From contig JAHBVX010000004.1 in the NCBI GenBank assembly GCA_019637295.1, forward strand, positions 248,001 through 312,000: 64,000 bases of DNA, written 5' to 3'. The position numbers were made by a program, and so were the translations under genes. Positions 1 through 64,000 of this stretch are shown one piece after another (position 1 is the first letter of the stretch; every line of letters starts with the position of its first letter). The stretch is from Polyangiaceae bacterium (GTDB lineage Bacteria > Myxococcota_A > Polyangia > Polyangiales > Polyangiaceae). Below the pieces are notes generated by a model that was not told where the DNA came from, made no database searches, and saw only the letters and a program-made list of their open reading frames with translations.

Positions 1-309
1 GCTCGGCAAGTTGTGAGCGAACATCTCCACGTTGATTCCATCGTTGAGATCCGGATGGCCGTTGTCGTTCGAGTTGGTCGCCATCATCAAGTCTACCACT
101 AAGGAGCGACAGGGCCCGGCAGCATACTCGGGGCGATACCAGTACCTGCCGTCGCGAGCGACGAAGCTCTGCTCATGGAAGAACTCCGGAACGTGGAAGA
201 TAGCGTCCGCCGGCGTGGACTGACACGGGTCGACGGACTGCGCCCGAGCAATCCCCGAGAACGACACCATCACTGCAGCCAGCACGACTCCGATCCGCCA
301 GACCCTCAT
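1..309 (-). CDS. Secreted protein of unknown function, 3' end outside window
   Basis: Only the first 103 codons are inside the window. The ATG at 309 is followed by Arg-Val-Trp-Arg and a hydrophobic stretch ending in Ala-Arg-Ala-Gln, a normal Sec signal peptide with a likely cut after AlaArgAla. The mature part has a Cys pair, an aromatic-rich segment (residues about 45-65) and an Asn/Asp-rich segment (SNDNGHPDLNDG). I do not recognise the family; a periplasmic or extracellular location is inferred from the signal peptide. The reading frame is open to the window edge, so the gene is cut by the window rather than broken. Confidence 0.7.
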   Translation of the reverse strand, partial: MRVWRIGVVLAAVMVSFSGIARAQSVDPCQSTPADAIFHVPEFFHEQSFVARDGRYWYRPEYAAGPCRSLVVDLMMATNSNDNGHPDLNDGINVEMFAHNLPS

Positions 310-483
310 TCACAAAGTCTACCCCCCCCGGGCCTTGTCAATCCCTCACTGCGTGCGTGGGGCCCAGCTAGATCGCGGCGCAAAGCGCTTGGTTCCGGAC
401 ACTCACGTGCCGCCAAGTCTGGTCGAGCCCTTCCGCCCGGCAGCGCGACGTTCTGAGGTGCGTGCCGTGCGCTTCCGACGCGC

Positions 484-1032
484 TCAGCGCCGCCTGCGCC
501 GCAGCAGTTCGCGGCGCCAGTAGCTCACCGCGGCGCCGAGACCCACGATCCCGGCGCAAGCGAGCAGCGGCACGAGGGACGGTGAGCGCAGGATGCTCGC
601 CACCACCGCCGCGAACTGCAGCACCGTGGCGACCTTTCCCGGCACGTTCGCCTTGGGATCCTCGGCGCGGATCTTTCGCTGCGGCGGGCTGAGCATCCAC
701 CACACGACCAGCGGAGCTTCGCCGAGGTCCCGCGCACCGAGGAGCAGCACGCCCCACAGCGGCAGCTTGTCCGTGACGAGCAGCGTTCCCACGACCGAGA
801 GCATGAAGAGCTTGTCCGTCACACCGTCGACGACGGCGCCGGTTGCCGTGGCCTGACCAAGCCGGCGGGCCAGATAGCCATCGAGCACGTCGGACGCCCC
901 CGCGGCCGCGAGCAGCCCGAGGGCCAGCCACGGGTCCGACGCAACCCAGGGGAACGCGAACGCCATGGGAACGCGACACAGGCTCACCACACTCGGCGGC
1001 AAGAGCAGGTCCCGCGCTCGGTAACGACCCAT
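484..1032 (-). CDS. CDP-alcohol phosphatidyltransferase family membrane protein
   Basis: This enzyme class transfers a phosphatidyl group from a CDP-diacylglycerol-type donor to an alcohol in the inner membrane, in phospholipid synthesis. The family signature is complete near residues 48-72: DVLDGYLAR, then a Gly eight residues on, then D-x3-D followed by Lys (VVDGVTDK), giving the four metal-binding Asp residues. Several hydrophobic helices surround it and the C-terminus is an Arg run. At about 180 aa it has normal family length. The acceptor (glycerol phosphate, cardiolipin, other) cannot be told. A GTG two codons upstream (1038) is an alternative start; neither has a clear ribosome binding site. 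Confidence 0.85.
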   Translation of the reverse strand: MGRYRARDLLLPPSVVSLCRVPMAFAFPWVASDPWLALGLLAAAGASDVLDGYLARRLGQATATGAVVDGVTDKLFMLSVVGTLLVTDKLPLWGVLLLGARDLGEAPLVVWWMLSPPQRKIRAEDPKANVPGKVATVLQFAAVVASILRSPSLVPLLACAGIVGLGAAVSYWRRELLRRRRR

Positions 1033-1157
1033 GTCCACCGCACCGTAACCCGCCGCCCACCGCGCCGCACACTCTCACGCCCTCGATGTCGACCCATCGC
1101 GGCAACGGTCGACGTCCGCCCGGGGCCGGAGCGAGCACTTCGCGCAGGGCCATGCGC

Positions 1158-3830
1158 TCACCCGACCCGGCGACGCACCAACCGCTTGCGGGCCACGTCC
1201 ACGACGAAGAAGACCGGCGCGCCGAGCGCGGCGAACGCGACCCAGCCCGCCGGGACCGGCGCGGTGCCGAGCAGCCGGTTGAGCGGCGGCCAGTAGACGA
1301 CCGCGACTGCGAACGCGAGCTCGAGGGCGATGCCAAGGAGGAGGAGCGGATTGCGCGCCAGGCCCCGGTCGAGGCCGCTCGCCGTCTCGGTCCGCCGCCC
1401 GACGAGGTTCGCGACCTGGGTGAAGACGACCGCGACCAGCGTGAGGCCGGTCGCACCGCGCAGGAGCACGGCGTCCACGTCGGTACCGTGCGCCCAGCGC
1501 CACCCCCCCGCGTCGAGGTACAGGAAGAAGGTCAGCATCGCCCAGGCGGCTTCCAGCACTCCGAGCACGAGATAGCTGCGCAGCATGAGCGACGCGGACA
1601 GGAGTCGGGTGCGCCGGCCGCGCGGCGGCGTTCGCATCGTCTCCGCGTCAGGTGGCTCCTCGCCCAGTCCGATCGCCGGCAAGAGGTCCGTGCCGAGATC
1701 GATGCTGAGGATCTGCACGACGGTGAGGGCGAGCGGGACGGGAAACGTCACGTAGGCCAGAAACGGGACGATCTCGGGGACGTTGCTCGCGAGCACGTAG
1801 CTGGTGAACTTCTGCACGTTGGCGAAGACCGCGCGCCCCTCCTCGACGCCGGCGACGATGCTGGCAAAGTCGTCGTCCAGGAGCACGATCTGCGCGGCCT
1901 CGCGCGCCACGTCGGTGCCCTGCACGCCCATGGCGACGCCGACGTCGGCGGCGCGCAGCGCCGGAGCGTCGTTGACGCCGTCGCCGGTCATCGCCACGAC
2001 CAGGCCCATGTGCTTGAGCGCACCGACGATCTTGAGCTTCTGCTCGGGCGTCGTGCGGGCGAACACGCATGCGCCGCCGCGCAGACGGTCGGCCACCTCG
2101 TGCTCGGCGGTGGCCTCCAACTCGTCGCCCGTGAGCACGGCGTCCGACGGGGCAGTTGCGGCGAGGATGCCCGCACGCTCGGCGATCGCCCGCGCCGTGT
2201 CGGGATGGTCCCCCGTCACGAGCAGCACGCGAATGCCGGCTTCGTGACATCGTGCGAGCGCGTCGGGCACCCGTTCACGCAGCGGATCCTCGCAGCAGAC
2301 GAAGCCCAGTAGGACGAGGTCGGTCTCCAACGTCGGTTCCGGCGCCGTGATCTCGTCGCCGGTCAGCACGCGCTCCGCCACAGCGATGACGCGTAGCCCC
2401 CGCGACGCCAGGCGATGGACGGTGGCATCCGCGGCGGCGATGCCCGTCGCGTCGGCGGGCGTCTCACCTCCGCGCCCCGCGACGCGCGTCACATGGGGGC
2501 GCACGACCTCCCAGGCACCCTTGATGGCGAAGCGCGGCGCGCCGTCGCGGACCGCCACCCCGGCTGCCCGCCGGCGACGCGCGTCGAACGCGAGGCGCCG
2601 CACGATCGTGGCTGCGACGGCGCCCGGATCACCTCCGAGCCGCCCGAGCGCGTTGGCCGCCGCTACGTCGAGCGGGTCGCCCGTGAACGCCCCCGGCCGA
2701 CCGTGGATCTCCGAGGCAGCGACGACCGCCTCGAGCAGCGCCCGAGCCGACGCGTCGGCGAGCGGCTCGCCGTCATGGGCATCGGCGACCAGCGTCACCT
2801 CGAGCTCGCCCCGCGTGAGCGTGCCCGTCTTGTCGGTGCAGATCACGTCCACCGCCCCCAACGCCTCGACGGCGCTCAGGCTCTTCACCAGCACGCGCCG
2901 GCGCGCGAGGCGGACGCTCCCGCGCGCCAGCGCGAGCGTGAGCGTGGGCAGCAGCCCTTCGGGGACATTCGCGACGATGATGCCGAGCATGAAGACGACG
3001 TTCACCCAGATCGGCCGGCCGCTCATGACACCGTACGCGAAGAAGAGGAGCCCCATCGTCACGGCGACTGCGGTGAGCACCCGCACCGTGCGCCGCACCT
3101 CGTGCTCGAGCGGCGTCGGGGGCCGTCGCACGTGGACGCTGAGCTCCGCGAGCTTACCGAACTCCGTGCGCGCGCCGGTTGCGTGCGCCACGCCGACACC
3201 CGAGCCGCGGAGCACGGCACATCCTGCGAAAGCGAGGTTCAGACTCTCACGCAGACGGCCGCCGGGCACCGGGTCGCCGTGCAGGCTCACATGGCGCGAC
3301 TCGCCGGTCAGGGGCGCGTTGTTGACGAGCAGGTCCACGGCCTCGACCAGCCGCAGGTCGCACGGAATGCGATCGCCCTCCTCGAGCACGACGACGTCGC
3401 CGGGCACGAGCGTCGTGGTCTCGACCTCGCGCTCGAGTCCCGCACGGCGCACCGTGATCCGGGCCGGTAGCAGGCGGGTTAGCGCCTTCATCGCCCGCTC
3501 GGCCCGCATCTCCTGCCCGAACGAGAACGCCACGTTGAGGAGTGCGACGGCCGCGAGCGCGAGGCCGAGGAGCCCCATGCCCTCCCCCGGCTGCATGCGG
3601 TCCGCGACCGTGCACAGCGCGGCCGCGACCCAGAGGAGCAGGCTGAAGAGGTTGGCGACGTGCTTGCCGAGGATGCGCAGCCAGCGCAGACGCGGCGGGG
3701 GTGCGAGCGTGTTCGGCCCGAGCTCGGCGAGCCGCCGCGCCGCCTCGGCATCGGTGAGCCCCTCGGGTCGGCTTCCGAGGAGCGCATGCACCTCGCGGGC
3801 CTCGAGGTTGTGGATCTGCCGCGCGCTCAC
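1158..3830 (-). CDS. P-type cation-transporting ATPase, Na/K-ATPase-like (P2 class)
   Basis: ATP-driven cation pump of the inner membrane. Visible in order: cation-ATPase N-terminal domain (about residues 5-60), first membrane pair, actuator domain with LTGES (near 175), NVPEGLL in membrane helix 4 (near 288), the phosphorylation site DKTGTLT (near 333), the hinge GDGVNDAPALRAADVG, and a C-terminal group of four to six helices. The helix-4 motif VANVPEGLL followed by conserved VEALG residues is closest to Na/K- and H/K-ATPases, so Na+ or K+ is a reasonable but unproven substrate. I chose the GTG at 3830 because GGAGG lies 5 nt upstream and it overlaps the stop of the short upstream frame as GTGA; a GTG at 3860 would add 10 residues. 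Confidence 0.9.
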   Translation of the reverse strand: MSARQIHNLEAREVHALLGSRPEGLTDAEAARRLAELGPNTLAPPPRLRWLRILGKHVANLFSLLLWVAAALCTVADRMQPGEGMGLLGLALAAVALLNVAFSFGQEMRAERAMKALTRLLPARITVRRAGLEREVETTTLVPGDVVVLEEGDRIPCDLRLVEAVDLLVNNAPLTGESRHVSLHGDPVPGGRLRESLNLAFAGCAVLRGSGVGVAHATGARTEFGKLAELSVHVRRPPTPLEHEVRRTVRVLTAVAVTMGLLFFAYGVMSGRPIWVNVVFMLGIIVANVPEGLLPTLTLALARGSVRLARRRVLVKSLSAVEALGAVDVICTDKTGTLTRGELEVTLVADAHDGEPLADASARALLEAVVAASEIHGRPGAFTGDPLDVAAANALGRLGGDPGAVAATIVRRLAFDARRRRAAGVAVRDGAPRFAIKGAWEVVRPHVTRVAGRGGETPADATGIAAADATVHRLASRGLRVIAVAERVLTGDEITAPEPTLETDLVLLGFVCCEDPLRERVPDALARCHEAGIRVLLVTGDHPDTARAIAERAGILAATAPSDAVLTGDELEATAEHEVADRLRGGACVFARTTPEQKLKIVGALKHMGLVVAMTGDGVNDAPALRAADVGVAMGVQGTDVAREAAQIVLLDDDFASIVAGVEEGRAVFANVQKFTSYVLASNVPEIVPFLAYVTFPVPLALTVVQILSIDLGTDLLPAIGLGEEPPDAETMRTPPRGRRTRLLSASLMLRSYLVLGVLEAAWAMLTFFLYLDAGGWRWAHGTDVDAVLLRGATGLTLVAVVFTQVANLVGRRTETASGLDRGLARNPLLLLGIALELAFAVAVVYWPPLNRLLGTAPVPAGWVAFAALGAPVFFVVDVARKRLVRRRVG

Positions 3831-3973
3831 CCGACCCTCCGGCACGCCGCCGCGTCGCACGACACGTGCTGGATCGGACTGCCGCCAGGTTCGGGAGCGG
3901 CGGCGGCAAGTTGCACCGCGTGGTGCGCGACCCAGTCGCCCTGGAGCGATCCGTCATACGCGACGCCGAGCAT
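3827..3973 (-). pseudogene. Truncated universal stress protein-like N-terminus
   Basis: A 48-codon frame starts at an ATG preceded by GGAGAA. Its first 25 residues (MLGVAYDGSLQGDWVAHHAV) match the start of UspA-type proteins, where the first strand leads into the Asp-Gly-Ser nucleotide-binding loop. A full Usp domain is about 140 aa, so most of the gene is missing. The stop codon overlaps the GTG start of the P-type ATPase, so the relic may still be translated to deliver ribosomes to the ATPase. Family assignment rests on about 25 residues. Confidence 0.5.
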
Positions 3974-4157
3974 GCGTTCTCCGCTTCCGGCGACGCCTCC
4001 GTCGCCAGCGCAGCGGAGTTTCAGTGCCGCTCTCGGCGGCTGTCAACGCGCGCGCGTGGCTGCTCGCTCACGTCTTCGCGGCCGACAGTTCTGTGTCGGT
4101 GCGGCGCGGGAACGGCGCAGACGGGCGAGCCTCGTCCTGCCGGGGTCAGGTCAGCCT

Positions 4158-4418
4158 CTACTCCGGGTCGGCGCAGCAGCGGATGCCAACGTACGGGGCG
4201 CTCTTCAGCCGGGGCGCCGTTGCGGGTTGTGAACAGGGGAAAAGCGCCAGATCTGCCCAAACCCCTGCACCACCCTGGTAGACACAACTGCCGCCGGAGT
4301 CACTGCACACGTTGACCCACTCCGCGACGCTGCCGCTCATGTGAGTACCGCGCGCTGACTGCCCATGCCCGCGAAACGCGACCTCGAACGCCCGCGCGAC
4401 CTCGAACGCCATCGCCAA
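4158..4418 (-). pseudogene. C-terminal remnant of a formylglycine-generating-enzyme/SUMF1-like protein
   Basis: The last 60 residues of this frame contain MSGSVAEWVNVC and end YVGIRCCADPE, the typical close of FGE-sulfatase/SUMF1 domains (pattern MSGNVAEWVDxC ... GFRCC). The rest of the domain, normally 200-250 aa with its Gly-Ser and Asn landmarks, is absent upstream, and the first 25 residues look like noise containing a small repeat (FEVARAFEVA). This is therefore a decayed gene end. It lies on the same strand as, and downstream of, the phosphodiester glycosidase-like gene. Confidence 0.6.
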
Positions 4419-4515
4419 CGCGCCCGCCCGCGCCCCCCCCTCGTGCGAGCGGCGTCAGGCGGCGGCCTTCGGTCACGCGCACCAGAGTGCCGAGCACACG
4501 ATTGAACGTCGCGAC

Positions 4516-4580
4516 CTCCCCCGCCCCCCGCCCCCCGCCCCCGCAAACACCCCCGCCCCCGCAAACGCCCCCCCGCCCCC
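4516..4580. repeat. C-tract array, G-quadruplex-prone on the minus strand
   Basis: About 65 bases consist almost wholly of runs of four to seven C separated by single G or T, including two copies of an 18-nt unit with core GCCCCCGCAAAC. On the minus strand this gives more than six runs of at least four G, directly downstream of the stop codon of the gene ending at 4597. Such runs can form quadruplexes in the 3' end of that transcript. Any function is inference. Confidence 0.55.
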
Positions 4581-4596
4581 TCGCACGCCGCGCGCC

Positions 4597-5811
4597 CTAC
4601 CGCCGCGTGACGTAGAAGAAGTCCCGCGGCGACGGCCGCTCGACGTAGTCGGTCTTCTCGAACACGAAGCCCTTGAACAGGGTCTCGGCCTCGAGCGCCC
4701 CGTCCACCTCGCGGAACAACACGAAGCGCGGGAACGAGTAGTTGACGTCGAGCTGCGCCGCGTCGCGGGCACCGGCGTGCGCCACGGCGTCGGCGAGGGC
4801 GCGCGCGGTCGTGTGATCGCCGAGCGCGACGAAGACGACGTCGCCCGCCGCGGAGACCCCGAGCGCCGAGCGGCGGATCACCGTCTCGCCCCCGAGGGCG
4901 GCGCCCCAGCCGCGGCTCTCTTCATCCCATAGCGCCGCGTGGCGCTTGCCCGCGTCGAGCAGACACGGCGGCGTGCCGCGCCAGAAGCGCATCCGCTCTT
5001 GCGTGGCCTCCAGCGCCTTCCAGACCCCGACGCGCAGGGAGCCGTCCTCGTAGCCGGCTACCGTGCACGAGATGGCGCGCGGCGGTACGAAGGTAACGCT
5101 GCCGGTACGTAGGCCGTACTGCCCGTGCTCCGCCTTGAACCCGCCGTTGAACGCGGCCACCAGCGACCCGCGGTGTTCGGGGGCGACGAGTCCCGAGCGC
5201 TTGGTCTTGCGACCCTCCTGCGTGGCTGGACGGGGATCGACCGTGCCCGTCACCAGGTGCAGCTCGACGGCGGACACCTCCATGGCCACCACGAACACCA
5301 CGGCCCAGGGGCGGCTGCTGTCCGGATGGAGCTGCGTCTTGTAGAGCAGCGGCCGTGCCTCCGGACGGCGCGGATCGCCAACGGGCACCCACACGCCGTC
5401 CACCTCCGTGCCGAAGCGCGCCGAGACTCGCCCCACGTCCGCCGGCCGCCAGGGAGGTCTGGTCGGCGCGGCGTCGGCAGTGGGCGCGGCGTCCACGTCG
5501 ACGGCGACCACCGGCGCGCCAGCGTCCGCCGACGGCGGCAGCTCCCAGTGCGCCTCCGGCGCGCTGCCGCGACGCACGACGCGCAGCACGCGATCTTGAA
5601 CCGAGTACGCGAAGGCCTCGAGGCGCGCCACGTTGTCGACGCCGAGCACGACGCGCCCTGCGTCGGCGAGCCAGGGGCCGAGACCCGGGATGCGATGGAT
5701 GGCGACCCACAGGGCGAGCAAGAGCGCGACGGCTGCGCCCAGCGCGATGAGCACGCGCTTGCCCCAGCGGGCAGCCCGCGCCTTGTTGGTCACAGAGCGC
5801 GTCTTCGTCAT
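4597..5811 (-). CDS. Membrane-anchored phosphodiester glycosidase-like (NAGPA domain) protein
   Basis: One N-terminal membrane helix (about residues 18-40) anchors a periplasmic protein. After an Ala/Pro/Asp-rich linker, the second half has features of the phosphodiester glycosidase (NAGPA, PF09992) family: AAFNGGFKAEHGQYG near the domain start and an LDVNYSFPRFV stretch near the end where the family carries its conserved Asp/Asn region. NAGPA enzymes uncover GlcNAc-1-phosphate diesters; bacterial members are mostly uncharacterised, so the substrate is unknown. The ATG at 5811 is preferred over 5856 because GGGGGAG lies 6 nt upstream. It follows ahcY on the same strand after a strong hairpin that covers this ribosome binding site. 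Confidence 0.75.
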   Translation of the reverse strand: MTKTRSVTNKARAARWGKRVLIALGAAVALLLALWVAIHRIPGLGPWLADAGRVVLGVDNVARLEAFAYSVQDRVLRVVRRGSAPEAHWELPPSADAGAPVVAVDVDAAPTADAAPTRPPWRPADVGRVSARFGTEVDGVWVPVGDPRRPEARPLLYKTQLHPDSSRPWAVVFVVAMEVSAVELHLVTGTVDPRPATQEGRKTKRSGLVAPEHRGSLVAAFNGGFKAEHGQYGLRTGSVTFVPPRAISCTVAGYEDGSLRVGVWKALEATQERMRFWRGTPPCLLDAGKRHAALWDEESRGWGAALGGETVIRRSALGVSAAGDVVFVALGDHTTARALADAVAHAGARDAAQLDVNYSFPRFVLFREVDGALEAETLFKGFVFEKTDYVERPSPRDFFYVTRR

Positions 5812-5819
5812 CGGGCGCT

Positions 5820-5848
5820 CCCCCGCGGGCGCGACGCTCCCGCGGGGG
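5820..5848 (-). terminator. Hairpin between ahcY and the downstream gene
   Basis: Perfect 10-bp inverted repeat, CCCCCGCGGG and CCCGCGGGGG, with a 9-nt loop, 12 bases after the ahcY stop. It has no U-run, so it may be a weak terminator or an attenuating structure. Its downstream arm contains the GGGGG of the next gene's ribosome binding site, so folding would block translation of that gene. Confidence 0.55.
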
Positions 5849-5860
5849 CAAGACAAACCA

Positions 5861-7296
<1,436 letters not shown>

Positions 7297-7300
<4 letters not shown>

Positions 7301-8322
7301 GATGGCTTCTTCCCGTTCTTTCGAGCTCTTGCTCCGTTGTTTGTCTGACCCTCGGACCCGCGCGAGCGCGTCCCCGAGGCGATGATCCAGGACAGGTGCG
7401 CGTCGGGCCCCGTGCGAAACAGCTCCCGCGGCAGCTCCGTCACGCGCACGTCCAGCAGCCCCGCGTCCAGCGCGAAGCTCCGCAGCTCCGCCTCGGAGAA
7501 GCCGAGCCACAGATCCGCGAGCCGTTCGCTGAAGTGCTCGTCGTCGTGGGGCGCGTAGTCGATGACCAGCACCGTACCACCCGGCCGCGCCAGGTTGGCG
7601 AGCTCGCGAAAGGCGGGGCGCGGCCGCGGCGCGTGGTGCAGCACCCGCGCGGCCACGACGAGATCCGCGCCGGCACCAACCCGATCCGTCACCCGTGGAT
7701 CGGCGATGTCGCACTCCAAGAGCTCGACGTTGCGGTAGCCGCGCTGCGCGACGCGCTCCTTGGCGCGAGCGAGCTGCGCCGCGCTGCGATCGAGCGCCAC
7801 CACGCGCTCGAACAGCGGCGCCAGGATGTCGAGCAGCACGCCGTCGCCGGTGCCCGCATCGACGGCCAGCTCCCGCTCCTTGAGCAGGCCGCCAAAGGCG
7901 TGCAGGTACGCGGGCAGATTGGGTGACACGCCGACCTCGACGGCGCCGGGCTGCGCGAAGAACTCGCGCGCGCGCGCGTCGCGGCGCGCGACCACGTCCG
8001 GCACACGCGCGAGGCTGCCGTCCGCGGTGCACAGCTGCCGGCCCGCCGACAGCGCGTCCACGATCACCGCGTCCGCGGCGACGTGATCCGCCAGGCGCAC
8101 CAGCGTGCGCGTGCCGTCGCGCCGATCCGCGAGGATGCCCGCCTGACGCAGCGGCGCGGCGTGGCGGCTCACGTTGGGCTGGGGCTCACCGAGCAGCTCC
8201 GCCAGCTCACCGACGCTGAGCTCCTCCTCCGCGGCGAGGGCGAGCAGCCGCAGCCGCACCGGCTCGGACAGCAGCCGATACAGGTGCCAGCGGGGCTCGG
8301 TGTTGGTGGGCTCGGTCTGCAC
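7297..8322 (-). CDS. ArsR-family regulator fused to SAM-dependent methyltransferase domain (SahR-like)
   Basis: The N-terminal part (about residues 10-95) is an ArsR-type winged helix with [19 protein letters not shown] as the recognition region. The C-terminal part is a class I methyltransferase fold with [15 protein letters not shown] as SAM-binding motif I, VVALDRS as the following acidic strand, and a later block around [15 protein letters not shown]. This architecture is that of SahR, the proteobacterial regulator of methionine/SAH recycling genes that binds S-adenosylhomocysteine. Its stop overlaps the ahcY start, which supports that role. Assigning SahR by architecture and context is inference. 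The GTG at 8322 is chosen because a promoter ends just upstream; the frame is open to 8469. Confidence 0.75.
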
Positions 8323-8330
8323 GCCCGGGG

Positions 8331-8359
8331 TATATATTCCACCATGCACATGAGTGCAA
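8331..8359 (-). promoter_or_regulatory. Sigma70-like promoter with overlapping palindrome for the regulator-ahcY operon
   Basis: On the minus strand TTGCAC (8359-8354) and TATATA (8336-8331) are separated by 17 bp. The -35 box and spacer contain a perfect inverted repeat TGCAC-4 nt-GTGCA (8345-8358), a possible autoregulatory operator. The -10 box ends 8 nt before the GTG at 8322, which would give an almost leaderless transcript. The sequence match is direct; function is inferred. Confidence 0.5.
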
Positions 8360-8671
8360 GAGGCATGAATCCGCCCAAGTTGGCAGCTTCTGTTGGTCCA
8401 TCGCGGAACCGTGCACGAGCCCCCCCTACGGGAGGCTCCCGACGCAGCCCTGCAGAGAGCCCGCTCCACGCGTCACGCTCGGCAGCACGAATCCAATCGG
8501 ACCGGGAGGAGAACCCGAGGGCAGCGGACCCAGTCCCCACCAGGTCTCTCCATCGACCAGCGAAACAGCTCCGCCAAACCTGCCCTGGTGGTACCCGAGC
8601 ACCACGGCCGCGGTCGGCCTGTCACTCGCGCCCGCCTGGTCCTAGACTCCGTCCCCGCTCGGAGCCGCCAC
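8360..8671. other. Intergenic region upstream of the pirin gene
   Basis: About 310 bases between the divergent regulator and pirin genes. Frames run through it on both strands but show no family features or coding character. The only support for the downstream gene is a CGGAG 6 nt before its ATG at 8672. No terminator or second promoter stands out. Confidence 0.5.
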
Positions 8672-9691
8672 ATGTCCGAAAGCCCCATCCTCAGCGTTCG
8701 ACCCATGGGCTTCCCGTGGGAGACGGAAGACCCGTTCTTGTTCTGCGTTCACCACGACGACGCCTACCCCGCGGGCAACGACGCCCTCGGCCCCGCGGTG
8801 TCGCTGGCGGGCCGGCAGCTCGGGCAGGACTTCGTGATCAAGGACGGCTTTCGCATGTACCACGGCGAGGTGGTGCCCGGCTTCCCCCAGCACCCGCACC
8901 GCGGGTTCGAGACCATCACGCTGGCGCGTCGCGGCTACATCGATCACTCCGACTCGCTGGGCGCCACCGCGCGCTTCGGTCGCGGCGACGCGCAGTGGAT
9001 GACCGCCGGCGGCGGCATCGTGCACGCGGAGATGTTCCCGTTGGTCGATCCGAAGGCGCCGAACCCGGTGGAGCTATTTCAGATCTGGCTCAACCTGCCG
9101 CGCGAGGACAAGCTCGTCGAGCCGCACTTCAGCATGCTGTGGAGCCACACCATCCCGAAGCACGTCGCGGTGGACACCGCGGGCAAGCAGACGCGCGTCA
9201 CCGTGGTCGCGGGGCGCATCGCCGACGCACAGGCGCCGCCACCACCGCCGCGCTCGTGGGCCGCGCGCCCGGACAGCGACGTGGCCGTGTGGCCCATCGA
9301 GATGGAAGCCGGCGCGCGCTTCATGCTGCCTCCCGCAGCCGCAGGCTCGACCCGCACGCTGTACTTCTTCGTCGGGAGCTCCGTCGAGATCGCGGGCACG
9401 CGGCTCGACGCGCATCGCGCGGTGCGCGTGGTCGCCGATCGGGAAATCGAGCTCGTCGCGGGTCCAACGCCCACGGAGCTGCTCCTGCTCCAGGGCCGAC
9501 CCATCGGCGAGCCCGTGGCGCAGTACGGTCCCTTCGTGATGAACACGCGCAGCGAGATCCAGCAGGCCATCATCGACTACCAGCGCACGCGCTTCGGCGG
9601 CTGGCCCTGGGATCGGGACGATCCGGTCCACCCTCGCGAAGCGGGCCGCTTCGCCAAGCACGCCGACGGACGCGTCGAGCACGCAGAGTGA
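8672..9691 (+). CDS. Pirin family protein
   Basis: Bicupin iron protein. The N-terminal cupin carries all four expected metal ligands: His74 and His76 in QHPHRGFETIT, and His118 and Glu120 in GGGIVHAEMF. The second cupin (about residues 170-300) is present, with QYGPFVMNTRSEIQQAI as the family's conserved end. Bacterial pirins act variously as quercetinase-like dioxygenases or regulators of central metabolism; which applies here cannot be told. At 339 aa it is longer than the usual 230-300 because of insertions such as a Pro run (APPPPPPRSW). The gene stands alone. ATG at 8672 is the first in-frame start that gives the conserved N-terminus. Confidence 0.92.
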   Translation: MSESPILSVRPMGFPWETEDPFLFCVHHDDAYPAGNDALGPAVSLAGRQLGQDFVIKDGFRMYHGEVVPGFPQHPHRGFETITLARRGYIDHSDSLGATARFGRGDAQWMTAGGGIVHAEMFPLVDPKAPNPVELFQIWLNLPREDKLVEPHFSMLWSHTIPKHVAVDTAGKQTRVTVVAGRIADAQAPPPPPRSWAARPDSDVAVWPIEMEAGARFMLPPAAAGSTRTLYFFVGSSVEIAGTRLDAHRAVRVVADREIELVAGPTPTELLLLQGRPIGEPVAQYGPFVMNTRSEIQQAIIDYQRTRFGGWPWDRDDPVHPREAGRFAKHADGRVEHAE

Positions 9692-9893
9692 GGACGAGCT
9701 GGGCTACGGCCGCTGGTAGCGGTGGCGCTTGCGTTGCATGTTGACGAGACGCGGACACGTCGGGTGGGCGAGCAGGGCGTGAAGGACGTCGTCGTGTTCG
9801 ACCCCACGAGCTTGCTCGTCCTTCACGCTCGTCGCGACGGCACCACGCGCAACGTGTCGCCGCGGTCCATCGAGCTTGGGTGCGGCTGCGCGG

Positions 9894-10103
9894 TCACGAT
9901 GTGACGACCGTGTGGGCGGTGTCCCGAGGCGGCTCGTGAGGCAGCCGCTTGGCCCAGATCAGCGCGGCGCCGATTGCGAAGCCGAGCACGGCCATGCACG
10001 CGCGCATGCGGCGGTTGTGCTTGCCGAAGCGACGGGAGGCCTCCACGGCGGCGAGGAAAGCGATGACCGCGGCGATGGCGGTGCCGATGAAGATGGGGTG
10101 CAT
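9894..10103 (-). CDS. Small two-helix membrane protein
   Basis: 69 residues starting MHPIFIGTAIAAVIAFLAA, with two clear hydrophobic segments (about 3-19 and 35-52) separated by a basic loop (RRFGKHNRRMR) and a polar tail. It has an excellent ribosome binding site, GGAGG 6 nt before the ATG, inside the end of the preceding frame, and the two genes overlap by one base (TGATG), so they are probably coupled. No family recognised. Its size, topology and pairing resemble immunity or accessory proteins of small secreted peptides, but that is a guess. Confidence 0.6.
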   Translation of the reverse strand: MHPIFIGTAIAAVIAFLAAVEASRRFGKHNRRMRACMAVLGFAIGAALIWAKRLPHEPPRDTAHTVVTS

Positions 10104-10471
10104 CACTTCCTCCCCTCCACGCAGTCGGCGTACTCGTTGTAGGCGTTGACGCACAGCAGCCCGGCAGCGGCGCCCGCGACGAACGAGCCGACGAGCGTGG
10201 GCGATGCGGCGGGAACCGCGGCCAGGCTGACGGCGCACGGGATCACGAAGTTCGCGGCCTTGTCCGCGCACTCGGCGGGCGAGCGGCCAGCCTTCGGCGC
10301 GGGCTGCTCCGAAGATCCCAGCTCCCCCCTAGGCGCGGCGGGCGCCGGAGGCACGTCCTCGGGCGGCAGCGGTGGCTCTGGGGGCAGTCCGGGGGACGCA
10401 GCAGCTGACGCTCCGCTCGAGCCTTGGGAGCAGTGCGTCGCCAAGGGCGACGAGTGCCTCCTGTGTTGCAC
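10103..10471 (-). CDS. Small Ala/Gly-rich peptide or protein, start unresolved
   Basis: The last 60 residues look genuinely coding: a Cys near CADKAANF, then a long apolar Ala/Gly/Val helix including LVGSFVAGAAAGLLC with a GxxxG-like pattern, ending YADCVEGRK. The N-terminal half is a Pro-rich stretch that lies antisense to the Gly/Ser linker of the plus-strand Cys-rich frame and may not be translated; a GTG near 10230 would give a 47-residue product. Coupled by a one-base overlap to the small membrane protein downstream. Family unknown. Confidence 0.45.
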   Translation of the reverse strand: MQHRRHSSPLATHCSQGSSGASAAASPGLPPEPPLPPEDVPPAPAAPRGELGSSEQPAPKAGRSPAECADKAANFVIPCAVSLAAVPAASPTLVGSFVAGAAAGLLCVNAYNEYADCVEGRK

Positions 10472-10721
10472 CGAGCTCGACCCTACCGGATACCTCTTGG
10501 TCGCTGCCGCTTTCTACGACTGCCTGTGCGACAAGTGCGCGGGCGATTGCGGCGCGTCCGCCTGCTACGAGCCCGGCAAGTTCATCGCGCCCGACGAGGA
10601 GTGCACGAACTGCGTCGAGTTCGGCGCGTGCGCCAGCCAGGCGTACGCCGACTGTGACTCGCACCCGGTGTGTAGCATCTCGAGCTTCCGCACCTGCCAC
10701 AAGGCTTGCCCAGGCAGCTGA
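10305..10721 (+). pseudogene. Cys-rich secreted protein lacking its signal peptide
   Basis: From Cys at 10305 the frame reads CSEDPS, a Gly/Ser linker, an acidic region and then a domain with about 16 Cys (ECLLCC, CLCDKCAGDC, CTNCVEFGAC, CHKACPGS). This is a typical myxobacterial extracellular lipoprotein: a Cys after Gly-Ala-Gly, a flexible linker, a disulfide domain. The residues before the Cys are polar, and the same DNA codes for the opposite-strand peptide gene. No hydrophobic signal is available in frame, so the 5' end appears lost or frameshifted. A related scrap lies at 16162-16263. Confidence 0.55.
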
Positions 10722-10857
10722 GCGGTAGCGCGCAGCATGGCCGCGAATTCCTGGGATCCGCGCATGAGCGTCCCCCATCCGCTTGATTCTCGGTGGCCGC
10801 CGAGCTGAGCAAGATGCACCACGCTTGCTGGTGCCGCCCGCACTCTGCGCGGCTGGA

Positions 10858-11450
10858 ACGACGTTGCGGCAGACGCGGGAACGGCTCCGGGTCGGTTTTG
10901 CGCTGCGCACGCTGCCCGCGATCGAGCGCGCGTTCGTCGAGGGTGACCTGTCGTACGCGCGCGGTGCCAGAGCAGCGAGCTCGATACCCGCGCCGGCGGC
11001 GTGGAGCTCGCGCCGGCTGCTGCCATGGCGCTCGGCTGCGGCGCGGTGGAGCACGACCTTCGAACTGCTGCGGCGGCGCTCGCCTGCGGCGCGCACGAAC
11101 ACGACCGTGGAGTCACCGAGCGCGCGGCGGAGGCGACCAGCGCGACCCTGGGGAACGTAGAGCCACGCGGCGCTCCCATGCCGGCCGGCCTGTGTCGCGC
11201 GGTGCTCTTGCGAGATCGCGCGACGTGCCGCGTGCCCGGCTGCCATCGCCGACGCTACGTGGACGTGCACCACCTGCGCGCGCAGGCGAGGGGCGGCCAG
11301 CACTCGCGACGCAACTGGGTGTGTCTCTGCACCTCGCACCACCTGCTGCTGCACGAAGGCAAGCTCCGCATCGAGGGCAACGCCGACGCCGCCGCCTCCC
11401 TGCGCTTCTTCGACGTCCACGGCGAGCTCACCGCGGCTCCGCCCGGGTGC
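10858..11450 (+). pseudogene. DUF222/HNH endonuclease relic, frameshifted
   Basis: One frame (about 10858-10985) has RERLRVGFALRTLPAIERAF followed by VEGDLSY, the centre of the DUF222 region of HNH proteins. A different frame (about 10990-11450) carries the C-terminal HNH nuclease: CRVPGCHRRRYVDVHHL, an Asn, then CTSHHLLLHEG, with both His and the Cys pairs present. The middle of DUF222 is missing and the parts are in different frames, so this is a decayed copy. Such HNH proteins are abundant, repeated genes in myxobacteria and actinobacteria. Confidence 0.75.
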
Positions 11451-11629
11451 GCAGCGACCCAAGGTGGGTCGTCGCCAGACGGGTCGCTGCCGCGTGGTGT
11501 CCGCGCTCGTAGCCCGTCCCGCGGGCGTGGCGCACGGCCCCCCGGTGGAGGTGGGGGTGGCTCCTGTGCTACCCGCACGATCGAACGGGTCGGGTTTGTG
11601 TCGCTCGTGCACTGGTTGTATGAGCGGCC

Positions 11630-12838
11630 ATGCGTGTTAGGCGTCGTCATCTCGTCGCCGTCTTGCTCTCGGGGGCGGTCCTGGCGTCGCTGTCCTACCT
11701 GGCTACCCGGGGCGTCGCCGTCGCCGTAGTTGTCCCGGTGCGAGGGGCGGTGACCCAGACCGTGGTGTCGAGCGGTCGTGTGCTGCCTCCTGCCGAGATC
11801 AACATCGGAGCCCTGGTGGTCAGCACCGTCCGGGAGGTCTACGTCAAGGAGGGCGATCCGGTAACGGTCGGACAAGTGCTCGTACAGCTCGATGATCGTG
11901 AGCTCAGAGCCGCGCTCGACCAGGCCCAAGCGGCCGTCGGGCAGGCGCGGGCCGGTCGCTACGAGATCGCGAAGCTGAGCGGCCCCGAGGCCCAGGCCAA
12001 CCTCAGTCGCGCCGAGGCCAGCTTGGTGCAGGCCAAGAGCAAGCTGAAGACCAGCGAGGGGCTCTTTGCCGGGGGAGCAGGGACCCGCGGCGAGGTCGAC
12101 GATGCGCGCACCGCGCTCCACGTGGCGCAGGCGCAGCATGACGCGGCGCAGCTCCAACTCCAGGCCACGAAGGGCAGCGGGAGCCGCTCCGTGATGGCCG
12201 CAGCCGCGGTGGCCGCGGCCAAGGCGCAGGTCGCGGTAGTGGAGGCCCAGCTCGCGCGAGCCCGCATCGTCAGCCCGGTGGACGGTGTCGTGCTCGAGCG
12301 TCACCTCGAGCCAGGGGACGCGGTGGTGGCAGGCAGCCGCATGCTGCTCCTGTCGCGCACCGGCGAGACGCGCCTGTTGATCGAGCCCGATGAGCGCAAC
12401 CTCGCCTTGCTCGCCCTCGGTCAGGAGGCCACCGCCTCGGCCGAGGCGTTCCCCAAGGAGCGCTTCGACGCGGTGCTCCGGTACATCGCGCCGGCCGTCG
12501 ATCCACTGCGCGGAACGGTGGAGGTACACCTGCACGTGCCCACCCCGCCCGCCTACCTGCGCCCTCACATGACGGTGTCGGTGGAGATCGAGGTGGGACG
12601 CCGCGATGAAGTGCTCACGGTGCCGCGGGGGGCGGTTCGCGAGCTCGCGGGGGCCTCACCGCACGTATTCGTCGTCGTCGAGGGCAAGGCTGTACGGGTG
12701 GACGTGGAGCTTGGCGCGGCGGGCGACGAACGCGTGGAGATCGCGTCGGGGCTCGAGGAGACGGCGCGGGTGGTGGACACCCCTCCTCCCGATTTGGCGC
12801 CGGGCGACCGCGTGCGAACGTCCAAGGGCGGAACTTGA
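11630..12838 (+). CDS. Periplasmic adaptor (HlyD/MacA-type membrane fusion protein)
   Basis: An N-terminal membrane helix (residues about 8-28) is followed by a lipoyl half (VKEGDPVTVGQVLVQLDD), a long Ala/Gln-rich coiled-coil hairpin (about 90-205), the second lipoyl half (SPVDGVVLERHLEPGD), a beta-barrel domain and a C-terminal membrane-proximal domain. It would connect the inner-membrane ABC transporter encoded by the next two genes to an outer-membrane channel; no TolC-like gene is present in the window. Its stop overlaps the permease start by 4 bases (ATGATG), indicating one operon. Confidence 0.9.
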   Translation: MRVRRRHLVAVLLSGAVLASLSYLATRGVAVAVVVPVRGAVTQTVVSSGRVLPPAEINIGALVVSTVREVYVKEGDPVTVGQVLVQLDDRELRAALDQAQAAVGQARAGRYEIAKLSGPEAQANLSRAEASLVQAKSKLKTSEGLFAGGAGTRGEVDDARTALHVAQAQHDAAQLQLQATKGSGSRSVMAAAAVAAAKAQVAVVEAQLARARIVSPVDGVVLERHLEPGDAVVAGSRMLLLSRTGETRLLIEPDERNLALLALGQEATASAEAFPKERFDAVLRYIAPAVDPLRGTVEVHLHVPTPPAYLRPHMTVSVEIEVGRRDEVLTVPRGAVRELAGASPHVFVVVEGKAVRVDVELGAAGDERVEIASGLEETARVVDTPPPDLAPGDRVRTSKGGT

Positions 12839-14058
12839 TGCCGGTGGCCTGGTTCCTCGCACTGCGCTTCCTGCGCGAGTACCGCGCGCAGACCGTGCTG
12901 ACGATGACCGCGGTCGCGGTGGGCGTCGGCGTCATGGTGTTCCTCTCCGCGCTCATCAACGGGCTGCAGACCAGCCTCATCGACCGGACGCTCGGCACCC
13001 AAGCGCACGTCGTGATTCGCCCGCGCGAGGAGCGAGCGCGTCCGGTGCGTGTCCCCCGCGCAGAACACGAGGTGATTCGCCGGGTCGAGCGACCCGCGCA
13101 ACGCATTCGCTCGGTGACCGAGTGGCAGCGCGTCGACGAACGGCTCGCGAGCGAGCCCCATGTCGTGGCCACGTCGCCCACGGCCATGGGTGACGCTTTC
13201 GCCATGCGGGGCCTCGCGAGCCGCCCCGTGGTCGTGTTGGGCGTCGTCCTGGAGCGCTTCGACCAGGTGATCCCCATTCGCTCGCGCTTGCTGCGTGGCT
13301 CTCCCCGGCTCGACGGGAACGACGCCTTCATCGGGGCCGAGCTCGCTGACGCCCTTGGTGTGGACGTCGGTGACCAGATTCGCATTCAGGTCCCCGGCGG
13401 CGAGGATGCGTTGGTGGTGGTGCAGGGGGTGTTCGATCTCGGCAACCAACAGGTCAACGAGCGCTGGGTAGTGATGGCCTTGCGCCGAGGCCAGACCCTC
13501 CTCGGCCTCCCAGGTGGAGCCAACGCGCTGCACGTGACGGTGGATTCAATCTTCGAGGCCGACCAGGTCGCCGCTCGCATCCGCGACGACACCGGCCTCG
13601 TCGTCGAGAGCTGGATGCAGACCAACGAGCAGCTACTCATCGGGCTCCGGTCGCAGAGCAGCTCGAGCTACACCATCCAGTTCTTCGTGTTTCTGGCGGC
13701 GGCCATCGGGATCGCCAGCGTACTGGTGGTCTCCGTCGTCCAACGCACGCGGGAGATCGGCATCCTGCGCGCCATGGGGACCCCGCGACGCCGCGTCGCA
13801 GCGGTGTTCCTGCTCCAAGGCGCCGTCATCGGGCTCGTGGGGTCGTTCGCTGGCTGCGCGTTCGGCGCCGCCTTGTCGCTTGCGTTCGCTCGGCTCGCGC
13901 AGAACCCGGATGGCTCACCCACCTTCCCCATGGCGCTGACGCCGACCTTGTTTCTCACCGCGACCGCGCTCGCTACCATCACCGGGATGTCAGCCGCGCT
14001 CGTGCCGGCGCGCCGGGCGAGCCGACTCGACCCGGTCGAGGCCATCCGCCATGTCTGA
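12835..14058 (+). CDS. ABC transporter permease, FtsX/MacB type
   Basis: 407 aa with one N-terminal membrane helix (about 20-42), a roughly 230-residue periplasmic MacB-PCD-like domain, and three C-terminal helices in the FtsX domain (PF02687), including [20 protein letters not shown], the coupling-helix region that contacts the ATPase. This is the mechanotransmission permease class of MacB/LolCE, which moves lipoproteins, peptides or toxins within the envelope rather than through a channel. It overlaps the adaptor upstream by 4 bases and the ATPase downstream by 8 bases. Substrate unknown. Confidence 0.92.
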
Positions 14059-14749
14059 ACCGTGGCTGCGACTCGATGGTGTCAGGAAGAGCTACGGCGA
14101 TGACGTGGTCACCGAGGTACTCCATGGCGTCGATCTCACGCTCGAGCGAGGGGAGTTCACTGCGCTCATCGGGCCGTCTGGCTCCGGGAAGAGCACGCTG
14201 CTCAACTTGGTGGGCCTGCTCGATCGGCCCACGAGCGGTCGCCTCGTCATCGACGGACACGACCTGGCGACGCTCGACGAGGCCGCGCTCACCCGTCTGC
14301 GCGCCGAGACGATCGGCTTCGTGTTTCAGTTTCACCACCTCGTGGGCGCGCTCACTGCCGCCGAGAACCTCATGATGCAGCTCGCGGCCAAGTCGGGCAC
14401 CCTACGGGCTGTCCATCGTGACCTGGCTCGCGCCGCCCTCGAGGAGGTCGGCCTCGGCGATCGTCTCGACGCCCTGCCCGGCGAGTTGTCAGGCGGCCAG
14501 CAGCAACGCGTTGCCATCGCTCGCGCGCTCGTCCACCGCCCAGCCCTCGTCCTCGCCGACGAACCCACAGGCAACCTCGACACCAAGACCGCCGACGACG
14601 TCTTCGTGCTGCTGCGACGGATCAACGAAGAGCGCGGGATCACGTTCCTGGTGGTGACCCACGATCCGCGCCTCGCCGCACGCTGCCGTCGCATCATCTC
14701 GCTGGTGGACGGCGTGGTCGAGAGCGACAAGGCCAACACTCCGGCTTGA
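14051..14749 (+). CDS. ABC transporter ATP-binding protein, MacB/LolD type
   Basis: Complete ABC ATPase of 232 aa: Walker [11 protein letters not shown]-loop FVFQFHH, signature [15 protein letters not shown], Walker [13 protein letters not shown], and switch His in VVTHDPRLA. The GNLDTKT sequence after Walker B is typical of the LolD/MacB subfamily, matching the FtsX-type permease it overlaps by 8 bases. With the adaptor gene this makes a three-gene efflux operon; separate ATPase and permease chains differ from E. coli MacB, where they are fused. Confidence 0.95.
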
Positions 14750-14780
14750 GGCTGCAGCGGGACTACCGCACCACGGCTAG

Positions 14781-14888
14781 TGCATCGAGTGCCCCAAGGG
14801 GCCCGATGCGCGCCGTATCGTGTGCGGAACGGACGGCGTGGTCAGCTACACGTCGTTCGTGTGCAGCAATGGAAGCTGGTGGGTCACC
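14781..14888 (+). pseudogene. Cys-rich secreted domain fragment
   Basis: Directly after a TAG, 36 codons read [19 protein letters not shown] and continue with SFVCSNGSWW, a disulfide-rich pattern typical of extracellular myxobacterial proteins. It has no start or signal. The CPKG-D-x-CG core reappears in the opposite orientation at 14917-15126, so the two may be remnants of related genes. Confidence 0.4.
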
Positions 14889-14916
14889 ATGGTCCATTAC
14901 GCGCCCTCCTGGTCGA

Positions 14917-15126
14917 TTACTCGACCAGCGGTCTCGAGAACGTGCTGGCGCACCCGAGCACCCACGCCCAACGCTTTCGCTTCGCTGGCGCGTCGTCTGT
15001 CTCGCCGAGAAGCGCGAGCCGATCGCCGAGCTCGGGCGAGCGGCACTCGCTGCCCGGTACGCAGGTCGGCCCGGTGTTGCCCCCGCAGGCCCGTCGATCG
15101 GACTCAAGATCGTTCCCTTTGGGACA
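14917..15126 (-). pseudogene. Cys-rich secreted domain fragment, inverted relative to neighbour
   Basis: 70 codons begin CPKGNDLESDRRACGG, continue CVPGSECRSPELG and run to a TAA. The five Cys and the CPKG core suggest the C-terminal part of a Cys-rich extracellular protein. There is no start codon or signal peptide. Read with the plus-strand fragment at 14781, it suggests rearrangement in this 500-bp gap after the ABC operon. Confidence 0.4.
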
Positions 15127-15235
15127 CCCAGGTCGGCACGGCCGGCGTCGACGTCATTCAGGTCGCATCCGTCGGCAGGGATGTCCACCCCCACTCCCAC
15201 GCCAACCCCCTTCGCGGAGCCGCGGAACGCACCTG

Positions 15236-15754
15236 CTAGCGGCGCTTCTTGGGCCTACGCTCCGTGGCTGAGGTGCGTGACCGGGCAATCCGTTCCAGCT
15301 GCTCAACGTCGTCCAAGTCCTTGTGTCGCCCTGCGTCGCGCTTGATGGAGAGCAGATCTTTCAGGCCGATGTAGTGAACAGGGAAGGTGCGCCCACCCCT
15401 CACCTCGTCCTTCACCCTACGCCGCCACGCGTCGGCGAATCGCAGCGAGCCTACCGAGCTGATGAGATCCACTCGATTGGGAGGACGCCCGAACTGAACG
15501 ACGATGCCGGGCGTTGCGAGCTCCGCTGCGCTCTGCACCGCGGGAACGTCTCCACCCCAGAACTCCTCCAGCGCGGCATACAGGCGCTTGGCGTTCGCGG
15601 GGGTGGGCTCATACAACAAGTCCACGTCGCCGGTGAGCCGCGGGTACCCGTGAAAGACGACCGCCTCTCCGCCGATGATCAGGTAGCGAACCTCGTACTC
15701 GTGCAGAAGCGCGAGCAGAGCCAGGATGTCGGCGGAGAGGTGTTCGCTCGTCAT
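15236..15754 (-). CDS. MNT-type nucleotidyltransferase-like protein (DUF6036-like)
   Basis: 172 aa. The N-terminal half has the minimal nucleotidyltransferase core: YLIIGGEAVVFHG (Gly-Gly near residue 28) followed by RLTGDVDLLYEP with the metal-binding Asp43 and Asp45. The second half contains GLKDLLSIKRDAGRHKDLDD, the helical region seen in AbiEii/DUF6036 proteins, where it precedes a Lys/Asp pair. Such enzymes are often the toxin or antitoxin partner in nucleotidyltransferase-based toxin-antitoxin or abortive-infection modules. The start overlaps the stop of the 63-residue gene upstream (ATGA), giving a two-gene unit. The pairing is seen; a toxin-antitoxin role is inferred. Confidence 0.75.
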   Translation of the reverse strand: MTSEHLSADILALLALLHEYEVRYLIIGGEAVVFHGYPRLTGDVDLLYEPTPANAKRLYAALEEFWGGDVPAVQSAAELATPGIVVQFGRPPNRVDLISSVGSLRFADAWRRRVKDEVRGGRTFPVHYIGLKDLLSIKRDAGRHKDLDDVEQLERIARSRTSATERRPKKRR

Positions 15755-15942
15755 GCTTGCCGGACACGCCGTCTCGAACCCGCGACCACGTCGCGAATGT
15801 CCGGGCAGTGCTTGCCGTAGTAGCGCTCTCGCAAGGTCTTGGCTACGAACTGCCGCTGCTCCGAAGTCAACTCTCGGTAGAGCTTCAGATCCCACTCGTG
15901 TGCTTGCGCGAAGCCGTGAGCAAGGTGGGCCACTCGTTCCAT
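15751..15942 (-). CDS. Small 63-residue partner of the nucleotidyltransferase
   Basis: A short, mostly helical, charged protein starting MERVAHLAHGFAQAHEWDL and ending in a basic tail (SRRRVRQA). It overlaps the nucleotidyltransferase gene by 4 bases and was kept for that reason. It contains RYYGKH, an R-x4-H pattern like the HEPN ribonuclease motif often paired with MNT nucleotidyltransferases, but a HEPN domain is roughly twice this length, so the match may be chance. The upstream open frame overlaps plus-strand relics and is probably not coding. Confidence 0.55.
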   Translation of the reverse strand: MERVAHLAHGFAQAHEWDLKLYRELTSEQRQFVAKTLRERYYGKHCPDIRDVVAGSRRRVRQA

Positions 15943-16161
15943 GGCGTGATTCAAGCACAGCGCCCCCAGCGGTGCCCAGCCGCTCGCTAGGGACCGGCGC
16001 GCGCGTGGCTGGGATCGAGGGCGCCGCTGCCATGGCCGAGGGTGAGCAGCTTCTTGACAGCAGGGGCTCGATGCGCGCTCGAAGCAGCTCGCACGGCAGG
16101 GGTCCGACGTGTTCGCCCCTGAGATGGTGGCCGCGGCGCGTTGAAGCGCGCACCGTCGCGG

Positions 16162-16263
16162 TGCTGCCCGAAGTTCGGAGCGTGCGGCGCTTCGGCCTAC
16201 GCCGACTGCGACGCGCACCCCGTGCTGCAGCATCTCGGGCTTCCGTACGTGCAGCACGGCGTG
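16162..16263 (+). pseudogene. Frameshifted relic of the Cys-rich protein family seen at 10305
   Basis: CPKFGACGASAYADCDAHP, then after a one-base shift CCSISGFRTCSTAC, aligns with the end of the protein at 10305-10721 (FGACASQAYADCDSHPVC, SISSFRTCHKAC). Similarity is clear at both DNA and protein level over about 100 bases. No start, no signal and a frameshift show it is a dead copy. Confidence 0.7.
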
Positions 16264-16321
16264 CTCGGGGAGCTGAGCGAGAGCGGCGTCACGCTCGTGC
16301 CGGTCCGTGCGGCGCCAAGGG

Positions 16322-16894
16322 CTATCGTGGCCGTCGCGGCGGCAGCGGCGGAGGCTGCTTCTTGGGGGCTTCCGTGGTCTGACCGCGCGCGGATTCGGAT
16401 AGCCCGGTCTTGAGCTCGACCGCGAACGCGGAGATCGACCCCTTACGCTGCTCGGTGTGCTGATCCCGGGTGCCGCGCAGCTCGATCCTGCGCGGGGACA
16501 GCTCGAGTGCGACCAGCGGCATGAAGTGCTTCGGGCTGCGCTCCAGCGCCGAGGCGAACTCGTGCATGGGGACGTCGAGCCGCAGCGGTCCGGCCATGCG
16601 CTCGCGGCTCGCTCCATCGTCGACCAACAGTTCGAGCACGCTCAGCTCCGTGTCGCCGATCAGCCGCACGACGAGATCCCCCTCGAGCCAGTCACGCTTG
16701 GCCATGCGGGCGAGCAGAACCAGGATGCGGGGGGCCCCCGAGGCAGGCCGGGCCACCTCGACCATGCGCCCGAGCAGCGCCAGCGTCTTGTCCCGCGGGC
16801 TCGCTTCCGAGAAGGAGCGCACCGCGGCGAGAGCCGTGCGGATGTCGTCGTCGGTGACGTCCAGGCAGCTCGTGATCCGGTCGAGGTCGGCCAT
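16322..16894 (-). CDS. Conserved-looking hypothetical cytoplasmic protein
   Basis: 190 aa starting MADLDRITSCLDVTDDDIRT. It has no signal peptide or membrane helix. The first half is helical and charged, the middle (about 75-140) alternates hydrophobic and acidic residues, and the C-terminus is Pro/Arg-rich and probably disordered. I do not recognise it; the base composition and third-position GC look normal for the window. It precedes no gene on its strand within 500 bases other than relics. Confidence 0.6.
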   Translation of the reverse strand: MADLDRITSCLDVTDDDIRTALAAVRSFSEASPRDKTLALLGRMVEVARPASGAPRILVLLARMAKRDWLEGDLVVRLIGDTELSVLELLVDDGASRERMAGPLRLDVPMHEFASALERSPKHFMPLVALELSPRRIELRGTRDQHTEQRKGSISAFAVELKTGLSESARGQTTEAPKKQPPPLPPRRPR

Positions 16895-17068
16895 GGCTCG
16901 GGGCTCCGCCCCACAGGCTACGGCACTTCCAGGACGGCCCCCAACGGCAATCGCACGTCACGCGACACGCGGTGGCCGCGCAGCGCCCTCCCCCTTGCAC
17001 GGGATCACCTTCGGGGGCGGCGCACGACTCGGCTTCGGCCAAGGACGTCCCTCCGTTGACCCTCGAGT

Positions 17069-17613
17069 CTAGGGCGCGGGGGCGCGTGGCAAGAACCAGC
17101 GCCCCACTTCGAGCTCGACGGCGTCGAACGGTGGGATGCGCGCGGTATCGCCGTCCCCCCCTGCACCCAAGCGCACCCAACGGCGGACGGGCCGCTCCCC
17201 GGCAGGCTCGAGCTCGTACGCTTCCACGGTGCGCGCCTCGGGGCTCACGATCCAGTAATGAGCGACGCCCACCTCGGCGTAGAACTGCGCCTTCACGACT
17301 CGGTCGCGATTCTCGCTGGTTGGAGAGACAATTTCGCAAATCCAATCCGGGATCGCCCGCAGTGGAGCGACCTCCGGTCGGGGCCGTCGGCGCCGGGGTA
17401 CACGTCGATCTCGTTCGTGTGTGACATCGGAACCGCACGCTGCCTCCGCAGCAGTGAGGCCGTCGATGAGCCAACCGCGTCAGCGAAACGCGGCACGCCG
17501 TCGGTGCCCTTCACGGTCCGCCTGTACCTGGCGAACTGGAATGGCCTGTCGCCCGGAGGCACCAGCGGCGGCGCCGCGGCGGACCGAACCAGGCGAGGCG
17601 CAACCGTCACCAT
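17069..17613 (-). pseudogene. Uma2-type endonuclease relic with frameshift
   Basis: The C-terminal 75 residues (AQFYAEVGVAHYWIVSPEAR onward) match Uma2/DUF820 proteins, a PD-(D/E)XK-like family. Just upstream, in another frame, the DNA reads AIPDWICEIVSPTSENRDRV, the expected catalytic-core sequence that joins it, so a one-base shift near 17345 breaks the gene. The first 80 residues of the longer upstream frame do not look like an Uma2 N-terminus. Uma2 genes are common repeated elements in myxobacteria and cyanobacteria; their role is unknown. Confidence 0.7.
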
Positions 17614-17629
17614 GCGTCGAGTCTAGCCG

Positions 17630-19069
17630 TCAATCCGGCGGCGTGCCCGGCCCTAGCGAGTCGAGGCGGATTCGGCGGATGTGGAAGTTGCCGAAGCCCA
17701 CGCCCCAGGTCGTGATCAGCTCGTCGCAGTCGATGGTCAGCGGCTGCCCCCAGTTCCAGTGGTTGTCAGCCGGGCTCTTCAGCTCCCAGGACACGCCGTC
17801 GGACAGGCGCACGATGAGCAAGCGCTGGTCGAGCGGAGCGTTGACGGGGGTCAGGGGCATCGAATAGGCGGCGTAGCCGCAGCCCACCGCGCCCGCGGCG
17901 TTCCAGATGGCCTCGCCTTTCCACGAACGGAGCCGTTTCGGCTCCAGGGGAGCGCTGCTCGCCGGGAGCTTCGACGTCACTACGTGCATCGTCGGGAAGA
18001 AGGAGCTGCTGCCGCCGACGTCGCGTCCCTCGCCCTCGAGCCAGACCAGATCGGTGCCGTCGGTCGCCGGGGAAGCGGCGCCCTTGCTGAAGTCGTCGCC
18101 GTACGAGTGGATCACCTCCGCGCCGCCTGACGGCGTCCAGCGGTAGAGATGACTCTTGACGGCGGACTGTGCGTTCCAGATCAGCGTCTCGGCGTTGGCC
18201 CAGGTGGTGTTCGCGATGTCGAGGCCGACGTACTGCTGGCCCAGATCGGTCCCGTCCCACTCGCGGATGTGCAGGCGCGCGCCGACGAGCGCGACGTACT
18301 TGGGCCCGCCGTAGCCGCCGGCGGACAGGACGTCGCCCTTCTCGTAGCGCACGATCAGGTCCGCCATGGGGTTGGTCACGGGACCGCCGCGGATTTCGGT
18401 AACGTTCGCTGTCGATGATCCTTCGTAGTCCGAGAATCGCCAGAGAGCACGCATGGGTGCTGCGGCGCCCCCGTTGGGCAGGACAGCCAGGACGGGACCT
18501 TGGTTGGTCTGCTCGGAGACGCGAATCGCCTGCAGCATCGGCCCATCGGCGTACGCCGCCACGGCCGTGTATGCATGAGTCACCGTCGTCCCGCTCATCT
18601 GCCGGAACTGCAAGATCACCTTGCCGTTCTCGTCCTTCCACGCGCGGGGCTGGCCTCCCACCGGTTGTCCGTTGTGCGGCCAGGGCGTCACCAGCTGGGT
18701 GCAGGTGTACGGATCGGGTCCGAGGTCGGTACACTCTTCCCACTGAAGCGGCGGCGGGAGCAGCGACGGCTCCGGCGGCACGTACACCTTGTACTTGCAG
18801 CCGAAGACGGGGAAGCGCACCCAGCCGTCGGGCACGTCGGGGGGCAGCTCCGGTCCTTCGGGGCACGGAATGGCGCCGTCGGTGGGGCTACCGCCCACGC
18901 CCGCGCTGTCCGGCAGCGGCCAGTGGCCGCCGGTGCCGCCGGCGGACGCGTCGGTGCCCGCGCTTCCGCCGCTGGCTTGCGGGTCGTCCTTCTCCGTGCC
19001 GCAGCCGCAGGCCGCAGCGAGCCACCCGACGAGCGCCGCGCCGAACCAACCCCACCAGCGCCATCGCAT
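17630..19069 (-). CDS. Exported lipoprotein, propeller-like, unknown function
   Basis: 479 aa with a lipoprotein signal: MRWRWWGWFGAALVGW, then LAAAC as lipobox, followed by a Gly/Ser/Ala linker. The mature part has several Cys, a region near residue 90 with paired Pro/Trp, and repeated strands resembling a beta-propeller (for example EVIHSYGDDFSKGAASPATD and DGTDLVWLEG). The start ATG overlaps the stop of the secreted protease upstream by one base (TGATG), so the two are made together and probably act at the cell surface. No named family recognised. Confidence 0.7.
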   Translation of the reverse strand: MRWRWWGWFGAALVGWLAAACGCGTEKDDPQASGGSAGTDASAGGTGGHWPLPDSAGVGGSPTDGAIPCPEGPELPPDVPDGWVRFPVFGCKYKVYVPPEPSLLPPPLQWEECTDLGPDPYTCTQLVTPWPHNGQPVGGQPRAWKDENGKVILQFRQMSGTTVTHAYTAVAAYADGPMLQAIRVSEQTNQGPVLAVLPNGGAAAPMRALWRFSDYEGSSTANVTEIRGGPVTNPMADLIVRYEKGDVLSAGGYGGPKYVALVGARLHIREWDGTDLGQQYVGLDIANTTWANAETLIWNAQSAVKSHLYRWTPSGGAEVIHSYGDDFSKGAASPATDGTDLVWLEGEGRDVGGSSSFFPTMHVVTSKLPASSAPLEPKRLRSWKGEAIWNAAGAVGCGYAAYSMPLTPVNAPLDQRLLIVRLSDGVSWELKSPADNHWNWGQPLTIDCDELITTWGVGFGNFHIRRIRLDSLGPGTPPD

Positions 19070-21964
19070 CACCAGCAATCGTTGACCTCCGGTGAGCCGC
19101 CGGACTCGTCGCGCAGCAGGCCGAGTCGAACGGAGGTGAACGCGGTGCGCAGCGAGGTGACCCACTGGTAGCCGCCGCGATCCACCATCATGGGTCCGCG
19201 CGCCAGCCCGTCGTCGAGGCGCTGCATCAGCGCCCGCTCGCCGCCGAGCGAGAACGGGGTCGCGCCGAAGCGCACGGTGCACGTGCCACGCGTCGTGTTG
19301 GAAAAGGCCAGCACGCTGCCGTCGCGGTCGGCGACCAGCCAGGTCTTGTACGCGCTCGTCTTGGACGGGTGGCGCCACACGGTGGACACGGTGCGCGCGA
19401 ACAAGTCGATGCGCACCAGACGCCGCACCGGCGCGCCCGCTGCCGGGGAGTCCAGCACCCACAGCGCGCCGTCTGCCGCCGACACCGTGGCCGCGCGCAC
19501 GACGGCCGGCCGGTACTCCGGGATCTCCAGGCGGAAGGCCGGGCGGTCGAGGGGATGGATCCACAGCTCGCCGGTCTGCACCAGCGCGTTGCCGCGCCCG
19601 CGCCGCGCCGCGCCGCCGACCACGATGACCGCGCCGAGCCGCCGGCTGTACACGCTGGCGTGCCCGGCGCGTGGTGGGATCGCGGCCGGAGCGAGCTCGT
19701 CCGCGGCGGACGGAAGGAACGGGCCGCCTGCGCGCGTGTCGAGCTGAAACCGACCGTCCCGCGCGACCAGCCTGCTGTCGATACCCGCGGCGTCGGCGCG
19801 TAGGAACACGCCTTGCGCGTCCGTGCTGCCGCCGGTGGCGAAGGGCTCGGCGGCGGGAAGGTACTGCAGGGCGGGATCGTTCCAGCGCGCGTGCAGCTCG
19901 GGCCCGATGAAGTCGTCCAGGTACAGGACGCGCTGGTCGGGCGCGACCGCGCCCCACAGGCCGCTCTGCGCCTTGACCAGCAGCAGATCGTGCGGGTTGC
20001 TCGGGTACCACCAGCGATCGGGGCGCAGCTCGCAGCCCGGGCACCAGCGCAGCACGAAGGTGGGATCGATGGGGTTGCCGCAGGGCGAGGGGCACACGTC
20101 CAGGCACTTGTCGAAGAAGCCGCCCTCGACCGCGTCCGGGGCGTAGTCGGCGTAGTGCCGCGCCAGGAAGGCTCCCGACTGGCCGACAGGCTCGGGGCTG
20201 GAGTGCACGCCGTTGTGGGGGCGGCCGTGCCAGCCCAACATCGTGCTCCACGCGCCGCGCAGGCCAATCACGCCGCTGAGCCGCGAGGTGTGGAGCCACT
20301 GCGACTCGGCCAAGAACGGCGGCTTGATCAGTCCGCCCGGATCGTTGATCCAGTTGAGGGTGACCCAGGTGACGCGATCGGCCCAGTAGTCCCAGCCCTG
20401 CGGCGCGGGCAGCGATGGGTAGTCGTACGTGGCCTGGCTGTTCGTCAGCCCGGGGAGTGTCATGGGTAGCCAGGGGTTGCCGTTGCCGGGGCTCTGCTCG
20501 AACAAGTTGTCGTTGATCTGGCCGCTGTTGAGATCACAGAAGACTCCACCCAGCGGGTTGCGCTGACAAAACCGATACCGCGTCTCCTTGCCCGGATCCG
20601 CCATCGCGACGCCGGTGTACGGGTTGTGCGAGGCCAGGGGCTTGGGGTGCAGCGTGCTGCGCAGGTAGCGGCTGTTCGCCAGGCCGAAGCAGGCTCCGGA
20701 GTCCTCGGACACGGGCACGGTGTCGAGCAACGGCGCGGCGACCTCGGGGCACGGCACCGGATCGCACGCGTCGCCCAGCACCTGGGCGTGCCGCTCCTGC
20801 TCGGCGAGGGCGTTGCAGTTCGCCTGGTCCGGGTTGGGGACGGACACGCAGTTGTCGATCGCGTCGGGCACGCCGTCACCGTCGATGTCGCCGATGTGCG
20901 CGGCGAGCCAGGCGCTGGTGACCGCAGCGTACGTCGGCGCCGCCATGCCCGACTTCGCGACATCGTCTCCCGTTGACTGTACACCCACGAGGTAGCGGCG
21001 CTGCGGGAGGCCCGAGGTCGGTGGCAGCGGCGTCGGCTCTTCCATGTGCCCGTGCACGAAACCCTTCCCGAGCAGCAGCGGGCCGCCGGAGTCCCCCGGG
21101 GCGGTGTGGACGTGCCACAGCGGATAGGTCGCGTGGTGCCAGAGCGCGGGCACGACCTCGGCGGCCGGCATGGAACCGTCACAGTCACGACCCGCGCCGA
21201 CGTGACCCTCGACTTGGAAGAGACGGTTGGTGCCGAAGTCACGACCCGCCCATGTGCCTCCCCAGTTGAACGAGCCGCCGCCATAGCCGACGAGCGTGAC
21301 CGCCGGGAGCGTCGCCAGGAACTCGGCGAGCCCGTTCATCGAGTAGAGCCCCTTCGACGGCATGGCGTACCCTTCGCCCACGATCACGGGGATGGGGTCG
21401 ATACCGACGGGATCCGACGCCAGGTAGCCGATGGCGATGTCGTACTGGAACTTCAGCCCCCACATCATGGCTGGGGTGGTCGTACACTGGGCCAACAGCC
21501 CGCACGACGGCGCGGTGTAGGTGTTGGGGTCGGCGCACAGCGGCGGTGGCACCGCGTTCGTGCACGACGACACGCGGTCGCCGTAGGCGTCGGGGTGAGG
21601 AACGAAACCGAGCACGTCAATCCATTGTGCCTCGGCGCTGTTGACGTTGCCGACGGGATCGGCGAAGGCGACGACCGTCCCCTGCGATGGCCAGCGCGGG
21701 GCGCAACCTTGCGCGGCGATTGGAAAGCAGTGCGCCGCCGTGATGATGGTGCGGTTTCCGATGTACGTGGCCGTGCAGCCTCCGCCGCCCACGGGCCCGA
21801 GGCTGGCCACGGCGAGCAAATCCGGGACGCCCGCCGGCCACCCGTCCCTCAGTTGCTGGGTCGCCGGCCGCCCGCCGCTATCGGAGTCGAGCCGTCCGCA
21901 GCCGATCGCGCTACCCCCCTGCAACCATCAAGCCAACTGCAATCGTCTTCGTCACGACGCGCAT
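19069..21964 (-). CDS. Trypsin-like serine protease lipoprotein, reading frame split at a G6 tract
   Basis: The 951-codon main frame has a chymotrypsin-fold protease with the full triad: TAAHC, YDIAIGYL (Asp) and GDSGGP (Ser). A thrombospondin-type-3-like Ca-binding repeat follows (DIDGDGVPDAIDNC) and then about 550 residues of unknown, Trp-rich sequence. That frame has no usable start. A perfect start lies at 21964, with GGAGGA upstream and MRVVTKTIAVGLMVAGG, but runs into TAG after a run of six G. With five G it would read on as AGGSAIGC, a lipobox, into the protease. So the gene is off in this sequence, either by phase variation, mutation or a base-call error. Confidence 0.75.
21914..21919. 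repeat. Homopolymer C6/G6 tract inside the signal sequence
   Basis: Run of six C on the plus strand at codon 16 of the protease lipoprotein. Losing one base restores a continuous frame from the ATG at 21964 to the stop at 19069. Its position just before the lipobox is typical of slippage-controlled surface genes. Confidence 0.6.
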
Positions 21965-22263
21965 CGCGTCCTCCTCCATGACGGGCCCGTCCCCGTGCAT
22001 CGAGGCTACGCCCGTGTCCGTGGTCGTCAAGCGACGAGCGTCAAGCGACGCCAAATGGGTCGCAGGGTGTAGGTGCGCGTGCCACGGGAGCGCGCGCACC
22101 ATCGGCTCGACGCGCGGGCTTCGCGTGACGACCAGCGCGTTGACAGCTCCTGAGCCGCGGGTGGTCGTGAGGTTCGAGCGCGGCGAGCGGGGGGACGGCT
22201 CGGGTCCCGCACGCTGACGGCCGAGGGGACCTCACGCCGTCGCCGCGTCTGACCGACATGACA

Positions 22264-22980
22264 CTACAGCGCGTAGCGCACGAAGAACTGCGCCTGGCTG
22301 GCGACGTCGAACTGCATGCGCGAGGAGACGCCCGCGTCGCCGCCGAGGGCGGCCTCGGCGTCCGAGCCATACAGGCTGGTCGAGCCGCTGCCAGCGACGA
22401 ACTCCGGACGCGTGGTGGCCAGCATGCGCACGGTGGCGCCGAACTTCAGCTCCCGGGTGACGTTCAGCTCCGCGCCGAAGCCCGCGTAGCCCATGGGGTA
22501 CAGCGCCTCGATGACGTCCCGCGGCAGCTCCACGCGCGTGAACTCCGCCCCGGCGCCCAGCACCACGTGCGGCGTCAGCACGAAGTCGGGCAGCATGCGC
22601 AGGCCGACGCCCACGAGGGTGTGGGTGGAGGTGCGGTCGAGCCCGGACTCGATGGTGGCGGGGGTGGCCGAGTAGAAGTCGACGGACAGCTCGGTGTACA
22701 GGTGCTTGTTCACGTCGAGGGTGCCGAACACGCCGAGGCCGTTCATGCGGCAGGCGTCCCACATGGTCTCGCCGTCCGGGTTGCGGAAGCCGTACCCGCC
22801 CACCCGAGCGCCGAAGCCGGGGCGGAAGCGCTCGGCGTCCTGCTTGCGCCGCGTCTCTTCGTGGGCGTCGCGCTCCGGCTCGCCGGGTGGAGCGTTGGTG
22901 CCGAAGATGGGCTCCGCCACGGCGGACGAGGCGGTGGCAAAGACCAGAGCAGCGAGCGTGATGGGGATCGTCGACTTCAT
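22264..22980 (-). CDS. Outer-membrane beta-barrel protein
   Basis: 238 aa with a Sec signal (MKSTIPITLAALVFATASSA, cut near AVA). After an acidic/basic linker (about 30-60), it has alternating polar/apolar strands with aromatic girdles typical of an 8- to 10-stranded barrel (for example LYTELSVDFYS and PHVVLGAGAEFTRVELP), ending on an aromatic-apolar strand (QAQFFVRYAL), the usual outer-membrane insertion signal. Start chosen at 22980 for its AGGAAGGA ribosome binding site. It could be an OmpA/OmpW-like porin or a structural barrel; no specific family is recognised. Confidence 0.75.
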   Translation of the reverse strand: MKSTIPITLAALVFATASSAVAEPIFGTNAPPGEPERDAHEETRRKQDAERFRPGFGARVGGYGFRNPDGETMWDACRMNGLGVFGTLDVNKHLYTELSVDFYSATPATIESGLDRTSTHTLVGVGLRMLPDFVLTPHVVLGAGAEFTRVELPRDVIEALYPMGYAGFGAELNVTRELKFGATVRMLATTRPEFVAGSGSTSLYGSDAEAALGGDAGVSSRMQFDVASQAQFFVRYAL

Positions 22981-23180
22981 GAGTGTCCTTCCTCGAGACG
23001 GTGCTTCCAGCAACGAGCATGCCGGCGGCGGTCCGGTGCAGGCGTTCGCCAGAAGATTCGCGATCGGCTGCCCGATCGCGAACGCGGGTCCACGCCGCGC
23101 CGAGCCGCGTGTTCACACCTGACAACGAGCGTCGCGAGCGCGTGAATGCCGCGCGCGGCGCGCGCAACGGAGCGCCACGG

Positions 23181-24341
23181 ATGATGTCGCTTCGCGCGCT
23201 CGCTGCGCTGTGCGCCACGCTCGCCGCCGCGGGTTGCACGAACACCACCGAGCGTTCATCGCGTGACGCGCTGCCGGGGGATCTGGTGCTGTCGAACGTG
23301 TCGGTGCTGCTGCCGCTTCCTTCGCTCGACGAAGCACGCGTCATGCTCGGCGTGGACTCCGCCGGCGCCCACGGCCCCTTGCTCCCCCACGCCGTGTTCG
23401 ACGCGTTGCTCCCGCTGTCGCCCGCAGTGCAGTCGGAAGCGGAGCTCGAGCGCGTACGCGTGGTCGCCGCGCGGCTCGATCCCTGCGCGCCGTCCCTCAC
23501 CCTCGGCCCGAGCGCTGACTGCCGCCACGAGCTGCGGCTGGTGATGCAGCCGCTGATCGAGGCGGGTGAGCACGTCCGCGCCGAGGACGCCGCCATCCAT
23601 GCGGTGTACGCGCTGCCCGCGAGCGCGCTGCTGTCGCTCTTGCTTCGCTGGCGCGACGCCGCGGGCGACACGGCTTTGCCCGACGCGCCGCTCGGCCCCC
23701 ATCCCCTCGCGGTCGCCGAGGGCGCCGCCGGCCCCTTCGCCCTGGCCGTGGGCAGCGCGATCCTCGAGCACGCCGGCGCCGCTCGCCTCGCTCGCGTCAC
23801 CTTCATGCGCCACACCAGCCCCGCGTCGTGGACCTTCGGCGGCGTGGAGCTTCACGCCGGCGCGCTCACGCCGCTGACCATCCCCACCACCGGCGCTACC
23901 GAGCAGCGCCTCACGCGGGCGCCCGGCGCCGATCCCCTCGCCCTCGACGCCACCATCGAACCCGCGCTGCCGCCCGCAGGCGACAACGTGGCCCTGGTGC
24001 TCGACTCGCAGGCCGCGACGGCGCTGTCCCCGGGCGAGTCCTGGCTCGCGTACGAGCGCCTGCTGCGCATCGAGAACCCCGATGCGCACTCCCCCATGTC
24101 CGTCGACTGCGCGAGCTGTCACGCTGCGCCGCAAGCGCGCCGCTGGCTCGAGTCACGCTTCCCCTTCGCGACGGCGCCCAGCGCCTCGCGCTTCGCGTCA
24201 TCGTTCGATCTCGCGACCCTGGACGCGCCCTTCTCGCTGCGCGCCTTCGGCTGGCACGACACCTCGCCCGTGGTGTCCGCCCGCACCGCCAACGACAGCG
24301 CCGCCGTCGCCGCCTACCTGAACGGGCTCGGGCGGCGTTGA
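23181..24341 (+). CDS. Lipoprotein with a single CxxCH haem-binding motif
   Basis: 386 aa. MMSLRALAALCATLAAAGC is a lipoprotein signal with lipobox AAGC. The mature protein is largely hydrophilic with short hydrophobic strands. Near residue 310 it has CASCHAAPQA, a c-type haem attachment motif, followed by a region with possible distal ligands. The haem motif in a periplasmic or surface lipoprotein suggests an electron-transfer or haem-sensing role, but the rest of the protein matches no cytochrome family I know. The start at 23181 has no strong ribosome binding site; upstream in-frame residues are not signal-like. Confidence 0.65.
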   Translation: MMSLRALAALCATLAAAGCTNTTERSSRDALPGDLVLSNVSVLLPLPSLDEARVMLGVDSAGAHGPLLPHAVFDALLPLSPAVQSEAELERVRVVAARLDPCAPSLTLGPSADCRHELRLVMQPLIEAGEHVRAEDAAIHAVYALPASALLSLLLRWRDAAGDTALPDAPLGPHPLAVAEGAAGPFALAVGSAILEHAGAARLARVTFMRHTSPASWTFGGVELHAGALTPLTIPTTGATEQRLTRAPGADPLALDATIEPALPPAGDNVALVLDSQAATALSPGESWLAYERLLRIENPDAHSPMSVDCASCHAAPQARRWLESRFPFATAPSASRFASSFDLATLDAPFSLRAFGWHDTSPVVSARTANDSAAVAAYLNGLGRR

Positions 24342-24373
24342 TCGGGTGTCGGTCAGACGCGGGGACGGCGGGG

Positions 24374-25330
24374 TCAGCCCTGGCCCCACACCGTGCGCGC
24401 GGCGACGGCAAACATCGCGCGCATGACCGCGCGGCTGGGCAGCCCGGCGCGCTCTTCCAGCTCCGGATCGACCTCCGCGTCGAGCTGGTTCGACAGTTGG
24501 GCGAGCTCGTCCGACGTCGCGCGATCGAGCTGCTCGCGTTCCTCCGCGCTCAGCCGCTCGCGCAGCGCCGAGTCGACATCGAAGGACAGCTCCGCGTGCG
24601 CGAGCTCGTCCTCCGCGATCCGTCGCATCACGGCGCGCACGCTGCGCTCCGCTGCGTGCTGGGCCTGCCACAGGCCGGCGGCGGCGCCGAAGGCTTCACG
24701 CACCACGCCTTCGCGAACATTCTCGAGCGCCAGCTCGAGTAGCGAGCGCGGCAGAGCGGGGCCAACGCTGCCGGGCTCCGCGTGCGCTCCGAAACGACGC
24801 GCCAGCGCCGCGGTCATGCGCCAGTGGCGCTGCTCTTGCGCGGCCGCGCGGCGCGCGCGCTGGGCGAGCGACGATGGCAGCGCGTGGGCGTCGAGCTCGT
24901 CCGCCAGGCGCTCGAAGGCGATCACGCTGGCGGCCTCCGCCGCCGCCACCGCCGCGAAGTAGCGCCCCATCGCTGGAGCTCCGCGATCCGTCGCGGGAGG
25001 GGCGAAGCCCAGCGGCCGCCGCCCTTCACACACGGTGTTGAACGCGCACACGAGCTCCGTGCCGCCGTCTCCCGCCGCCTCGCTGCGACACGCGTAGTTG
25101 GTGCCGAAGGTGTACTGCTCGCAGAACTGCCGGCACCCCTCGTCGGACGCGAGGGCGCTGGTGTTCGGACCGCCGTCCTCCAGCAACGGCGGCGGCGCGC
25201 GGACTTCGCGACGCTCCGAGCGGAAGTCGTCACAACTCGTGGCGCTCTGGGTGCACGCGGGCTGGGCAGCCGCGAGCACGGGGGCTGCCCAGATCAACGA
25301 ACGGAGCCGGGCGCGAAGGTCAGCTGACAT
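24374..25330 (-). CDS. Ferritin-like domain protein, exported
   Basis: 318 aa. The N-terminus (MSADLRARLRSLIWAAPVLA, then AAAQPAC) looks like a lipoprotein or Sec signal. A Cys-containing linker region (about 30-100) follows. The second half is a four-helix ferritin-like bundle with two Glu-x2-His pairs for a diiron site: an early Glu in EAASVIAFERL followed by QEQRHWRM, and later RIAEDELAHAELS. Such exported diiron proteins could handle iron or oxygen species. It is convergent with the CxxCH lipoprotein gene, ending 33 bases away, so a shared redox job is possible but unproven. Confidence 0.7.
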   Translation of the reverse strand: MSADLRARLRSLIWAAPVLAAAQPACTQSATSCDDFRSERREVRAPPPLLEDGGPNTSALASDEGCRQFCEQYTFGTNYACRSEAAGDGGTELVCAFNTVCEGRRPLGFAPPATDRGAPAMGRYFAAVAAAEAASVIAFERLADELDAHALPSSLAQRARRAAAQEQRHWRMTAALARRFGAHAEPGSVGPALPRSLLELALENVREGVVREAFGAAAGLWQAQHAAERSVRAVMRRIAEDELAHAELSFDVDSALRERLSAEEREQLDRATSDELAQLSNQLDAEVDPELEERAGLPSRAVMRAMFAVAARTVWGQG

Positions 25331-25373
25331 GGCGATGTCGCGAGCATAGCAGGACCGGGAGTGTAAAAGGGGC

Positions 25374-25937
25374 TCACGACCCCGCCGCGGCTCGCCGCTG
25401 CGCGCGCTTGCGCTTGGCGCGTCCCTGGGTCCGCTTCGCGCGCTGGGTGCGGTAGTGCTCGATGACCGCGTGGGCCTCGGACGTGGGCACCAGGTACACG
25501 CGCTGGGGCTTGCTTCCATCGAGCAACTCGACGGCGTACAGCGTTCTGCTGAAGCGGAAATCCCACCAGACGGGCTCTAGGTTGCCCGTGTGCTTCCAGT
25601 CCACCTCGTACCACTGCCGGCGATGCTTGAATATCAGCCCCTCCTCGTTGGCGAACACGGTCGTGCGCAGCACGCCCGATGCGACCGCCACGCCGAACAG
25701 CCAGAGGAAGAACAGCGGCACCAGAAGGAGCAGCGCATCCTGCGGCACGAAAGGCCGCGTCTGCGCGACTTGGAGCGAGCCGCCCGCGAAGAGCAACGCC
25801 GAGACCACCGCGAAGAGCAACATCACGCCCCAAGGGTCGACGAAGACGCGACTGATGGCGGTGGGCTCCCCGTCGGGAGCGAGCCGCGCGTCCCGGCGGC
25901 ACAGCGTCGCTTCTGCGGCGTACTGCTCGTAGTTCAT
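25374..25937 (-). CDS. Two-helix membrane protein with PH-like C-terminal domain
   Basis: 187 aa. Residues about 38-55 and 70-95 form two membrane helices; the following 75 residues have the strand pattern of a bacterial PH-like (bPH2/YdbT-like) domain (VFANEEGLIFKHRRQWYEVD, then W-W-D-F). The C-terminus is strongly basic (KRTQGRAKRKRAQRR). It starts 10 bases after the upstream gene's stop, so the two are probably cotranscribed. Function unknown. Confidence 0.65.
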   Translation of the reverse strand: MNYEQYAAEATLCRRDARLAPDGEPTAISRVFVDPWGVMLLFAVVSALLFAGGSLQVAQTRPFVPQDALLLLVPLFFLWLFGVAVASGVLRTTVFANEEGLIFKHRRQWYEVDWKHTGNLEPVWWDFRFSRTLYAVELLDGSKPQRVYLVPTSEAHAVIEHYRTQRAKRTQGRAKRKRAQRRAAAGS

Positions 25938-25947
25938 CGGAGTGTCC

Positions 25948-26616
25948 TCACTGTCCTGCGCTGCCGCCGGCGCCTTCGTTCTTGGCCGAGTTGCCCCGCG
26001 CCCCGTGCTCCGGGGACGGCGCTTGTCCCTCTACGTGTCGTCCCTGATGGGTGAGGGTGAGCGGCCCAAGCTCCCACTTGAAGGAGGTGACGTCGGCCTT
26101 GCCGTCTCCATCGGTGTCCTTGGCGGACACCGTGACGCCGAGCCCCATCTTCGACAGTTCGAACTCGAGTCCCATGGTCTCGCCTTTGGACTCGTAGTGA
26201 ACCTCGGCCGAGACGTGGGGCACCTTCAACGGGATGCTGGGATGACTCTGCGTCACGTCGCCCAGGGTGACTCGACCTCGCAGGTTGTCGCCCTTGGCCT
26301 TCGCCTCGACGCCACCGCCGCGTGCATCGACCGTCACCGCAGACGTGACCGGCCTGAGCTGCTGCGTGGGAAGCTTCGTGTTCTGGCGCGCTCGTCGCAG
26401 CGCGGCTTGAACCAGGGCGTCCTTTCCGACGCCGTCGCTGCTGACGGACTGGTTCACCGAGCCGCAAGCCGCTCCCACCCGCTGGCCGGAGTCGACTCGT
26501 CCACTGGAGTCGCTCTTGCCGACGGTGCCGTCCTTTCTCGAGAAGCCTTGGTCGAAGGAGGCGTCATCAGGGTGGCTGATGGTCCTGCGCGATGCACTGT
26601 CGATGGGTCCGCTCAT
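25948..26616 (-). CDS. Hypothetical soluble protein
   Basis: 222 aa with no signal peptide. The N-terminal 80 residues are polar and probably disordered (many Ser/Gly/Asp). The middle (about 95-190) alternates short strands and has DTDGDGKADVTSF, a Ca-binding-loop-like motif, ending in a strand KWELGPLTLTHQG. The C-terminus is Gly/Ser/Asn-rich. I recognise no family. It is followed 10 bases later by the PH-like membrane protein. The disordered head plus beta domain would fit a secreted effector or structural protein, but nothing proves export. Confidence 0.6.
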   Translation of the reverse strand: MSGPIDSASRRTISHPDDASFDQGFSRKDGTVGKSDSSGRVDSGQRVGAACGSVNQSVSSDGVGKDALVQAALRRARQNTKLPTQQLRPVTSAVTVDARGGGVEAKAKGDNLRGRVTLGDVTQSHPSIPLKVPHVSAEVHYESKGETMGLEFELSKMGLGVTVSAKDTDGDGKADVTSFKWELGPLTLTHQGRHVEGQAPSPEHGARGNSAKNEGAGGSAGQ

Positions 26617-26713
26617 GACTCACCTGTCGGCACCGCGAGACCCCAGTTGCGCATTATATCGCCCGCGACGGTTCCGCGTCTGATCGACCACAGAAGCGCG
26701 CTAGGCTGCGTCG

Positions 26714-27766
26714 ATGACTCGGCGGCGAATCGCCTGGGGGACGGGGCTGCTGGCTGCGGTCGGCGGCGCGTACCTGCTCGCCTGGCCGGTCCCCTTCGAC
26801 CCGGCGCGGTGGGAGCCGCCGCCGGAGCGCGCAGCGGGGCCGGTCGCCCCGCTCGAAGCGGTGGAGCGGCTCGGTCGCGAGCTGCCGGGACCGGAGGCCG
26901 TCGCCATCGACGCCGCGGGGCGGGTCCACACGGGGCTTCAGGACGGACGGATCGTGCGCCTGGCGGCGGACGGCAGCGCCGAGGTCGTCGCGAACACCGG
27001 CGGGCGGCCGCTGGGGATGAAGTTCCGCAAGGACGGGCGTCTGGTCGTGGCCGACGCGGTGAAGGGGCTGCTCGAGCTCGACGCCGGCGGCGCAGTGCGC
27101 GTGCTGGCCACCGAGCACGGTGGCGTGCCGTTTCTGTTCACGGACGATCTCGACATCGGCGCCGACGGCGTCATCTACTTCAGCGACGCGAGCCACCGCT
27201 TCGGCGTGCACCACTACCGGGAGGACGCGCTGGAGCACCGCCCGAACGGGCGCCTGCTCGCTCACCACCCGGACGGACGCACGGAGCTGCTGAAGGACGG
27301 ACTCTACTTCGCCAACGGCGTCGCCCTGGCGAGGGACGAGTCCTTCGTGTTGGTCACCGAGACGTGGAAGTATCGCGTGACCCGCGTGTGGCTGTCGCCG
27401 GGCCGGCGCGCAGCGTCGGACGTGTTCATCGACGCGCTGCCCGGCTTCCCGGACAACATCACCCGCGCGCCCGACGGCGAGCGCTTCTGGCTGGCGCTGT
27501 TCGCGCCACGCAACGCGCAGATCGACGGCATGGCCGGGCGTCCCTTGCTGCGCAAAGTGGTGGCGCGCCTACCAGCGTTGCTCCAACCCGCACCCGCGCG
27601 CCACGCCTTCGTGCTCGAGCTCGACGCCGCGGGCGCCATCCTCCGTAGCTTGCAGGACCCGAAGCCGGACTCGTACTCGCCCGTCACCAGCGCCCTCGAG
27701 CACGACGGCAAGCTCTACCTCGGCAGCCTGTGGCGGCAAGAAATCGGCCTGTTCGTGCCGCGCTGA
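26714..27766 (+). CDS. SMP-30/strictosidine-synthase-like beta-propeller protein
   Basis: 350 aa. The N-terminus (RRRIAWGTGLLAAVGGAYLL) is a membrane anchor or signal. The rest is a six-bladed propeller of the strictosidine synthase/gluconolactonase superfamily: GPEAVAIDAAGRVHTG, LGMKFRKDGRLVVADA, the DDLDIGADGVIYFSDAS blade and ETWKYRVTRVWL followed by PGFPDNI. Bacterial relatives are lactonases or Ca-dependent esterases facing the periplasm. The expected Asp/Asn metal ligands (DDLDI, FPDN) are present. The substrate is unknown; the gene stands alone. Confidence 0.85.
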   Translation: MTRRRIAWGTGLLAAVGGAYLLAWPVPFDPARWEPPPERAAGPVAPLEAVERLGRELPGPEAVAIDAAGRVHTGLQDGRIVRLAADGSAEVVANTGGRPLGMKFRKDGRLVVADAVKGLLELDAGGAVRVLATEHGGVPFLFTDDLDIGADGVIYFSDASHRFGVHHYREDALEHRPNGRLLAHHPDGRTELLKDGLYFANGVALARDESFVLVTETWKYRVTRVWLSPGRRAASDVFIDALPGFPDNITRAPDGERFWLALFAPRNAQIDGMAGRPLLRKVVARLPALLQPAPARHAFVLELDAAGAILRSLQDPKPDSYSPVTSALEHDGKLYLGSLWRQEIGLFVPR

Positions 27767-27848
27767 ACTTTTTCGAGATCCTCCTGCCCCCCGACCCGTA
27801 ACAGGGCGATGCCGTCGCGACTGTCGCGTGCGGCGCGAAGGAGGAGTG

Positions 27849-29333
27849 ATGGTCAAGGCAGCGCTAGCTGCAGGGCTCTCGTGTGCCCTGCTCGGGTGTG
27901 GTTCGTCGGGTGTCGGGGTGCTGCAGGCGCAGAGCGCAGGCGACGGCGCCGCGACGCCAGCACGGAATCAGCTGGCCGCAGCCGATCCAGTCGCCGCCCA
28001 GGCCGGAGCTCCGACGGCGGCCGGAGCGCCGGAAACAGCCAGTGGCGCGTGGCTCCACGCCGCCACGCCCAGCGCTCATGTCATGGACCGCGGCGACACC
28101 GACATCGCGGTGTGGATCGACGTCCCCAAGGGCGGAGCCGCCGTGCGACTGCCAACCGCAGTGACGCTGAGCGTGGACACCTCGGGCTCCATGGCGGGGC
28201 CGAAGATGGATCACGCCAAGCGCGCGGCGAGCTCCCTGGTCGCCGGACTGCACGCCGGAGACATGGTCTCACTGCACGCCTTCGATGACGTCGCCACCGT
28301 GCGCCTGGCGCCGACGGTGCTCGACGCGCTCAGCCGCGATCGCATCCAGGGTGTCATCAGCGGATTGTCCGCGCGCGGCGCCACGAACATCGCGGACGCG
28401 CTCCACCTTGGTCAATCCGCGGTGGCCCAGTCTCTCGCGACCCATCCGGTGCGCCGACTGGTCGTGATCTCCGACGGACAAGCGACAGTCGGCACCAGCG
28501 ACCCTTCCTCCCTCGGACGCATCGCGGCGCTCGGCGCTCACCGCGGGGTACAGATCACGGCCTTGGGCGTGGGCATGGACTACGACGAGCGAACACTGAA
28601 CGAACTCGCGGTGAAGACCAGCGGGCGCATGTTCCACATCGGCAACCCGCGCGACTTGCCCGCCATCCTCGAGCGTGAACTGGCGCTGCTGCAGGACACC
28701 CGCGCGACCGACGCGGTCGTCGAGCTGATACCCGCGCAAGGCGCGCGCATCGTCAGCGTGAGAGGCGCCGAAATCCCGGCAGGGCGCGGCGCCGAAGCGG
28801 GTACCGTGAGGGTCCCTCTCGGTGCGCTGTTCGGTGGTCAGACCCGTGAGCTCGTCGTGCGCATGCGCCTCGGCGGAGTCGAGCACAGCGAGCGCGCGCT
28901 GCTCTCGGCGCGTTTGCTCTTCCGTGACCCGAAGGATGACGGGCTGTCACGCATGCAGGAAGCGGTCGTTCGCTCGACGGTGACCCGCGACGAGGCGCTA
29001 CTGACGTCGAGCGTCAACGCGCGAGCCTCGGCCATCGTCTCCACCTTCGCCGCCGCGGATCTGACGCAGATCGCCAGCGCCCACGCGGCCCGCGGCGACT
29101 TCGACGCGGCAGACCGGGAGCTGGCCAAGGCCGAAGGGGAGCTGCGCCGACGCGCCGAGCACGCCAAGGACGCCTCCGAGCGCCAGCTGATCGCCTCCCG
29201 CGCTGCGAAGCTCGGCAGCGCGCGTGCGTCGGTGCAGGCCGCCGCGCAGGCTCCCCCCTCGGCCAAGCCCGCGCAGCGCCGCCAGAACCAGCTCGACCTC
29301 AACGAGGCGGCCATGAAGATGCAGGGGTTCTGA
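27849..29333 (+). CDS. VWA-domain lipoprotein
   Basis: 494 aa. Start at 27849 chosen for GGAGG 5 nt upstream. MVKAALAAGLSCALLGCGSS is a lipoprotein signal with Cys17 acylated. After an Ala/Pro linker comes a von Willebrand A domain (about 90-290) with the metal site DTSGSM at 110-115, a Thr in ARGATNIADAL and an Asp in VVISDGQATVGTS, so a complete MIDAS. Behind it are a beta domain and a helical, Ala/Glu-rich C-terminus with a coiled-coil feel. Such proteins bind partners at the cell surface or periplasm; the partner is not evident from neighbours. Confidence 0.85.
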   Translation: MVKAALAAGLSCALLGCGSSGVGVLQAQSAGDGAATPARNQLAAADPVAAQAGAPTAAGAPETASGAWLHAATPSAHVMDRGDTDIAVWIDVPKGGAAVRLPTAVTLSVDTSGSMAGPKMDHAKRAASSLVAGLHAGDMVSLHAFDDVATVRLAPTVLDALSRDRIQGVISGLSARGATNIADALHLGQSAVAQSLATHPVRRLVVISDGQATVGTSDPSSLGRIAALGAHRGVQITALGVGMDYDERTLNELAVKTSGRMFHIGNPRDLPAILERELALLQDTRATDAVVELIPAQGARIVSVRGAEIPAGRGAEAGTVRVPLGALFGGQTRELVVRMRLGGVEHSERALLSARLLFRDPKDDGLSRMQEAVVRSTVTRDEALLTSSVNARASAIVSTFAAADLTQIASAHAARGDFDAADRELAKAEGELRRRAEHAKDASERQLIASRAAKLGSARASVQAAAQAPPSAKPAQRRQNQLDLNEAAMKMQGF

Positions 29334-29405
29334 GCGGCGCGGTCACCGGGGGGGAGGTGTGCTTCGAGGCGCCTCGGCGCGGACTCCGTGCTAGACCCGC
29401 GAGCC

Positions 29406-30233
29406 ATGAAACCGATGGACTTCCGCGGGCGTTGGGTGATGGTCACGGGCGCGTCCTCCGGGCTCGGGCTGGAGATGGCACGGCAGCTGGGTCGCGATCA
29501 CGGCGCGAACGTCGTCGCCGTCGCGCGCCGGCTGGAGCGCCTCGAGGCACTGAAGGAAGAGCTCGAGCCCGCGGGCGTGCAGGTGGTGCCCGTCACCGCA
29601 GATCTCACCCGCCAAGAGGAGGTAGACTCGGCCTTCGAGCGAGCCCTCGACGCCTCGGGTGGCTTGTACGGCGCGGTGCTCAACGCTGGGGTCACCCACT
29701 TTGGCGACTGGCGTGAGCTCGACTGGGACGGCTTTCAGCGCATGCTCGCGACGAACGTCACCTCCGTGGTGCGGCTCTCGTCCCTCGTGCTGCCGCACCT
29801 GATCGAGCGACGCGAGAACGGCGGCGTGATGCTGGTGTCCAGCATGGCGGGCCTGGCGCCGGTGCCCTACCAAGCGGCGTACTCGGGCACGAAGGCATTC
29901 CTCGTCCACTACGGCTGCAGCCTGTGGCACGAGCTCAGGGGCGAGCAGGTCTCGCTCACCACCTTCGCGCCGGGCGGGATCCAGACCGAGATGACGTCGG
30001 GGGATCGCTTCGACGCGCTGCGCGGCTGGCTCATGCCCGTGGATCGCTGTGCGCGCTCGGGGCTCGACGGGTACCGCAAGCGCAAGTACCTGCACGTGCC
30101 CGGCGTCGTGTACAAGGTGCTGTCGGCGCTCAACGGCGTGGCGCCGGAACCCTTTGCGTCGTCGCGGGTTGCAGCGCAGTATCGCGCGTCGCTCGAGGCG
30201 CTGCGCCGCGCGAAGGCGGAGAGCGGCTCGTGA
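29406..30233 (+). CDS. Short-chain dehydrogenase/reductase
   Basis: Classical SDR of 275 aa: NAD(P) site TGASSGLG (14-21), NAG in VLNAGV, catalytic Ser in LVSSMAG, and YSGTK (Tyr-x3-Lys). The C-terminal 60 residues carry the basic helical tail of acyl-ketoreductase-like SDRs. It overlaps the molybdopterin oxidoreductase by 4 bases (GTGA), so both should be cotranslated. The substrate is not predictable. Start MKPMDFRG is chosen because it directly precedes the Rossmann strand; the frame is open 18 bases further upstream. Confidence 0.9.
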   Translation: MKPMDFRGRWVMVTGASSGLGLEMARQLGRDHGANVVAVARRLERLEALKEELEPAGVQVVPVTADLTRQEEVDSAFERALDASGGLYGAVLNAGVTHFGDWRELDWDGFQRMLATNVTSVVRLSSLVLPHLIERRENGGVMLVSSMAGLAPVPYQAAYSGTKAFLVHYGCSLWHELRGEQVSLTTFAPGGIQTEMTSGDRFDALRGWLMPVDRCARSGLDGYRKRKYLHVPGVVYKVLSALNGVAPEPFASSRVAAQYRASLEALRRAKAESGS

Positions 30234-32374
30234 CGCACTTTCGCACCTGCACGCTGTGCGAGGCCATGTGCGGCATCCGTATCGAGACCGAAGGCACGCG
30301 CGTCACGTCCATCCGCGGCGACGACGCCGACCCCTTCAGTCGCGGACACATCTGCCCCAAAGCCGTGGCCCTCGGGGACATCCACGCGGACCCGGATCGG
30401 CTGCGCCGGCCGCTGATCCGCGATGGCCAGAGCTTTCGGGAGGCGTCTTGGGACGAGGCGTTCGACCGCGTGAGCCACGAGGTTCGAGCCATCCAACGCG
30501 CCAGCGGTCCGAGCGCGGTCGCGGTGTACCTGGGCAACCCCACGATACACAACCTCGGCGCCCTGTTGTTCGGACCCGATCTGGCCCGCGCGCTGCACAC
30601 CAAGCACCGCTTCTCGGCGACGTCCGTGGATCAGCTGCCGCACATGTTCGCGTCGTTCCTGATGTTCGGCCACCAACTCCTGTTGCCGGTGCCAGACGTG
30701 GATCGCACCGACTTCATGCTGATCTTCGGCGCCAACCCGGTGGCCTCGAACGGCAGCTTGATGACCGCGCCCGGGATCGAGAAGCGCCTGCGCGCCATCC
30801 GCGAGCGCGGTGGGTCGGTCATCGTCATCGATCCTCGTCGCACCGAGACGGCGAAGATGGCGAGCGAGCACCACTTCATCCGACCGGGCACGGACGCGCT
30901 GCTGCTGCTCGGGCTGTTGCATGTGCTGTTCGCCGAAGGGCGCGTCCGGCTCGGCCACCTCACGGATGCCGCCATCAACCTCGAGCGCGTGCGGGAGCTG
31001 GTGAGCGAGTTCACGCCCGAGAGCGTGGCGACGTCGACGGGCGTCTCGGCCGACACGATCCGTTCGCTCGCGAGGCGGTTCGCCGACTCGAAGCGAGCGG
31101 TCTGCTATGGGCGCATGGGGGTCAGCACCCAACGCTTTGGCGCTTTGTGCGCGTGGCTCGTGAACCTGATGAATCTCGTGACCGGTCACCTCGACGTCGA
31201 GGGCGGTGCGATGTTCACGGAGCCGGCCATCGACGTGGTGGGCCGTCCCACGCTCATCGGCCGTGGCAGCCTCGGTCGCTGGAAGAGCCGCGTGCGGGGC
31301 ATCCCGGAGTTCGGTGGGGAGCTCCCCGTCGCCGTGCTGGCGGAAGAGATGGAGAGGCCGGGCCCGGAGCGCATCGAGGCGCTGATCACGCTGGCCGGCA
31401 ACCCCGCGCTGTCCGCGCCCAACGGCCCCCGCGTCGAGCGCGCGCTCTCGGGGCTGCGCTTCATGGTGAGCGTGGACTTCTACCTGAACGAGACCACGCG
31501 CCACGCGCACGTCATCCTGCCGCCCACCGGCCCGCTCGAGCATGAGCACTACGACCTCGCGCTCCACGCGCTGGCCGTGCAGAACACGGCCAAGTACTCG
31601 CCTCCGTTGTTCGAGCCTCCACCGGACGCCCGACACGACTGGCAGATCCTGGCCGAGCTCACGCTGCGCCTCGCCCAAGGGTCGCTTCCGCGTCGCGCCC
31701 GCATCAAGGCGGAGGCGCTGGCGAAGCGCGCGCTCGGCCCCAGGCGCTTGCTCGATCTCGCGCTGCGCACGGGTGAGCGCGGCGCGGGGCTGCGTCCACG
31801 AAGCGATGGCCTGTCCGTCGCCCATCTGCTGGCTCACCCCCACGGGGTGGTGCTCGGTCCGCTGCGTCCGTGTCTACTTCGCCGCCTCGCCGCCCTCGGA
31901 CGGGTGCCGGATCTCGCCCCCGAGCCTCTCGTCGAGGACGTCGAGCGACTCCGCCGCTGGCGCGACGCCGAGCGGCCGCGCGAGCAGCTGGAGCTGATCG
32001 GCCGACGACACGTGCTGTCGAACAACTCGTGGCTCCACAACTCGCTTCGCCTGGTGAAAGGCAAGAATCGCTGCACGCTGCTGATCCACCCTGAAGACGC
32101 CCTCGCCCGTGGCCTGAGCGTTGGCTGCAGGGCGCGGGTCGCGTCCCGCGTCGGTGAGCTCGAGGTCGACGTGGAGATCACCGACGCCGTCATGCCGGGC
32201 GTCGTGAGCTTGCCGCACGGGTTTGGGCACGACCGTCCAGGCACCCGCCTCTCCGTCGCCAGCCAGCACGCGGGCGTCAGCATCAACGACCTGACGGACG
32301 AGGCCAACCTCGACGCACTGAGCGGCAACGCGGCGTTCAGCGGCACGGCGGTGAGCGTGACGCGCGCGGAGTGA
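30230..32374 (+). CDS. Molybdopterin oxidoreductase with N-terminal [4Fe-4S] cluster
   Basis: 714 aa of the DMSO-reductase superfamily. Cys7, Cys10, Cys14 and Cys42 (CTLCEAMCG, then HICPKA) bind one [4Fe-4S] cluster. Molybdopterin-binding segments follow (LIFGANPVASNGSL, VIVIDPRRTETAKMA, then IRPGTDALLLLGLLHV) and the C-terminal cofactor-binding domain begins near residue 600 (HVLSNNSWLHNS, LPHGFGH). No Tat signal, so it is cytoplasmic. It has no dedicated electron-transfer or anchor subunit next to it and is coupled to the SDR upstream, so it probably acts as a soluble two-electron redox enzyme. The GTG start overlaps the SDR stop. Substrate unknown. Confidence 0.9.
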   Translation: MTHFRTCTLCEAMCGIRIETEGTRVTSIRGDDADPFSRGHICPKAVALGDIHADPDRLRRPLIRDGQSFREASWDEAFDRVSHEVRAIQRASGPSAVAVYLGNPTIHNLGALLFGPDLARALHTKHRFSATSVDQLPHMFASFLMFGHQLLLPVPDVDRTDFMLIFGANPVASNGSLMTAPGIEKRLRAIRERGGSVIVIDPRRTETAKMASEHHFIRPGTDALLLLGLLHVLFAEGRVRLGHLTDAAINLERVRELVSEFTPESVATSTGVSADTIRSLARRFADSKRAVCYGRMGVSTQRFGALCAWLVNLMNLVTGHLDVEGGAMFTEPAIDVVGRPTLIGRGSLGRWKSRVRGIPEFGGELPVAVLAEEMERPGPERIEALITLAGNPALSAPNGPRVERALSGLRFMVSVDFYLNETTRHAHVILPPTGPLEHEHYDLALHALAVQNTAKYSPPLFEPPPDARHDWQILAELTLRLAQGSLPRRARIKAEALAKRALGPRRLLDLALRTGERGAGLRPRSDGLSVAHLLAHPHGVVLGPLRPCLLRRLAALGRVPDLAPEPLVEDVERLRRWRDAERPREQLELIGRRHVLSNNSWLHNSLRLVKGKNRCTLLIHPEDALARGLSVGCRARVASRVGELEVDVEITDAVMPGVVSLPHGFGHDRPGTRLSVASQHAGVSINDLTDEANLDALSGNAAFSGTAVSVTRAE

Positions 32375-32381
32375 GGCTCCG

Positions 32382-33131
32382 TCAGAACGTCAGCACCACC
32401 AGCGACTCGTTCGGAAACTCGAACGAGGCCTTGGCCGGGACTGCGGGGCCGTCCGGCTGCCCGCCCCACTGGATCTGACACGACCCGTTGGAGTCGGCAG
32501 CGCAGGTGCACATGCCCACGTCCGTGCACAGCAGCGCCGTGAACGCGTTGGCGAACGCGGCGTAGCTGCCGGAGGGCGCAGCGAACCGCTGCTGGCAGGT
32601 GGGCGCCGCGTACTGGGCTTCGTAGTGACAGCTCGCCGGCATCATCACGTTTCGCAGGGTCGTGCCGGACCAGGTCGTCTCGTAGGTGCCGCCGGAGTAG
32701 ATCATCCGAACGGGAGGCACCATGCACGCGCCCGCGCAGGCGTTGCTGTGATTCTGGAGCGCTTCGCAGGTGTAGCCGCAGCCCCCGACCTGAAGCGGGA
32801 CGGCCCCTTCGGGACCCTCGAGCTCGTACAAGGGTGGCTCTCCGCAGTCGTAGCCGCCGCCCAGGTAGATGGGCACGTCGAGCGAGTTTACGAACCGGAC
32901 GACCACCGAGTGCTGTGAGCTCTGGTCCGCGAAGTCCGCGCAGCTTCCGCCGCTGCCCCCGGTGCCCCCGCCGGCGCCCCCGCCGCCCACCGCGCCCGAG
33001 CCGCCGCTGCCGCTACCTCCCCCGGCTCCAGCGCCGCCGCCGCTGCCCGGGTCGGAGCCGGTCGAGCCCCCACAGGCCAGAGCGCCGAAGGCGAAGACAC
33101 AGATGAGCGAGAGTCGCGCGATTGGGTCCAT
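32382..33131 (-). CDS. Gly/Ser-rich linker lipoprotein with Cys-rich domain
   Basis: 249 aa. MDPIARLSLICVFAFGALAC gives a lipoprotein with Cys20. A 40-residue Gly/Ser linker leads to a globular domain with about 14 Cys in CGYTCEAL, ACAGACMVPP and CTCAADSNGSC-like pairs. This design (lipobox, long Gly/Ser spacer, disulfide domain) is typical of myxobacterial surface lipoproteins. The domain is not recognised. The gene is convergent with the molybdopterin oxidoreductase, with only 7 bases between stops. A start 8 codons upstream (33155) is possible. Confidence 0.7.
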   Translation of the reverse strand: MDPIARLSLICVFAFGALACGGSTGSDPGSGGGAGAGGGSGSGGSGAVGGGGAGGGTGGSGGSCADFADQSSQHSVVVRFVNSLDVPIYLGGGYDCGEPPLYELEGPEGAVPLQVGGCGYTCEALQNHSNACAGACMVPPVRMIYSGGTYETTWSGTTLRNVMMPASCHYEAQYAAPTCQQRFAAPSGSYAAFANAFTALLCTDVGMCTCAADSNGSCQIQWGGQPDGPAVPAKASFEFPNESLVVLTF

Positions 33132-33293
33132 GAGCACGCAGAAAGCAACGAGCATGCCGCCCACGAAACCGCAGGACTGTCGCATACACGCGACCGCTGT
33201 GCCGCCGGTGTGCCACCCCGCTCCTGGTGCGGCGACGCAGGGATCCGGGTCGGCTCGTGGTTCCGCGAGAGCAGAACGGCTACAGTCCGCGGC

Positions 33294-33761
33294 ATGGCAC
33301 TCCGGTCCCTCGCCGCCCCCTTCGTCCTGATCGTCTCGGCGACGGGCTGCACGACCACGACCACGCAGCCCGGACCCGGCGGCGCCGCCCCGTCGACGGG
33401 CAGCTCGGGCCCATCCGCCCCCCGCATCGAGCGACAAGCAGACGGCACCTGTCTGCGGTTCGTCGACGTGGTCTGCCACGAGGGCGCGACGTGCAATCCT
33501 CCCGAGCCCGAGCGCGTGGACTGCGACACCGGCGAGCCGATCGTGGACGAGCCGCGAGAGCTGCCGAGCCTCGACGCCGCGCCAGAAGTCCCCACGAGTC
33601 GAGATCGCCCCGAGCGCGTCGACCCGGCGACCTTGCCCAAGCCCTCCGGCGCGCCCGGCGTGCAGGTGTTGCGGCGCGCGGACGGCACCTGCGTGGAGGT
33701 GGCCGAGTGTCCACCCGGCGAGAGCTGCCTCAGCGCGGCGAAGCCTGTGCAGTGCCCCTGA
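33294..33761 (+). CDS. Small Cys-containing lipoprotein
   Basis: 155 aa. MALRSLAAPFVLIVSATGC is a lipoprotein signal. The mature part is two short repeats: ADGTCLRFVDVVCHEGATC and ADGTCVEVAECPPGESC, each with the pattern Cys-x6/7-Cys-x5-Cys and Pro-rich spacers. Two copies of one disulfide motif on a lipid anchor fit a structural or binding role at the surface. No family name. Confidence 0.65.
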   Translation: MALRSLAAPFVLIVSATGCTTTTTQPGPGGAAPSTGSSGPSAPRIERQADGTCLRFVDVVCHEGATCNPPEPERVDCDTGEPIVDEPRELPSLDAAPEVPTSRDRPERVDPATLPKPSGAPGVQVLRRADGTCVEVAECPPGESCLSAAKPVQCP

Positions 33762-33773
33762 GCCGAGAGCGCG

Positions 33774-35501
33774 TCAGTCCACCAGCGTGACTCGCACGTC
33801 CACGGACAGGGTCTCTTCGCCGCCGCCCACGTAGATCGTGCCGCTGGTCGGCGTCGCGTCCACATAGTTGCGACCCACCGCCACCCGCACATGATCCGTC
33901 TGCGTCAGGACTCCATTCGTTGGATCGAAGCCCTTCCAGCCGACCTGGGGCAGGTACACCTGGACCCACGCGTGCGAGGCCTCGCCCTGCGCCGCGTTCT
34001 CGTGCTTGGGACCCGTGTACAGGTACCCGCACACGTAGCGCGCGGGCACCCCGAGCAGTCGTGCCAAGCAGATGAACAGGTTGGCGAAGTCCTGGCACAC
34101 GCCGAAACGATTGCTGTACACCTCGAACGGCGTCGTGTGCAGGTTCGTGGCGCCCTGCCGGTACTCGTACTCCTCGAAGATCGTGGAGTTCATGTCCACC
34201 AGCGTGTCGAGCAGGTCGTAGCCGTTGCGTTCGACGAGCGCCATCGCGTACTCGGCGAGCTCGTGCAGCTCGGTCTCCGGCAGCTCCGCCGGCAACAGGT
34301 AGGGGTTGAGGACTTGCCGCTGCCACGGCATCCACACCAGCGGGATCGCCGAACGCTGGTGAATGGGTCGGAAGCTCAAGGGATCCGTATCCAGCGCCAG
34401 CACCTCCGCGCGGGAGTCGATGACCAGCTCGTCGAAGGGCGTCTCGAGCGCGATGCGGCGCGCTTGGTTGCCGAACACGTCCTCGTAGCGACGCTCCTGG
34501 CCATCCACGCTCACCGTCAGCTCGTACTCGACCAGCTGCTGTAGTCGGTCGTGCACCGGCTCGAGCCGCAGCAGGTGCGTGCTCCGCTCCACCGGCTTGT
34601 CGTAGCGGTAGACCGAGCGATGACTCAGCGAGAGGCGCTTGGGTTCTGCCCGACGCGGAAGCGGCACGGTGTGGACGCGCACGCTCGGCGGCGTCACGTC
34701 GGTGTTCGGGCTCACGTCCACGAGCACCTTGCCACCGCCGATCAGGAGCAGCTCGCCGGGTGCCAAGCGGCGCCAGGTCAGCGACAGATCCGCCTCCGCG
34801 GCGAGCACGTCGGACGACACGATCACGCCGCGATGGCTCCTGACCTCGCGGCGGGTCAGGTCGACGTGCAGGTCGTCGTCCCCGAAGGCCGCCTTCGAGT
34901 AGGGGGGTAGCACGTCTGCGATCAGCACCGACGCCCCCTCGCTTCGACCAGCGTACACGCACAGCTGAGTGCCGTCGCACAGCACGCTCGTCAAATTGCC
35001 GAGCTGGGCGAAAGCGTCGAACCAGCTCTGCAGCTCGACGGCGTCCGCGTCCTTCAAGCTACGGAACCCGCGAGCCGCGATGCGGTCGAGCAGCTCACAG
35101 AACACGCGCTCGGTGTCGGTGGAGCCAACGGCCTCGAAGCGCGTGTGCTCGCGCTCGGGCGGACGGCGCACGAGGCTGCCCGAGTGTGCGAACATCCAGT
35201 CACGTCCCGCGTAGGAGCGCACGAACGGCTGAGTGTTGGCGTCCGTGGGCTGTCCCCACATGGCGTGGCGGATGTGCAAGAGGAAGGTGCGCGACGCCAG
35301 GTGATCCCAGCTCTTGACCAGCTCGCTGCGGATGCTGCCGCGCCGTGGTGCCGGCTCCTTCAGCACCCCCGCCGCGGGCTCTCCGGCCGGGTAGTAGCCG
35401 AGCCCCCAGCCGTCCGGCGTGCCCTGCTGGTCGCTCAGGCAACGCAGATCGAACGACGGAGCGAGCTCCGCGTCGAAGGACATGGCGAGTAGGTTCGGCA
35501 A
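33774..35501 (-). CDS. Class II glutamine amidotransferase-like domain fused to a transglutaminase
   Basis: 575 aa. Residues about 1-265 are a YafJ-type class II glutamine amidotransferase (Ntn-fold) domain: GWGLGYYPAGEPA, HIRHAMWG and DWMFAHSGSL are its landmarks. However the chain begins MPNLLAMSFD where active members begin MCRLL, so the N-terminal nucleophile Cys is missing. Residues about 290-575 are a transglutaminase-like domain with Cys469 (GVCQDFANL), His510 (SHAWVQVYL) and Asp526 (FDPTNG), preceded by the bacterial transglutaminase N-terminal domain. It follows the two DUF2126 genes by about 60 bases on the same strand. The likely job is cutting or forming amide bonds in concert with them; this is inferred from domains. 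Confidence 0.85.
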   Translation of the reverse strand: MPNLLAMSFDAELAPSFDLRCLSDQQGTPDGWGLGYYPAGEPAAGVLKEPAPRRGSIRSELVKSWDHLASRTFLLHIRHAMWGQPTDANTQPFVRSYAGRDWMFAHSGSLVRRPPEREHTRFEAVGSTDTERVFCELLDRIAARGFRSLKDADAVELQSWFDAFAQLGNLTSVLCDGTQLCVYAGRSEGASVLIADVLPPYSKAAFGDDDLHVDLTRREVRSHRGVIVSSDVLAAEADLSLTWRRLAPGELLLIGGGKVLVDVSPNTDVTPPSVRVHTVPLPRRAEPKRLSLSHRSVYRYDKPVERSTHLLRLEPVHDRLQQLVEYELTVSVDGQERRYEDVFGNQARRIALETPFDELVIDSRAEVLALDTDPLSFRPIHQRSAIPLVWMPWQRQVLNPYLLPAELPETELHELAEYAMALVERNGYDLLDTLVDMNSTIFEEYEYRQGATNLHTTPFEVYSNRFGVCQDFANLFICLARLLGVPARYVCGYLYTGPKHENAAQGEASHAWVQVYLPQVGWKGFDPTNGVLTQTDHVRVAVGRNYVDATPTSGTIYVGGGEETLSVDVRVTLVD

Positions 35502-35561
35502 TGGACCGCGGGGAGTCTAGGTCAGTCGGCTGGCTCTCGCGAGCAAAGTGTGATGCGGCGC

Positions 35562-37235
35562 TCACTCGCGCGGAGCCGGTCGGCGCAGATCCACCCGCCA
35601 GCACCCGGACGCCGCGGTCGGTGGCGGCGCGGGACGCGGAGCGGCCGCGCCGACGCGGACGCGAGCGGCGGAGCGTGCCTGCGCCTCGGCGTTGGAGCTG
35701 GGCAGACCAGCGTACGCGCCACCGGCGGGCTGCCAGGCGTGCAGCGTGATGCGCCGCCACTGGCCGGCTTGATACCAGTCCACCTCGACGGGCTCGAGCG
35801 CCGACAGGGTTGGATGAAAGCCGGGCTGGGGCCGGTACACCCGGTAACGAACCCCCGCGACGCGCGCGCCCGACGGTAGTGGCCGGAGAGGCACCCCCCG
35901 CCCGTCGACGACCAGCGAGCCGGGATGGTCTCCGCCGTGCTCCAGCAGCTCCAGAGACTCGGTGCTGGCGTCCACCAGCCGCGAGCTCCGTTGCTCTTGG
36001 GAGGCGACGTCGCCGAAGAGTGGCCAGAACTCCAGCGCGCGCGAGATCGTGAGGGTCGCGGCACCGAGAGTCGTCTCAATCAACGGCTCACCTCGCTCGC
36101 GGACGCGTCGCTGGGCCGCGGGTCCAAGACCAAAGCCATGCGCATCCAGATCCGCCAACACCGTGTCCAGATCATCCCGCAGCACGCTGGGGAGCGCGAA
36201 GCGATCGTGCAGCTCGGCCCCCCAGTCCTTCGGCGGTTCGCGAAACGGCGCGACGCACAGGCGCGCGAGCAGCGAGCGGAACAACATGGCCACGGCCGCG
36301 CCATGCTCGGCGGTCGGAGGCATGGCCAGCGCTCTGAGCTCCACCGCACCGAGCTGCCCCTGCCGCGGATGCTCGGGGTTCCAGAGCTTCTCGATGTTGA
36401 CCTCGGCGCGATGCGAGTTGCCGGACGCGTCCACCAGCAGCGGGCCCAGGCATTGCTGCAGCAGCGTGGGGCTCGCGTCGTCCGGCAGGTGCTCGAGCGC
36501 GAGGCACAGCTCGCCGAACAGCTCACGGACGCCCTCATCGGGGCGCGGCCCTTGGCTCGCGCTACCCACACACTCCGACGCGAACCAGTAGGAGAGCGCC
36601 GGGTGCGCGTTCAAGTAGCGGACGAGGCTGGCGAGCAGCATGGGATGGCGGAAGAACGGGCTCTGCTCCGGACTCGGGCCGCCGAAGGTGATCTGGCCTC
36701 CGCCGCCCGAGTCCACTCGGCGCCCGTTGTACAGATGACGGTGAGCCGAGAGCCCAACGGCGGTCGCCGACTCGTAGCAAGCGTGCAGCGCACGCCAGTA
36801 GGACATGATGTCGGGGCACGGGTGCAGGTTGACCTCCACCACCCCGGGATCCGGCGTGACCGTGAGCCAGCAGTCCTGGGGACCCGGCGCCGGAGGCTGG
36901 AGCAAGGCCTCGGTGGCGTCGGGGGGCAGAGCGCCCTCGCTGGACTCGCCGCGGCGCCACTTCATCGCGAACGCGAAGCGAGGCTCGGGCTCGCCGCCGT
37001 AGCTGCGACCCTCCGCGCGACCGCAGGCGGCGCCCGGAGCCAACCGCGCGCGAAGCTCGAGCAGCAGCCCCTGCGCGCGCTCCTGCTTGTCGCCCCCGAG
37101 CGGGGACGAGGTCCACTCGGGCGCGACGGACTCACGCCGGGTGAAGGTCGGCTCGCCCCCGACCCAGATGTGGAGGCCATGGCGGAGCAGCTGCTGATCG
37201 TGGCTAAGCAGCTCCTCGTGCCACTCGCTGCTCAC
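35562..37235 (-). CDS. Stand-alone DUF2126 putative amidoligase paralogue
   Basis: 557 aa lacking the transglutaminase part of its upstream neighbour but matching its C-terminal half along its length: both share LxVGGEPTFxxR near the start, VTPDPGVxEVNL, GGPxxxxSPFxRxPxLLASLVRxL, and a segment of Asn-His-Arg-x-Glu (GNSHRAEVNIEKLW) as likely metal/nucleotide-binding residues. Pfam lists DUF2126 (PF09899) as a putative amidoligase. The GTG start overlaps the stop of the larger protein (GTGA), so both are made in step and may form a complex. The last 60 residues are Ala/Pro-rich. It arose most likely by duplication. Confidence 0.85.
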   Translation of the reverse strand: MSSEWHEELLSHDQQLLRHGLHIWVGGEPTFTRRESVAPEWTSSPLGGDKQERAQGLLLELRARLAPGAACGRAEGRSYGGEPEPRFAFAMKWRRGESSEGALPPDATEALLQPPAPGPQDCWLTVTPDPGVVEVNLHPCPDIMSYWRALHACYESATAVGLSAHRHLYNGRRVDSGGGGQITFGGPSPEQSPFFRHPMLLASLVRYLNAHPALSYWFASECVGSASQGPRPDEGVRELFGELCLALEHLPDDASPTLLQQCLGPLLVDASGNSHRAEVNIEKLWNPEHPRQGQLGAVELRALAMPPTAEHGAAVAMLFRSLLARLCVAPFREPPKDWGAELHDRFALPSVLRDDLDTVLADLDAHGFGLGPAAQRRVRERGEPLIETTLGAATLTISRALEFWPLFGDVASQEQRSSRLVDASTESLELLEHGGDHPGSLVVDGRGVPLRPLPSGARVAGVRYRVYRPQPGFHPTLSALEPVEVDWYQAGQWRRITLHAWQPAGGAYAGLPSSNAEAQARSAARVRVGAAAPRPAPPPTAASGCWRVDLRRPAPRE

Positions 37236-40200
37236 GGCGAGACCTCGCTCGGCTCCTCGTCCTGCTCGGGCTCCGGCGCCGGCCGATCCCCAGGAAACCG
37301 GCGAAGGTCGAGGGTGTCCGGTGAGTCCGGGTGAGGCGGCACGCGGATCATCGTCACCGGGCTCGGGGTCTGGCCGTCCCTCGTGAAGCGCTGCAGGCGC
37401 CGTGCCTCCGCCTCGAAGCGCGTGAGCGGCTCGCTGTCGTAGGCGCGCCCCTCGGGGTGCCACACGTGGTACGAGCCGGCCGCCACGCTGCGCAGCGCCG
37501 AGCGATCCACGAGCTCGATCCGCAGCGGGTGGTGAATGCCGAGTTGGGGCTGCAAGCTCTGCCAGGGAGCCCAGGCACGGAAGCGCACGCCAGCCACCCG
37601 CTCCCCCGCGATGGTGGCCGGGCGCAACGGAAGCTCGAGCTGATTGACCAGCACCGCGTAGCGATCGTCCAAGAGTCCACGCACGTGCACCTCGATGCGC
37701 TCGAGCGACGAGTCCACGAAGCGCGAGGTGCCCGTCTGAGTCGCGACCTCGCCGAGCACTGGCCACGGCTCGAGGGCGTTACGGATCTCGAGCTCGACGC
37801 CGTCCGCCTCGATGCGACCAACGACCGGGCAGCGCAGCTCGAGGAACGGTCGATAGGCGTCCTCCGGCAAGCGGATGCCCCGCTCGGCGAGGTACTCGAG
37901 CACCTGGCGGAAGTCCGCCCACAGCCAGTGCGGCAGCAGGAACCGATCGTGAAGTTGCTGTCCCCAACGGACGAGCCGCGCGCGGTACGGCGCGCGCGCG
38001 AAGGCTGCGATCAGCGCGCGAACCAGGACGACCTGAGCCGTCACCATGCGAGGATGCGGCGGCATCTCGAAGGCACGCAGCTCCACCAGCCCCTGACAAC
38101 CATGGGGCACGCTCGGATCGAACAGCTTGTCGATGCAGATCTCGCTACGGTGGGTGTTGCCGGCGAGATCCACGAGCAAGTTGCGGAAGAGCGCGTCGAC
38201 CAGCCACGGCTCGTCGTCCGGCTTGGGCTCGAAGGCGCGGGCGAGGGCGAGCTCGAGCTCGTACAGACTGTCGTGCCGGGCCTCGTCCACCCGAGGGGCT
38301 TGCGACGTGGGACCGACGAACAGACCCGAGAACAGGTACGAGAGCGAGGGGTGGTGCTGAACGAACGTGATCAGGCTGGCGAGCAGCTCGGGGCGTCGCA
38401 GGAACGGGCTCTCGTCCACCGTGGGGCCGCCCAGGGTGACGTGATTGCCACCGCCGCTGCCCGCTTGGCGACCGTCGACCAGGTACTTCTCCGCGTGGAG
38501 CCCGGAGTGGAGCGCTGCATCGAACACCGTGTCGATCAACCTTGCGTGCTCGCGCCCGCTGCGTGTTGGCGGCAAGTTCACCTCGAGCACGCCGGGATCC
38601 GGAGTGACCGAGAAGCGCTTCAGCATGTCTCCGGGGGGCGGCGCGTAACCATCGACGCGCACCTCGAGGCCAGTCTCGACGCGCGTCTCGTCGATGGCGC
38701 GCACCAGCGCCAGGAAGTCCGCTTGGCGCTCGACGGGAGGGAGGAATACCCACAGCGCGCCGGCTCTGGGCTCGACCACCAGCGCGGTGCGCACTTCGGC
38801 CCCGCCATCGTGCTCGGGCGCGACTCGGCGCGGATCCGAGCCTGCGCCCCGCGGCAACGCGGGCTTCGGCCGGTAGATGTCGGCCGAGCTCAGCGAGGCG
38901 AGCGGCAGACGCAGGCCGAGGGCGCTATCTCCCGCTACCGCATACAAGCGCTCGCGCCGAAAGCTCCACTTGGACGTCACGAAGCGACCGTCCCGCACCG
39001 CGAGTGGCAGCACCTGACCCACCTCGGAGGCGAGTCCGCGGGCGAGCGCGCGCGCCAGCTGTCGCCTCCCGTCCGTGTCCGCGAGCGCGTGGTCGAAGGG
39101 GTCGAGGTCTGGAGGGAGTCTCTCCTCCTCGAGCACGAGCGGCAGCGGATCCTCGAACGCGGGCATCAGTCCGGCCTCGACGTCGAGGCGCACGGCGAGC
39201 GCCCGCGCGAAGCGGGCCGCCGTGCCCGCGTCCGCGATGGCTTCGAGTCCGGCGCGATCGGGCCACAGCACGCCGCCGTCTTCCCGCGCGACCAGGTCGA
39301 GCGCCCAGCGCGGCAAGGGCTCGCCGGGGTACCACTTCCCCGTGCGCAAGAGCAGCAGCGCGCCGGGACACAAACGCGCCCGGAGCTCGTCCGCGAGCCG
39401 CCGCCCTTGGTCGTCCTTCGTCTCGCCCATCGCGCCGCTCCGCCACTCCGGGAGCTCGGGGTGGAGGCGTGAGTTGAACGTCGGCTCGCCGCCGACGGTG
39501 AGGCTCACGCCTTGGCGCTCGAGCAACGCGTCCACGTGATCCGACGCGGCGAGGGTCATCTGCCACACCGGCTCCTCGTAGGGTGCCGTGGGCCGGACCC
39601 GATGTCCCAAGCGCTCCACCCCCAGCGTGAACGACACGCTCGTAGCGGGATGATCTGCCGTGCCCTCGATGGGGGCGGCCTGCTCCGGCAGTGCACAGGC
39701 CGCGAGCGGCACGTGCCCCTCCCCGCACAGCAGTCCGCTCGTGGCGTCCAGTCCGATCCAGCCTGCGCCGAGCAAGTACACCTCCGCCCAGGCGTGCAGA
39801 TCCACGACGTCGCGATCGATGCCGCGCGGCTGGTCCGGGAGCATCCCCTCGTCCGTCAGCTGAATCAGGTAGCCGGAACAGAACCGCGCCGCGAAGCCCA
39901 GGCGCCGCAACACGGCGATGAGCAGGGTCGCGCTGTCGCGACAGCTCCCACGACCTTCGGTCAGCGTGCGCTCCGGAGTCCAGAGCCCGCTCTCCTCGCG
40001 GATCACGTACGAGACCCGCGCTGCCACGCGACGATTGAGCTCGACCAGCAGCGAGACGGTCGCGTCCTCGCGGGGCAAGCCGGCGACGAACGCCTCGAAC
40101 TCGGTGCCCGTGGCGTACGCTGCGCCACCCGCGCGCAGGTAGGGTTCGAGCTCCGTGCGGAGCCCGTCAGGGTACTCGAACGGCGACCGCTCGCAGCGCT

Positions 40201-40486
40201 CGTCCACGAAGAAGTCGAAGGGGTTGACGGGCCGCGCGTCGAGCGCGAGCTCGACCACGATGTCGAGGGCCTCGACTCGAGAGCCGCGCTCGAACACCGC
40301 TCGCGCCAGGTGGTTGCCATGGGGGTCGCGCTGCCAGCGCAGCACGCAGGGCTGTTCGATGGTGAGTCCGTAGCTCTCGACCTGGGCCTTGCAGTGCGGG
40401 GCCGGGCGCAGGCGAATGACGTGCGGACCGAGCGCCGCCGGCTGCGGAAACACGTAGCGACTGCGGTGACGGACGACGAGCTTCAC
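37232..40486 (-). CDS. Transglutaminase-DUF2126 putative amidoligase fusion
   Basis: 1084 aa, the family's usual length (about 1100). Residues 1-~290: bacterial transglutaminase N-domain followed by the transglutaminase core with Cys182 (GRGSCRDSATLL), His231 (LHAWAEVYL) and Asp247 (IGLDATSG). Residues ~330-1084: DUF2126 putative amidoligase, with LTVGGEPTFNSR, VTPDPGVLEVNLPPT, GSGGGNHVTLGGP and GNTHRSEICIDKLF. It has no signal peptide, so it is cytoplasmic. Relatives (COG1305 plus COG4196) occur beside ATP-grasp/alpha-E proteins in many bacteria, and a role in peptide ligation or modification was proposed from genome analysis; no ATP-grasp partner is in this window. Confidence 0.9.
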   Translation of the reverse strand: MKLVVRHRSRYVFPQPAALGPHVIRLRPAPHCKAQVESYGLTIEQPCVLRWQRDPHGNHLARAVFERGSRVEALDIVVELALDARPVNPFDFFVDERCERSPFEYPDGLRTELEPYLRAGGAAYATGTEFEAFVAGLPREDATVSLLVELNRRVAARVSYVIREESGLWTPERTLTEGRGSCRDSATLLIAVLRRLGFAARFCSGYLIQLTDEGMLPDQPRGIDRDVVDLHAWAEVYLLGAGWIGLDATSGLLCGEGHVPLAACALPEQAAPIEGTADHPATSVSFTLGVERLGHRVRPTAPYEEPVWQMTLAASDHVDALLERQGVSLTVGGEPTFNSRLHPELPEWRSGAMGETKDDQGRRLADELRARLCPGALLLLRTGKWYPGEPLPRWALDLVAREDGGVLWPDRAGLEAIADAGTAARFARALAVRLDVEAGLMPAFEDPLPLVLEEERLPPDLDPFDHALADTDGRRQLARALARGLASEVGQVLPLAVRDGRFVTSKWSFRRERLYAVAGDSALGLRLPLASLSSADIYRPKPALPRGAGSDPRRVAPEHDGGAEVRTALVVEPRAGALWVFLPPVERQADFLALVRAIDETRVETGLEVRVDGYAPPPGDMLKRFSVTPDPGVLEVNLPPTRSGREHARLIDTVFDAALHSGLHAEKYLVDGRQAGSGGGNHVTLGGPTVDESPFLRRPELLASLITFVQHHPSLSYLFSGLFVGPTSQAPRVDEARHDSLYELELALARAFEPKPDDEPWLVDALFRNLLVDLAGNTHRSEICIDKLFDPSVPHGCQGLVELRAFEMPPHPRMVTAQVVLVRALIAAFARAPYRARLVRWGQQLHDRFLLPHWLWADFRQVLEYLAERGIRLPEDAYRPFLELRCPVVGRIEADGVELEIRNALEPWPVLGEVATQTGTSRFVDSSLERIEVHVRGLLDDRYAVLVNQLELPLRPATIAGERVAGVRFRAWAPWQSLQPQLGIHHPLRIELVDRSALRSVAAGSYHVWHPEGRAYDSEPLTRFEAEARRLQRFTRDGQTPSPVTMIRVPPHPDSPDTLDLRRFPGDRPAPEPEQDEEPSEVSP

Positions 40487-40538
40487 CGCTCGCTCCTACC
40501 ACGACCCTCGCCCGACGCCACGCTACCTCCGCGCCCCT

Positions 40539-40856
40539 TCACGACAACAGTCGCGCAGCAATCTCGAAGAAGAGCTCGCGACTCCTACCGCAGCCTCGGC
40601 ACTCCACGCTCAGCACACGCAGGCTGCGCCCACCGCTCACCACGGCGCGGTGGTCGAGCACGCGCAGCGGATCGCCGCAGACCGGACAGGGATGGCCCCG
40701 ACCGTGAGCCTCGACTTCGGAGGCCGAGCCTACCGGGATTGGCGTGTCGGGCGCGCCGCCTGGCTCCTTCCGTGCGGCTTGCTCCCGCTTGTGGACGAGC
40801 TTGTCGAGCGCCCGCTCGTCCGCCCGTCGCTGGGTACGCGCTCGCTTCTTCGTCAT
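40539..40856 (-). CDS. Small zinc-ribbon protein
   Basis: 105 aa. The N-terminal 50 residues are a charged coiled-coil-like region (KKRARTQRRADERALDKLV). The second half is a zinc ribbon: CPVCG at about 57-61 and CRGCG at about 86-90, with a strand pair between. Its start overlaps the stop of the GMC oxidoreductase gene by 4 bases, so it is the last gene of that operon. The coupling suggests an assembly or regulatory role; no family name is known to me. Confidence 0.7.
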   Translation of the reverse strand: MTKKRARTQRRADERALDKLVHKREQAARKEPGGAPDTPIPVGSASEVEAHGRGHPCPVCGDPLRVLDHRAVVSGGRSLRVLSVECRGCGRSRELFFEIAARLLS

Positions 40857-42430
40857 GTCCCGAAGTGCGCGGCGCGCACGATGTCCGCGGCCACGAAGCT
40901 GAATGCCATGATGGTGAGGCTCGGATCCACGCTCGGTGGCGAAGGGAACACGCTCGGATCGGCGACATACACGTTGTCCGCCCCAAAGACGCGATGCTCC
41001 GCGTTCACCACGGCGTCCGCAGAGCGCAGGCCCATGCGCGCACCTCCCCCGGGGTGCGGTGCGGCCAGCACGTTCCGCGCGGGCCGGAGCACGATGGCGC
41101 CGACCGCTCGATCGATGTCAGCAGCCCGTGTGATGCGTGTGTCCTCCGCGTCACCGAACAAGAGCTCACTGGCCCCAACCTCGAACAGCAGGCGTGCCTG
41201 CTTGCGCCAAGCGTCGCGGATCCGCTCGGCGTTGCCACCCGAGAGTGGCACGGACACGCGTCGTCGCCCCGACTCGAGCCGAATGGTCCCGGGCTCGATG
41301 TCGTCGATCCAGGCGATGGTTCCGCCCAGCCGCGGCATCTGTCGCATCAGCGCGCTGTGCGCTGGTCCGACGCCTGGCAGGATCGCCGCCAGGGTGGCCG
41401 GTTGCAGCTGATTGGCCATGAGCAGGTAGCCGCCTTCGCGGTAGCGACCGTGCTCGGCGTGCCCGAACACGCGCTCGGGTCCGTCGTAGCGACCGAGGCG
41501 AAACTCTTCCACGCCCCAGGCCGCGGGGATGTTGCGCCACTGGATGACGTCATCCGGAAAGATCGCGTGGACCAGAGGGCACGGGTTGCAGAAGAACCCC
41601 TGTCCAAGCGCGGGCAGCCGCTCCGGGAGCCGCTGGCGCAGCAGGAACTCCGGCGTGGCAAACCCTCCCGCCGCGACGACGACCGCCTTGGCGTCGATGT
41701 CGAGCCTGCGCCCCGAGCTCCGACCCGTGGGTCGATCGAGGATGCTGCAGCCAAGCCGCTTGGCTCGACGCCCGTCGAAGGCGAGTTGCTCGGCGCGACA
41801 GTCCGCGTACAGCCTCGCTCCGGCAGCGAGGGCCCGGGGCACGTAGGTCACCAGCTGGCTCTGCTTGGCGTCGTACGCGCAACCCTGCATGCAGTGACCA
41901 CTGGCGACGCACGCCTTGCGAGCCTGCGGAACCCGCGCCACGTGCCAACCCAGCCGCTCGGCCCCATCGTGCAACAGCTGGTTCATGCGATTGACGTAAG
42001 CGTCCGTCGCCGGGTGTACGTTCAGGTCCTGCTCGATCTCCGTGAAGTGACGCGCCAGGAGCTCCGAGTCATGTCCTTCCATGCCCAGGGAGTGCCACTG
42101 CTGCAGGCGATCCCGCGGGAGTCGGTAGCTGTCGGCCCAGTAGTGGACGCTCGCGCCGCCGACGTTGTTGCCATAGGTGAGGTTCACCGAGGCATCCTCG
42201 CTGGCGTGCAGCCCCCGCCCTCCGTCGATGCGCGCGAGCATGTTCACCTCGCGCTGATCGAAGTCGTTCTTGGTGTAGTAGCCGCCTTGCTCCACGATGA
42301 CTACGTCCAGGCCCGCCTCGGCGAGGCGCGCGGCTGCGGACGCTCCGCCGCAACCCGAGCCGATCACCACGACGTCACAGCGCTCCTCGACGTCGGCGCC
42401 GGCGAGCTCGGGCCACTGGCGGACCGTCAC
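40853..42430 (-). CDS. GMC-family FAD oxidoreductase
   Basis: 525 aa with N-terminal dinucleotide fold GSGCGGASAAARLAEAG, then the GMC N-domain (NNVGGASVHYWADSYRLP), a Cys-rich insert (CVASGHCMQGCAYDAKQS) as in gluconate/fructose-type dehydrogenases, and the C-domain with HPGGGARMG and PSPPSVDPSLTIMA, where the active-site His/Asn sit. It oxidises an alcohol or sterol with FAD. It overlaps its upstream neighbour, a gluconate 2-dehydrogenase subunit-3-like protein, by 4 bases, as expected for a two-subunit dehydrogenase; no cytochrome c subunit is nearby. Substrate unknown. Confidence 0.92.
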   Translation of the reverse strand: MTVRQWPELAGADVEERCDVVVIGSGCGGASAAARLAEAGLDVVIVEQGGYYTKNDFDQREVNMLARIDGGRGLHASEDASVNLTYGNNVGGASVHYWADSYRLPRDRLQQWHSLGMEGHDSELLARHFTEIEQDLNVHPATDAYVNRMNQLLHDGAERLGWHVARVPQARKACVASGHCMQGCAYDAKQSQLVTYVPRALAAGARLYADCRAEQLAFDGRRAKRLGCSILDRPTGRSSGRRLDIDAKAVVVAAGGFATPEFLLRQRLPERLPALGQGFFCNPCPLVHAIFPDDVIQWRNIPAAWGVEEFRLGRYDGPERVFGHAEHGRYREGGYLLMANQLQPATLAAILPGVGPAHSALMRQMPRLGGTIAWIDDIEPGTIRLESGRRRVSVPLSGGNAERIRDAWRKQARLLFEVGASELLFGDAEDTRITRAADIDRAVGAIVLRPARNVLAAPHPGGGARMGLRSADAVVNAEHRVFGADNVYVADPSVFPSPPSVDPSLTIMAFSFVAADIVRAAHFGT

Positions 42431-43017
42431 GCTTCACCCCGCTGCTTGGCGGCGAGCAAGCTGCGGTAGCGCAGGGTGCTCGGCGGGAGCTTCTCTTCCT
42501 TGATCCAAGGGCCGTCATAGCCAATGGCGCCCCACGACGCTTCGGCGGAGTAGTAGCAAAGCATGGTGAGCTGCTTGAGGGCGGTGGCGACCTGGACGAA
42601 CACGTCGCGCTTGGACGCGAGCATCGCCCGAAGCACCTCAACGCGACGCCGCCGCGAGAGTGACGTGAAGCGACCCGGCGCACCGAACAGGATGGGCGCG
42701 TGCTCGACCACCTGGAGCGCGGCCCGCAGATCACTCTGGGTGTGCACGTCCGCGCCCCACAGCTGCTCGTCGATGCGCTGAACGACGCCTGCGTCGTCCG
42801 CCGTGGGCAGCCCTTCTCCCCCATCGATCAGCGCGTCGACGAGCGACGTCACGATGGCTTGCTCCTTGTCACCGAGCGCGAGCAGCACCTGCGCCCCGGG
42901 AGGGTAGCCGTGCGTGAACCAACGCAGCGAACCAGCCGCGACGAGCGCGACCGTGCCCACGGCCCCGAGGCCGAGCGCGCTGCGGCGGGAGAGCTGCACC
43001 AGGGCACGGTAAGCCAC
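42427..43017 (-). CDS. Gluconate 2-dehydrogenase subunit 3-like protein, Tat signal
   Basis: 196 aa. Starts MAYRALVQLSRRSALGLGAV, with Arg11-Arg12 in SRRSALGL followed by a hydrophobic segment: a twin-arginine export signal. The rest is helical and matches the small subunit of membrane-bound gluconate-type dehydrogenases in size and position. Its stop overlaps the GMC gene start by 4 bases. If this subunit is exported, the FAD subunit may travel with it, since the GMC protein lacks its own signal. Confidence 0.8.
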   Translation of the reverse strand: MAYRALVQLSRRSALGLGAVGTVALVAAGSLRWFTHGYPPGAQVLLALGDKEQAIVTSLVDALIDGGEGLPTADDAGVVQRIDEQLWGADVHTQSDLRAALQVVEHAPILFGAPGRFTSLSRRRRVEVLRAMLASKRDVFVQVATALKQLTMLCYYSAEASWGAIGYDGPWIKEEKLPPSTLRYRSLLAAKQRGEA

Positions 43018-43044
43018 GAGCCGGCGCGATGGAACTCGAAGCGC

Positions 43045-44010
43045 TCAGTGGCTCGCGGCCGCGGCGCGTCGCAGGCGGTCCGCCACCGCGGCGCCAACTC
43101 CCACTTCGGGTGGTAGTGACGCGACGATGACGTCGCAGTGGGCGTCGAGTTCCCGCAGGCTGCGGTACAGGTTTCGCGCGAGCAGGATGGGATCCGACTC
43201 GAGCTCGATGACGTGGACCGCCTGCGCCGGCCGGGGTCTGCCTGGCGGAAGCAACGCGCCCACCCGGGCGCCCTGAGCGGCGATCCGCGCCACCGCCTCC
43301 GCGAACTGGTCCCGCTCCACGAGCACCAGGCGCGCTTCGGGTGCGTAGTGCGCCGGCAGAGTGCCCGGCGCTCCGCTCGCCGTGTCACTCGCGTCCTCGA
43401 TTGCTCTCGTCGTGGCGGCGCAAAGCTCGTCGAGGGTGACGCTTCCGCGGCGCAGCAAGCGGCCGGGCTCCGAGAGGCAGTCCACGATGGTGCTCTCGAC
43501 ACCAACCTCGCAGGCTCCGCCGTCGAGCACGAAGTCCACGTCGCTGCCCAAGTCCGTCCGTACGTGTTCGGCGGACGTGGGACTCACGCGACCAAAGCGG
43601 TTGGCCGACGGCGCCGCCAGGGGGCTGCCGAAGGCTGCGATCAGTGCGCGCGCGAGCGGGTGGCCGGGAACGCGCACGGCGAGGGTGTCCAGACCGCCGC
43701 TGACGAGCGGGCTGAGCCGTGCACTGCGCCTGACGACGCACGTGAGCGGCCCTGGCCAGAAGCGCTCGCCCAACTCCACCGCCATGGGCGGCAGCTCGAC
43801 CCAGTCGCGCATCATCGCGAGGCTGGCGAAGTGGGCGATCAACGGGTGCCGAAGCGGGCGCCGCTTCACCCGAAAGATGCGCTCGACGCCGTCGTCGCGG
43901 GTCGCGTCGGCGCCGAGGCCGTAGACCGTCTCGGTCGGGAAGGCCACGAGCCCGCCGGCGCCCAGCACGCGGCAGGCCTGATGGATTCGTTCGAGCTCGT
44001 CGGGCGTCAC
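43045..44010 (-). CDS. tsaC: L-threonylcarbamoyladenylate synthase, Sua5/YwlC type
   Basis: 321 aa. Makes threonylcarbamoyl-AMP from Thr, bicarbonate and ATP, the first step of the t6A modification of ANN-decoding tRNAs. The YrdC domain (1-~205) has FPTETVYGLGADA, RIFRVKRRPLRHPL (the Lys-x-Arg pair), SGGLDTLAVRVPGHP and APSANRFGRVSPT. The C-terminal ~100 residues form the Sua5 domain that caps the active site (PGTLPAHYAPEARLVLVE). Cytosolic, in all bacteria essential or nearly so. The gene is alone in its stretch and runs the same way as the GMC operon. Confidence 0.92.
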   Translation of the reverse strand: MTPDELERIHQACRVLGAGGLVAFPTETVYGLGADATRDDGVERIFRVKRRPLRHPLIAHFASLAMMRDWVELPPMAVELGERFWPGPLTCVVRRSARLSPLVSGGLDTLAVRVPGHPLARALIAAFGSPLAAPSANRFGRVSPTSAEHVRTDLGSDVDFVLDGGACEVGVESTIVDCLSEPGRLLRRGSVTLDELCAATTRAIEDASDTASGAPGTLPAHYAPEARLVLVERDQFAEAVARIAAQGARVGALLPPGRPRPAQAVHVIELESDPILLARNLYRSLRELDAHCDVIVASLPPEVGVGAAVADRLRRAAAASH

Positions 44011-44150
44011 CGCCGGTCAGTCTAGCGCCAGTCGCTCGGGTCCGACCCGGTTTGGCGGGGCCGGACTCGGGGGTTCGGCGCCTTCGCCAGAGAAATGAAG
44101 TGCAACCCAGGCGTTAAGCGGCGATCATCGAGCAACCAGCCGGAGGAGCC

Positions 44151-44333
44151 ATGAGCGACAACGACGACAAGAACGACGCATCGCCTGGCCACGAGGAGCA
44201 GCTGATCACGCTCCTGAAGGAGATCCGCGAGCTCATCGTCGACGGCAACGAGCGGCAGGCTCAGTACATCTGGCTGCTGTTCCCCATCATCGCGATCTTG
44301 CTGGTGCAAGCCATCCTGCTCGCCACGCAATGA
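44151..44333 (+). CDS. Small tail-anchored membrane protein
   Basis: 60 aa: a charged N-terminal half, an amphipathic helix (EEQLITLLKEIRELIV), then a C-terminal membrane helix (WLLFPIIAILLVQAILLA). A strong ribosome binding site GGAGGAG lies 4 nt before the ATG, which is why this short frame is called. It overlaps the next lipoprotein gene by 4 bases (ATGA). The N-in, C-out topology is inferred; the function is unknown. Confidence 0.7.
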   Translation: MSDNDDKNDASPGHEEQLITLLKEIRELIVDGNERQAQYIWLLFPIIAILLVQAILLATQ

Positions 44334-44764
44334 CGCCGCAGGTCCCGCGGCGCGCGGCGGTATTCGCGCTTTTCTGGCTCTGTGCCTGCGCGGGAGGCCC
44401 GCCCACTCGGCTGCGCAGCCTCGCGACGCCTACGGGTCAGGGCGCGGTCTCGCTCGAGGTGCACAACGGGTCGGACACGGTAGTGAACAACCTGTACCTG
44501 GCGCCCACCGCCAAGGTGAACGCGGCGACTCGCGAGGTCCGCCAGGACGGCTCCCCCGAGCTGTGGGGTGCGGATCTGCTCACCCGCTCGGCGCTCGAGG
44601 TCGGAGGCAAGCTCCGGGTGCCGGTCCCCGGCCCTGGCAGCTACGACATCCGGGCGCTCTCGGGCGACGGTCGGCGGGAGCAGCACATCGGTCGGCTGCG
44701 GCTCGAGGCCGGGGGGCGGTACGTGCTCGAGCTCGGCGAAGCCGGTTGGCGGCCAGTCCGGTAG
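44330..44764 (+). CDS. Small lipoprotein, beta-domain
   Basis: 144 aa. RRAAVFALFWLCACAGG is a lipoprotein signal. The mature part has two beta-rich halves (VSLEVHNGSDTVVNNLYLAP and LRVPVPGPGSYDIRALSGDG) resembling a carboxypeptidase-regulatory or transthyretin-like beta sandwich. It is coupled to the tail-anchored protein upstream by 4 bases. Likely surface or periplasm; no family named. Confidence 0.7.
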   Translation: MTPQVPRRAAVFALFWLCACAGGPPTRLRSLATPTGQGAVSLEVHNGSDTVVNNLYLAPTAKVNAATREVRQDGSPELWGADLLTRSALEVGGKLRVPVPGPGSYDIRALSGDGRREQHIGRLRLEAGGRYVLELGEAGWRPVR

Positions 44765-44984
44765 TCCCCGCGACGCTCACTGCTCGGACCATCAGTCCGC
44801 ACTTCAGGGAACGTACGCTCAGTCCCCGGTGCGGGCAGGCAGCGGGGTGCGACTGGTCGCAGCTCGGTTCAGGCAGGTCCCGAGCGGCGCGCGCGCTCGA
44901 GGTCACCCGTGGCGGAGCCCTGGCGGAGCTCCGAGCGGGCGCGGGGCGACTGGCTTGGATTTGGTCTTGAAGCCGGTACCTCAA

Positions 44985-45090
44985 CTCCATTACAATCATG
45001 GGCTATCCACGCGGATAGGCATGGCTGTGAATCTCTGTAAAATATTGTAATTCTTGGATTCTATTGCAGCATTCTGCAGTATTCATGCAT
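44985..45090. promoter_or_regulatory. AT-rich upstream region with nested palindromes
   Basis: This stretch is far more AT-rich than the rest of the window. It holds ATTACAAT (44989-44996) inverted with ATTGTAAT (45044-45051), an inner perfect palindrome CTATCC-4-GGATAG (45003-45018), and an adjacent 10-bp direct repeat with one mismatch, TGCAGCATTC/TGCAGTATTC (45065-45084). The pattern suggests operator sites for a regulator of the 864-aa gene starting at 45123. Possible -10/-35 boxes exist but none is clear enough to name. Confidence 0.55.
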
Positions 45091-45122
45091 GATGTAACTT
45101 AGATGCGACACTGCGGTTCGAG

Positions 45123-47717
45123 GTGGTCTTGGGGTGGTTGACGGACCTGATTCAGCAGGCGGACCCGCCGCTGAGGTCGCTGGGCGAGCTTGCGCGCCTG
45201 GCGCTGGCTCACCCCAGCTGGCCCAGGGACGCGCGCATTCAGCCTCGGTCCTTGGCGTCGCTCTTGAGCCGTCTGGACCGTGAGCTCGAGCTCGAGTGGC
45301 TGAGCAGCCGTCCAGCAGTGCAGCAGACGTTGGCCGCGGTGCTGGGCTGCTCGGTCGCCGATCTGCAGGGGGCTGCCTGGCCCGGCCGCGTGGCCGAGAT
45401 TGACGCGCAGCGTCGCATCCGGCTCCGGGATGCGCCCTTCGCGCGGGCCCTGGATCTCTTGGAAGAGTCGCTCCCACCGGGCATACCGGGCGTGGTCGCC
45501 GCGCCCAGCGGTTACCGTCGGCTGTTCTGGGAGGCTCCCAGCGGCTCGGGCCGAACCCTGGCAGGTCAGTGGCTCTCCGCCCGCGCGCTTGCCGCCGTTT
45601 GCACCCGAGCCGAGTCGGCGCCCCCCGACGGTCGTCCAGCCTATCTCGACTGCAGCGCCCCCATCGACCGCGACGAGGTGCTCGCGCCCTGGGCGCGGGA
45701 TGGCGTGTGCATCGCCGGCCCCCGCGCGCCGAAGGCGTTCATCGAGCACCACGGCTTTACCGTCGTGCGCACTCCACCGCTGCGGTCCTTCGTGCCCGCC
45801 CTCGTACGCTGGTTGATCGCCCGGCTGCCCAGCGACTCGACACTCGACGCGGCTCGAGTCGGCGAGTGGCTCCTGGGCAGCGGTCTGCTGCACGACGACG
45901 ACGGCGCGCTAGGCACCACCATCGGCGTGTGCGCCGCGCTCGACGAGCTGGCCGAGTCGAACGTCGCGCGCCACACGGCCTTCGAGCTCGCGACGCGCTT
46001 CGCCCGATCGCGCCTGGCGACCGCTCGAACACGCACGGGCGCCGAGACGAGCGCGCTCGAGCGGCGGATCGGCGCCGTGCTCGTCGGTCTGGGTCGTCGT
46101 GCATGGGTCGACGGCGCCCCAAGCCTGTCCGAGCCGCGCAGCATGGAAGCCTGGTACGAGCTCGTGCCTGAAGAACACCGCGGACGCGTCGACGCCGAGT
46201 GGCTACGCGTGACGCTGTCCACCGGCGACTCGCCGGTACGCCCCAGCGACATCGAACGCGCAGCACGACGCATACCTCCCGGCGCCTATCGCATCGTGCG
46301 CGCGCTCGCGGACGCGCGACTGCTGGTGCAGATCGAGGCGGACAGCTGGCAGCTCAGACCCGCGTGGTGGGCTCGCGCGGTGGAGCGCGCCGCGCTCGGC
46401 GAGCTGCTCGCCGGCTCGGGGTTTGGCTGGGGAGAGGCGCTGCTCAGCCGACGCAGCTGCTCGGAGACACTGGCTTTCTGCTGCGAGCGCGCGCGCCGCA
46501 GCGGTGAGGTCCAGGCCGAGCTCAGCGAGGCAGACCACCCGGACGATCCTGCCTGGGTGGCGGCGCTCGAGGCGGAGACCCGGGCCGTGGGGCTCGCCAT
46601 CGCCTGCGGTCGAACGCCCGACGCGGAAGCCGCCGCGGCGCTCTTCGAGGAGCAGCGCGGGCTGTGGTTGGAGCGAGGTGACGCGCTCCCGCTGCCCCGC
46701 TTCGTCTATCCGGAAGACTCGCGAGCGCCGACCGCGAATGGGTACTTCCATTTGGCGCTGCTCGCGATCAGCGAGCACGTCACGCGCGAGCTGGGATCCC
46801 GCCGCCTGCGCCCGAAAGGCGTGCTCGATCCCTGGAGCAGCGACGCGCTCGTCGCGATGGACGCGCTGCTCGATTCATTCGCGGCGGCGCTCGACTGTCG
46901 CTACCGGGATCCGGAGCTGCACTCGGGCCTGCTCGCGCTGGTGGGGCGCCTGCCCTGCGTCGACAGCGCTCCACCACACCGACTTCGGATCCCCGCGCTC
47001 GTCTTGGCCGAAGCGCAGACGCGTGCGCTGAGTTGGTCGACTCTGGCGTCGCTCTGTCCGGCGGACGGGGCGATGCTACCGCGGTTGGCCAACGTCCTTG
47101 CCCTGCCCCTCGACGAGCTGGCGGGCGCGGTCGTGCGCGCGTGGCGTCACGCGGGCAAGCCCAGCGTCGCCGGCACGGCGCTCGATCCGACGCACGAACC
47201 CGGAGCCACCTTCGTGCGGAGCCTGGCCTCGGCGGAGCTGGTCGAGCTGTGCGTTGCCGCCGAAGCGGAGGGCGCACCCGTCCTGCTCGAGACGCTGCCC
47301 GAGCCCGCGCTCGAGGACCTGGGTCGCGCGCTCGAGTCGCTCCCGGCGAGCCTGGCGGAGCGCTGGTGGGCGGTGGCTCCCGACGCGCGCGCCATCCCCC
47401 TGCTCGACGCAGAGTCACCCAGCCCCGCGCAGGGCGCGGCCGGGGCCTGGCGGCGCTATCCCGCGCGGGTCGAGCGAGCGCTCAGGACCTGGCTCACGAC
47501 GGATCCTTCGGCGGCGCTTCCCTGGCTCCAGGCGGCGCCCGCGAGCGAGACGGGCCGCGTCGTCGCGCTGCTCGAGCGTCTGCTCGCGCTCGACCGATTC
47601 CCCCACGCTCAGACCGGCGCCGTACTGACGCTGCTGCACGGCATCCTCGCGGAGCGCACACCCGAGACACGACGCGCTCACGCGCTCATGGCGCGGCTGC
47701 GCGAGCACACGCTCTGA
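45123..47717 (+). CDS. Unrecognised 864-residue protein with a P-loop-like motif
   Basis: No signal peptide or membrane helix; cytoplasmic. Residues about 12-82 are helical with a possible DNA-binding helix-turn-helix (LASLLSRLDRELELEWL, then a turn and LAAVLGCSVADL). Residues 138-145 read APSGSGRT, a Walker-A-like loop with Arg where Lys is usual; PAYLDC near 175 could be its Walker B partner. The remaining 600 residues are helical, Ala/Arg-rich and repeat-like. This shape (HTH, NTPase-like core, long helical tail) resembles STAND or regulatory ATPases, but I cannot assign a family. GTG start at 45123 follows the AT-rich region; no strong ribosome binding site. The gene stands alone. Confidence 0.65.
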   Translation: MVLGWLTDLIQQADPPLRSLGELARLALAHPSWPRDARIQPRSLASLLSRLDRELELEWLSSRPAVQQTLAAVLGCSVADLQGAAWPGRVAEIDAQRRIRLRDAPFARALDLLEESLPPGIPGVVAAPSGYRRLFWEAPSGSGRTLAGQWLSARALAAVCTRAESAPPDGRPAYLDCSAPIDRDEVLAPWARDGVCIAGPRAPKAFIEHHGFTVVRTPPLRSFVPALVRWLIARLPSDSTLDAARVGEWLLGSGLLHDDDGALGTTIGVCAALDELAESNVARHTAFELATRFARSRLATARTRTGAETSALERRIGAVLVGLGRRAWVDGAPSLSEPRSMEAWYELVPEEHRGRVDAEWLRVTLSTGDSPVRPSDIERAARRIPPGAYRIVRALADARLLVQIEADSWQLRPAWWARAVERAALGELLAGSGFGWGEALLSRRSCSETLAFCCERARRSGEVQAELSEADHPDDPAWVAALEAETRAVGLAIACGRTPDAEAAAALFEEQRGLWLERGDALPLPRFVYPEDSRAPTANGYFHLALLAISEHVTRELGSRRLRPKGVLDPWSSDALVAMDALLDSFAAALDCRYRDPELHSGLLALVGRLPCVDSAPPHRLRIPALVLAEAQTRALSWSTLASLCPADGAMLPRLANVLALPLDELAGAVVRAWRHAGKPSVAGTALDPTHEPGATFVRSLASAELVELCVAAEAEGAPVLLETLPEPALEDLGRALESLPASLAERWWAVAPDARAIPLLDAESPSPAQGAAGAWRRYPARVERALRTWLTTDPSAALPWLQAAPASETGRVVALLERLLALDRFPHAQTGAVLTLLHGILAERTPETRRAHALMARLREHTL

Positions 47718-47739
47718 CCCGCGCCCTTGGCGCATCGGA

Positions 47740-50145
47740 TCACGGCGAGCGCTCGACTCGAATCGGGTTGGTGAACGCGAAAGGCAGCGCCCGCGTGTAA
47801 GGCAAGACCGGAAGCGGCTCGCGACCGCGCACCACCGCGAGGACATCGCTCTTGCCCGCAGGCACGGCGATCTGCAGCCGCTCGTCGACGCGCAGCACAT
47901 CTCGACCCGTCACCGGCAGCACTGCGATGACCTCGGGACCCACCCAGACCTCCACCTGTGAGACGTCGACCCACGGCGCCGCGTGCACGCGCACCCTCGC
48001 TTCGACCGTGGGTGCCGTGGTCTTCAGGCCATCCCCTACTCGAGCCTCGTCGATCTCGAGCTCGACGAACGGCCCATTGGTCACGATCGCACGACCGGCC
48101 AGCACGCCGTGAGCGACCTCCTCGGCGGAAGGCTGCGCGGGGCCCGTCTTGACGTACGTTCGTGGATAGCCGGCCGCGTGCACGTCCAGCCGATGCGAGT
48201 CGCTGTTGCCCACGCCGATGTAGGCGCGGACCACTCCGGGCGCGCGCCGGAGCGCGAGCAGATCCCGAAGGTTCCGCTCGACCACTCCGATCGAGTTCAG
48301 CTCGAAGCCGTTGAAGACTTCCACCGTGTCGAAGTCCAGACTGCCGCCTTCACGCTTGAACGTGCCAGTCGCCACGTCTAGCCCCACCTGGTCGAAGTAC
48401 CCGATGGAGTGACCCATACGCGGATGGTTCACCTGCAGCAGGACGCCGGGAACGTTGGCGCGCATCTCGGCGAACAGTGTGGCGGGGGTGGCGCCGGCGA
48501 TCTGCGGCATGGGCAACTCGGGGGGCAGCGGGAACGCGTTGAAATGGCCGAAGTCCCGGGTCGTCAGCTCCACACCCACAGCGGTGACGAGCGCCGCGGT
48601 CTCGAGCGTGCGCAACGTGGGGCCGTAGTCGGTGATGTGGTTGTGGTCCGTCGCCACCGCGAAGCGCACGTCCTCGGCCAAGAGCGCGACGAGTCGATCC
48701 CGCAGCGGCACGTTGGAGTCACCACTCGGCTCCGCGTGCAGGTGAAAGTCGCACGCGACCCAGCCGGTAGTATCGACGACGCGGGTCAGCGCACCGCGCA
48801 TCACCACTCCGTCGCGCGCGCTGACGCTGACCTCCTGCTCCACGATGGTGTACTCGGGACCATGCGTGGCGAGCACGCGGTACCGACCCGGTGGAAGCGA
48901 GACCCGCCCCGCACCGCCGAGGCCATAAGTCGAACTCCCGGCGCCGCTCGCCAGGTGCATCGGACCCAAGACCGGGTCCTTGGTCGGCGGGAGCCCCCGC
49001 ACGTCGATCCGCACGGGCAGCGCACGGCCCGCGTCGTCGGTGAAGCGGTACTCGAGCACCGCGGGCTGCGGCACGACGAAGCTGACCTCGGACGTCTTCC
49101 CTCTCAGCACCTGCACCGGACGAAGGTCGGTGCCGCCCGGGGAGCGCAGCTCGAGGGAGTGCTCACCCTCGGGCAGGGACAGGCGAACTGCTCCGCTGGC
49201 GTCCGCTTCCGCGGCGCCCAAGACCTCGCCATGTCTACCCCGCGCTTCGACGACGGCCCACTCGGGTCGAGGCTTCAGCCGGGCGACGACCTCGCCAGCG
49301 GGCACCTTCGCGCGACGCCAAGCGTGCGCCGCCACGTCGGACAAGCGGCGCCCGAGCAGGATCGAGCGCCGATGGCTCGTCGACTCGCCGGCACGAAGTC
49401 GCCGCGCGGTCCCCAGCGCGAGCTGCTCCACGGGGCCGCGCAGCGAGGGAGAGAACCGAACCTCGAGCGGCGCATCTGACGCGAGCGCGTAGGCCTGATC
49501 ACGGCCAGCGCGCCCCAGCCACGTCGCGGAGACGGTGGACCCGTCGTGAACGAACCCCTGCCCCGGAACGAAGGGCGCCGCTCCGAACCAGCGAACGCGG
49601 TCACCGAGGACGAGCCGCCCGCTGCCCCGACGCAGCGTCGCCTCCGTGTGCAGATCGAGCCCTGCGCCGTCCCCGCGCGCGGACAGATGGGTGGTGACCG
49701 TCACCGCCTCGCTCCGTTGACGAACCAGGATGCTGGGGACCCTCCCCGAGTCGTCGATCTGTACGCTCACGGTCTCGAGCACGAGCTCACGGTCGTCGAG
49801 CAGCAGGGCGGTGCGCACGTCGTCGACCACGTCGAGCTCGAAGCGCTCCGATACGAGGTCGACCAGCGCTCCCGCCTGGCGAGACCCGTGTCCCGCCACG
49901 ACCGCGCTGACCCCCGGAGCCGTGAGCAACACATCGCCGCGCTCGGCCTGCGCACGGGGCGTGGACGCCGTGAGGGGCTGCGCGAGCACCCGGATGCGCA
50001 CGCCGTCGCGAGAGACGTCGGTGATGGGCGCCGCCGGAGGTCGGTCGCGCCCGGGGCAGCCAGCGGCCGAAATGGCGAGCGCGCCCGCGCAGGTCAGCGC
50101 GATGGCGGGGGCGAGCCCGGCGTTGCGTCGGGGTGCAGGCTTCAC
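47740..50145 (-). CDS. CehA/McbA-like PHP metallohydrolase lipoprotein
   Basis: 801 aa with a lipoprotein signal (APAIALTCAGALAISAAGC, Cys30). The N-terminal 480 residues form beta domains. The C-terminal part is a PHP-type hydrolase with the metal ligands in CDFHLHAEPSGDS and ATDHNHITDYG, then VGVELTTRDFGHFN and NHPRMGHSIGYFD, ending GNSDSHR-like. This matches CehA/McbA hydrolases (carbaryl esterases and relatives) and phosphoesterases; the real substrate is unknown. Lipid-anchored, so it acts in the periplasm or outside. It runs against the 864-aa gene and leaves 22 bases between stops. Confidence 0.85.
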   Translation of the reverse strand: MKPAPRRNAGLAPAIALTCAGALAISAAGCPGRDRPPAAPITDVSRDGVRIRVLAQPLTASTPRAQAERGDVLLTAPGVSAVVAGHGSRQAGALVDLVSERFELDVVDDVRTALLLDDRELVLETVSVQIDDSGRVPSILVRQRSEAVTVTTHLSARGDGAGLDLHTEATLRRGSGRLVLGDRVRWFGAAPFVPGQGFVHDGSTVSATWLGRAGRDQAYALASDAPLEVRFSPSLRGPVEQLALGTARRLRAGESTSHRRSILLGRRLSDVAAHAWRRAKVPAGEVVARLKPRPEWAVVEARGRHGEVLGAAEADASGAVRLSLPEGEHSLELRSPGGTDLRPVQVLRGKTSEVSFVVPQPAVLEYRFTDDAGRALPVRIDVRGLPPTKDPVLGPMHLASGAGSSTYGLGGAGRVSLPPGRYRVLATHGPEYTIVEQEVSVSARDGVVMRGALTRVVDTTGWVACDFHLHAEPSGDSNVPLRDRLVALLAEDVRFAVATDHNHITDYGPTLRTLETAALVTAVGVELTTRDFGHFNAFPLPPELPMPQIAGATPATLFAEMRANVPGVLLQVNHPRMGHSIGYFDQVGLDVATGTFKREGGSLDFDTVEVFNGFELNSIGVVERNLRDLLALRRAPGVVRAYIGVGNSDSHRLDVHAAGYPRTYVKTGPAQPSAEEVAHGVLAGRAIVTNGPFVELEIDEARVGDGLKTTAPTVEARVRVHAAPWVDVSQVEVWVGPEVIAVLPVTGRDVLRVDERLQIAVPAGKSDVLAVVRGREPLPVLPYTRALPFAFTNPIRVERSP

Positions 50146-50196
50146 GGGCGCCGGAGCTTAGCGCACGCGGCCAGCTTGATGTAGGTTGCCCGACCG

Positions 50197-51213
50197 ATGA
50201 AAGCGTTCGTCCTCGACGGTGGCTTCGGCCTCGAGAACCTGAAGCTCAGAGAGCTGGCTACGCCTGCTCCCGGACCGGGGCAGGTGCGCCTGCGCATGCT
50301 CGCCGCCTCGCTCAACTATCGCGACGTGCTGATGGCCCGCGGCCTGTACAACCCGCGCCAGCGACTGCCGTTGGTCGTGGCGTCGGATGGAGTCGGCACG
50401 GTGGACGCGGTGGGCGAAGGCGTGACGCAGTGGAGGCTCGGAGACCGCGTGTGCCCCAACTTCGTGCAAGGTTGGGTCTCCGGCGAGCCGACACGCGACA
50501 AGCTGCGCACGTCGCTCGGCGGTCCCCTCGACGGCACGCTGGCGGAGTATCGCGTGTTCGACGCGTCGTCGGTGGTCGCCGTCCCCGCGGCGCTCACCGA
50601 CGAGGCTGCGGCCACCCTCCCCTGCGCGGGGCTCACGGCCTGGAGCGCGCTCGTGACCCAGGGTCGCCTCACCGCGGCGGACACTGTGCTCGTGCTCGGC
50701 ACGGGAGGCGTGAGCATCTTCACGCTGCAAATCGCGAAGCTGATCGGCGCGAGGGTGCTCGTCACCAGCAGCAGCGACGAGAAGCTCGCGCGAGCGCGAG
50801 CACTGGGCGCCGACGAGACCATCAACTACCGAACCGTGCCCGAGTGGGGCAAGTGGGCCAAGGAACTCACCGCCGGCCGCGGCGTGGATCACGTGATGGA
50901 GGTGGGCGGCGCGGGCACGCTGGAGCAGTCGCTCCGCGCGGTGCGGATCGGCGGCACCATCAGCATCGTGGGCGTGCTTGCGGGCAGCGCGCCTGCGCTG
51001 AACCTGCTGCCGGTGTTGATGCAGAACATCCGACTACAGGGGGTCATCGTCGGCCATCGCGAGGGTTTCGAGGAGTTCATGCGAGCCATCGAGCACGGCT
51101 CGTTGACCCCGGTGGTGGATCGGACCTTCCCCTTCGAGGACACCGTCGCGGCGTTCGAGCACCTGGCCAGCGGCAGCCACTTTGGCAAAGTCGCGATCCG
51201 CATCGCGAACTGA
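50197..51213 (+). CDS. Zinc-independent MDR alcohol dehydrogenase/quinone reductase
   Basis: 338 aa of the medium-chain dehydrogenase family. The GroES-like half (1-~120) has YRDVLMARGLYN in place of the Cys/His zinc ligands, as in quinone-reductase members. The Rossmann half carries VLVLGTGGVSIFTLQIAK, then VTSSSDEKLARARALGAD, GRGVDHVMEVGG and a C-terminal GKVAIRIAN. It is followed 17 bases later by the SDR with a zinc-ribbon head, so the two may work on one substrate. Confidence 0.92.
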   Translation: MKAFVLDGGFGLENLKLRELATPAPGPGQVRLRMLAASLNYRDVLMARGLYNPRQRLPLVVASDGVGTVDAVGEGVTQWRLGDRVCPNFVQGWVSGEPTRDKLRTSLGGPLDGTLAEYRVFDASSVVAVPAALTDEAAATLPCAGLTAWSALVTQGRLTAADTVLVLGTGGVSIFTLQIAKLIGARVLVTSSSDEKLARARALGADETINYRTVPEWGKWAKELTAGRGVDHVMEVGGAGTLEQSLRAVRIGGTISIVGVLAGSAPALNLLPVLMQNIRLQGVIVGHREGFEEFMRAIEHGSLTPVVDRTFPFEDTVAAFEHLASGSHFGKVAIRIAN

Positions 51214-51229
51214 CCGACGGGGAGCCACC

Positions 51230-52717
51230 GTGAGCGTCGGACCCAAAGAGATCGAAGCGTGCCTCACCGTGCTGAGCGCTCTGGTGGAGGACCGGGCAGC
51301 GCTGGCGAAGGTCGACCTGGAGACCCGCAATGCCTTGCTGACCGCGGCCGGCCGCCTGTCCCGGCCCGAGCGCAACGAACAGCGACTGTTGGCGCGAGCG
51401 CTGCGCAGGCAGCGCAAACACCAGACCCGCGACGCGGACGAGCGCACGCTGGCGCGGGCGGGGATCCGAGAACTGCGAGAGCAGCCTGTGTTCATCACGC
51501 CGTCTCCCGCGCTGCTTGAGGCGACGATGCTCCCCCCAGACGACCGAGAGCTGCTCGACCCGCGCATCTGCTACGTTTGCAAGGAGCCGTTCTCGCGGGT
51601 TCACTTCTTCTACGACCAGCTGTGTGGTCCCTGTGGGGACTTCAACTTCGAGAAGCGCGGGCAGACCGCCGACCTGCGCGGCCGCGTCGCGCTCATCACC
51701 GGCGCGCGAGTGAAGATCGGCTACCAGGCCGCGATCTTGCTGCTGCGTGCCGGCGCGCGAGTCATCGTCAGCACCAGGTTCCCGAAGGATGCTGCCGCGC
51801 GCTACGCCCGGGAGCCGGACTTCGAGTCCTTTGCGCATCGGCTGGTCATCCATGGTCTGGACCTGCGGCACACGCCCAGCGTCGAAGCCTTCGTTCGACA
51901 CCTGGAGCACACGGAGTCTCGCCTGGACTTCGTGCTCCACAACGCCTGCCAAACCGTGCGCCGCCCGGCGGGCTTCTACGAGCACCTCATGGTCCGAGAG
52001 CGCGCGCCGCTCGGGTCCCTCCCGGAAGCGGAGCGAGGTGTCCTCTCCGAGTACGACGCTTTCGTCGCCTCGTCCGGCCCGACGCTGGCGGGCTCCCCCG
52101 CAGAGCCGGCCGCCCACTCCGCGGCGGAGTTGTCCCAGCTGCCCGTCAGTCCCGAGGATTCGCGCGCGAGCCGTGCGCTCTTCCCCGCCGGTCGTCTCGA
52201 CGCGGACCTGCAACAGGTGGATCTTCGCGACGTCAACAGCTGGCGCCTGGCGCTGCATCAGGTGTCCACGGTGGAGCTGCTCGAGGTGCAGCTCGTCAAC
52301 GCCATCGCTCCCTTCGTGCTGAACGCACGCCTGAAGCCGCTGATGCTACGGCAGCCGAGCCGGGACAAACACATCGTGAACGTCTCGGCCATGGAGGGCC
52401 AGTTCTACCGCCGCTTCAAGACCGACAAGCATCCTCACACGAACATGGCGAAGGCCGCCCTCAACATGATGACCCGGACCTCTGCCTCGGACTACGCGAG
52501 GGACGGGATCCACATGAACAGCGTGGACACCGGCTGGGTCACGGACGAAGACCCCGCCCACATCGCCATCCGCAAGACCCGCGAGAACGGCTTTCAGCCT
52601 CCCCTCGACATCGTCGATGGCGCCGCGCGCATCGTCGATCCCATCTTTCATGGCTTCAACACGGGGGAGCACCGCTACGGTCTGTTCCTGAAGGACTACC
52701 GCCCGGCGCCGTGGTGA
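51230..52717 (+). CDS. Atypical SDR with N-terminal zinc-ribbon extension
   Basis: 495 aa. The first ~140 residues are a helical extension (EIEACLTVLSALVEDRAA) with a zinc ribbon CYVC-17 residues-CGPC. The SDR half starts GRVALITGARVKIGYQAA, keeps NACQT for the NAG motif and NVSAMEG for catalytic Ser, but where Tyr-x3-Lys is expected it reads HTNMAKAAL: Lys is kept and Tyr is Thr. A nearby YRRFK could substitute. So it may be inactive, or use another acid. The GTG start has GGGGAG 6 nt upstream. It follows the MDR gene in one operon. Confidence 0.8.
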   Translation: MSVGPKEIEACLTVLSALVEDRAALAKVDLETRNALLTAAGRLSRPERNEQRLLARALRRQRKHQTRDADERTLARAGIRELREQPVFITPSPALLEATMLPPDDRELLDPRICYVCKEPFSRVHFFYDQLCGPCGDFNFEKRGQTADLRGRVALITGARVKIGYQAAILLLRAGARVIVSTRFPKDAAARYAREPDFESFAHRLVIHGLDLRHTPSVEAFVRHLEHTESRLDFVLHNACQTVRRPAGFYEHLMVRERAPLGSLPEAERGVLSEYDAFVASSGPTLAGSPAEPAAHSAAELSQLPVSPEDSRASRALFPAGRLDADLQQVDLRDVNSWRLALHQVSTVELLEVQLVNAIAPFVLNARLKPLMLRQPSRDKHIVNVSAMEGQFYRRFKTDKHPHTNMAKAALNMMTRTSASDYARDGIHMNSVDTGWVTDEDPAHIAIRKTRENGFQPPLDIVDGAARIVDPIFHGFNTGEHRYGLFLKDYRPAPW

Positions 52718-53106
52718 CGAGGGGCGCGCCGCGATGGGACGCGCAGCCAACCTAGCGCAGTACCTCCCCCGCCGAGCTGGCCGTCACCGCTCGCTCGAGC
52801 CACGAGAACCTCCGATCCTTCGTGGAGCTGCGAAACTGTAGCACGACCGTTGATGCGGTCCGGTACAGTTCGGTCGCAGCCGCCACTGCCGCGGGACTCG
52901 AGCGTACGCGGCAGCTCGCTCAGCACCATGAGGCGCATGCGCAACAGCGACGGACCGTCGTTCGGTGGCCGAGTCGGGGCTCGTTGGAGTCGGGGGGCGA
53001 CCGTCCCAGCAACTTTTCATAGGTGCCGGGGGCCTTGACCCTTGATGAAGATTGGTTGAATTTCGCCCCTTGGTTCGGGTCCTTGTGAAAACTCCAGCCC
53101 TGCGTC
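52718..53106. other. Intergenic region, no gene seen
   Basis: About 390 bases after the SDR gene. Frames exist on both strands but none has family features, a good start or a signal. The sequence between about 53010 and 53070 is less GC-rich than its surroundings, as expected of promoter-like DNA, but no clear pair of boxes stands out. A protein scrap begins at 53107. Confidence 0.5.
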
Positions 53107-53262
53107 CGCAGCCGGCACATCGATCGAGAAGACGGTGACTGGTACCCGTTCATCACGGACGCCCAGGACCATCTCGAGCAGCTCTATCGCAGGTATGGAT
53201 GCGAACGCGTTACGCAGAGCGACGGCTACTTCTACCTACTGCCGACGGGGCCGGTGAAAGGC
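53107..53262 (+). pseudogene. MukE/MksE-like chromosome-partition protein scrap
   Basis: 52 codons read RSRHIDREDGDWYPFITDAQ then DHLEQLYRRYGCERV and DGYFYLLPTG, the winged-helix part of MukE/MksE condensin subunits, where a conserved aromatic and YxxYG segment precedes FYLLP. It has no start and runs into the end of the opposite-strand ATPase gene. No MukF or MukB sequence is nearby, so it is an isolated fragment. Assignment from one motif region is tentative. Confidence 0.45.
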
Positions 53263-53281
53263 GCGGAGCGCGCCCGAGGGT

Positions 53282-54661
53282 CTATCGGAGAACCGACAGC
53301 ACGTCCTTGGGCCCGAGGACGCCTGCACGCAGGTTTCGAACATTGGGACGGAGCACCCAGAGCACGAAGACCAGCTCCTTCCCTTCTGCCTCCGGGCAGC
53401 GGGCGGCCTTGTGCTCCAGTTCGGCGAACGCTCGCGGGATCTCTCGCGACGTCAGCCTGAGCTTCGCTTCGCCCACGAGTAGCCGCTTGGGGCTCGCTAC
53501 CGAGCGCGCAAGCACGTCAATCTCGAGGGGCTCCCCCGCCCGGTCAGTTCCCCACCAGCGAGAGGCGGGATGCCAGCTTTCCCCAGCGATAGTCGCGCGC
53601 GCGACTGAATCACGAACCAGGCCTTCCCAAGCAATGCCTGCGAAGCGCGGCCATTCGGACTCCACGTCGGCGCTCACCTGCTTGAGTTGCCCTGCCGCGA
53701 GACGAGAGCGATTGGGGTCTACGAAGCGGAACCAGAATGCCAGGAACGGGTCAGCGATGCGATAGAGGCTGCGTTTGCTCTCGCGCTCGCTGGCGCCGAA
53801 GGGCACGTCTCGCGCGAGCAACCCCAGCTCCACCAAGCGTGCGAGGGGGCGCGACAAGCTGGTGCCCGGCAGGGCGAGACGTGCGCCGATCTCGGACACG
53901 CGATGGCTCCCGCGAGCCACCACGTTCAGCACCGACGCGGTCCGCGCCACATCGTTGGTTTCGTCGAGTAGCAACCGATCGGGTTCATGGTGAAGGACGC
54001 CGAGGGGATCGAGCACGTGACGGCGGACCGCGTCCCAGAGTCCGCGGGAGCTCGCGGCCAGCTCCCAGTAACGCGGGACGCCGCCCCATACTGCGTGCTG
54101 CTCGAGTACCTCCGCAGCGTCCGTGACGCTCAAGGCGCGTCCTGTCCAGTATGCACCCATGGGTTCGAGCTTGACGATCTCCTTCGCCCGACCAAACAGG
54201 GGAGCGTTCCGCTCGAGGACTAGGCCTTGCATCATGCGTTGCGACGAACCGCTGAGGATGACGGCGCGCCCCGGCGTGCTCTGGTCCAACAGCTTCTGAA
54301 GCACGCTGGGGAGCTCCGGAGAGCGTGCGACGATGCTGGGAAACTCGTCGAGGATCAGCGGAGAACGCTTGGGGCTCTCCCGCCACCATCGCTGCAGCAG
54401 TGCCTCCCACTCCCTGTACTCGACTGCAGCGAAACCAGGAACGATGCGCGCCACTTCGCGCGCCACCGCCTGCCGCTGGAGCACGGCGTCGCGTTCGTCA
54501 CCGGTATAGAAGGTGACCGTGCTCTTCGCGGCGAGCTCCCGTATCATTCGCGACTTGCCAAGTCGCCGACGGCCGTACACGCAGTACAGCCCCACTCCGC
54601 CCCGAAGCGCGGGGCGCAGGCGAGCCAGCTCGGCGGTGCGGTTCAGGAACGGCAAGCTCAT
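53282..54661 (-). CDS. DUF234-type P-loop ATPase
   Basis: 459 aa. Residues 30-37 GRRRLGKS form the P-loop, LILDEFPSIV is Walker B, and AVILSGSSQRMM the sensor region: a STAND-like ATPase of the archaeal ATPase group. Past residue 300, after a winged helix (RVSEIGARLALPGTSLSR), the C-terminus has the DUF234 nuclease-like fold with EIDVLARS and LLVGEAKLR, a PD-(D/E)XK-type Asp/Glu-Lys set. Such proteins are widespread in archaea and mobile in bacteria; their role is unknown though defence has been suggested. The ATG at 54661 lies 7 bases after a good -10 box, so the message may be leaderless. Confidence 0.85.
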   Translation of the reverse strand: MSLPFLNRTAELARLRPALRGGVGLYCVYGRRRLGKSRMIRELAAKSTVTFYTGDERDAVLQRQAVAREVARIVPGFAAVEYREWEALLQRWWRESPKRSPLILDEFPSIVARSPELPSVLQKLLDQSTPGRAVILSGSSQRMMQGLVLERNAPLFGRAKEIVKLEPMGAYWTGRALSVTDAAEVLEQHAVWGGVPRYWELAASSRGLWDAVRRHVLDPLGVLHHEPDRLLLDETNDVARTASVLNVVARGSHRVSEIGARLALPGTSLSRPLARLVELGLLARDVPFGASERESKRSLYRIADPFLAFWFRFVDPNRSRLAAGQLKQVSADVESEWPRFAGIAWEGLVRDSVARATIAGESWHPASRWWGTDRAGEPLEIDVLARSVASPKRLLVGEAKLRLTSREIPRAFAELEHKAARCPEAEGKELVFVLWVLRPNVRNLRAGVLGPKDVLSVLR

Positions 54662-54668
54662 GCTCAGG

Positions 54669-54706
54669 ATTATGTCCCGTAAACATTATGTCGCAAGCAC
54701 ATAATG
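54669..54706 (-). promoter_or_regulatory. Palindromic promoter of the DUF234 ATPase gene
   Basis: On the minus strand TTGCGA (54696-54691) and CATAAT (54674-54669) are 16 bp apart. An 8-bp inverted repeat CATTATGT-7-ACATAATG (54684-54706) overlaps the -35 box, and a third ATTATGT half-site covers the -10 box. With the -10 ending 7 bases before the ATG, transcription would begin at the start codon. The repeat is probably the operator of a self-regulated gene. Confidence 0.6.
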
Positions 54707-54734
54707 TTGTGAAGCCGATGGGGCCGATTCGGTT

Positions 54735-54780
54735 CCCCGTCCTGTGGGAGCCGGGACCGCGAGGTCCCCGGAGGACGGGG
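54735..54780. repeat. Long two-part hairpin element
   Basis: Outer arms CCCCGTCCT (54735-54743) and AGGACGGGG (54772-54780) pair perfectly. Inside is GGGACC-GCGA-GGTCCC (54753-54768). The whole 46-base element would form a very stable stem with one asymmetric internal loop. It lies between divergent genes and looks like a REP-type or RNA-level structure rather than a terminator, since no U-run follows on either strand. Confidence 0.5.
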
Positions 54781-54905
54781 AAGGATGCTCGGAGCCGCCC
54801 GGGCCAAGTCCATGAGCTTTTGTTGGCGGTCCGGCGTGACCACGGCCCGAAGCGTACTAGAGAGTCCACCCACGCTGAACGTCGGCGAATGAGGGAACAA
54901 GGGAG

Positions 54906-55823
54906 ATGGAAACGATGCTCGTCCAACCGGTCCTTGGCGCTTGCCGCATCGGAATCAACGCCTTCGTTTGGCTCGACGATGACACGGTCTGCGTGGCCCA
55001 TGGGTCTTTCATCTCTTGGTGCGATGCCGAGCTGAGAGAGCAGCCACGGCTGACGCTGCAAAGCCACGTCCAGGCCATCGCCCCGTACGCCGACGGCGGA
55101 GTGGCCGCGTCCCTCGAAGGGGCGGGTGTGCTCGTTGTCAGTCCCGAGGGTCAGGTCGCTCACGAGTATCCGATGGAGAGGGCACGCGGCGTCTTCACCA
55201 AGCCAGAGGCATGCTCCGCAGACGGAGAGGTGGCGGTGCTGCGAAGCGTCCAAGACGAGGGCAAGGACTACCACTACACCGTTGCCGAGCTGTACTCGAG
55301 GACCTGCGCTGCGGGTCAGCGCTACGGTTCCCCAGACTCTTTCGGGTCCGACATCTCCTCGCTGCCGGATGTCTCTCCTTGCCTGGGTGTCGCGATCGGC
55401 GCCGGGATGTGGGGCATCGCGATGCGGCCCCTGGTTGGCTCGGCGAGAGAGCTGAAGTGCGCCCCCTTCGAGTGGCCGTGTTTGCTGGAGGCACCGTGGG
55501 TGCTGCTCAGCCGAGGGATGCACATCGAGAAGGTCAACCTCGAGACTGGCGAGGTCCCGCGATCCGCGGCGAGTCCTGGCCCGTGGCCTCGAGCAGCACG
55601 CGGCCGCCTCGGCGACCTCGCGCAAGCTTCACCATCGGGCACTTCCCGTCGAGTATCTTGTGTTCCACGGTGGGAGGCTGGATCGCGGCGCGCGGAGCGG
55701 GGCAATGCTCTGGGCTGTACGGCAAGATCGAGGACATGGTCGTCTCGGCGGACTGCGTGCTCGGTACGGGGGAGAGCGTCACGCTGCAGCGCCGGTTCGG
55801 TGGGCCGACCGGGCTGCCGCTGA
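54906..55823 (+). CDS. Hypothetical propeller-like protein, C-terminus replaced
   Basis: The first ~220 residues look genuine: IGINAFVWLDDDTVCVAHGS, then two or three repeats of about 40 residues (for example GGVAASLEGAGVLVVSPEG) like WD40/propeller blades with several Cys, and no signal peptide. After residue ~220 (near base 55560) the sequence becomes Arg/Ser-rich noise that overlaps, in another frame, a piece of FAD-linked oxidase. So the original 3' end has been lost in a rearrangement. Function unknown; in-frame stop at 55823 is accidental. Confidence 0.55.
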   Translation: METMLVQPVLGACRIGINAFVWLDDDTVCVAHGSFISWCDAELREQPRLTLQSHVQAIAPYADGGVAASLEGAGVLVVSPEGQVAHEYPMERARGVFTKPEACSADGEVAVLRSVQDEGKDYHYTVAELYSRTCAAGQRYGSPDSFGSDISSLPDVSPCLGVAIGAGMWGIAMRPLVGSARELKCAPFEWPCLLEAPWVLLSRGMHIEKVNLETGEVPRSAASPGPWPRAARGRLGDLAQASPSGTSRRVSCVPRWEAGSRRAERGNALGCTARSRTWSSRRTACSVRGRASRCSAGSVGRPGCR

Positions 55824-55935
55824 TGATCGGCAGCGAGGGAACGCTCGGGATCATCACTCGGGCGCGGCTGCGGCTGCCGGCGCAGCGCGCGTTCGTGGCC
55901 TACTCCTACGCGGACATCGTGCAAGGCTGGGGCGC
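55622..55935 (+). pseudogene. Fragment of an FAD-linked oxidase (FAD_binding_4)
   Basis: The frame contains GHFPSSILCSTVGGWIAARG, then GAGQCSGLYGKIEDMVVS, LGTGESVTL and PLMIGSEGTLGIITRARLRL, which are the FAD-binding blocks of alkyldihydroxyacetonephosphate-synthase/glycolate-oxidase-type proteins (PCMH fold). Only about 105 residues remain of an approximately 500-residue protein. It is fused on the 5' side to the truncated hypothetical gene and cut on the 3' side by the gene at 55958. Confidence 0.75.
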
Positions 55936-55957
55936 GAAGCCGCCGGCGGCTTCGACG

Positions 55958-56410
55958 TCAGGGCTTCGCCTTCTTCGCGCGCGGCTTGGGCTTCAGCGCC
56001 TCCAGCATCGGCCCCGGATCCTCGACGAGGAGGTAGGTCGCGGCTAGGTCCACACCCGTCGGCGTGCTCACGAAGGGTGCGTGCTTGCCGAGGCGCAATA
56101 CCAAACCTTCGTCGACCTCTCCGTGCACGTGCAACGAGTCGTGCATGTAGATGGCCAGCGGCTTGAGCTTTCTGCCGACCCAGCAAAGCAGGCGCACAAA
56201 CCTGTGTGTCTCAGCCGCGATCAGTGCCCCTTCGCGGAAGACGAACAGCAATGGTTCGTAGGCGAACTGGGCCTCGGCCACCGGGGTACCCTCCCCGTCC
56301 TTACCGAGCTGCACGATCGTCAGCCGTCGGTCCTGGGGCACGGCGACGTACCCCTCGTCGAGGTAGACCGGGGTTCCGAGTCCGCCGTAGGCGTCGTTGC
56401 ACTGGAACAT
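55958..56410 (-). CDS. Hypothetical protein
   Basis: 150 aa, no signal. It is beta-rich (PVYLDEGYVAVPQDRRLTIV, then AEAQFAYEPLLFVFREGAL) with a helical, Lys-rich C-terminus (KPKPRAKKAKP). Family unknown. Its ATG and that of the divergent DUF559 gene share the same four bases (CATG, 56408-56411), which is improbable for two real genes, so at least one start is misplaced. Confidence 0.55.
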   Translation of the reverse strand: MFQCNDAYGGLGTPVYLDEGYVAVPQDRRLTIVQLGKDGEGTPVAEAQFAYEPLLFVFREGALIAAETHRFVRLLCWVGRKLKPLAIYMHDSLHVHGEVDEGLVLRLGKHAPFVSTPTGVDLAATYLLVEDPGPMLEALKPKPRAKKAKP

Positions 56411-56840
56411 GCGTCACTCGCTCACTCGGTCCACGTCATCCTCGCTCCTTCAGCTTCGCGCGGCGCAGCATCGTAGCTCGTTGACGCCGAGCGAAGCTCG
56501 CCTCTGGTCGCGCCTCAACGCGCGCCAGCTTGGGGTCACCTTTCGTCGTCAGGTGCCCCTCGGCCGGTACATCGCGGACTTCTTGGCTCCCGTGCCGCGC
56601 GTCGTGGTCGAACTCGATGGCGCCTCGCATCGGGGTCGGGCTTCGTCAGACGCGAGCCGGGACCGGAAGCTCGCGCGCCTGGGGTATCGCGTCCTTCGCA
56701 TCCAAGCCACGCTCGTGATGGAAGACCTCGATGCGGCCGTGGCGCTCGTGCGGGCCGCGCCCGACGCGAGCGCCGTAGCCGCGCGCCCGACGCGAGCGCC
56801 GCCCGTGGTCGTGGACGCTGCCGCGCTGCGAGCTCGGTGA
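56409..56840 (+). CDS. DUF559 endonuclease-like protein
   Basis: 143 aa. It has the DUF559/Vsr-like PD-(D/E)XK core: LTPSEARLWSRLNARQLG, FRRQVPLGRYIADF (catalytic Asp), VVVELDGASH (Glu/Asp) and RDRKLARLGYRVLRI. DUF559 proteins are related to very-short-patch repair nucleases. The C-terminus past residue 115 is Ala/Arg/Pro-rich and unmatched, perhaps frame extension. The start is uncertain, as ATG 56409 overlaps the opposite gene's start codon; a start about 10 codons later would remove the clash. Confidence 0.75.
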   Translation: MRHSLTRSTSSSLLQLRAAQHRSSLTPSEARLWSRLNARQLGVTFRRQVPLGRYIADFLAPVPRVVVELDGASHRGRASSDASRDRKLARLGYRVLRIQATLVMEDLDAAVALVRAAPDASAVAARPTRAPPVVVDAAALRAR

Positions 56841-56917
56841 CCCGCCGACCCCCCGCGTGACGCCGCACCCCTTGACGCAACGGTGCGCGGTGGCACCGCG
56901 GCGGCTTCAGCCGCGCA

Positions 56918-57085
56918 CTACTTGCTGTGAGGAGGCATCTTCGCCTCCTTGAACACCACGTGCTGGCGCACGACCGGATCGTACTTCTTCAACTCCAATT
57001 TCGCGGTCTGCGTCCGCTTGTTCTTGGTCGTGTAGTAGATGAAGCCGGTGCCGGCGCTGGACACGAGTCGGATGTTGTCGCGCAT
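56918..57085 (-). CDS. rpmG: 50S ribosomal protein L33
   Basis: 55 aa, [20 protein letters not shown] and then [17 protein letters not shown], the L33 consensus; the Cys zinc pairs of some L33 forms are absent, so this is the zinc-free type. It binds the 50S E-site region. In many bacteria rpmG lies with rpmB or secE; here it stands alone, 60 bases from DUF1499 and about 0.8 kb from rpmH. The ATG at 57085 is preferred; the frame upstream is unrelated. Confidence 0.95.
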
Positions 57086-57144
57086 GGGACGGCGGCAATT
57101 AGCATCGTGCTCCCGATCGGGCAAGCCTGTCGTCAGGGAGGGGG

Positions 57145-57804
57145 TCAAGGCGCCAGGGCAGCCGCCAGGGCCCGGATCCGGGCGGCGTTCTTGCCGAGGT
57201 CGCCCTTGCCATCCCGGGACTTCGAGCGGATGTCCACCCGGCTGCCGGAGCCTTGGGGGCGGATCCGAACCACGACGTCGTCCACGAAGCGGAAGACGCG
57301 CGACTCGGCGGTGGCCTCGAGCCGACCCGTAGCGGGATCCGCGTCCTCCACACCCAGGCCCAGACTCTCAACGGCCCGCCGCACCGCGGCGAGGGCCTCG
57401 TCCGGGGCCTGGGGCAGGTCGACGGGGGCCAAGTCCGGGTAAGCCGCCCGCTGGATGCTCGCGTTCTGTGCAGGGTAGTCGGGATTTCCACCAGGCCGCC
57501 GGACGAAGCTGGGCGGATCCTCGGGCGACGTGGTCACGTCATTGATGCGGGGATGTCGGGGCATCGCGGTCACGAAGACCGCCGCGCCGAGCCCGACGCC
57601 GGAGGCCACCAGCACCCAGCCCACCGGGCCTCGCCGCCGCCTCCACTCCCAGACGCTGACCGGCAAGGCCGACAGGGAGGCGAGCCCACCGGCACCGACG
57701 GCCACCAGGAATCCCACCAGCGGCGGGACGAGGCGCAGGTGCGCCGTGACCGCGCCGAGCACGACCAGGGCGGCCGAAATCGAGAGCAGACGGGGGGTTA
57801 GCAT
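57145..57804 (-). CDS. DUF1499 membrane protein
   Basis: 219 aa. Three membrane helices fill the first ~90 residues ([54 protein letters not shown]). The rest is a DUF1499 domain, with [10 protein letters not shown] near its start and [20 protein letters not shown] as the conserved centre. Function unknown. The start ATG at 57804 is just 99 bases from rpmH in the other direction, so both may share this gap for promoters. Confidence 0.8.
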
Positions 57805-57902
57805 CGAGCGTGGTTTTCCTTGACTGGGCGCCGGGCGCGTGGCTGACTCCCGGCCCCTTCGGTGGCCCGAGCTGGCCACCCCTCCTGCCAGGCGCGAGAA
57901 TC

Positions 57903-58052
57903 ATGAAGCGTACCTACCAGCCGCACAACACCAGCCGGCTTCGGACCCACGGCTATCGCCAGCGCATGTCCACGCGCGGCGGGCAGAACGTGCTCAAGAA
58001 CCGTCGGCGCAAGGGCCGCTGGCGCCTGACCGTGTCCACTTACAAGAAGTGA
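57903..58052 (+). CDS. rpmH: 50S ribosomal protein L34
   Basis: 49 aa: [20 protein letters not shown], then [20 protein letters not shown], the universal L34 sequence with a C-terminal Lys pair. It begins the conserved rpmH-rnpA-yidD-yidC-khpB cluster, and overlaps rnpA by four bases (GTGA). In many bacteria dnaA lies on the other side of rpmH; here that position holds DUF1499 and rpmG. Confidence 0.97.
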
Positions 58053-58507
58053 ACCGCGCGCCGTCGCGGCCCGCCGTCACTCCGAGTACAGGCTCCTTTC
58101 CGCGGGCGGCGCGCGTCCGAAAGCGCCCGGAGTTCTTGCGGATCCAGGCGCTGGGGCGGCGCGTGCCCACTCGCTCGTTCGTGCTCCTGCTGTATGCGCG
58201 CGAGCCGCACGGCGCCCGTCTCGGTGTGACCGTCTCGCGCCGCGTGGGCAACGCGGTCGTACGAAACCGCATGAAGCGCCTCGTTCGCGAGGCCTTTCGA
58301 GCCACGCGACGCCTGTTCGCGGACGACCTCGACCTGGTGGTCATCGTCCGGCGAGCCGGGCCTGAAGCGTCGCTGTGGAGCGTCCTGGACGAGTGGGAGG
58401 GGGTAGAGGCAGAGATCGCTCGCCAGTCCGAGCGTGCCCGCCGCGACCGGGAAGACCGCGCGCGACTGGCGCAGGCCGGGAAAACCGGGGACAGTTCGGT
58501 CCGCTGA
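58049..58507 (+). CDS. rnpA: Ribonuclease P protein component
   Basis: 152 aa. The protein part of RNase P, which matures the 5' end of tRNAs. [18 protein letters not shown] gives the substrate-leader face and [19 protein letters not shown] the RNR catalytic-RNA-binding motif. The start GTG overlaps the rpmH stop. The C-terminus is extended by about 35 charged residues. It overlaps yidD by one base. Confidence 0.93.
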
Positions 58508-58812
58508 TGCTCGCGAAGCTCCTGATCGCCTTGATCCGAGTGTATCAGGTCACCCTGTCGCCGCTGCTCGGGCCCGTCTGCCGCTTCGAGCCGTCATGCT
58601 CGCGTTATGCGGTGGCCTGCCTGGAGCTTCACGGCGCCCTGCGCGGGAGCTGGCTGACTTTCCGGCGTCTATCGCGTTGCCATCCGTTTCATCCTGGTGG
58701 ATACGATCCGCCTCCCTTGCCGCCGGCGCTCGAGTCGGCGGGGACCTTGGCCACGGCGGCGCCGTCGCCCGGTGAGTCCGAACCGGACGAAGCCGACCGA
58801 CCGGTCCCCTGA
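58507..58812 (+). CDS. yidD: Membrane protein insertion efficiency factor YidD
   Basis: 101 aa. Residues 1-75 are the YidD family: [18 protein letters not shown], then [16 protein letters not shown], and [13 protein letters not shown] as the conserved end. It assists YidC-mediated insertion at the membrane. The last 25 residues form a Pro/Glu/Ser-rich tail. Start ATG shares its A with the rnpA stop. Confidence 0.93.
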
Positions 58813-58832
58813 CGGCCCCCAAGAACAACGAA

Positions 58833-60653
58833 ATGGAACGCAGCGGTCTCTCTCGATGGCTCCTCTTGGGGCTCGTCGTCTTCCTCGGCTTCACCTTCCT
58901 GCCGAAGCTCTTCGGCGAGGGCGAGGCCTCGCATCAGCCGCTGAAGGAGGAAGGCAGCGCGCTACCCGCCAACCGGGCGGAGCCGAGGCTGTGCGACATT
59001 TGGGGCCCGCGCTTCCGCGCACAGATCTCCACGCGCGGCGGCTCGCTCAAGCACTTCGAGCTGTTGACCGCGAAGTATCGCCGTGACGACGCGCCCATCG
59101 ATTTGTCCACCACACCGGACGTCGAGCAGCGTCGGCAGCTGCGCTTTCACTGGCGCAACGAGGCCGTCAAGCCCTCGTCGAGCTGGCAGGTGGACTACGA
59201 CGCGGTGGACTACCGACTGACCGAGGCGACGGGCACGTCCTGCACCCTGGTCCACGAAGCGGACAAGGTCCGCCTGACGCGCGTGATTCGCGCGACCGAG
59301 CGCCCCTACGAGCTCGAGCTCGAAGAGACGATCGAGAACCTGTCGCGGGAGAAGCGCGACCACGCGCTGACCGTGGAGACGACGGCCTGGCGTAGCAACA
59401 AGGAGGTCTCGGGGCACATGTTCCGCGTGAGCCCCTACATCACGCACGTGGAGTGCGTGCTCGAGGGGGGCAGCGCGACGCGCATGCGGCCGGACGACTT
59501 CGAGCCCAAGGATTTCGCCGAGGAAGGCTTCGCCGTCGGTCCACTGAACCCAGGGGACTGGTACCAGGAGCCCAAGAGCTCCGCGTACGCCGCGGTGTCC
59601 AATGCCTACTTCTCGCACGCCATCGTGCCCCTCGACTTCGCCGCGGGCGCGCCAGCGTGCCAGCTGCAGATCGAGGAGCGCTGGGACGCGGCTCGGTTCA
59701 AGTCGAAGGGCGACGACCCGAACGCCGGCGCGATGTATCGCGCTCGTCTCGCCTACCCGGTCAAGACGCTCGAGCCCGGCGCGAGCGCCCGCTACTCCAT
59801 CCTGGCCTATGCCGGCCCCAAGGAGCGGGACCTGCTCGCCGCGGCGGGCGGCGGGAAGCACGACCTCTCCGAGCTGATCGATCTCGGCTTCTTCTCGGTG
59901 ATCGCCAAGGTGCTCGTGGCCTTCCTGCTGAAGGTCTACAGCGTCATCCCCAACTGGGGCATCGCCATCATCCTGCTCACCATCACGGCGCGCACGCTGC
60001 TCTTCCCGCTCAGCGTCCCGAGCATCAAGAGCATGATCAAGATGCGGGAGCTCAAGCCCGAGCTCGACGCGCTCACGGCGAAGTTCAAGGACGACGCCCA
60101 GGCGCGGGGCCTCGCGCAGATGGAGCTGTGGCGCAAACACAACGTCAACCCCCTGAAGGGTTGCTTGCCGCAGATGGCGAGCATGCCCGTGTGGTTCGCG
60201 CTGTACACCACGCTGCAGACGGCGGTGGAGCTGTACAACATCCCGTTCCTCTGGTTCCCGGACCTGTCCGAACCGGATCCGCTCTACTTGCTGCCGTTCG
60301 TGATCGGCGGCACGGCGTTCGTCCAGCAGAAGATCATTCCAATGCAGGGGGATCCGACCCAGCAGAAGATGATGCTGTACTTCATGCCGGCCATGTTCAC
60401 CGTTTTCATGCTGTTTCTGCCGGCCGGCCTCGGGGTATACATGTTCACCAACTCGCTGCTGGGCATCGTGCAGCAGCTGAGCGTGGAGGCTTACGTCAAG
60501 CGCTCGAACGCCAAGAAGCAGTCCGCCGAGATCCAAGTCAAAATCTCTCCCGAGGAAGAGGCCTCCGTGCCGTCGAAGAAGGGCAAGAGGGCAAAGAAGG
60601 CCGGCGCCGCGGACGTCGCTGACCCTGCTCTCCTCGGTAAAGGAAAGGCATGA
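58833..60653 (+). CDS. yidC: Membrane protein insertase YidC/Oxa1
   Basis: 606 aa, a Gram-negative-type YidC with a large periplasmic domain. Helix 1 (LSRWLLLGLVVFLGFTFLP) is followed by the P1 domain (about 45-345), then the conserved insertase core of five helices: LLKVYSVIPNWGIAIILLTI with the substrate-contacting Arg in TARTLLFPLS, a coiled-coil hairpin (MIKMRELKPELDALTAKF), LPQMASMPVWFALYTTL, and a C-terminal LPAGLGVYMFTNSLLGI. A 70-residue Lys-rich tail may touch ribosomes. The stop overlaps khpB by 4 bases. Confidence 0.97.
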   Translation: MERSGLSRWLLLGLVVFLGFTFLPKLFGEGEASHQPLKEEGSALPANRAEPRLCDIWGPRFRAQISTRGGSLKHFELLTAKYRRDDAPIDLSTTPDVEQRRQLRFHWRNEAVKPSSSWQVDYDAVDYRLTEATGTSCTLVHEADKVRLTRVIRATERPYELELEETIENLSREKRDHALTVETTAWRSNKEVSGHMFRVSPYITHVECVLEGGSATRMRPDDFEPKDFAEEGFAVGPLNPGDWYQEPKSSAYAAVSNAYFSHAIVPLDFAAGAPACQLQIEERWDAARFKSKGDDPNAGAMYRARLAYPVKTLEPGASARYSILAYAGPKERDLLAAAGGGKHDLSELIDLGFFSVIAKVLVAFLLKVYSVIPNWGIAIILLTITARTLLFPLSVPSIKSMIKMRELKPELDALTAKFKDDAQARGLAQMELWRKHNVNPLKGCLPQMASMPVWFALYTTLQTAVELYNIPFLWFPDLSEPDPLYLLPFVIGGTAFVQQKIIPMQGDPTQQKMMLYFMPAMFTVFMLFLPAGLGVYMFTNSLLGIVQQLSVEAYVKRSNAKKQSAEIQVKISPEEEASVPSKKGKRAKKAGAADVADPALLGKGKA

Positions 60654-61291
60654 ACATGACCGACACCGGACAAGAGGTCGACGAGACCTGGGACAGTGAA
60701 GAGAACGAAGAGACCGCAGGCGGCGCAGAGGCTGAGGCTTCCCCCCGACCCGAGGGTGGTCGCGGTCGCAGCCGGCAGCGAGGACCTCGGACGGAGGACG
60801 ACTACGTCGGCGACGAGCGAGCGCAGCAGGCCCTCGGCTTCGTTCGGGATCTCGTGGCCAAGATGCAGATGGACTGCGAGGTGCACCTGAGGCGTCCGAA
60901 GGAGGGCGACGACGACCCGGAGATCTCGATTGAGATCGTCGGTCCCGATGCGGGTCGCATCATCGGCAAGAAGGGCCAAGTGCTCGGCGCTCTGCAGTTC
61001 CTGACTCACCGGGTGGTCAATCGCCCGGGGCAGGACCGCCGACACGTGTTGGTCGACGCCGAGGGCTATCGCAGCCGGCGGGACGACCAGCTCTCCACCA
61101 TGGCCAAGCGCTTGGGCAAGCAGGCGGTCGAGCAGGGCAAGATCATCACCTTCGAGCCGATGAACCCGCGGGACCGCCGCGTCGTGCACCTGGCGCTCGC
61201 CAAGTTCGAGGGCGTCGTCACCAAGAGCGACGGCGAGGGCGACGACCGCAGGGTGCAGATCATCCCGGTTCGCCGCGTCACCGCCAGCTGA
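60650..61291 (+). CDS. khpB: KhpB/Jag RNA-binding protein
   Basis: 213 aa. It has a KH domain with GRIIGKKGQVLGALQFL and an R3H domain with NPRDRRVVHLALAKFEG, preceded by a disordered acidic/Arg-rich arm (about 1-60). The Jag_N domain of firmicute forms is not seen. KhpB binds RNA and often pairs with KhpA in controlling cell length and division. Overlap with yidC by 4 bases. A second ATG at 60656 is nearly equal. It is followed by envelope lipoproteins instead of mnmE. Confidence 0.92.
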   Translation: MNMTDTGQEVDETWDSEENEETAGGAEAEASPRPEGGRGRSRQRGPRTEDDYVGDERAQQALGFVRDLVAKMQMDCEVHLRRPKEGDDDPEISIEIVGPDAGRIIGKKGQVLGALQFLTHRVVNRPGQDRRHVLVDAEGYRSRRDDQLSTMAKRLGKQAVEQGKIITFEPMNPRDRRVVHLALAKFEGVVTKSDGEGDDRRVQIIPVRRVTAS

Positions 61292-61376
61292 GTTCCCTGG
61301 CGCAGACTGGCGTCTCCGCGCCGAAGGGGGCATGAATATCCCACGGCTCGGCGCCGTCCCACCTCGAGGGTTCGTC

Positions 61377-61976
61377 ATGAAGCAACTCCGCTATCCACTG
61401 CTCATCCTGTTGGCGGCGGCCTGCACGGTGCCGGCCTGCGGTGGCGCGCGTCCCGTGCGCGGGGAAGACGTGGAGGGCTTCGACGACGAAGCCATGAGCA
61501 CCGGCCTCGACAAGCGAGACCTCGCGAAGCTCTTGCACGAGAACATGAAGACGCTGCAAGGCTCGGCGGCGCTCAAGCGCTGGGAGAAGGAAGAGCAGCC
61601 TCGAGTAGCGGTCATGCCGCTGCGCAACGAGACCTCGGAGCACGTCGACAGCGCCCTCGAGTCGCTCATCAGCGACATCGAGACCATCCTGGTCAACACC
61701 GGCCACGTGCGCGTCGTGAGCCTCGAGCGCCAGGGCCAGATGATCGAGGAGGTCCGCCGCCAGCACTCGGACGCCTTCGATCCGGCCACCGTGTCGCGCT
61801 GGGGCAAGCAGGCCGGCGTACGCTACTTCGTCACTGGCAAGGTGTTCTCTGCGGACGAGCGTCACAAGGACGAGCGTCGCGTGCAGTACTTCCTGTTCTT
61901 GCAGGTGCTCGACGCGGAGACGGGAGACATCCTGTTCCAGAACAAGACGAGCGTCACCAAGGGCCTGGCGCGCTGA
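61377..61976 (+). CDS. LpoB-like penicillin-binding-protein activator lipoprotein
   Basis: 199 aa. MKQLRYPLLILLAAAC and CTVPACGGA give a lipoprotein signal; the start has GAGGG 7 nt upstream. After a 60-residue linker the domain reads RVAVMPLRNETSEHVD and SLISDIETILVNTGHVRVV, with GVRYFVTGKVFS, the LpoB (COG3417) pattern. LpoB stimulates PBP1b in enterobacteria; here the partner is unknown. It stands just before the COG3014-like gene, a neighbourhood known from other Gram-negatives. Confidence 0.85.
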   Translation: MKQLRYPLLILLAAACTVPACGGARPVRGEDVEGFDDEAMSTGLDKRDLAKLLHENMKTLQGSAALKRWEKEEQPRVAVMPLRNETSEHVDSALESLISDIETILVNTGHVRVVSLERQGQMIEEVRRQHSDAFDPATVSRWGKQAGVRYFVTGKVFSADERHKDERRVQYFLFLQVLDAETGDILFQNKTSVTKGLAR

Positions 61977-61984
61977 GCTGACCG

Positions 61985-63415
61985 ATGCGCGCGTGGCTGC
62001 TGCTGTGGGCGTGCCTGCTGGTCGCCTGTGGCGGCCACCAAGCGCGCACTCGGGACATCCGCGGCGCCCTCGACGCGGCGGACCCCACGCGAGCCCTCGC
62101 GCTGCTGAACGAAGAACTAGGGGTCGACAAGGCCGAGGAGCTGCCGGCCAGCACCTCCGGCGACAACGCCATCTTGCTCCTCGACCGCGCCATGGTCCTG
62201 CAACAGCTCGACCGCTACGAGCTCTCGGCGCGGGATCTCCGCGTCGCCGACAAGCAGATCGACGTGCTCGATCTGTCCCGCGGCGCGGCCGACGAGCTGG
62301 GCAAGTACCTGTTCTCGGACGACACCGGCCCGTACAGGGCGCCGGCGTACGAGAAGCTCATGATCAACACCATGAACCTGGTCAACTACCTGGTCCGTGG
62401 CGATCTGAACGGCGCGCGCATCGAGGCGCGTCGGCTCGCGGTCATGCAGCGCTTCGTCCGCGAGCACGAGGATCCGGCCTTGGCGCTCAGCGCTCCGGGC
62501 AGCTACCTCGCGGGGTTCACGTTCGAGCAGAGCCGTCGTCCCCAAGAAGCGCTGCGCTACTACGACGAGGCGCTGGCCTTCTCCGAGTATCCGAGCCTCA
62601 TCGAGCCCGTGCTGCGCCTGAGCGGGCAGAGCAGCTACCGCAGCCCCCGCATCCGCAAGCTGCTGAAGCAGCACGCGCCAGCGCCCAGCGAGCCCGCGTC
62701 ACCGAGCAGCGAGCCCGCGGCGCCCACTGGCGAGACGGAGCCAGCCCCCAGCTCGCCGGAGCCGACCGAGCCAGAGACGACGACGAGCGAGGCCGAGCCA
62801 GTTCGCGACGAGCGCGGCGAGATCCTGGTCATCGTCAGCTTCGGACGGGTGCCGGCGAAGTACGCCAAGCGCGTCCCCATCGGCCTCGCGCTGACCTACG
62901 CGAGCGGCGCGATGAGCCCGCAGGATCGCCAGCGCGCCAGCTACCTCGCGGCGCAAGGGCTAGTGACCTGGGTGAACTATCCGGAGCTCGGTCAGCCGCG
63001 CGGTACCTACGGCGTCCCCTCCTTCACGCTCGGCGCGGAGCTGGACCGCCTCGACGGCATCTTGGCGGTGGATCGGGAGTCCATCGCCGCCTGGGAGAAG
63101 GCGCGGGGCGTGGTCGTCGCCTCCGCCATCACGCGCATGCTCACGCGCGTCGTCGCTGGCGAAGCCGTCCGGCGATCGACGGGAGGCACCCTCGGCGCGC
63201 TGCTCAGCCTGGGCGCGCAGGCGACCCTGACGGCAACCGACACCCCCGACACGCGCTGCTGGGCCACCTTGCCTGCGCGTATCGCGTTCGGTCGCGTCCG
63301 CGTCGCGCCTGGCGCGCACACCATCGAGCTCCAGGCCCGCGGCGTGACCAAGCGCCAGACCGTTCGCGTCACTCCGGGCGGCTTCGCGGTCGTGGCGTTG
63401 ACGGTGTTGCACTAG
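61985..63415 (+). CDS. COG3014-like lipoprotein
   Basis: 476 aa. MRAWLLLWACLLVAC is the lipoprotein signal. The TPR-like helical part has LLLDRAMVLQQLDRYELSA and NTMNLVNYLVRGDLNGARIE followed by ARRL, the conserved core of COG3014. A Pro/Ser/Glu linker (about 230-270) leads to a C-terminal beta domain (GRVRVAPGAHTIELQA). It is 8 bases after the LpoB-like gene, so both are one operon. COG3014 and LpoB homologues often travel together, hinting at cell-wall synthesis; the molecular role is unproven. Confidence 0.85.
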   Translation: MRAWLLLWACLLVACGGHQARTRDIRGALDAADPTRALALLNEELGVDKAEELPASTSGDNAILLLDRAMVLQQLDRYELSARDLRVADKQIDVLDLSRGAADELGKYLFSDDTGPYRAPAYEKLMINTMNLVNYLVRGDLNGARIEARRLAVMQRFVREHEDPALALSAPGSYLAGFTFEQSRRPQEALRYYDEALAFSEYPSLIEPVLRLSGQSSYRSPRIRKLLKQHAPAPSEPASPSSEPAAPTGETEPAPSSPEPTEPETTTSEAEPVRDERGEILVIVSFGRVPAKYAKRVPIGLALTYASGAMSPQDRQRASYLAAQGLVTWVNYPELGQPRGTYGVPSFTLGAELDRLDGILAVDRESIAAWEKARGVVVASAITRMLTRVVAGEAVRRSTGGTLGALLSLGAQATLTATDTPDTRCWATLPARIAFGRVRVAPGAHTIELQARGVTKRQTVRVTPGGFAVVALTVLH

Positions 63416-63452
63416 CTGTCGAGAGGCCAACCAGGCGCGCATCGTCGAGCCG

Positions 63453-64000
63453 TCAGACCAGCATGCGCACCCCGTGACCGGCATCCCGCGTGCCGATCTC
63501 GAGGGCGGCCGAGCGGGTGGTCACGTCCAGCGGGGCGCGGCCGTCGAGCTCGAGGCGCAGGCGCCCCTCGGCGATCTTGGAGTTGAGGCAGTACGTCATC
63601 GCGCCGTCCGGGTTCTCGTAGTAGAGCCCGCCGAAGTCGTCCGTGGCGGCGAACATCTCGCCTTCCACGCGGGCCCGGGCGCCGTGCCCGCGGAAGCGGT
63701 AGCTGCGGGGCGTCAGCGTGCCGCGGTTGCGGACCAGATCGAGCGTGCCGTTCAGATCGTAGCGCACCCCCCGGTGCCGAACGCAGAGGATGGTGATGGG
63801 CGGGACGAGCACGGGCCCGACCCGGACGCGCCCGGTCGCCGCTTCGAACACGAGCTCGTCAGTCTCGTGCCACTGGTTGCAGTGCACCCAGGCGTAGCTC
63901 TCGGCGTGACCCTTGCCCCAGTTGTGTCCTTGCATCCCGCGCCAGCCGTCCACGTCCACTCGCTCGCCGTCCACGGCGTAGTAGCCGCTGAAGCGCGAGT
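63453..64000 (-). CDS. Lipocalin-like/AttH-like protein, 5' end outside window
   Basis: Partial: the frame runs open past 64000. It is cytoplasmic or periplasmic (no signal visible) with a repeated beta pattern: VDGWRGMQGHNWGKGHAES, YAWVHCNQWHETDELVFEA, EGEMFAATDDFGGLYYENPD. The WRGMQGHNWG segment resembles AttH/CrtC/tocopherol-cyclase-like lipocalin proteins, which bind hydrophobic compounds. Family call is moderate. It is convergent with the COG3014 gene, with about 37 bases between stops. Confidence 0.65.
   Translation of the reverse strand, partial: SRFSGYYAVDGERVDVDGWRGMQGHNWGKGHAESYAWVHCNQWHETDELVFEAATGRVRVGPVLVPPITILCVRHRGVRYDLNGTLDLVRNRGTLTPRSYRFRGHGARARVEGEMFAATDDFGGLYYENPDGAMTYCLNSKIAEGRLRLELDGRAPLDVTTRSAALEIGTRDAGHGVRMLV

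Follow-up and report, generated by a model that had tools for sequence, protein, structure and literature searches.

Three genes on one strand

The window, by which we mean the whole 64,000-nt stretch of Polyangiaceae DNA analysed here, carries three open reading frames on its minus strand (genes A, B, and C; Table 1), all at the positions given in an initial sequence-only reading. The Pfam domain matches of all three proteins are far above chance level. A consists of Bact_transglu_N, Transglut_core, and DUF2126 domains (DUF2126 E 1.3e-296), in agreement with its earlier description as a transglutaminase-DUF2126 protein. B matches DUF2126 only (E 2.9e-113), in two stretches that correspond to profile positions 388-805 (the best match) and 42-126, and C combines a GATase_4 domain (E 2.8e-65, 220 bits) with Bact_transglu_N and Transglut_core.

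Table 1. Genes and features of the locus (window positions) and of its counterpart on contig C4
Feature	Position	Strand	Description
Gene A	37232..40486	-	1084 aa; transglutaminase + DUF2126, predicted glutamine-synthetase fold
Gene B	35562..37235	-	557 aa; DUF2126-only paralogue, middle shortened
Gene C	33774..35501	-	575 aa; Ntn (class II amidotransferase-like) domain fused to transglutaminase
GTGA overlap of B start and A stop	37232..37235	-	Read from the sequence; suggests translational coupling
Circularly permuted ATP-grasp type 2	contig C4 183031-184158		PF14403 + PF04174; E 1.6e-161
Alpha-E protein	contig C4 184268-185164		PF04168; E 1.5e-77

B had been described as a DUF2126-only paralogue overlapping A. 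The domain content is correct, but the long overlap is not. The earliest in-frame start of B, at 37766, lies inside A, and the first 177 codons of the frame from this position have no DUF2126 match, while translation from GTG 37235 leaves only the 4 bases shared with the TGA of A. The 535-base overlap was therefore rejected as a start-codon artefact. C starts at TTG 35501, 60 bases downstream of the B stop, and its homologues mostly start at the same residue. The genes flanking the locus up- and downstream, compared in 35 loci, show no conservation beyond one weak GMC match. The three genes themselves are real and conserved.

Predicted fold of DUF2126

The transglutaminase triad of A is intact (Cys182-His231-Asp247), and an alignment of 28 A proteins has the Cys in 26, the His in 27, and the Asp in 28 of them. 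Counts made by motif pattern covered 22 of the 28 A rows and 39 of the 80 B rows.

The AlphaFold2 model of A residues 290-1079 (pLDDT 89.2, pTM 0.91) was used for structure searches. In Foldseek, ranks 1-28 are all occupied by glutamine synthetases or gamma-glutamylmethylamide synthetase; the top two rows are GmaS, with a best E of 0.014, and no match reaches E<=0.001. VIA-align gives Z scores up to 10.8 (rmsd 3.9, 246 aligned), and 50 of the 50 rows listed belong to the glutamine-synthetase superfamily. On the basis of this model, DUF2126 is predicted to have a glutamine-synthetase fold, which is new here. Comparison of DUF2126 with five genomic GlnA-type proteins by hhalign gave a probability of 0.1% with the A+B alignment and 0.3% with the B alignment. 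Because there is neither a profile match nor a Foldseek match at E<=0.001, the DUF2126 residues were mapped onto the synthetase active site by eye. DUF2126 thus resembles glutamine synthetase and gamma-glutamylmethylamide synthetase in its predicted fold, but differs from them in having no detectable sequence-profile similarity and in being linked to transglutaminase. A sequence search of solved structures with A returned nothing beyond one weak transglutaminase match, and literature searches for DUF2126 and for COG4196 with transglutaminase found no paper. The suggestion that DUF2126 is amide-ligase-like is supported by the placement of the model on glutamine synthetases and by Glu, Asn, and Arg residues conserved in both paralogues; the putative catalytic residues have not been lost from both.

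B belongs to a second DUF2126 family

From its sequence, B represents a sister family of the ligase domain of A, found in three phyla. In a quick tree, A and B form two separate clades across phyla (SH-aLRT 100); for 27 of the 66 rows the motif pattern gave no hit, and these were left without a size label. These separate and well-supported clades led us to reject B as a recent local duplicate of A. The shortened B proteins are not strictly one group in the tree, as the long B of locus L109 falls among them. The spacing from the start of GGEPTF to the start of TPDPG is 101 residues in B and 296 in A, and the GGGNH loop of A is GGGGQ in B.

In the alignment, B residues E28, E134, N136, R276, E278, E299, and R301 are conserved in 55-56 of the 56 rows, which indicates that B retains the putative catalytic Glu and Arg residues. 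The His of A is replaced by Gln in 49 of the 56 rows, Asp671 of A becomes Asn in B, and further A-specific residues are also changed. With Gln in place of His and the central segment missing, B could be inactive. B might then be a pseudo-ligase acting as a non-catalytic partner of A in a mixed oligomer, an arrangement proposed because the active sites of glutamine synthetases are located between subunits. We regard this as possible but rather doubtful. The replaced His and Asp671, the other altered A-specific residues, the shorter middle in the window's form of B, and the 4-base overlap with A are consistent with it, but the counted Glu, Asn, and Arg residues are conserved more strictly than drift would leave them, and B occurs without A in the fetched flanks of 40 of 80 loci. 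These are the 80 best loci among 302 confirmed ones; many are ended by contig ends and many come from draft genomes, so that missing neighbours are weak evidence.

The other half of the set lies on another contig

The sequence-only reading pointed to the lack of an ATP-grasp protein in the window. This is true of the window, but the genome-wide search that it proposed found both an ATP-grasp and an alpha-E gene on contig C4 (Table 1), where they adjoin a third transglutaminase (locus L089), and absence of ATP-grasp was therefore rejected. With these genes on a separate contig, next to a third transglutaminase, the arrangement amounts to a known, uncharacterised set that has been split, and the locus in the window is one half of it. 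Sets of ATP-grasp, alpha-E, transglutaminase, and DUF2126 genes are found repeatedly, in several phyla.

We examined co-occurrence at three levels. Among 16 Myxococcota genomes searched out of 112, ATP-grasp and alpha-E are present in 8/8 genomes with DUF2126 and in 0/8 without it. Within the window's family (108 genomes), ATP-grasp is found in 46 of the 50 DUF2126 genomes versus 17 of the 58 without DUF2126. In 38 family genomes a match to C extends into the Ntn domain, a number that excludes 17 others (of 55) holding mainly the transglutaminase part. ATP-grasp is present in 36 of these 38, either ATP-grasp or DUF2126 in all 38, and C lies within 13 kb of ATP-grasp (<=13 kb) in 24. The association is incomplete in both directions, the fused C being missing from 24 of the 50 DUF2126 genomes and DUF2126 from 12 of the 38 genomes with C. 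Finally, the putative second ligase family represented by B, also new here, is accompanied by ATP-grasp in 34 of the 35 genomes searched behind B loci (35 of 80), compared with 2 of 14 control genomes.

Synteny gives a similar picture. The row A-B-ATP-grasp-alpha-E-C occurs in one direction in 12 of the 80 B loci. A lies directly ahead of B in 19 of the 25 loci with a B shorter than 640 aa (three of the 25 end at contig ends) versus 6 of the 55 loci with a longer B. In 40 of the 80 loci, none of the partner genes accompanies B within the flanks that were fetched. The pair on C4, the co-occurrence within the family, the synteny of B loci, and the B genomes together uphold the claim that these genes occur with ATP-grasp and alpha-E genes, and show that the co-occurrence is conserved in relatives. 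The two DUF2126 chains had been suggested to be a variant layout; they are a variant, but not one unique to this genome. It is highly improbable that A, B, and C are chance neighbours with no joint role: A and C are <=13 kb apart in only 13 of the 26 family genomes that have both, but co-occurrence and synteny extend across phyla.

The Ntn domain of C has lost its nucleophile

Residue 2 of C is Pro instead of Cys, and HSG (Ser107) stands in place of HNG, while the transglutaminase triad is intact (Cys469-His510-Asp526). We take the Asn of H-N-G to be an oxyanion-loop residue, and Arg78 and Asp129 to be glutamine-binding residues. We compared 54 Ntn-transglutaminase fusions, which are those found in the fetched loci (56 before identical rows were removed) and not a random sample. 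Residue 2 is Pro in 45, Ser in 7, Thr in 2, and Cys in none. The presumed glutamine-binding R78 is present in 53 of the 54, and D129, T128, and the Cys-His-Asp transglutaminase triad are present in all 54. The Pro2 fusions, including the C of the window, form a single clade (45 members, support 100/100) in which the position of the HNG Asn is Ser in 31, Ala in 11, and Gly in 3. As judged from this sequence tree, a single change explains Pro2 in place of the Ser/Thr nucleophile of the relatives. For L017, L180, and L181, three of the nine Ser/Thr rows, position 2 is preceded by a residue whose codon is not a usual start, which makes it unsure whether their Ser/Thr is exposed. Stand-alone amidotransferase loci have Cys2 and HNG in the four that were read of five examined.

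The model of C, of moderate confidence (pLDDT 68.9), matches 1te5 in Foldseek (E 1.4e-16) and also EgtC. The description of C as a class II amidotransferase-like/transglutaminase fusion therefore stands for the GATase_4 domain and the Ntn fold, but not for an active amidotransferase, a reading that we rejected. It is very unlikely that the Ntn domain supplies the DUF2126 ligases with ammonia by hydrolysing glutamine. The Pfam match, the fold shared with class II glutamine amidotransferases of the YafJ/1te5 and EgtC type, and the retained Arg and Asp of the presumed glutamine site would suit such an activity, but position 2 of the fusions is Pro, Ser, or Thr and never Cys (n = 54), and in the window's clade all 45 members combine Pro2 with the loss of the presumed oxyanion Asn. 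C should not be annotated as a glutamine amidotransferase.

The class II amidotransferase domain of beta-lactam synthetase also lacks the catalytic Cys, and beta-lactam synthetase structures are among the Foldseek rows for the C model. This case shows that an amide-forming enzyme can retain a dead amidotransferase domain, although its partner is a synthetase and not a transglutaminase. The clean Ser/Thr-versus-Pro split of the fusions is new here and shows what the Ntn domain of C can no longer do. One idea, which we put forward with little confidence, is that the Pro2-clade domain now recognises gamma-glutamyl or glutamine ends for the transglutaminase to which it is joined. The fusion would then both bind and cleave, or bind and transfer, as one module of a bacterial amide-tagging pathway lacking a proteasome-type partner. 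A bolder form of this idea would make the N-terminal Pro of C itself catalytic, its secondary amine serving as nucleophile or base.

A proposed role and related systems

We lean toward a reading in which the set, encoded in a split locus, consists of amide ligases and transglutaminase-type hydrolases or transferases, together with an Ntn domain that is catalytically dead but binds glutamine or gamma-glutamyl ends. The DUF2126 domain of A and B would each be an ATP-dependent amide ligase with the glutamine-synthetase fold and would work with the ATP-grasp ligase of C4, coupling glutamyl-type carboxylates to amino groups. These glutamyl-type amides would be hydrolysed or transferred by the transglutaminase domains of A and C with their Cys-His-Asp triads, and the Ntn domain of C, no longer catalytic, may bind a glutamine or gamma-glutamyl end and present it to its own transglutaminase domain. 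The set probably builds and trims amide bonds, as had been suggested for the three enzymes; these may be bonds on a peptide or protein, as the sequence-only reading inferred, but small-molecule amides fit equally.

A set comprising a circularly permuted ATP-grasp, a GS-like ligase, an alpha-E protein, and a transglutaminase was reportedly predicted by Iyer et al. in 2009 and is said to have been interpreted as a peptide-synthesis or tagging system. The window's genome resembles it in having a transglutaminase-DUF2126 protein, an ATP-grasp (PF14403), an alpha-E protein (PF04168), and a stand-alone transglutaminase. It differs in that the genes are split over two contigs, in having B as an additional putative ligase made of DUF2126 alone, and in carrying a transglutaminase whose fused Ntn domain has no nucleophile.

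A link to nitrogen metabolism is suggested by other related systems. Excerpts of one report describe a Burkholderia cenocepacia cluster of DUF404/DUF407, DUF403, and small and large transglutaminase proteins that is activated by NtrC (PMC5491218), and another report associates the ATP-grasp and alpha-E domains of metagenomes with domains of urea metabolism (PMC3597751). By analogy with the Burkholderia cluster, which has related domains, the set may be used under nitrogen limitation. No sigma-54-like sites are found near the three genes; the window has one, far off, versus 1.52 expected. The same reports, together with the GmaS structures in the top two Foldseek rows (E 0.014), would also suit GmaS-type gamma-glutamylamide synthetases: A and B would capture amines, the transglutaminase domains would release or exchange them, and the set would scavenge nitrogen with no protein or peptide tagged. 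We consider this unlikely, as GmaS does not match clearly better than ordinary glutamine synthetases do and this reading leaves unexplained why several ligases and transglutaminases stay together.

The set can also be compared with the Anbu operon, which consists of Anbu, ATP-grasp, alpha-E, and transglutaminase genes (PMC6376114, PMC5666114) and for which the hypotheses on its role are called unconfirmed in excerpts of a 2017 paper (PMC6376114). The adjoining ATP-grasp, alpha-E, and transglutaminase genes on C4 resemble this operon, but the window's genome has no Anbu/proteasome-family match: PF00227 was found neither in it (G000) nor in four family genomes (G121, G056, G061, and G115). Five other Myxococcota genomes searched and 10 of the 14 control genomes have PF00227 matches, which are unclassified. 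Among Ntn-fold proteins, C alone was seen in association with the set in this analysis.

Organization of the transglutaminase-DUF2126 locus

The three reading frames at 33774-40486 on the minus strand are all present as claimed in the sequence-only reading, and their Pfam domains agree with its three-gene layout on one strand. The long overlap between the transglutaminase-DUF2126 gene (A) and the DUF2126-only paralogue (B) is an artefact of picking the first start codon; the GTG at 37235, the likely start of B judging from the sequence, overlaps the stop of A in GTGA only. The Ntn/GATase_4-transglutaminase fusion (C) starts with TTG, giving MPNLLAMS, the same beginning as in most C homologues.

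Features of the locus, its neighbours and the ATP-grasp/alpha-E genes
Feature	Position	Strand	Description
A	37232-40486	-	1084 aa; Bact_transglu_N + Transglut_core + DUF2126 (Pfam)
B	start GTG at 37235 (likely)	-	557 aa; DUF2126 alone (Pfam)
C	33774-35501	-	575 aa; GATase_4 + Bact_transglu_N + Transglut_core (Pfam)
Small protein	40539-40856	-	105 aa; CPVC...CRGC, zinc-ribbon-like by eye; between GMC oxidoreductase and A
GMC oxidoreductase adjoining gluconate-2-dehydrogenase subunit 3 protein	40853-43017	-	beside A-B-C locus
Sua5/YrdC	43045-44010		upstream of the GMC oxidoreductase/subunit 3 pair
Short-chain dehydrogenase, then molybdopterin oxidoreductase	29388-32374	+	in the window
ATP-grasp (PF14403) and alpha-E (PF04168) genes	contig C4, 183031-185164		a stand-alone transglutaminase comes next

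The locus belongs to a known but uncharacterised set of transglutaminase-DUF2126, ATP-grasp, alpha-E and transglutaminase proteins, of which it is a split and extended variant. ATP-grasp and alpha-E genes are indeed missing from the window, as had been claimed of the former, but the 7.65-Mb genome, whose contig C20 holds the window at 248001-312000, carries both on the 204-kb contig C4, about 18 kb from its end.

Gene order and co-occurrence in relatives

The A-B-C row recurs in one genome of the window's genus (G121) and in another of its family (G056), both with ATP-grasp on another contig, and B was seen within the family in six genomes (the window's own, G121, G056, G160, G133 and, with a fragment of B, G139). 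Bacterial genomes were scanned with an alignment of B, and the best 80 of 302 relatives were retained. Among these 80 loci, 12 have the order A-B-ATP-grasp-alpha-E-C, two have the layout of Planctomycetes, in which A-B diverge from C, alpha-E and ATP-grasp, three have A-B-C, and 40 have B alone within the fetched flanks. Because five-gene rows occur among the B loci and ATP-grasp is found in 34 of the 35 genomes asked among those behind them, the five-gene row in split form is the best reading of A-B-C in the window. In G022, alpha-E, ATP-grasp and C are divergent from A, and in G026 and G085 one cluster holds A, ATP-grasp, alpha-E and C but no B.

Of 112 genomes drawn as a sample of the phylum, 8 carry DUF2126; of the 16 asked for ATP-grasp and alpha-E, all eight with DUF2126 and none of the eight without it have both. 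Across the 108 genomes of the window's family, 50 carry DUF2126 (including G131 and G173 with short weak matches only, G173 under the cut-off), 63 carry ATP-grasp and 38 a C homologue reaching the Ntn domain. ATP-grasp is present in 46 of the 50 genomes with DUF2126 and in 36 of the 38 with such a C, all 38 of which have ATP-grasp or DUF2126; 17 genomes have ATP-grasp without DUF2126.

Other arrangements were also seen. B is divergent from a small stand-alone transglutaminase in nine of the best 80 loci (L129, L134, L136, L143, L150, L152, L157, L163 and L178), and three loci (L141, L154 and L158) encode three DUF2126 proteins each, two transglutaminase-DUF2126 paralogues and B. In L097 (G166 C1:3357812-3361107, 16-Mb genome), the A homologue is split into two overlapping frames, through a frameshift or else a fault of the assembly.

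DUF2126 and a second, probable ligase family

An AlphaFold2 model of A residues 290-1079 (pLDDT 89.2, pTM 0.91) gave no Foldseek match below E 0.001, and ranks 1-28 are glutamine synthetases and gamma-glutamylmethylamide synthetase (E 0.014 to 0.17). All 50 entries listed by VIA-align belong to the glutamine-synthetase superfamily (Z 10.8, 246 aligned residues, 3.9 A). No match emerged when profiles were compared with those of five GlnA-type proteins of these genomes, so the glutamine-synthetase fold assigned from the model is a structural one; DUF2126 residues were paired with the synthetase active site by eye. A and B are likely amide ligases.

A tree built from 56 B and 10 A domains separates A from B as two clades, and B is found in Pseudomonadota, Planctomycetota and Myxococcota. 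The stretch between GGEPTF and TPDPG, counted where both motifs were readable, spans 295-378 residues in 22/22 A proteins, and in B either 218-265 (26/39) or 94-122 (13/39), with 101 in the window's B. Conserved Glu, Asn and Arg residues are retained in 55 or 56 of the 56 B rows, while His is replaced by Gln in 49. Several residues conserved in A are changed and nearly fixed in B, including Asp671 to Asn (26/27), Asp786 to Glu (27/27) and Glu807 to Arg (25/27). These substitutions indicate that B has diverged towards a different role or a different substrate; it may alternatively have lost its activity. This second, probable ligase family and the clean Ser/Thr-to-Pro difference in C are the most useful of the new facts.

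The Ntn domain of C

The Ntn domain of C resembles 1te5 and EgtC in a model of moderate confidence (pLDDT 68.9). Arg78 is retained in 53 of 54 distinct fusions and Thr128 and Asp129 in all 54; Arg78 and Asp129 are the presumed glutamine-holding pair of the class II amidotransferase-like family. The earlier assignment of C as an amidotransferase does not hold up at the active site. Position 2 is Pro in 45 fusions, Ser in seven, Thr in two and Cys in none. At position 107, where the oxyanion Asn is presumed to sit, 45/45 Pro2 proteins carry Ser, Ala or Gly; the other nine fusions have Asn (six), Asp (two) or Ser (one). The Pro2 proteins form one side of a clean division, a branch with 100/100 support (midpoint root). 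Stand-alone amidotransferases from the same search in other genomes have Cys2 and HNG in the four read, of five loci viewed. Amidotransferase activity of C is thus unlikely on these residues, and transglutaminase-type activities are likely; the transglutaminase triad is retained in 54/54 fusions.

Among the proteins read from the window's family, only G115 has a Thr-type C (L234, Thr2/HNG); in the tree it clusters with proteins of Planctomycetes and may have arrived by horizontal transfer.

Comparison with Anbu and neighbouring genes

According to PMC6376114 and PMC5666114, the related Anbu operon combines ATP-grasp, alpha-E and transglutaminase with a proteasome-like subunit, whereas the window's genome, like four relatives of its family, has no proteasome-family match. 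Five other Myxococcota genomes have unclassified matches of this kind. Should the set depend on a protein of the Ntn fold, the sole one observed here is C, which in the window's Pro2 clade should be catalytically dead.

PMC6376114 reports raised Anbu under nitrogen starvation and phosphate release from ATP by the Yersinia ATP-grasp protein, and Anbu is reported there to have shown no peptidase activity. A Burkholderia cenocepacia cluster that holds DUF404/DUF407 and DUF403 besides transglutaminase proteins, small and large, is described as NtrC- and sigma-54-dependent (PMC5491218), and a metagenome study places these domains together with urea metabolism (PMC3597751). No sigma-54-like site was found near A, B and C.

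The 105-aa protein had no match in 35 related loci; its gene overlaps the GMC oxidoreductase stop in ATGA. The GMC oxidoreductase and the gluconate-2-dehydrogenase subunit 3 protein possibly form a two-subunit dehydrogenase.
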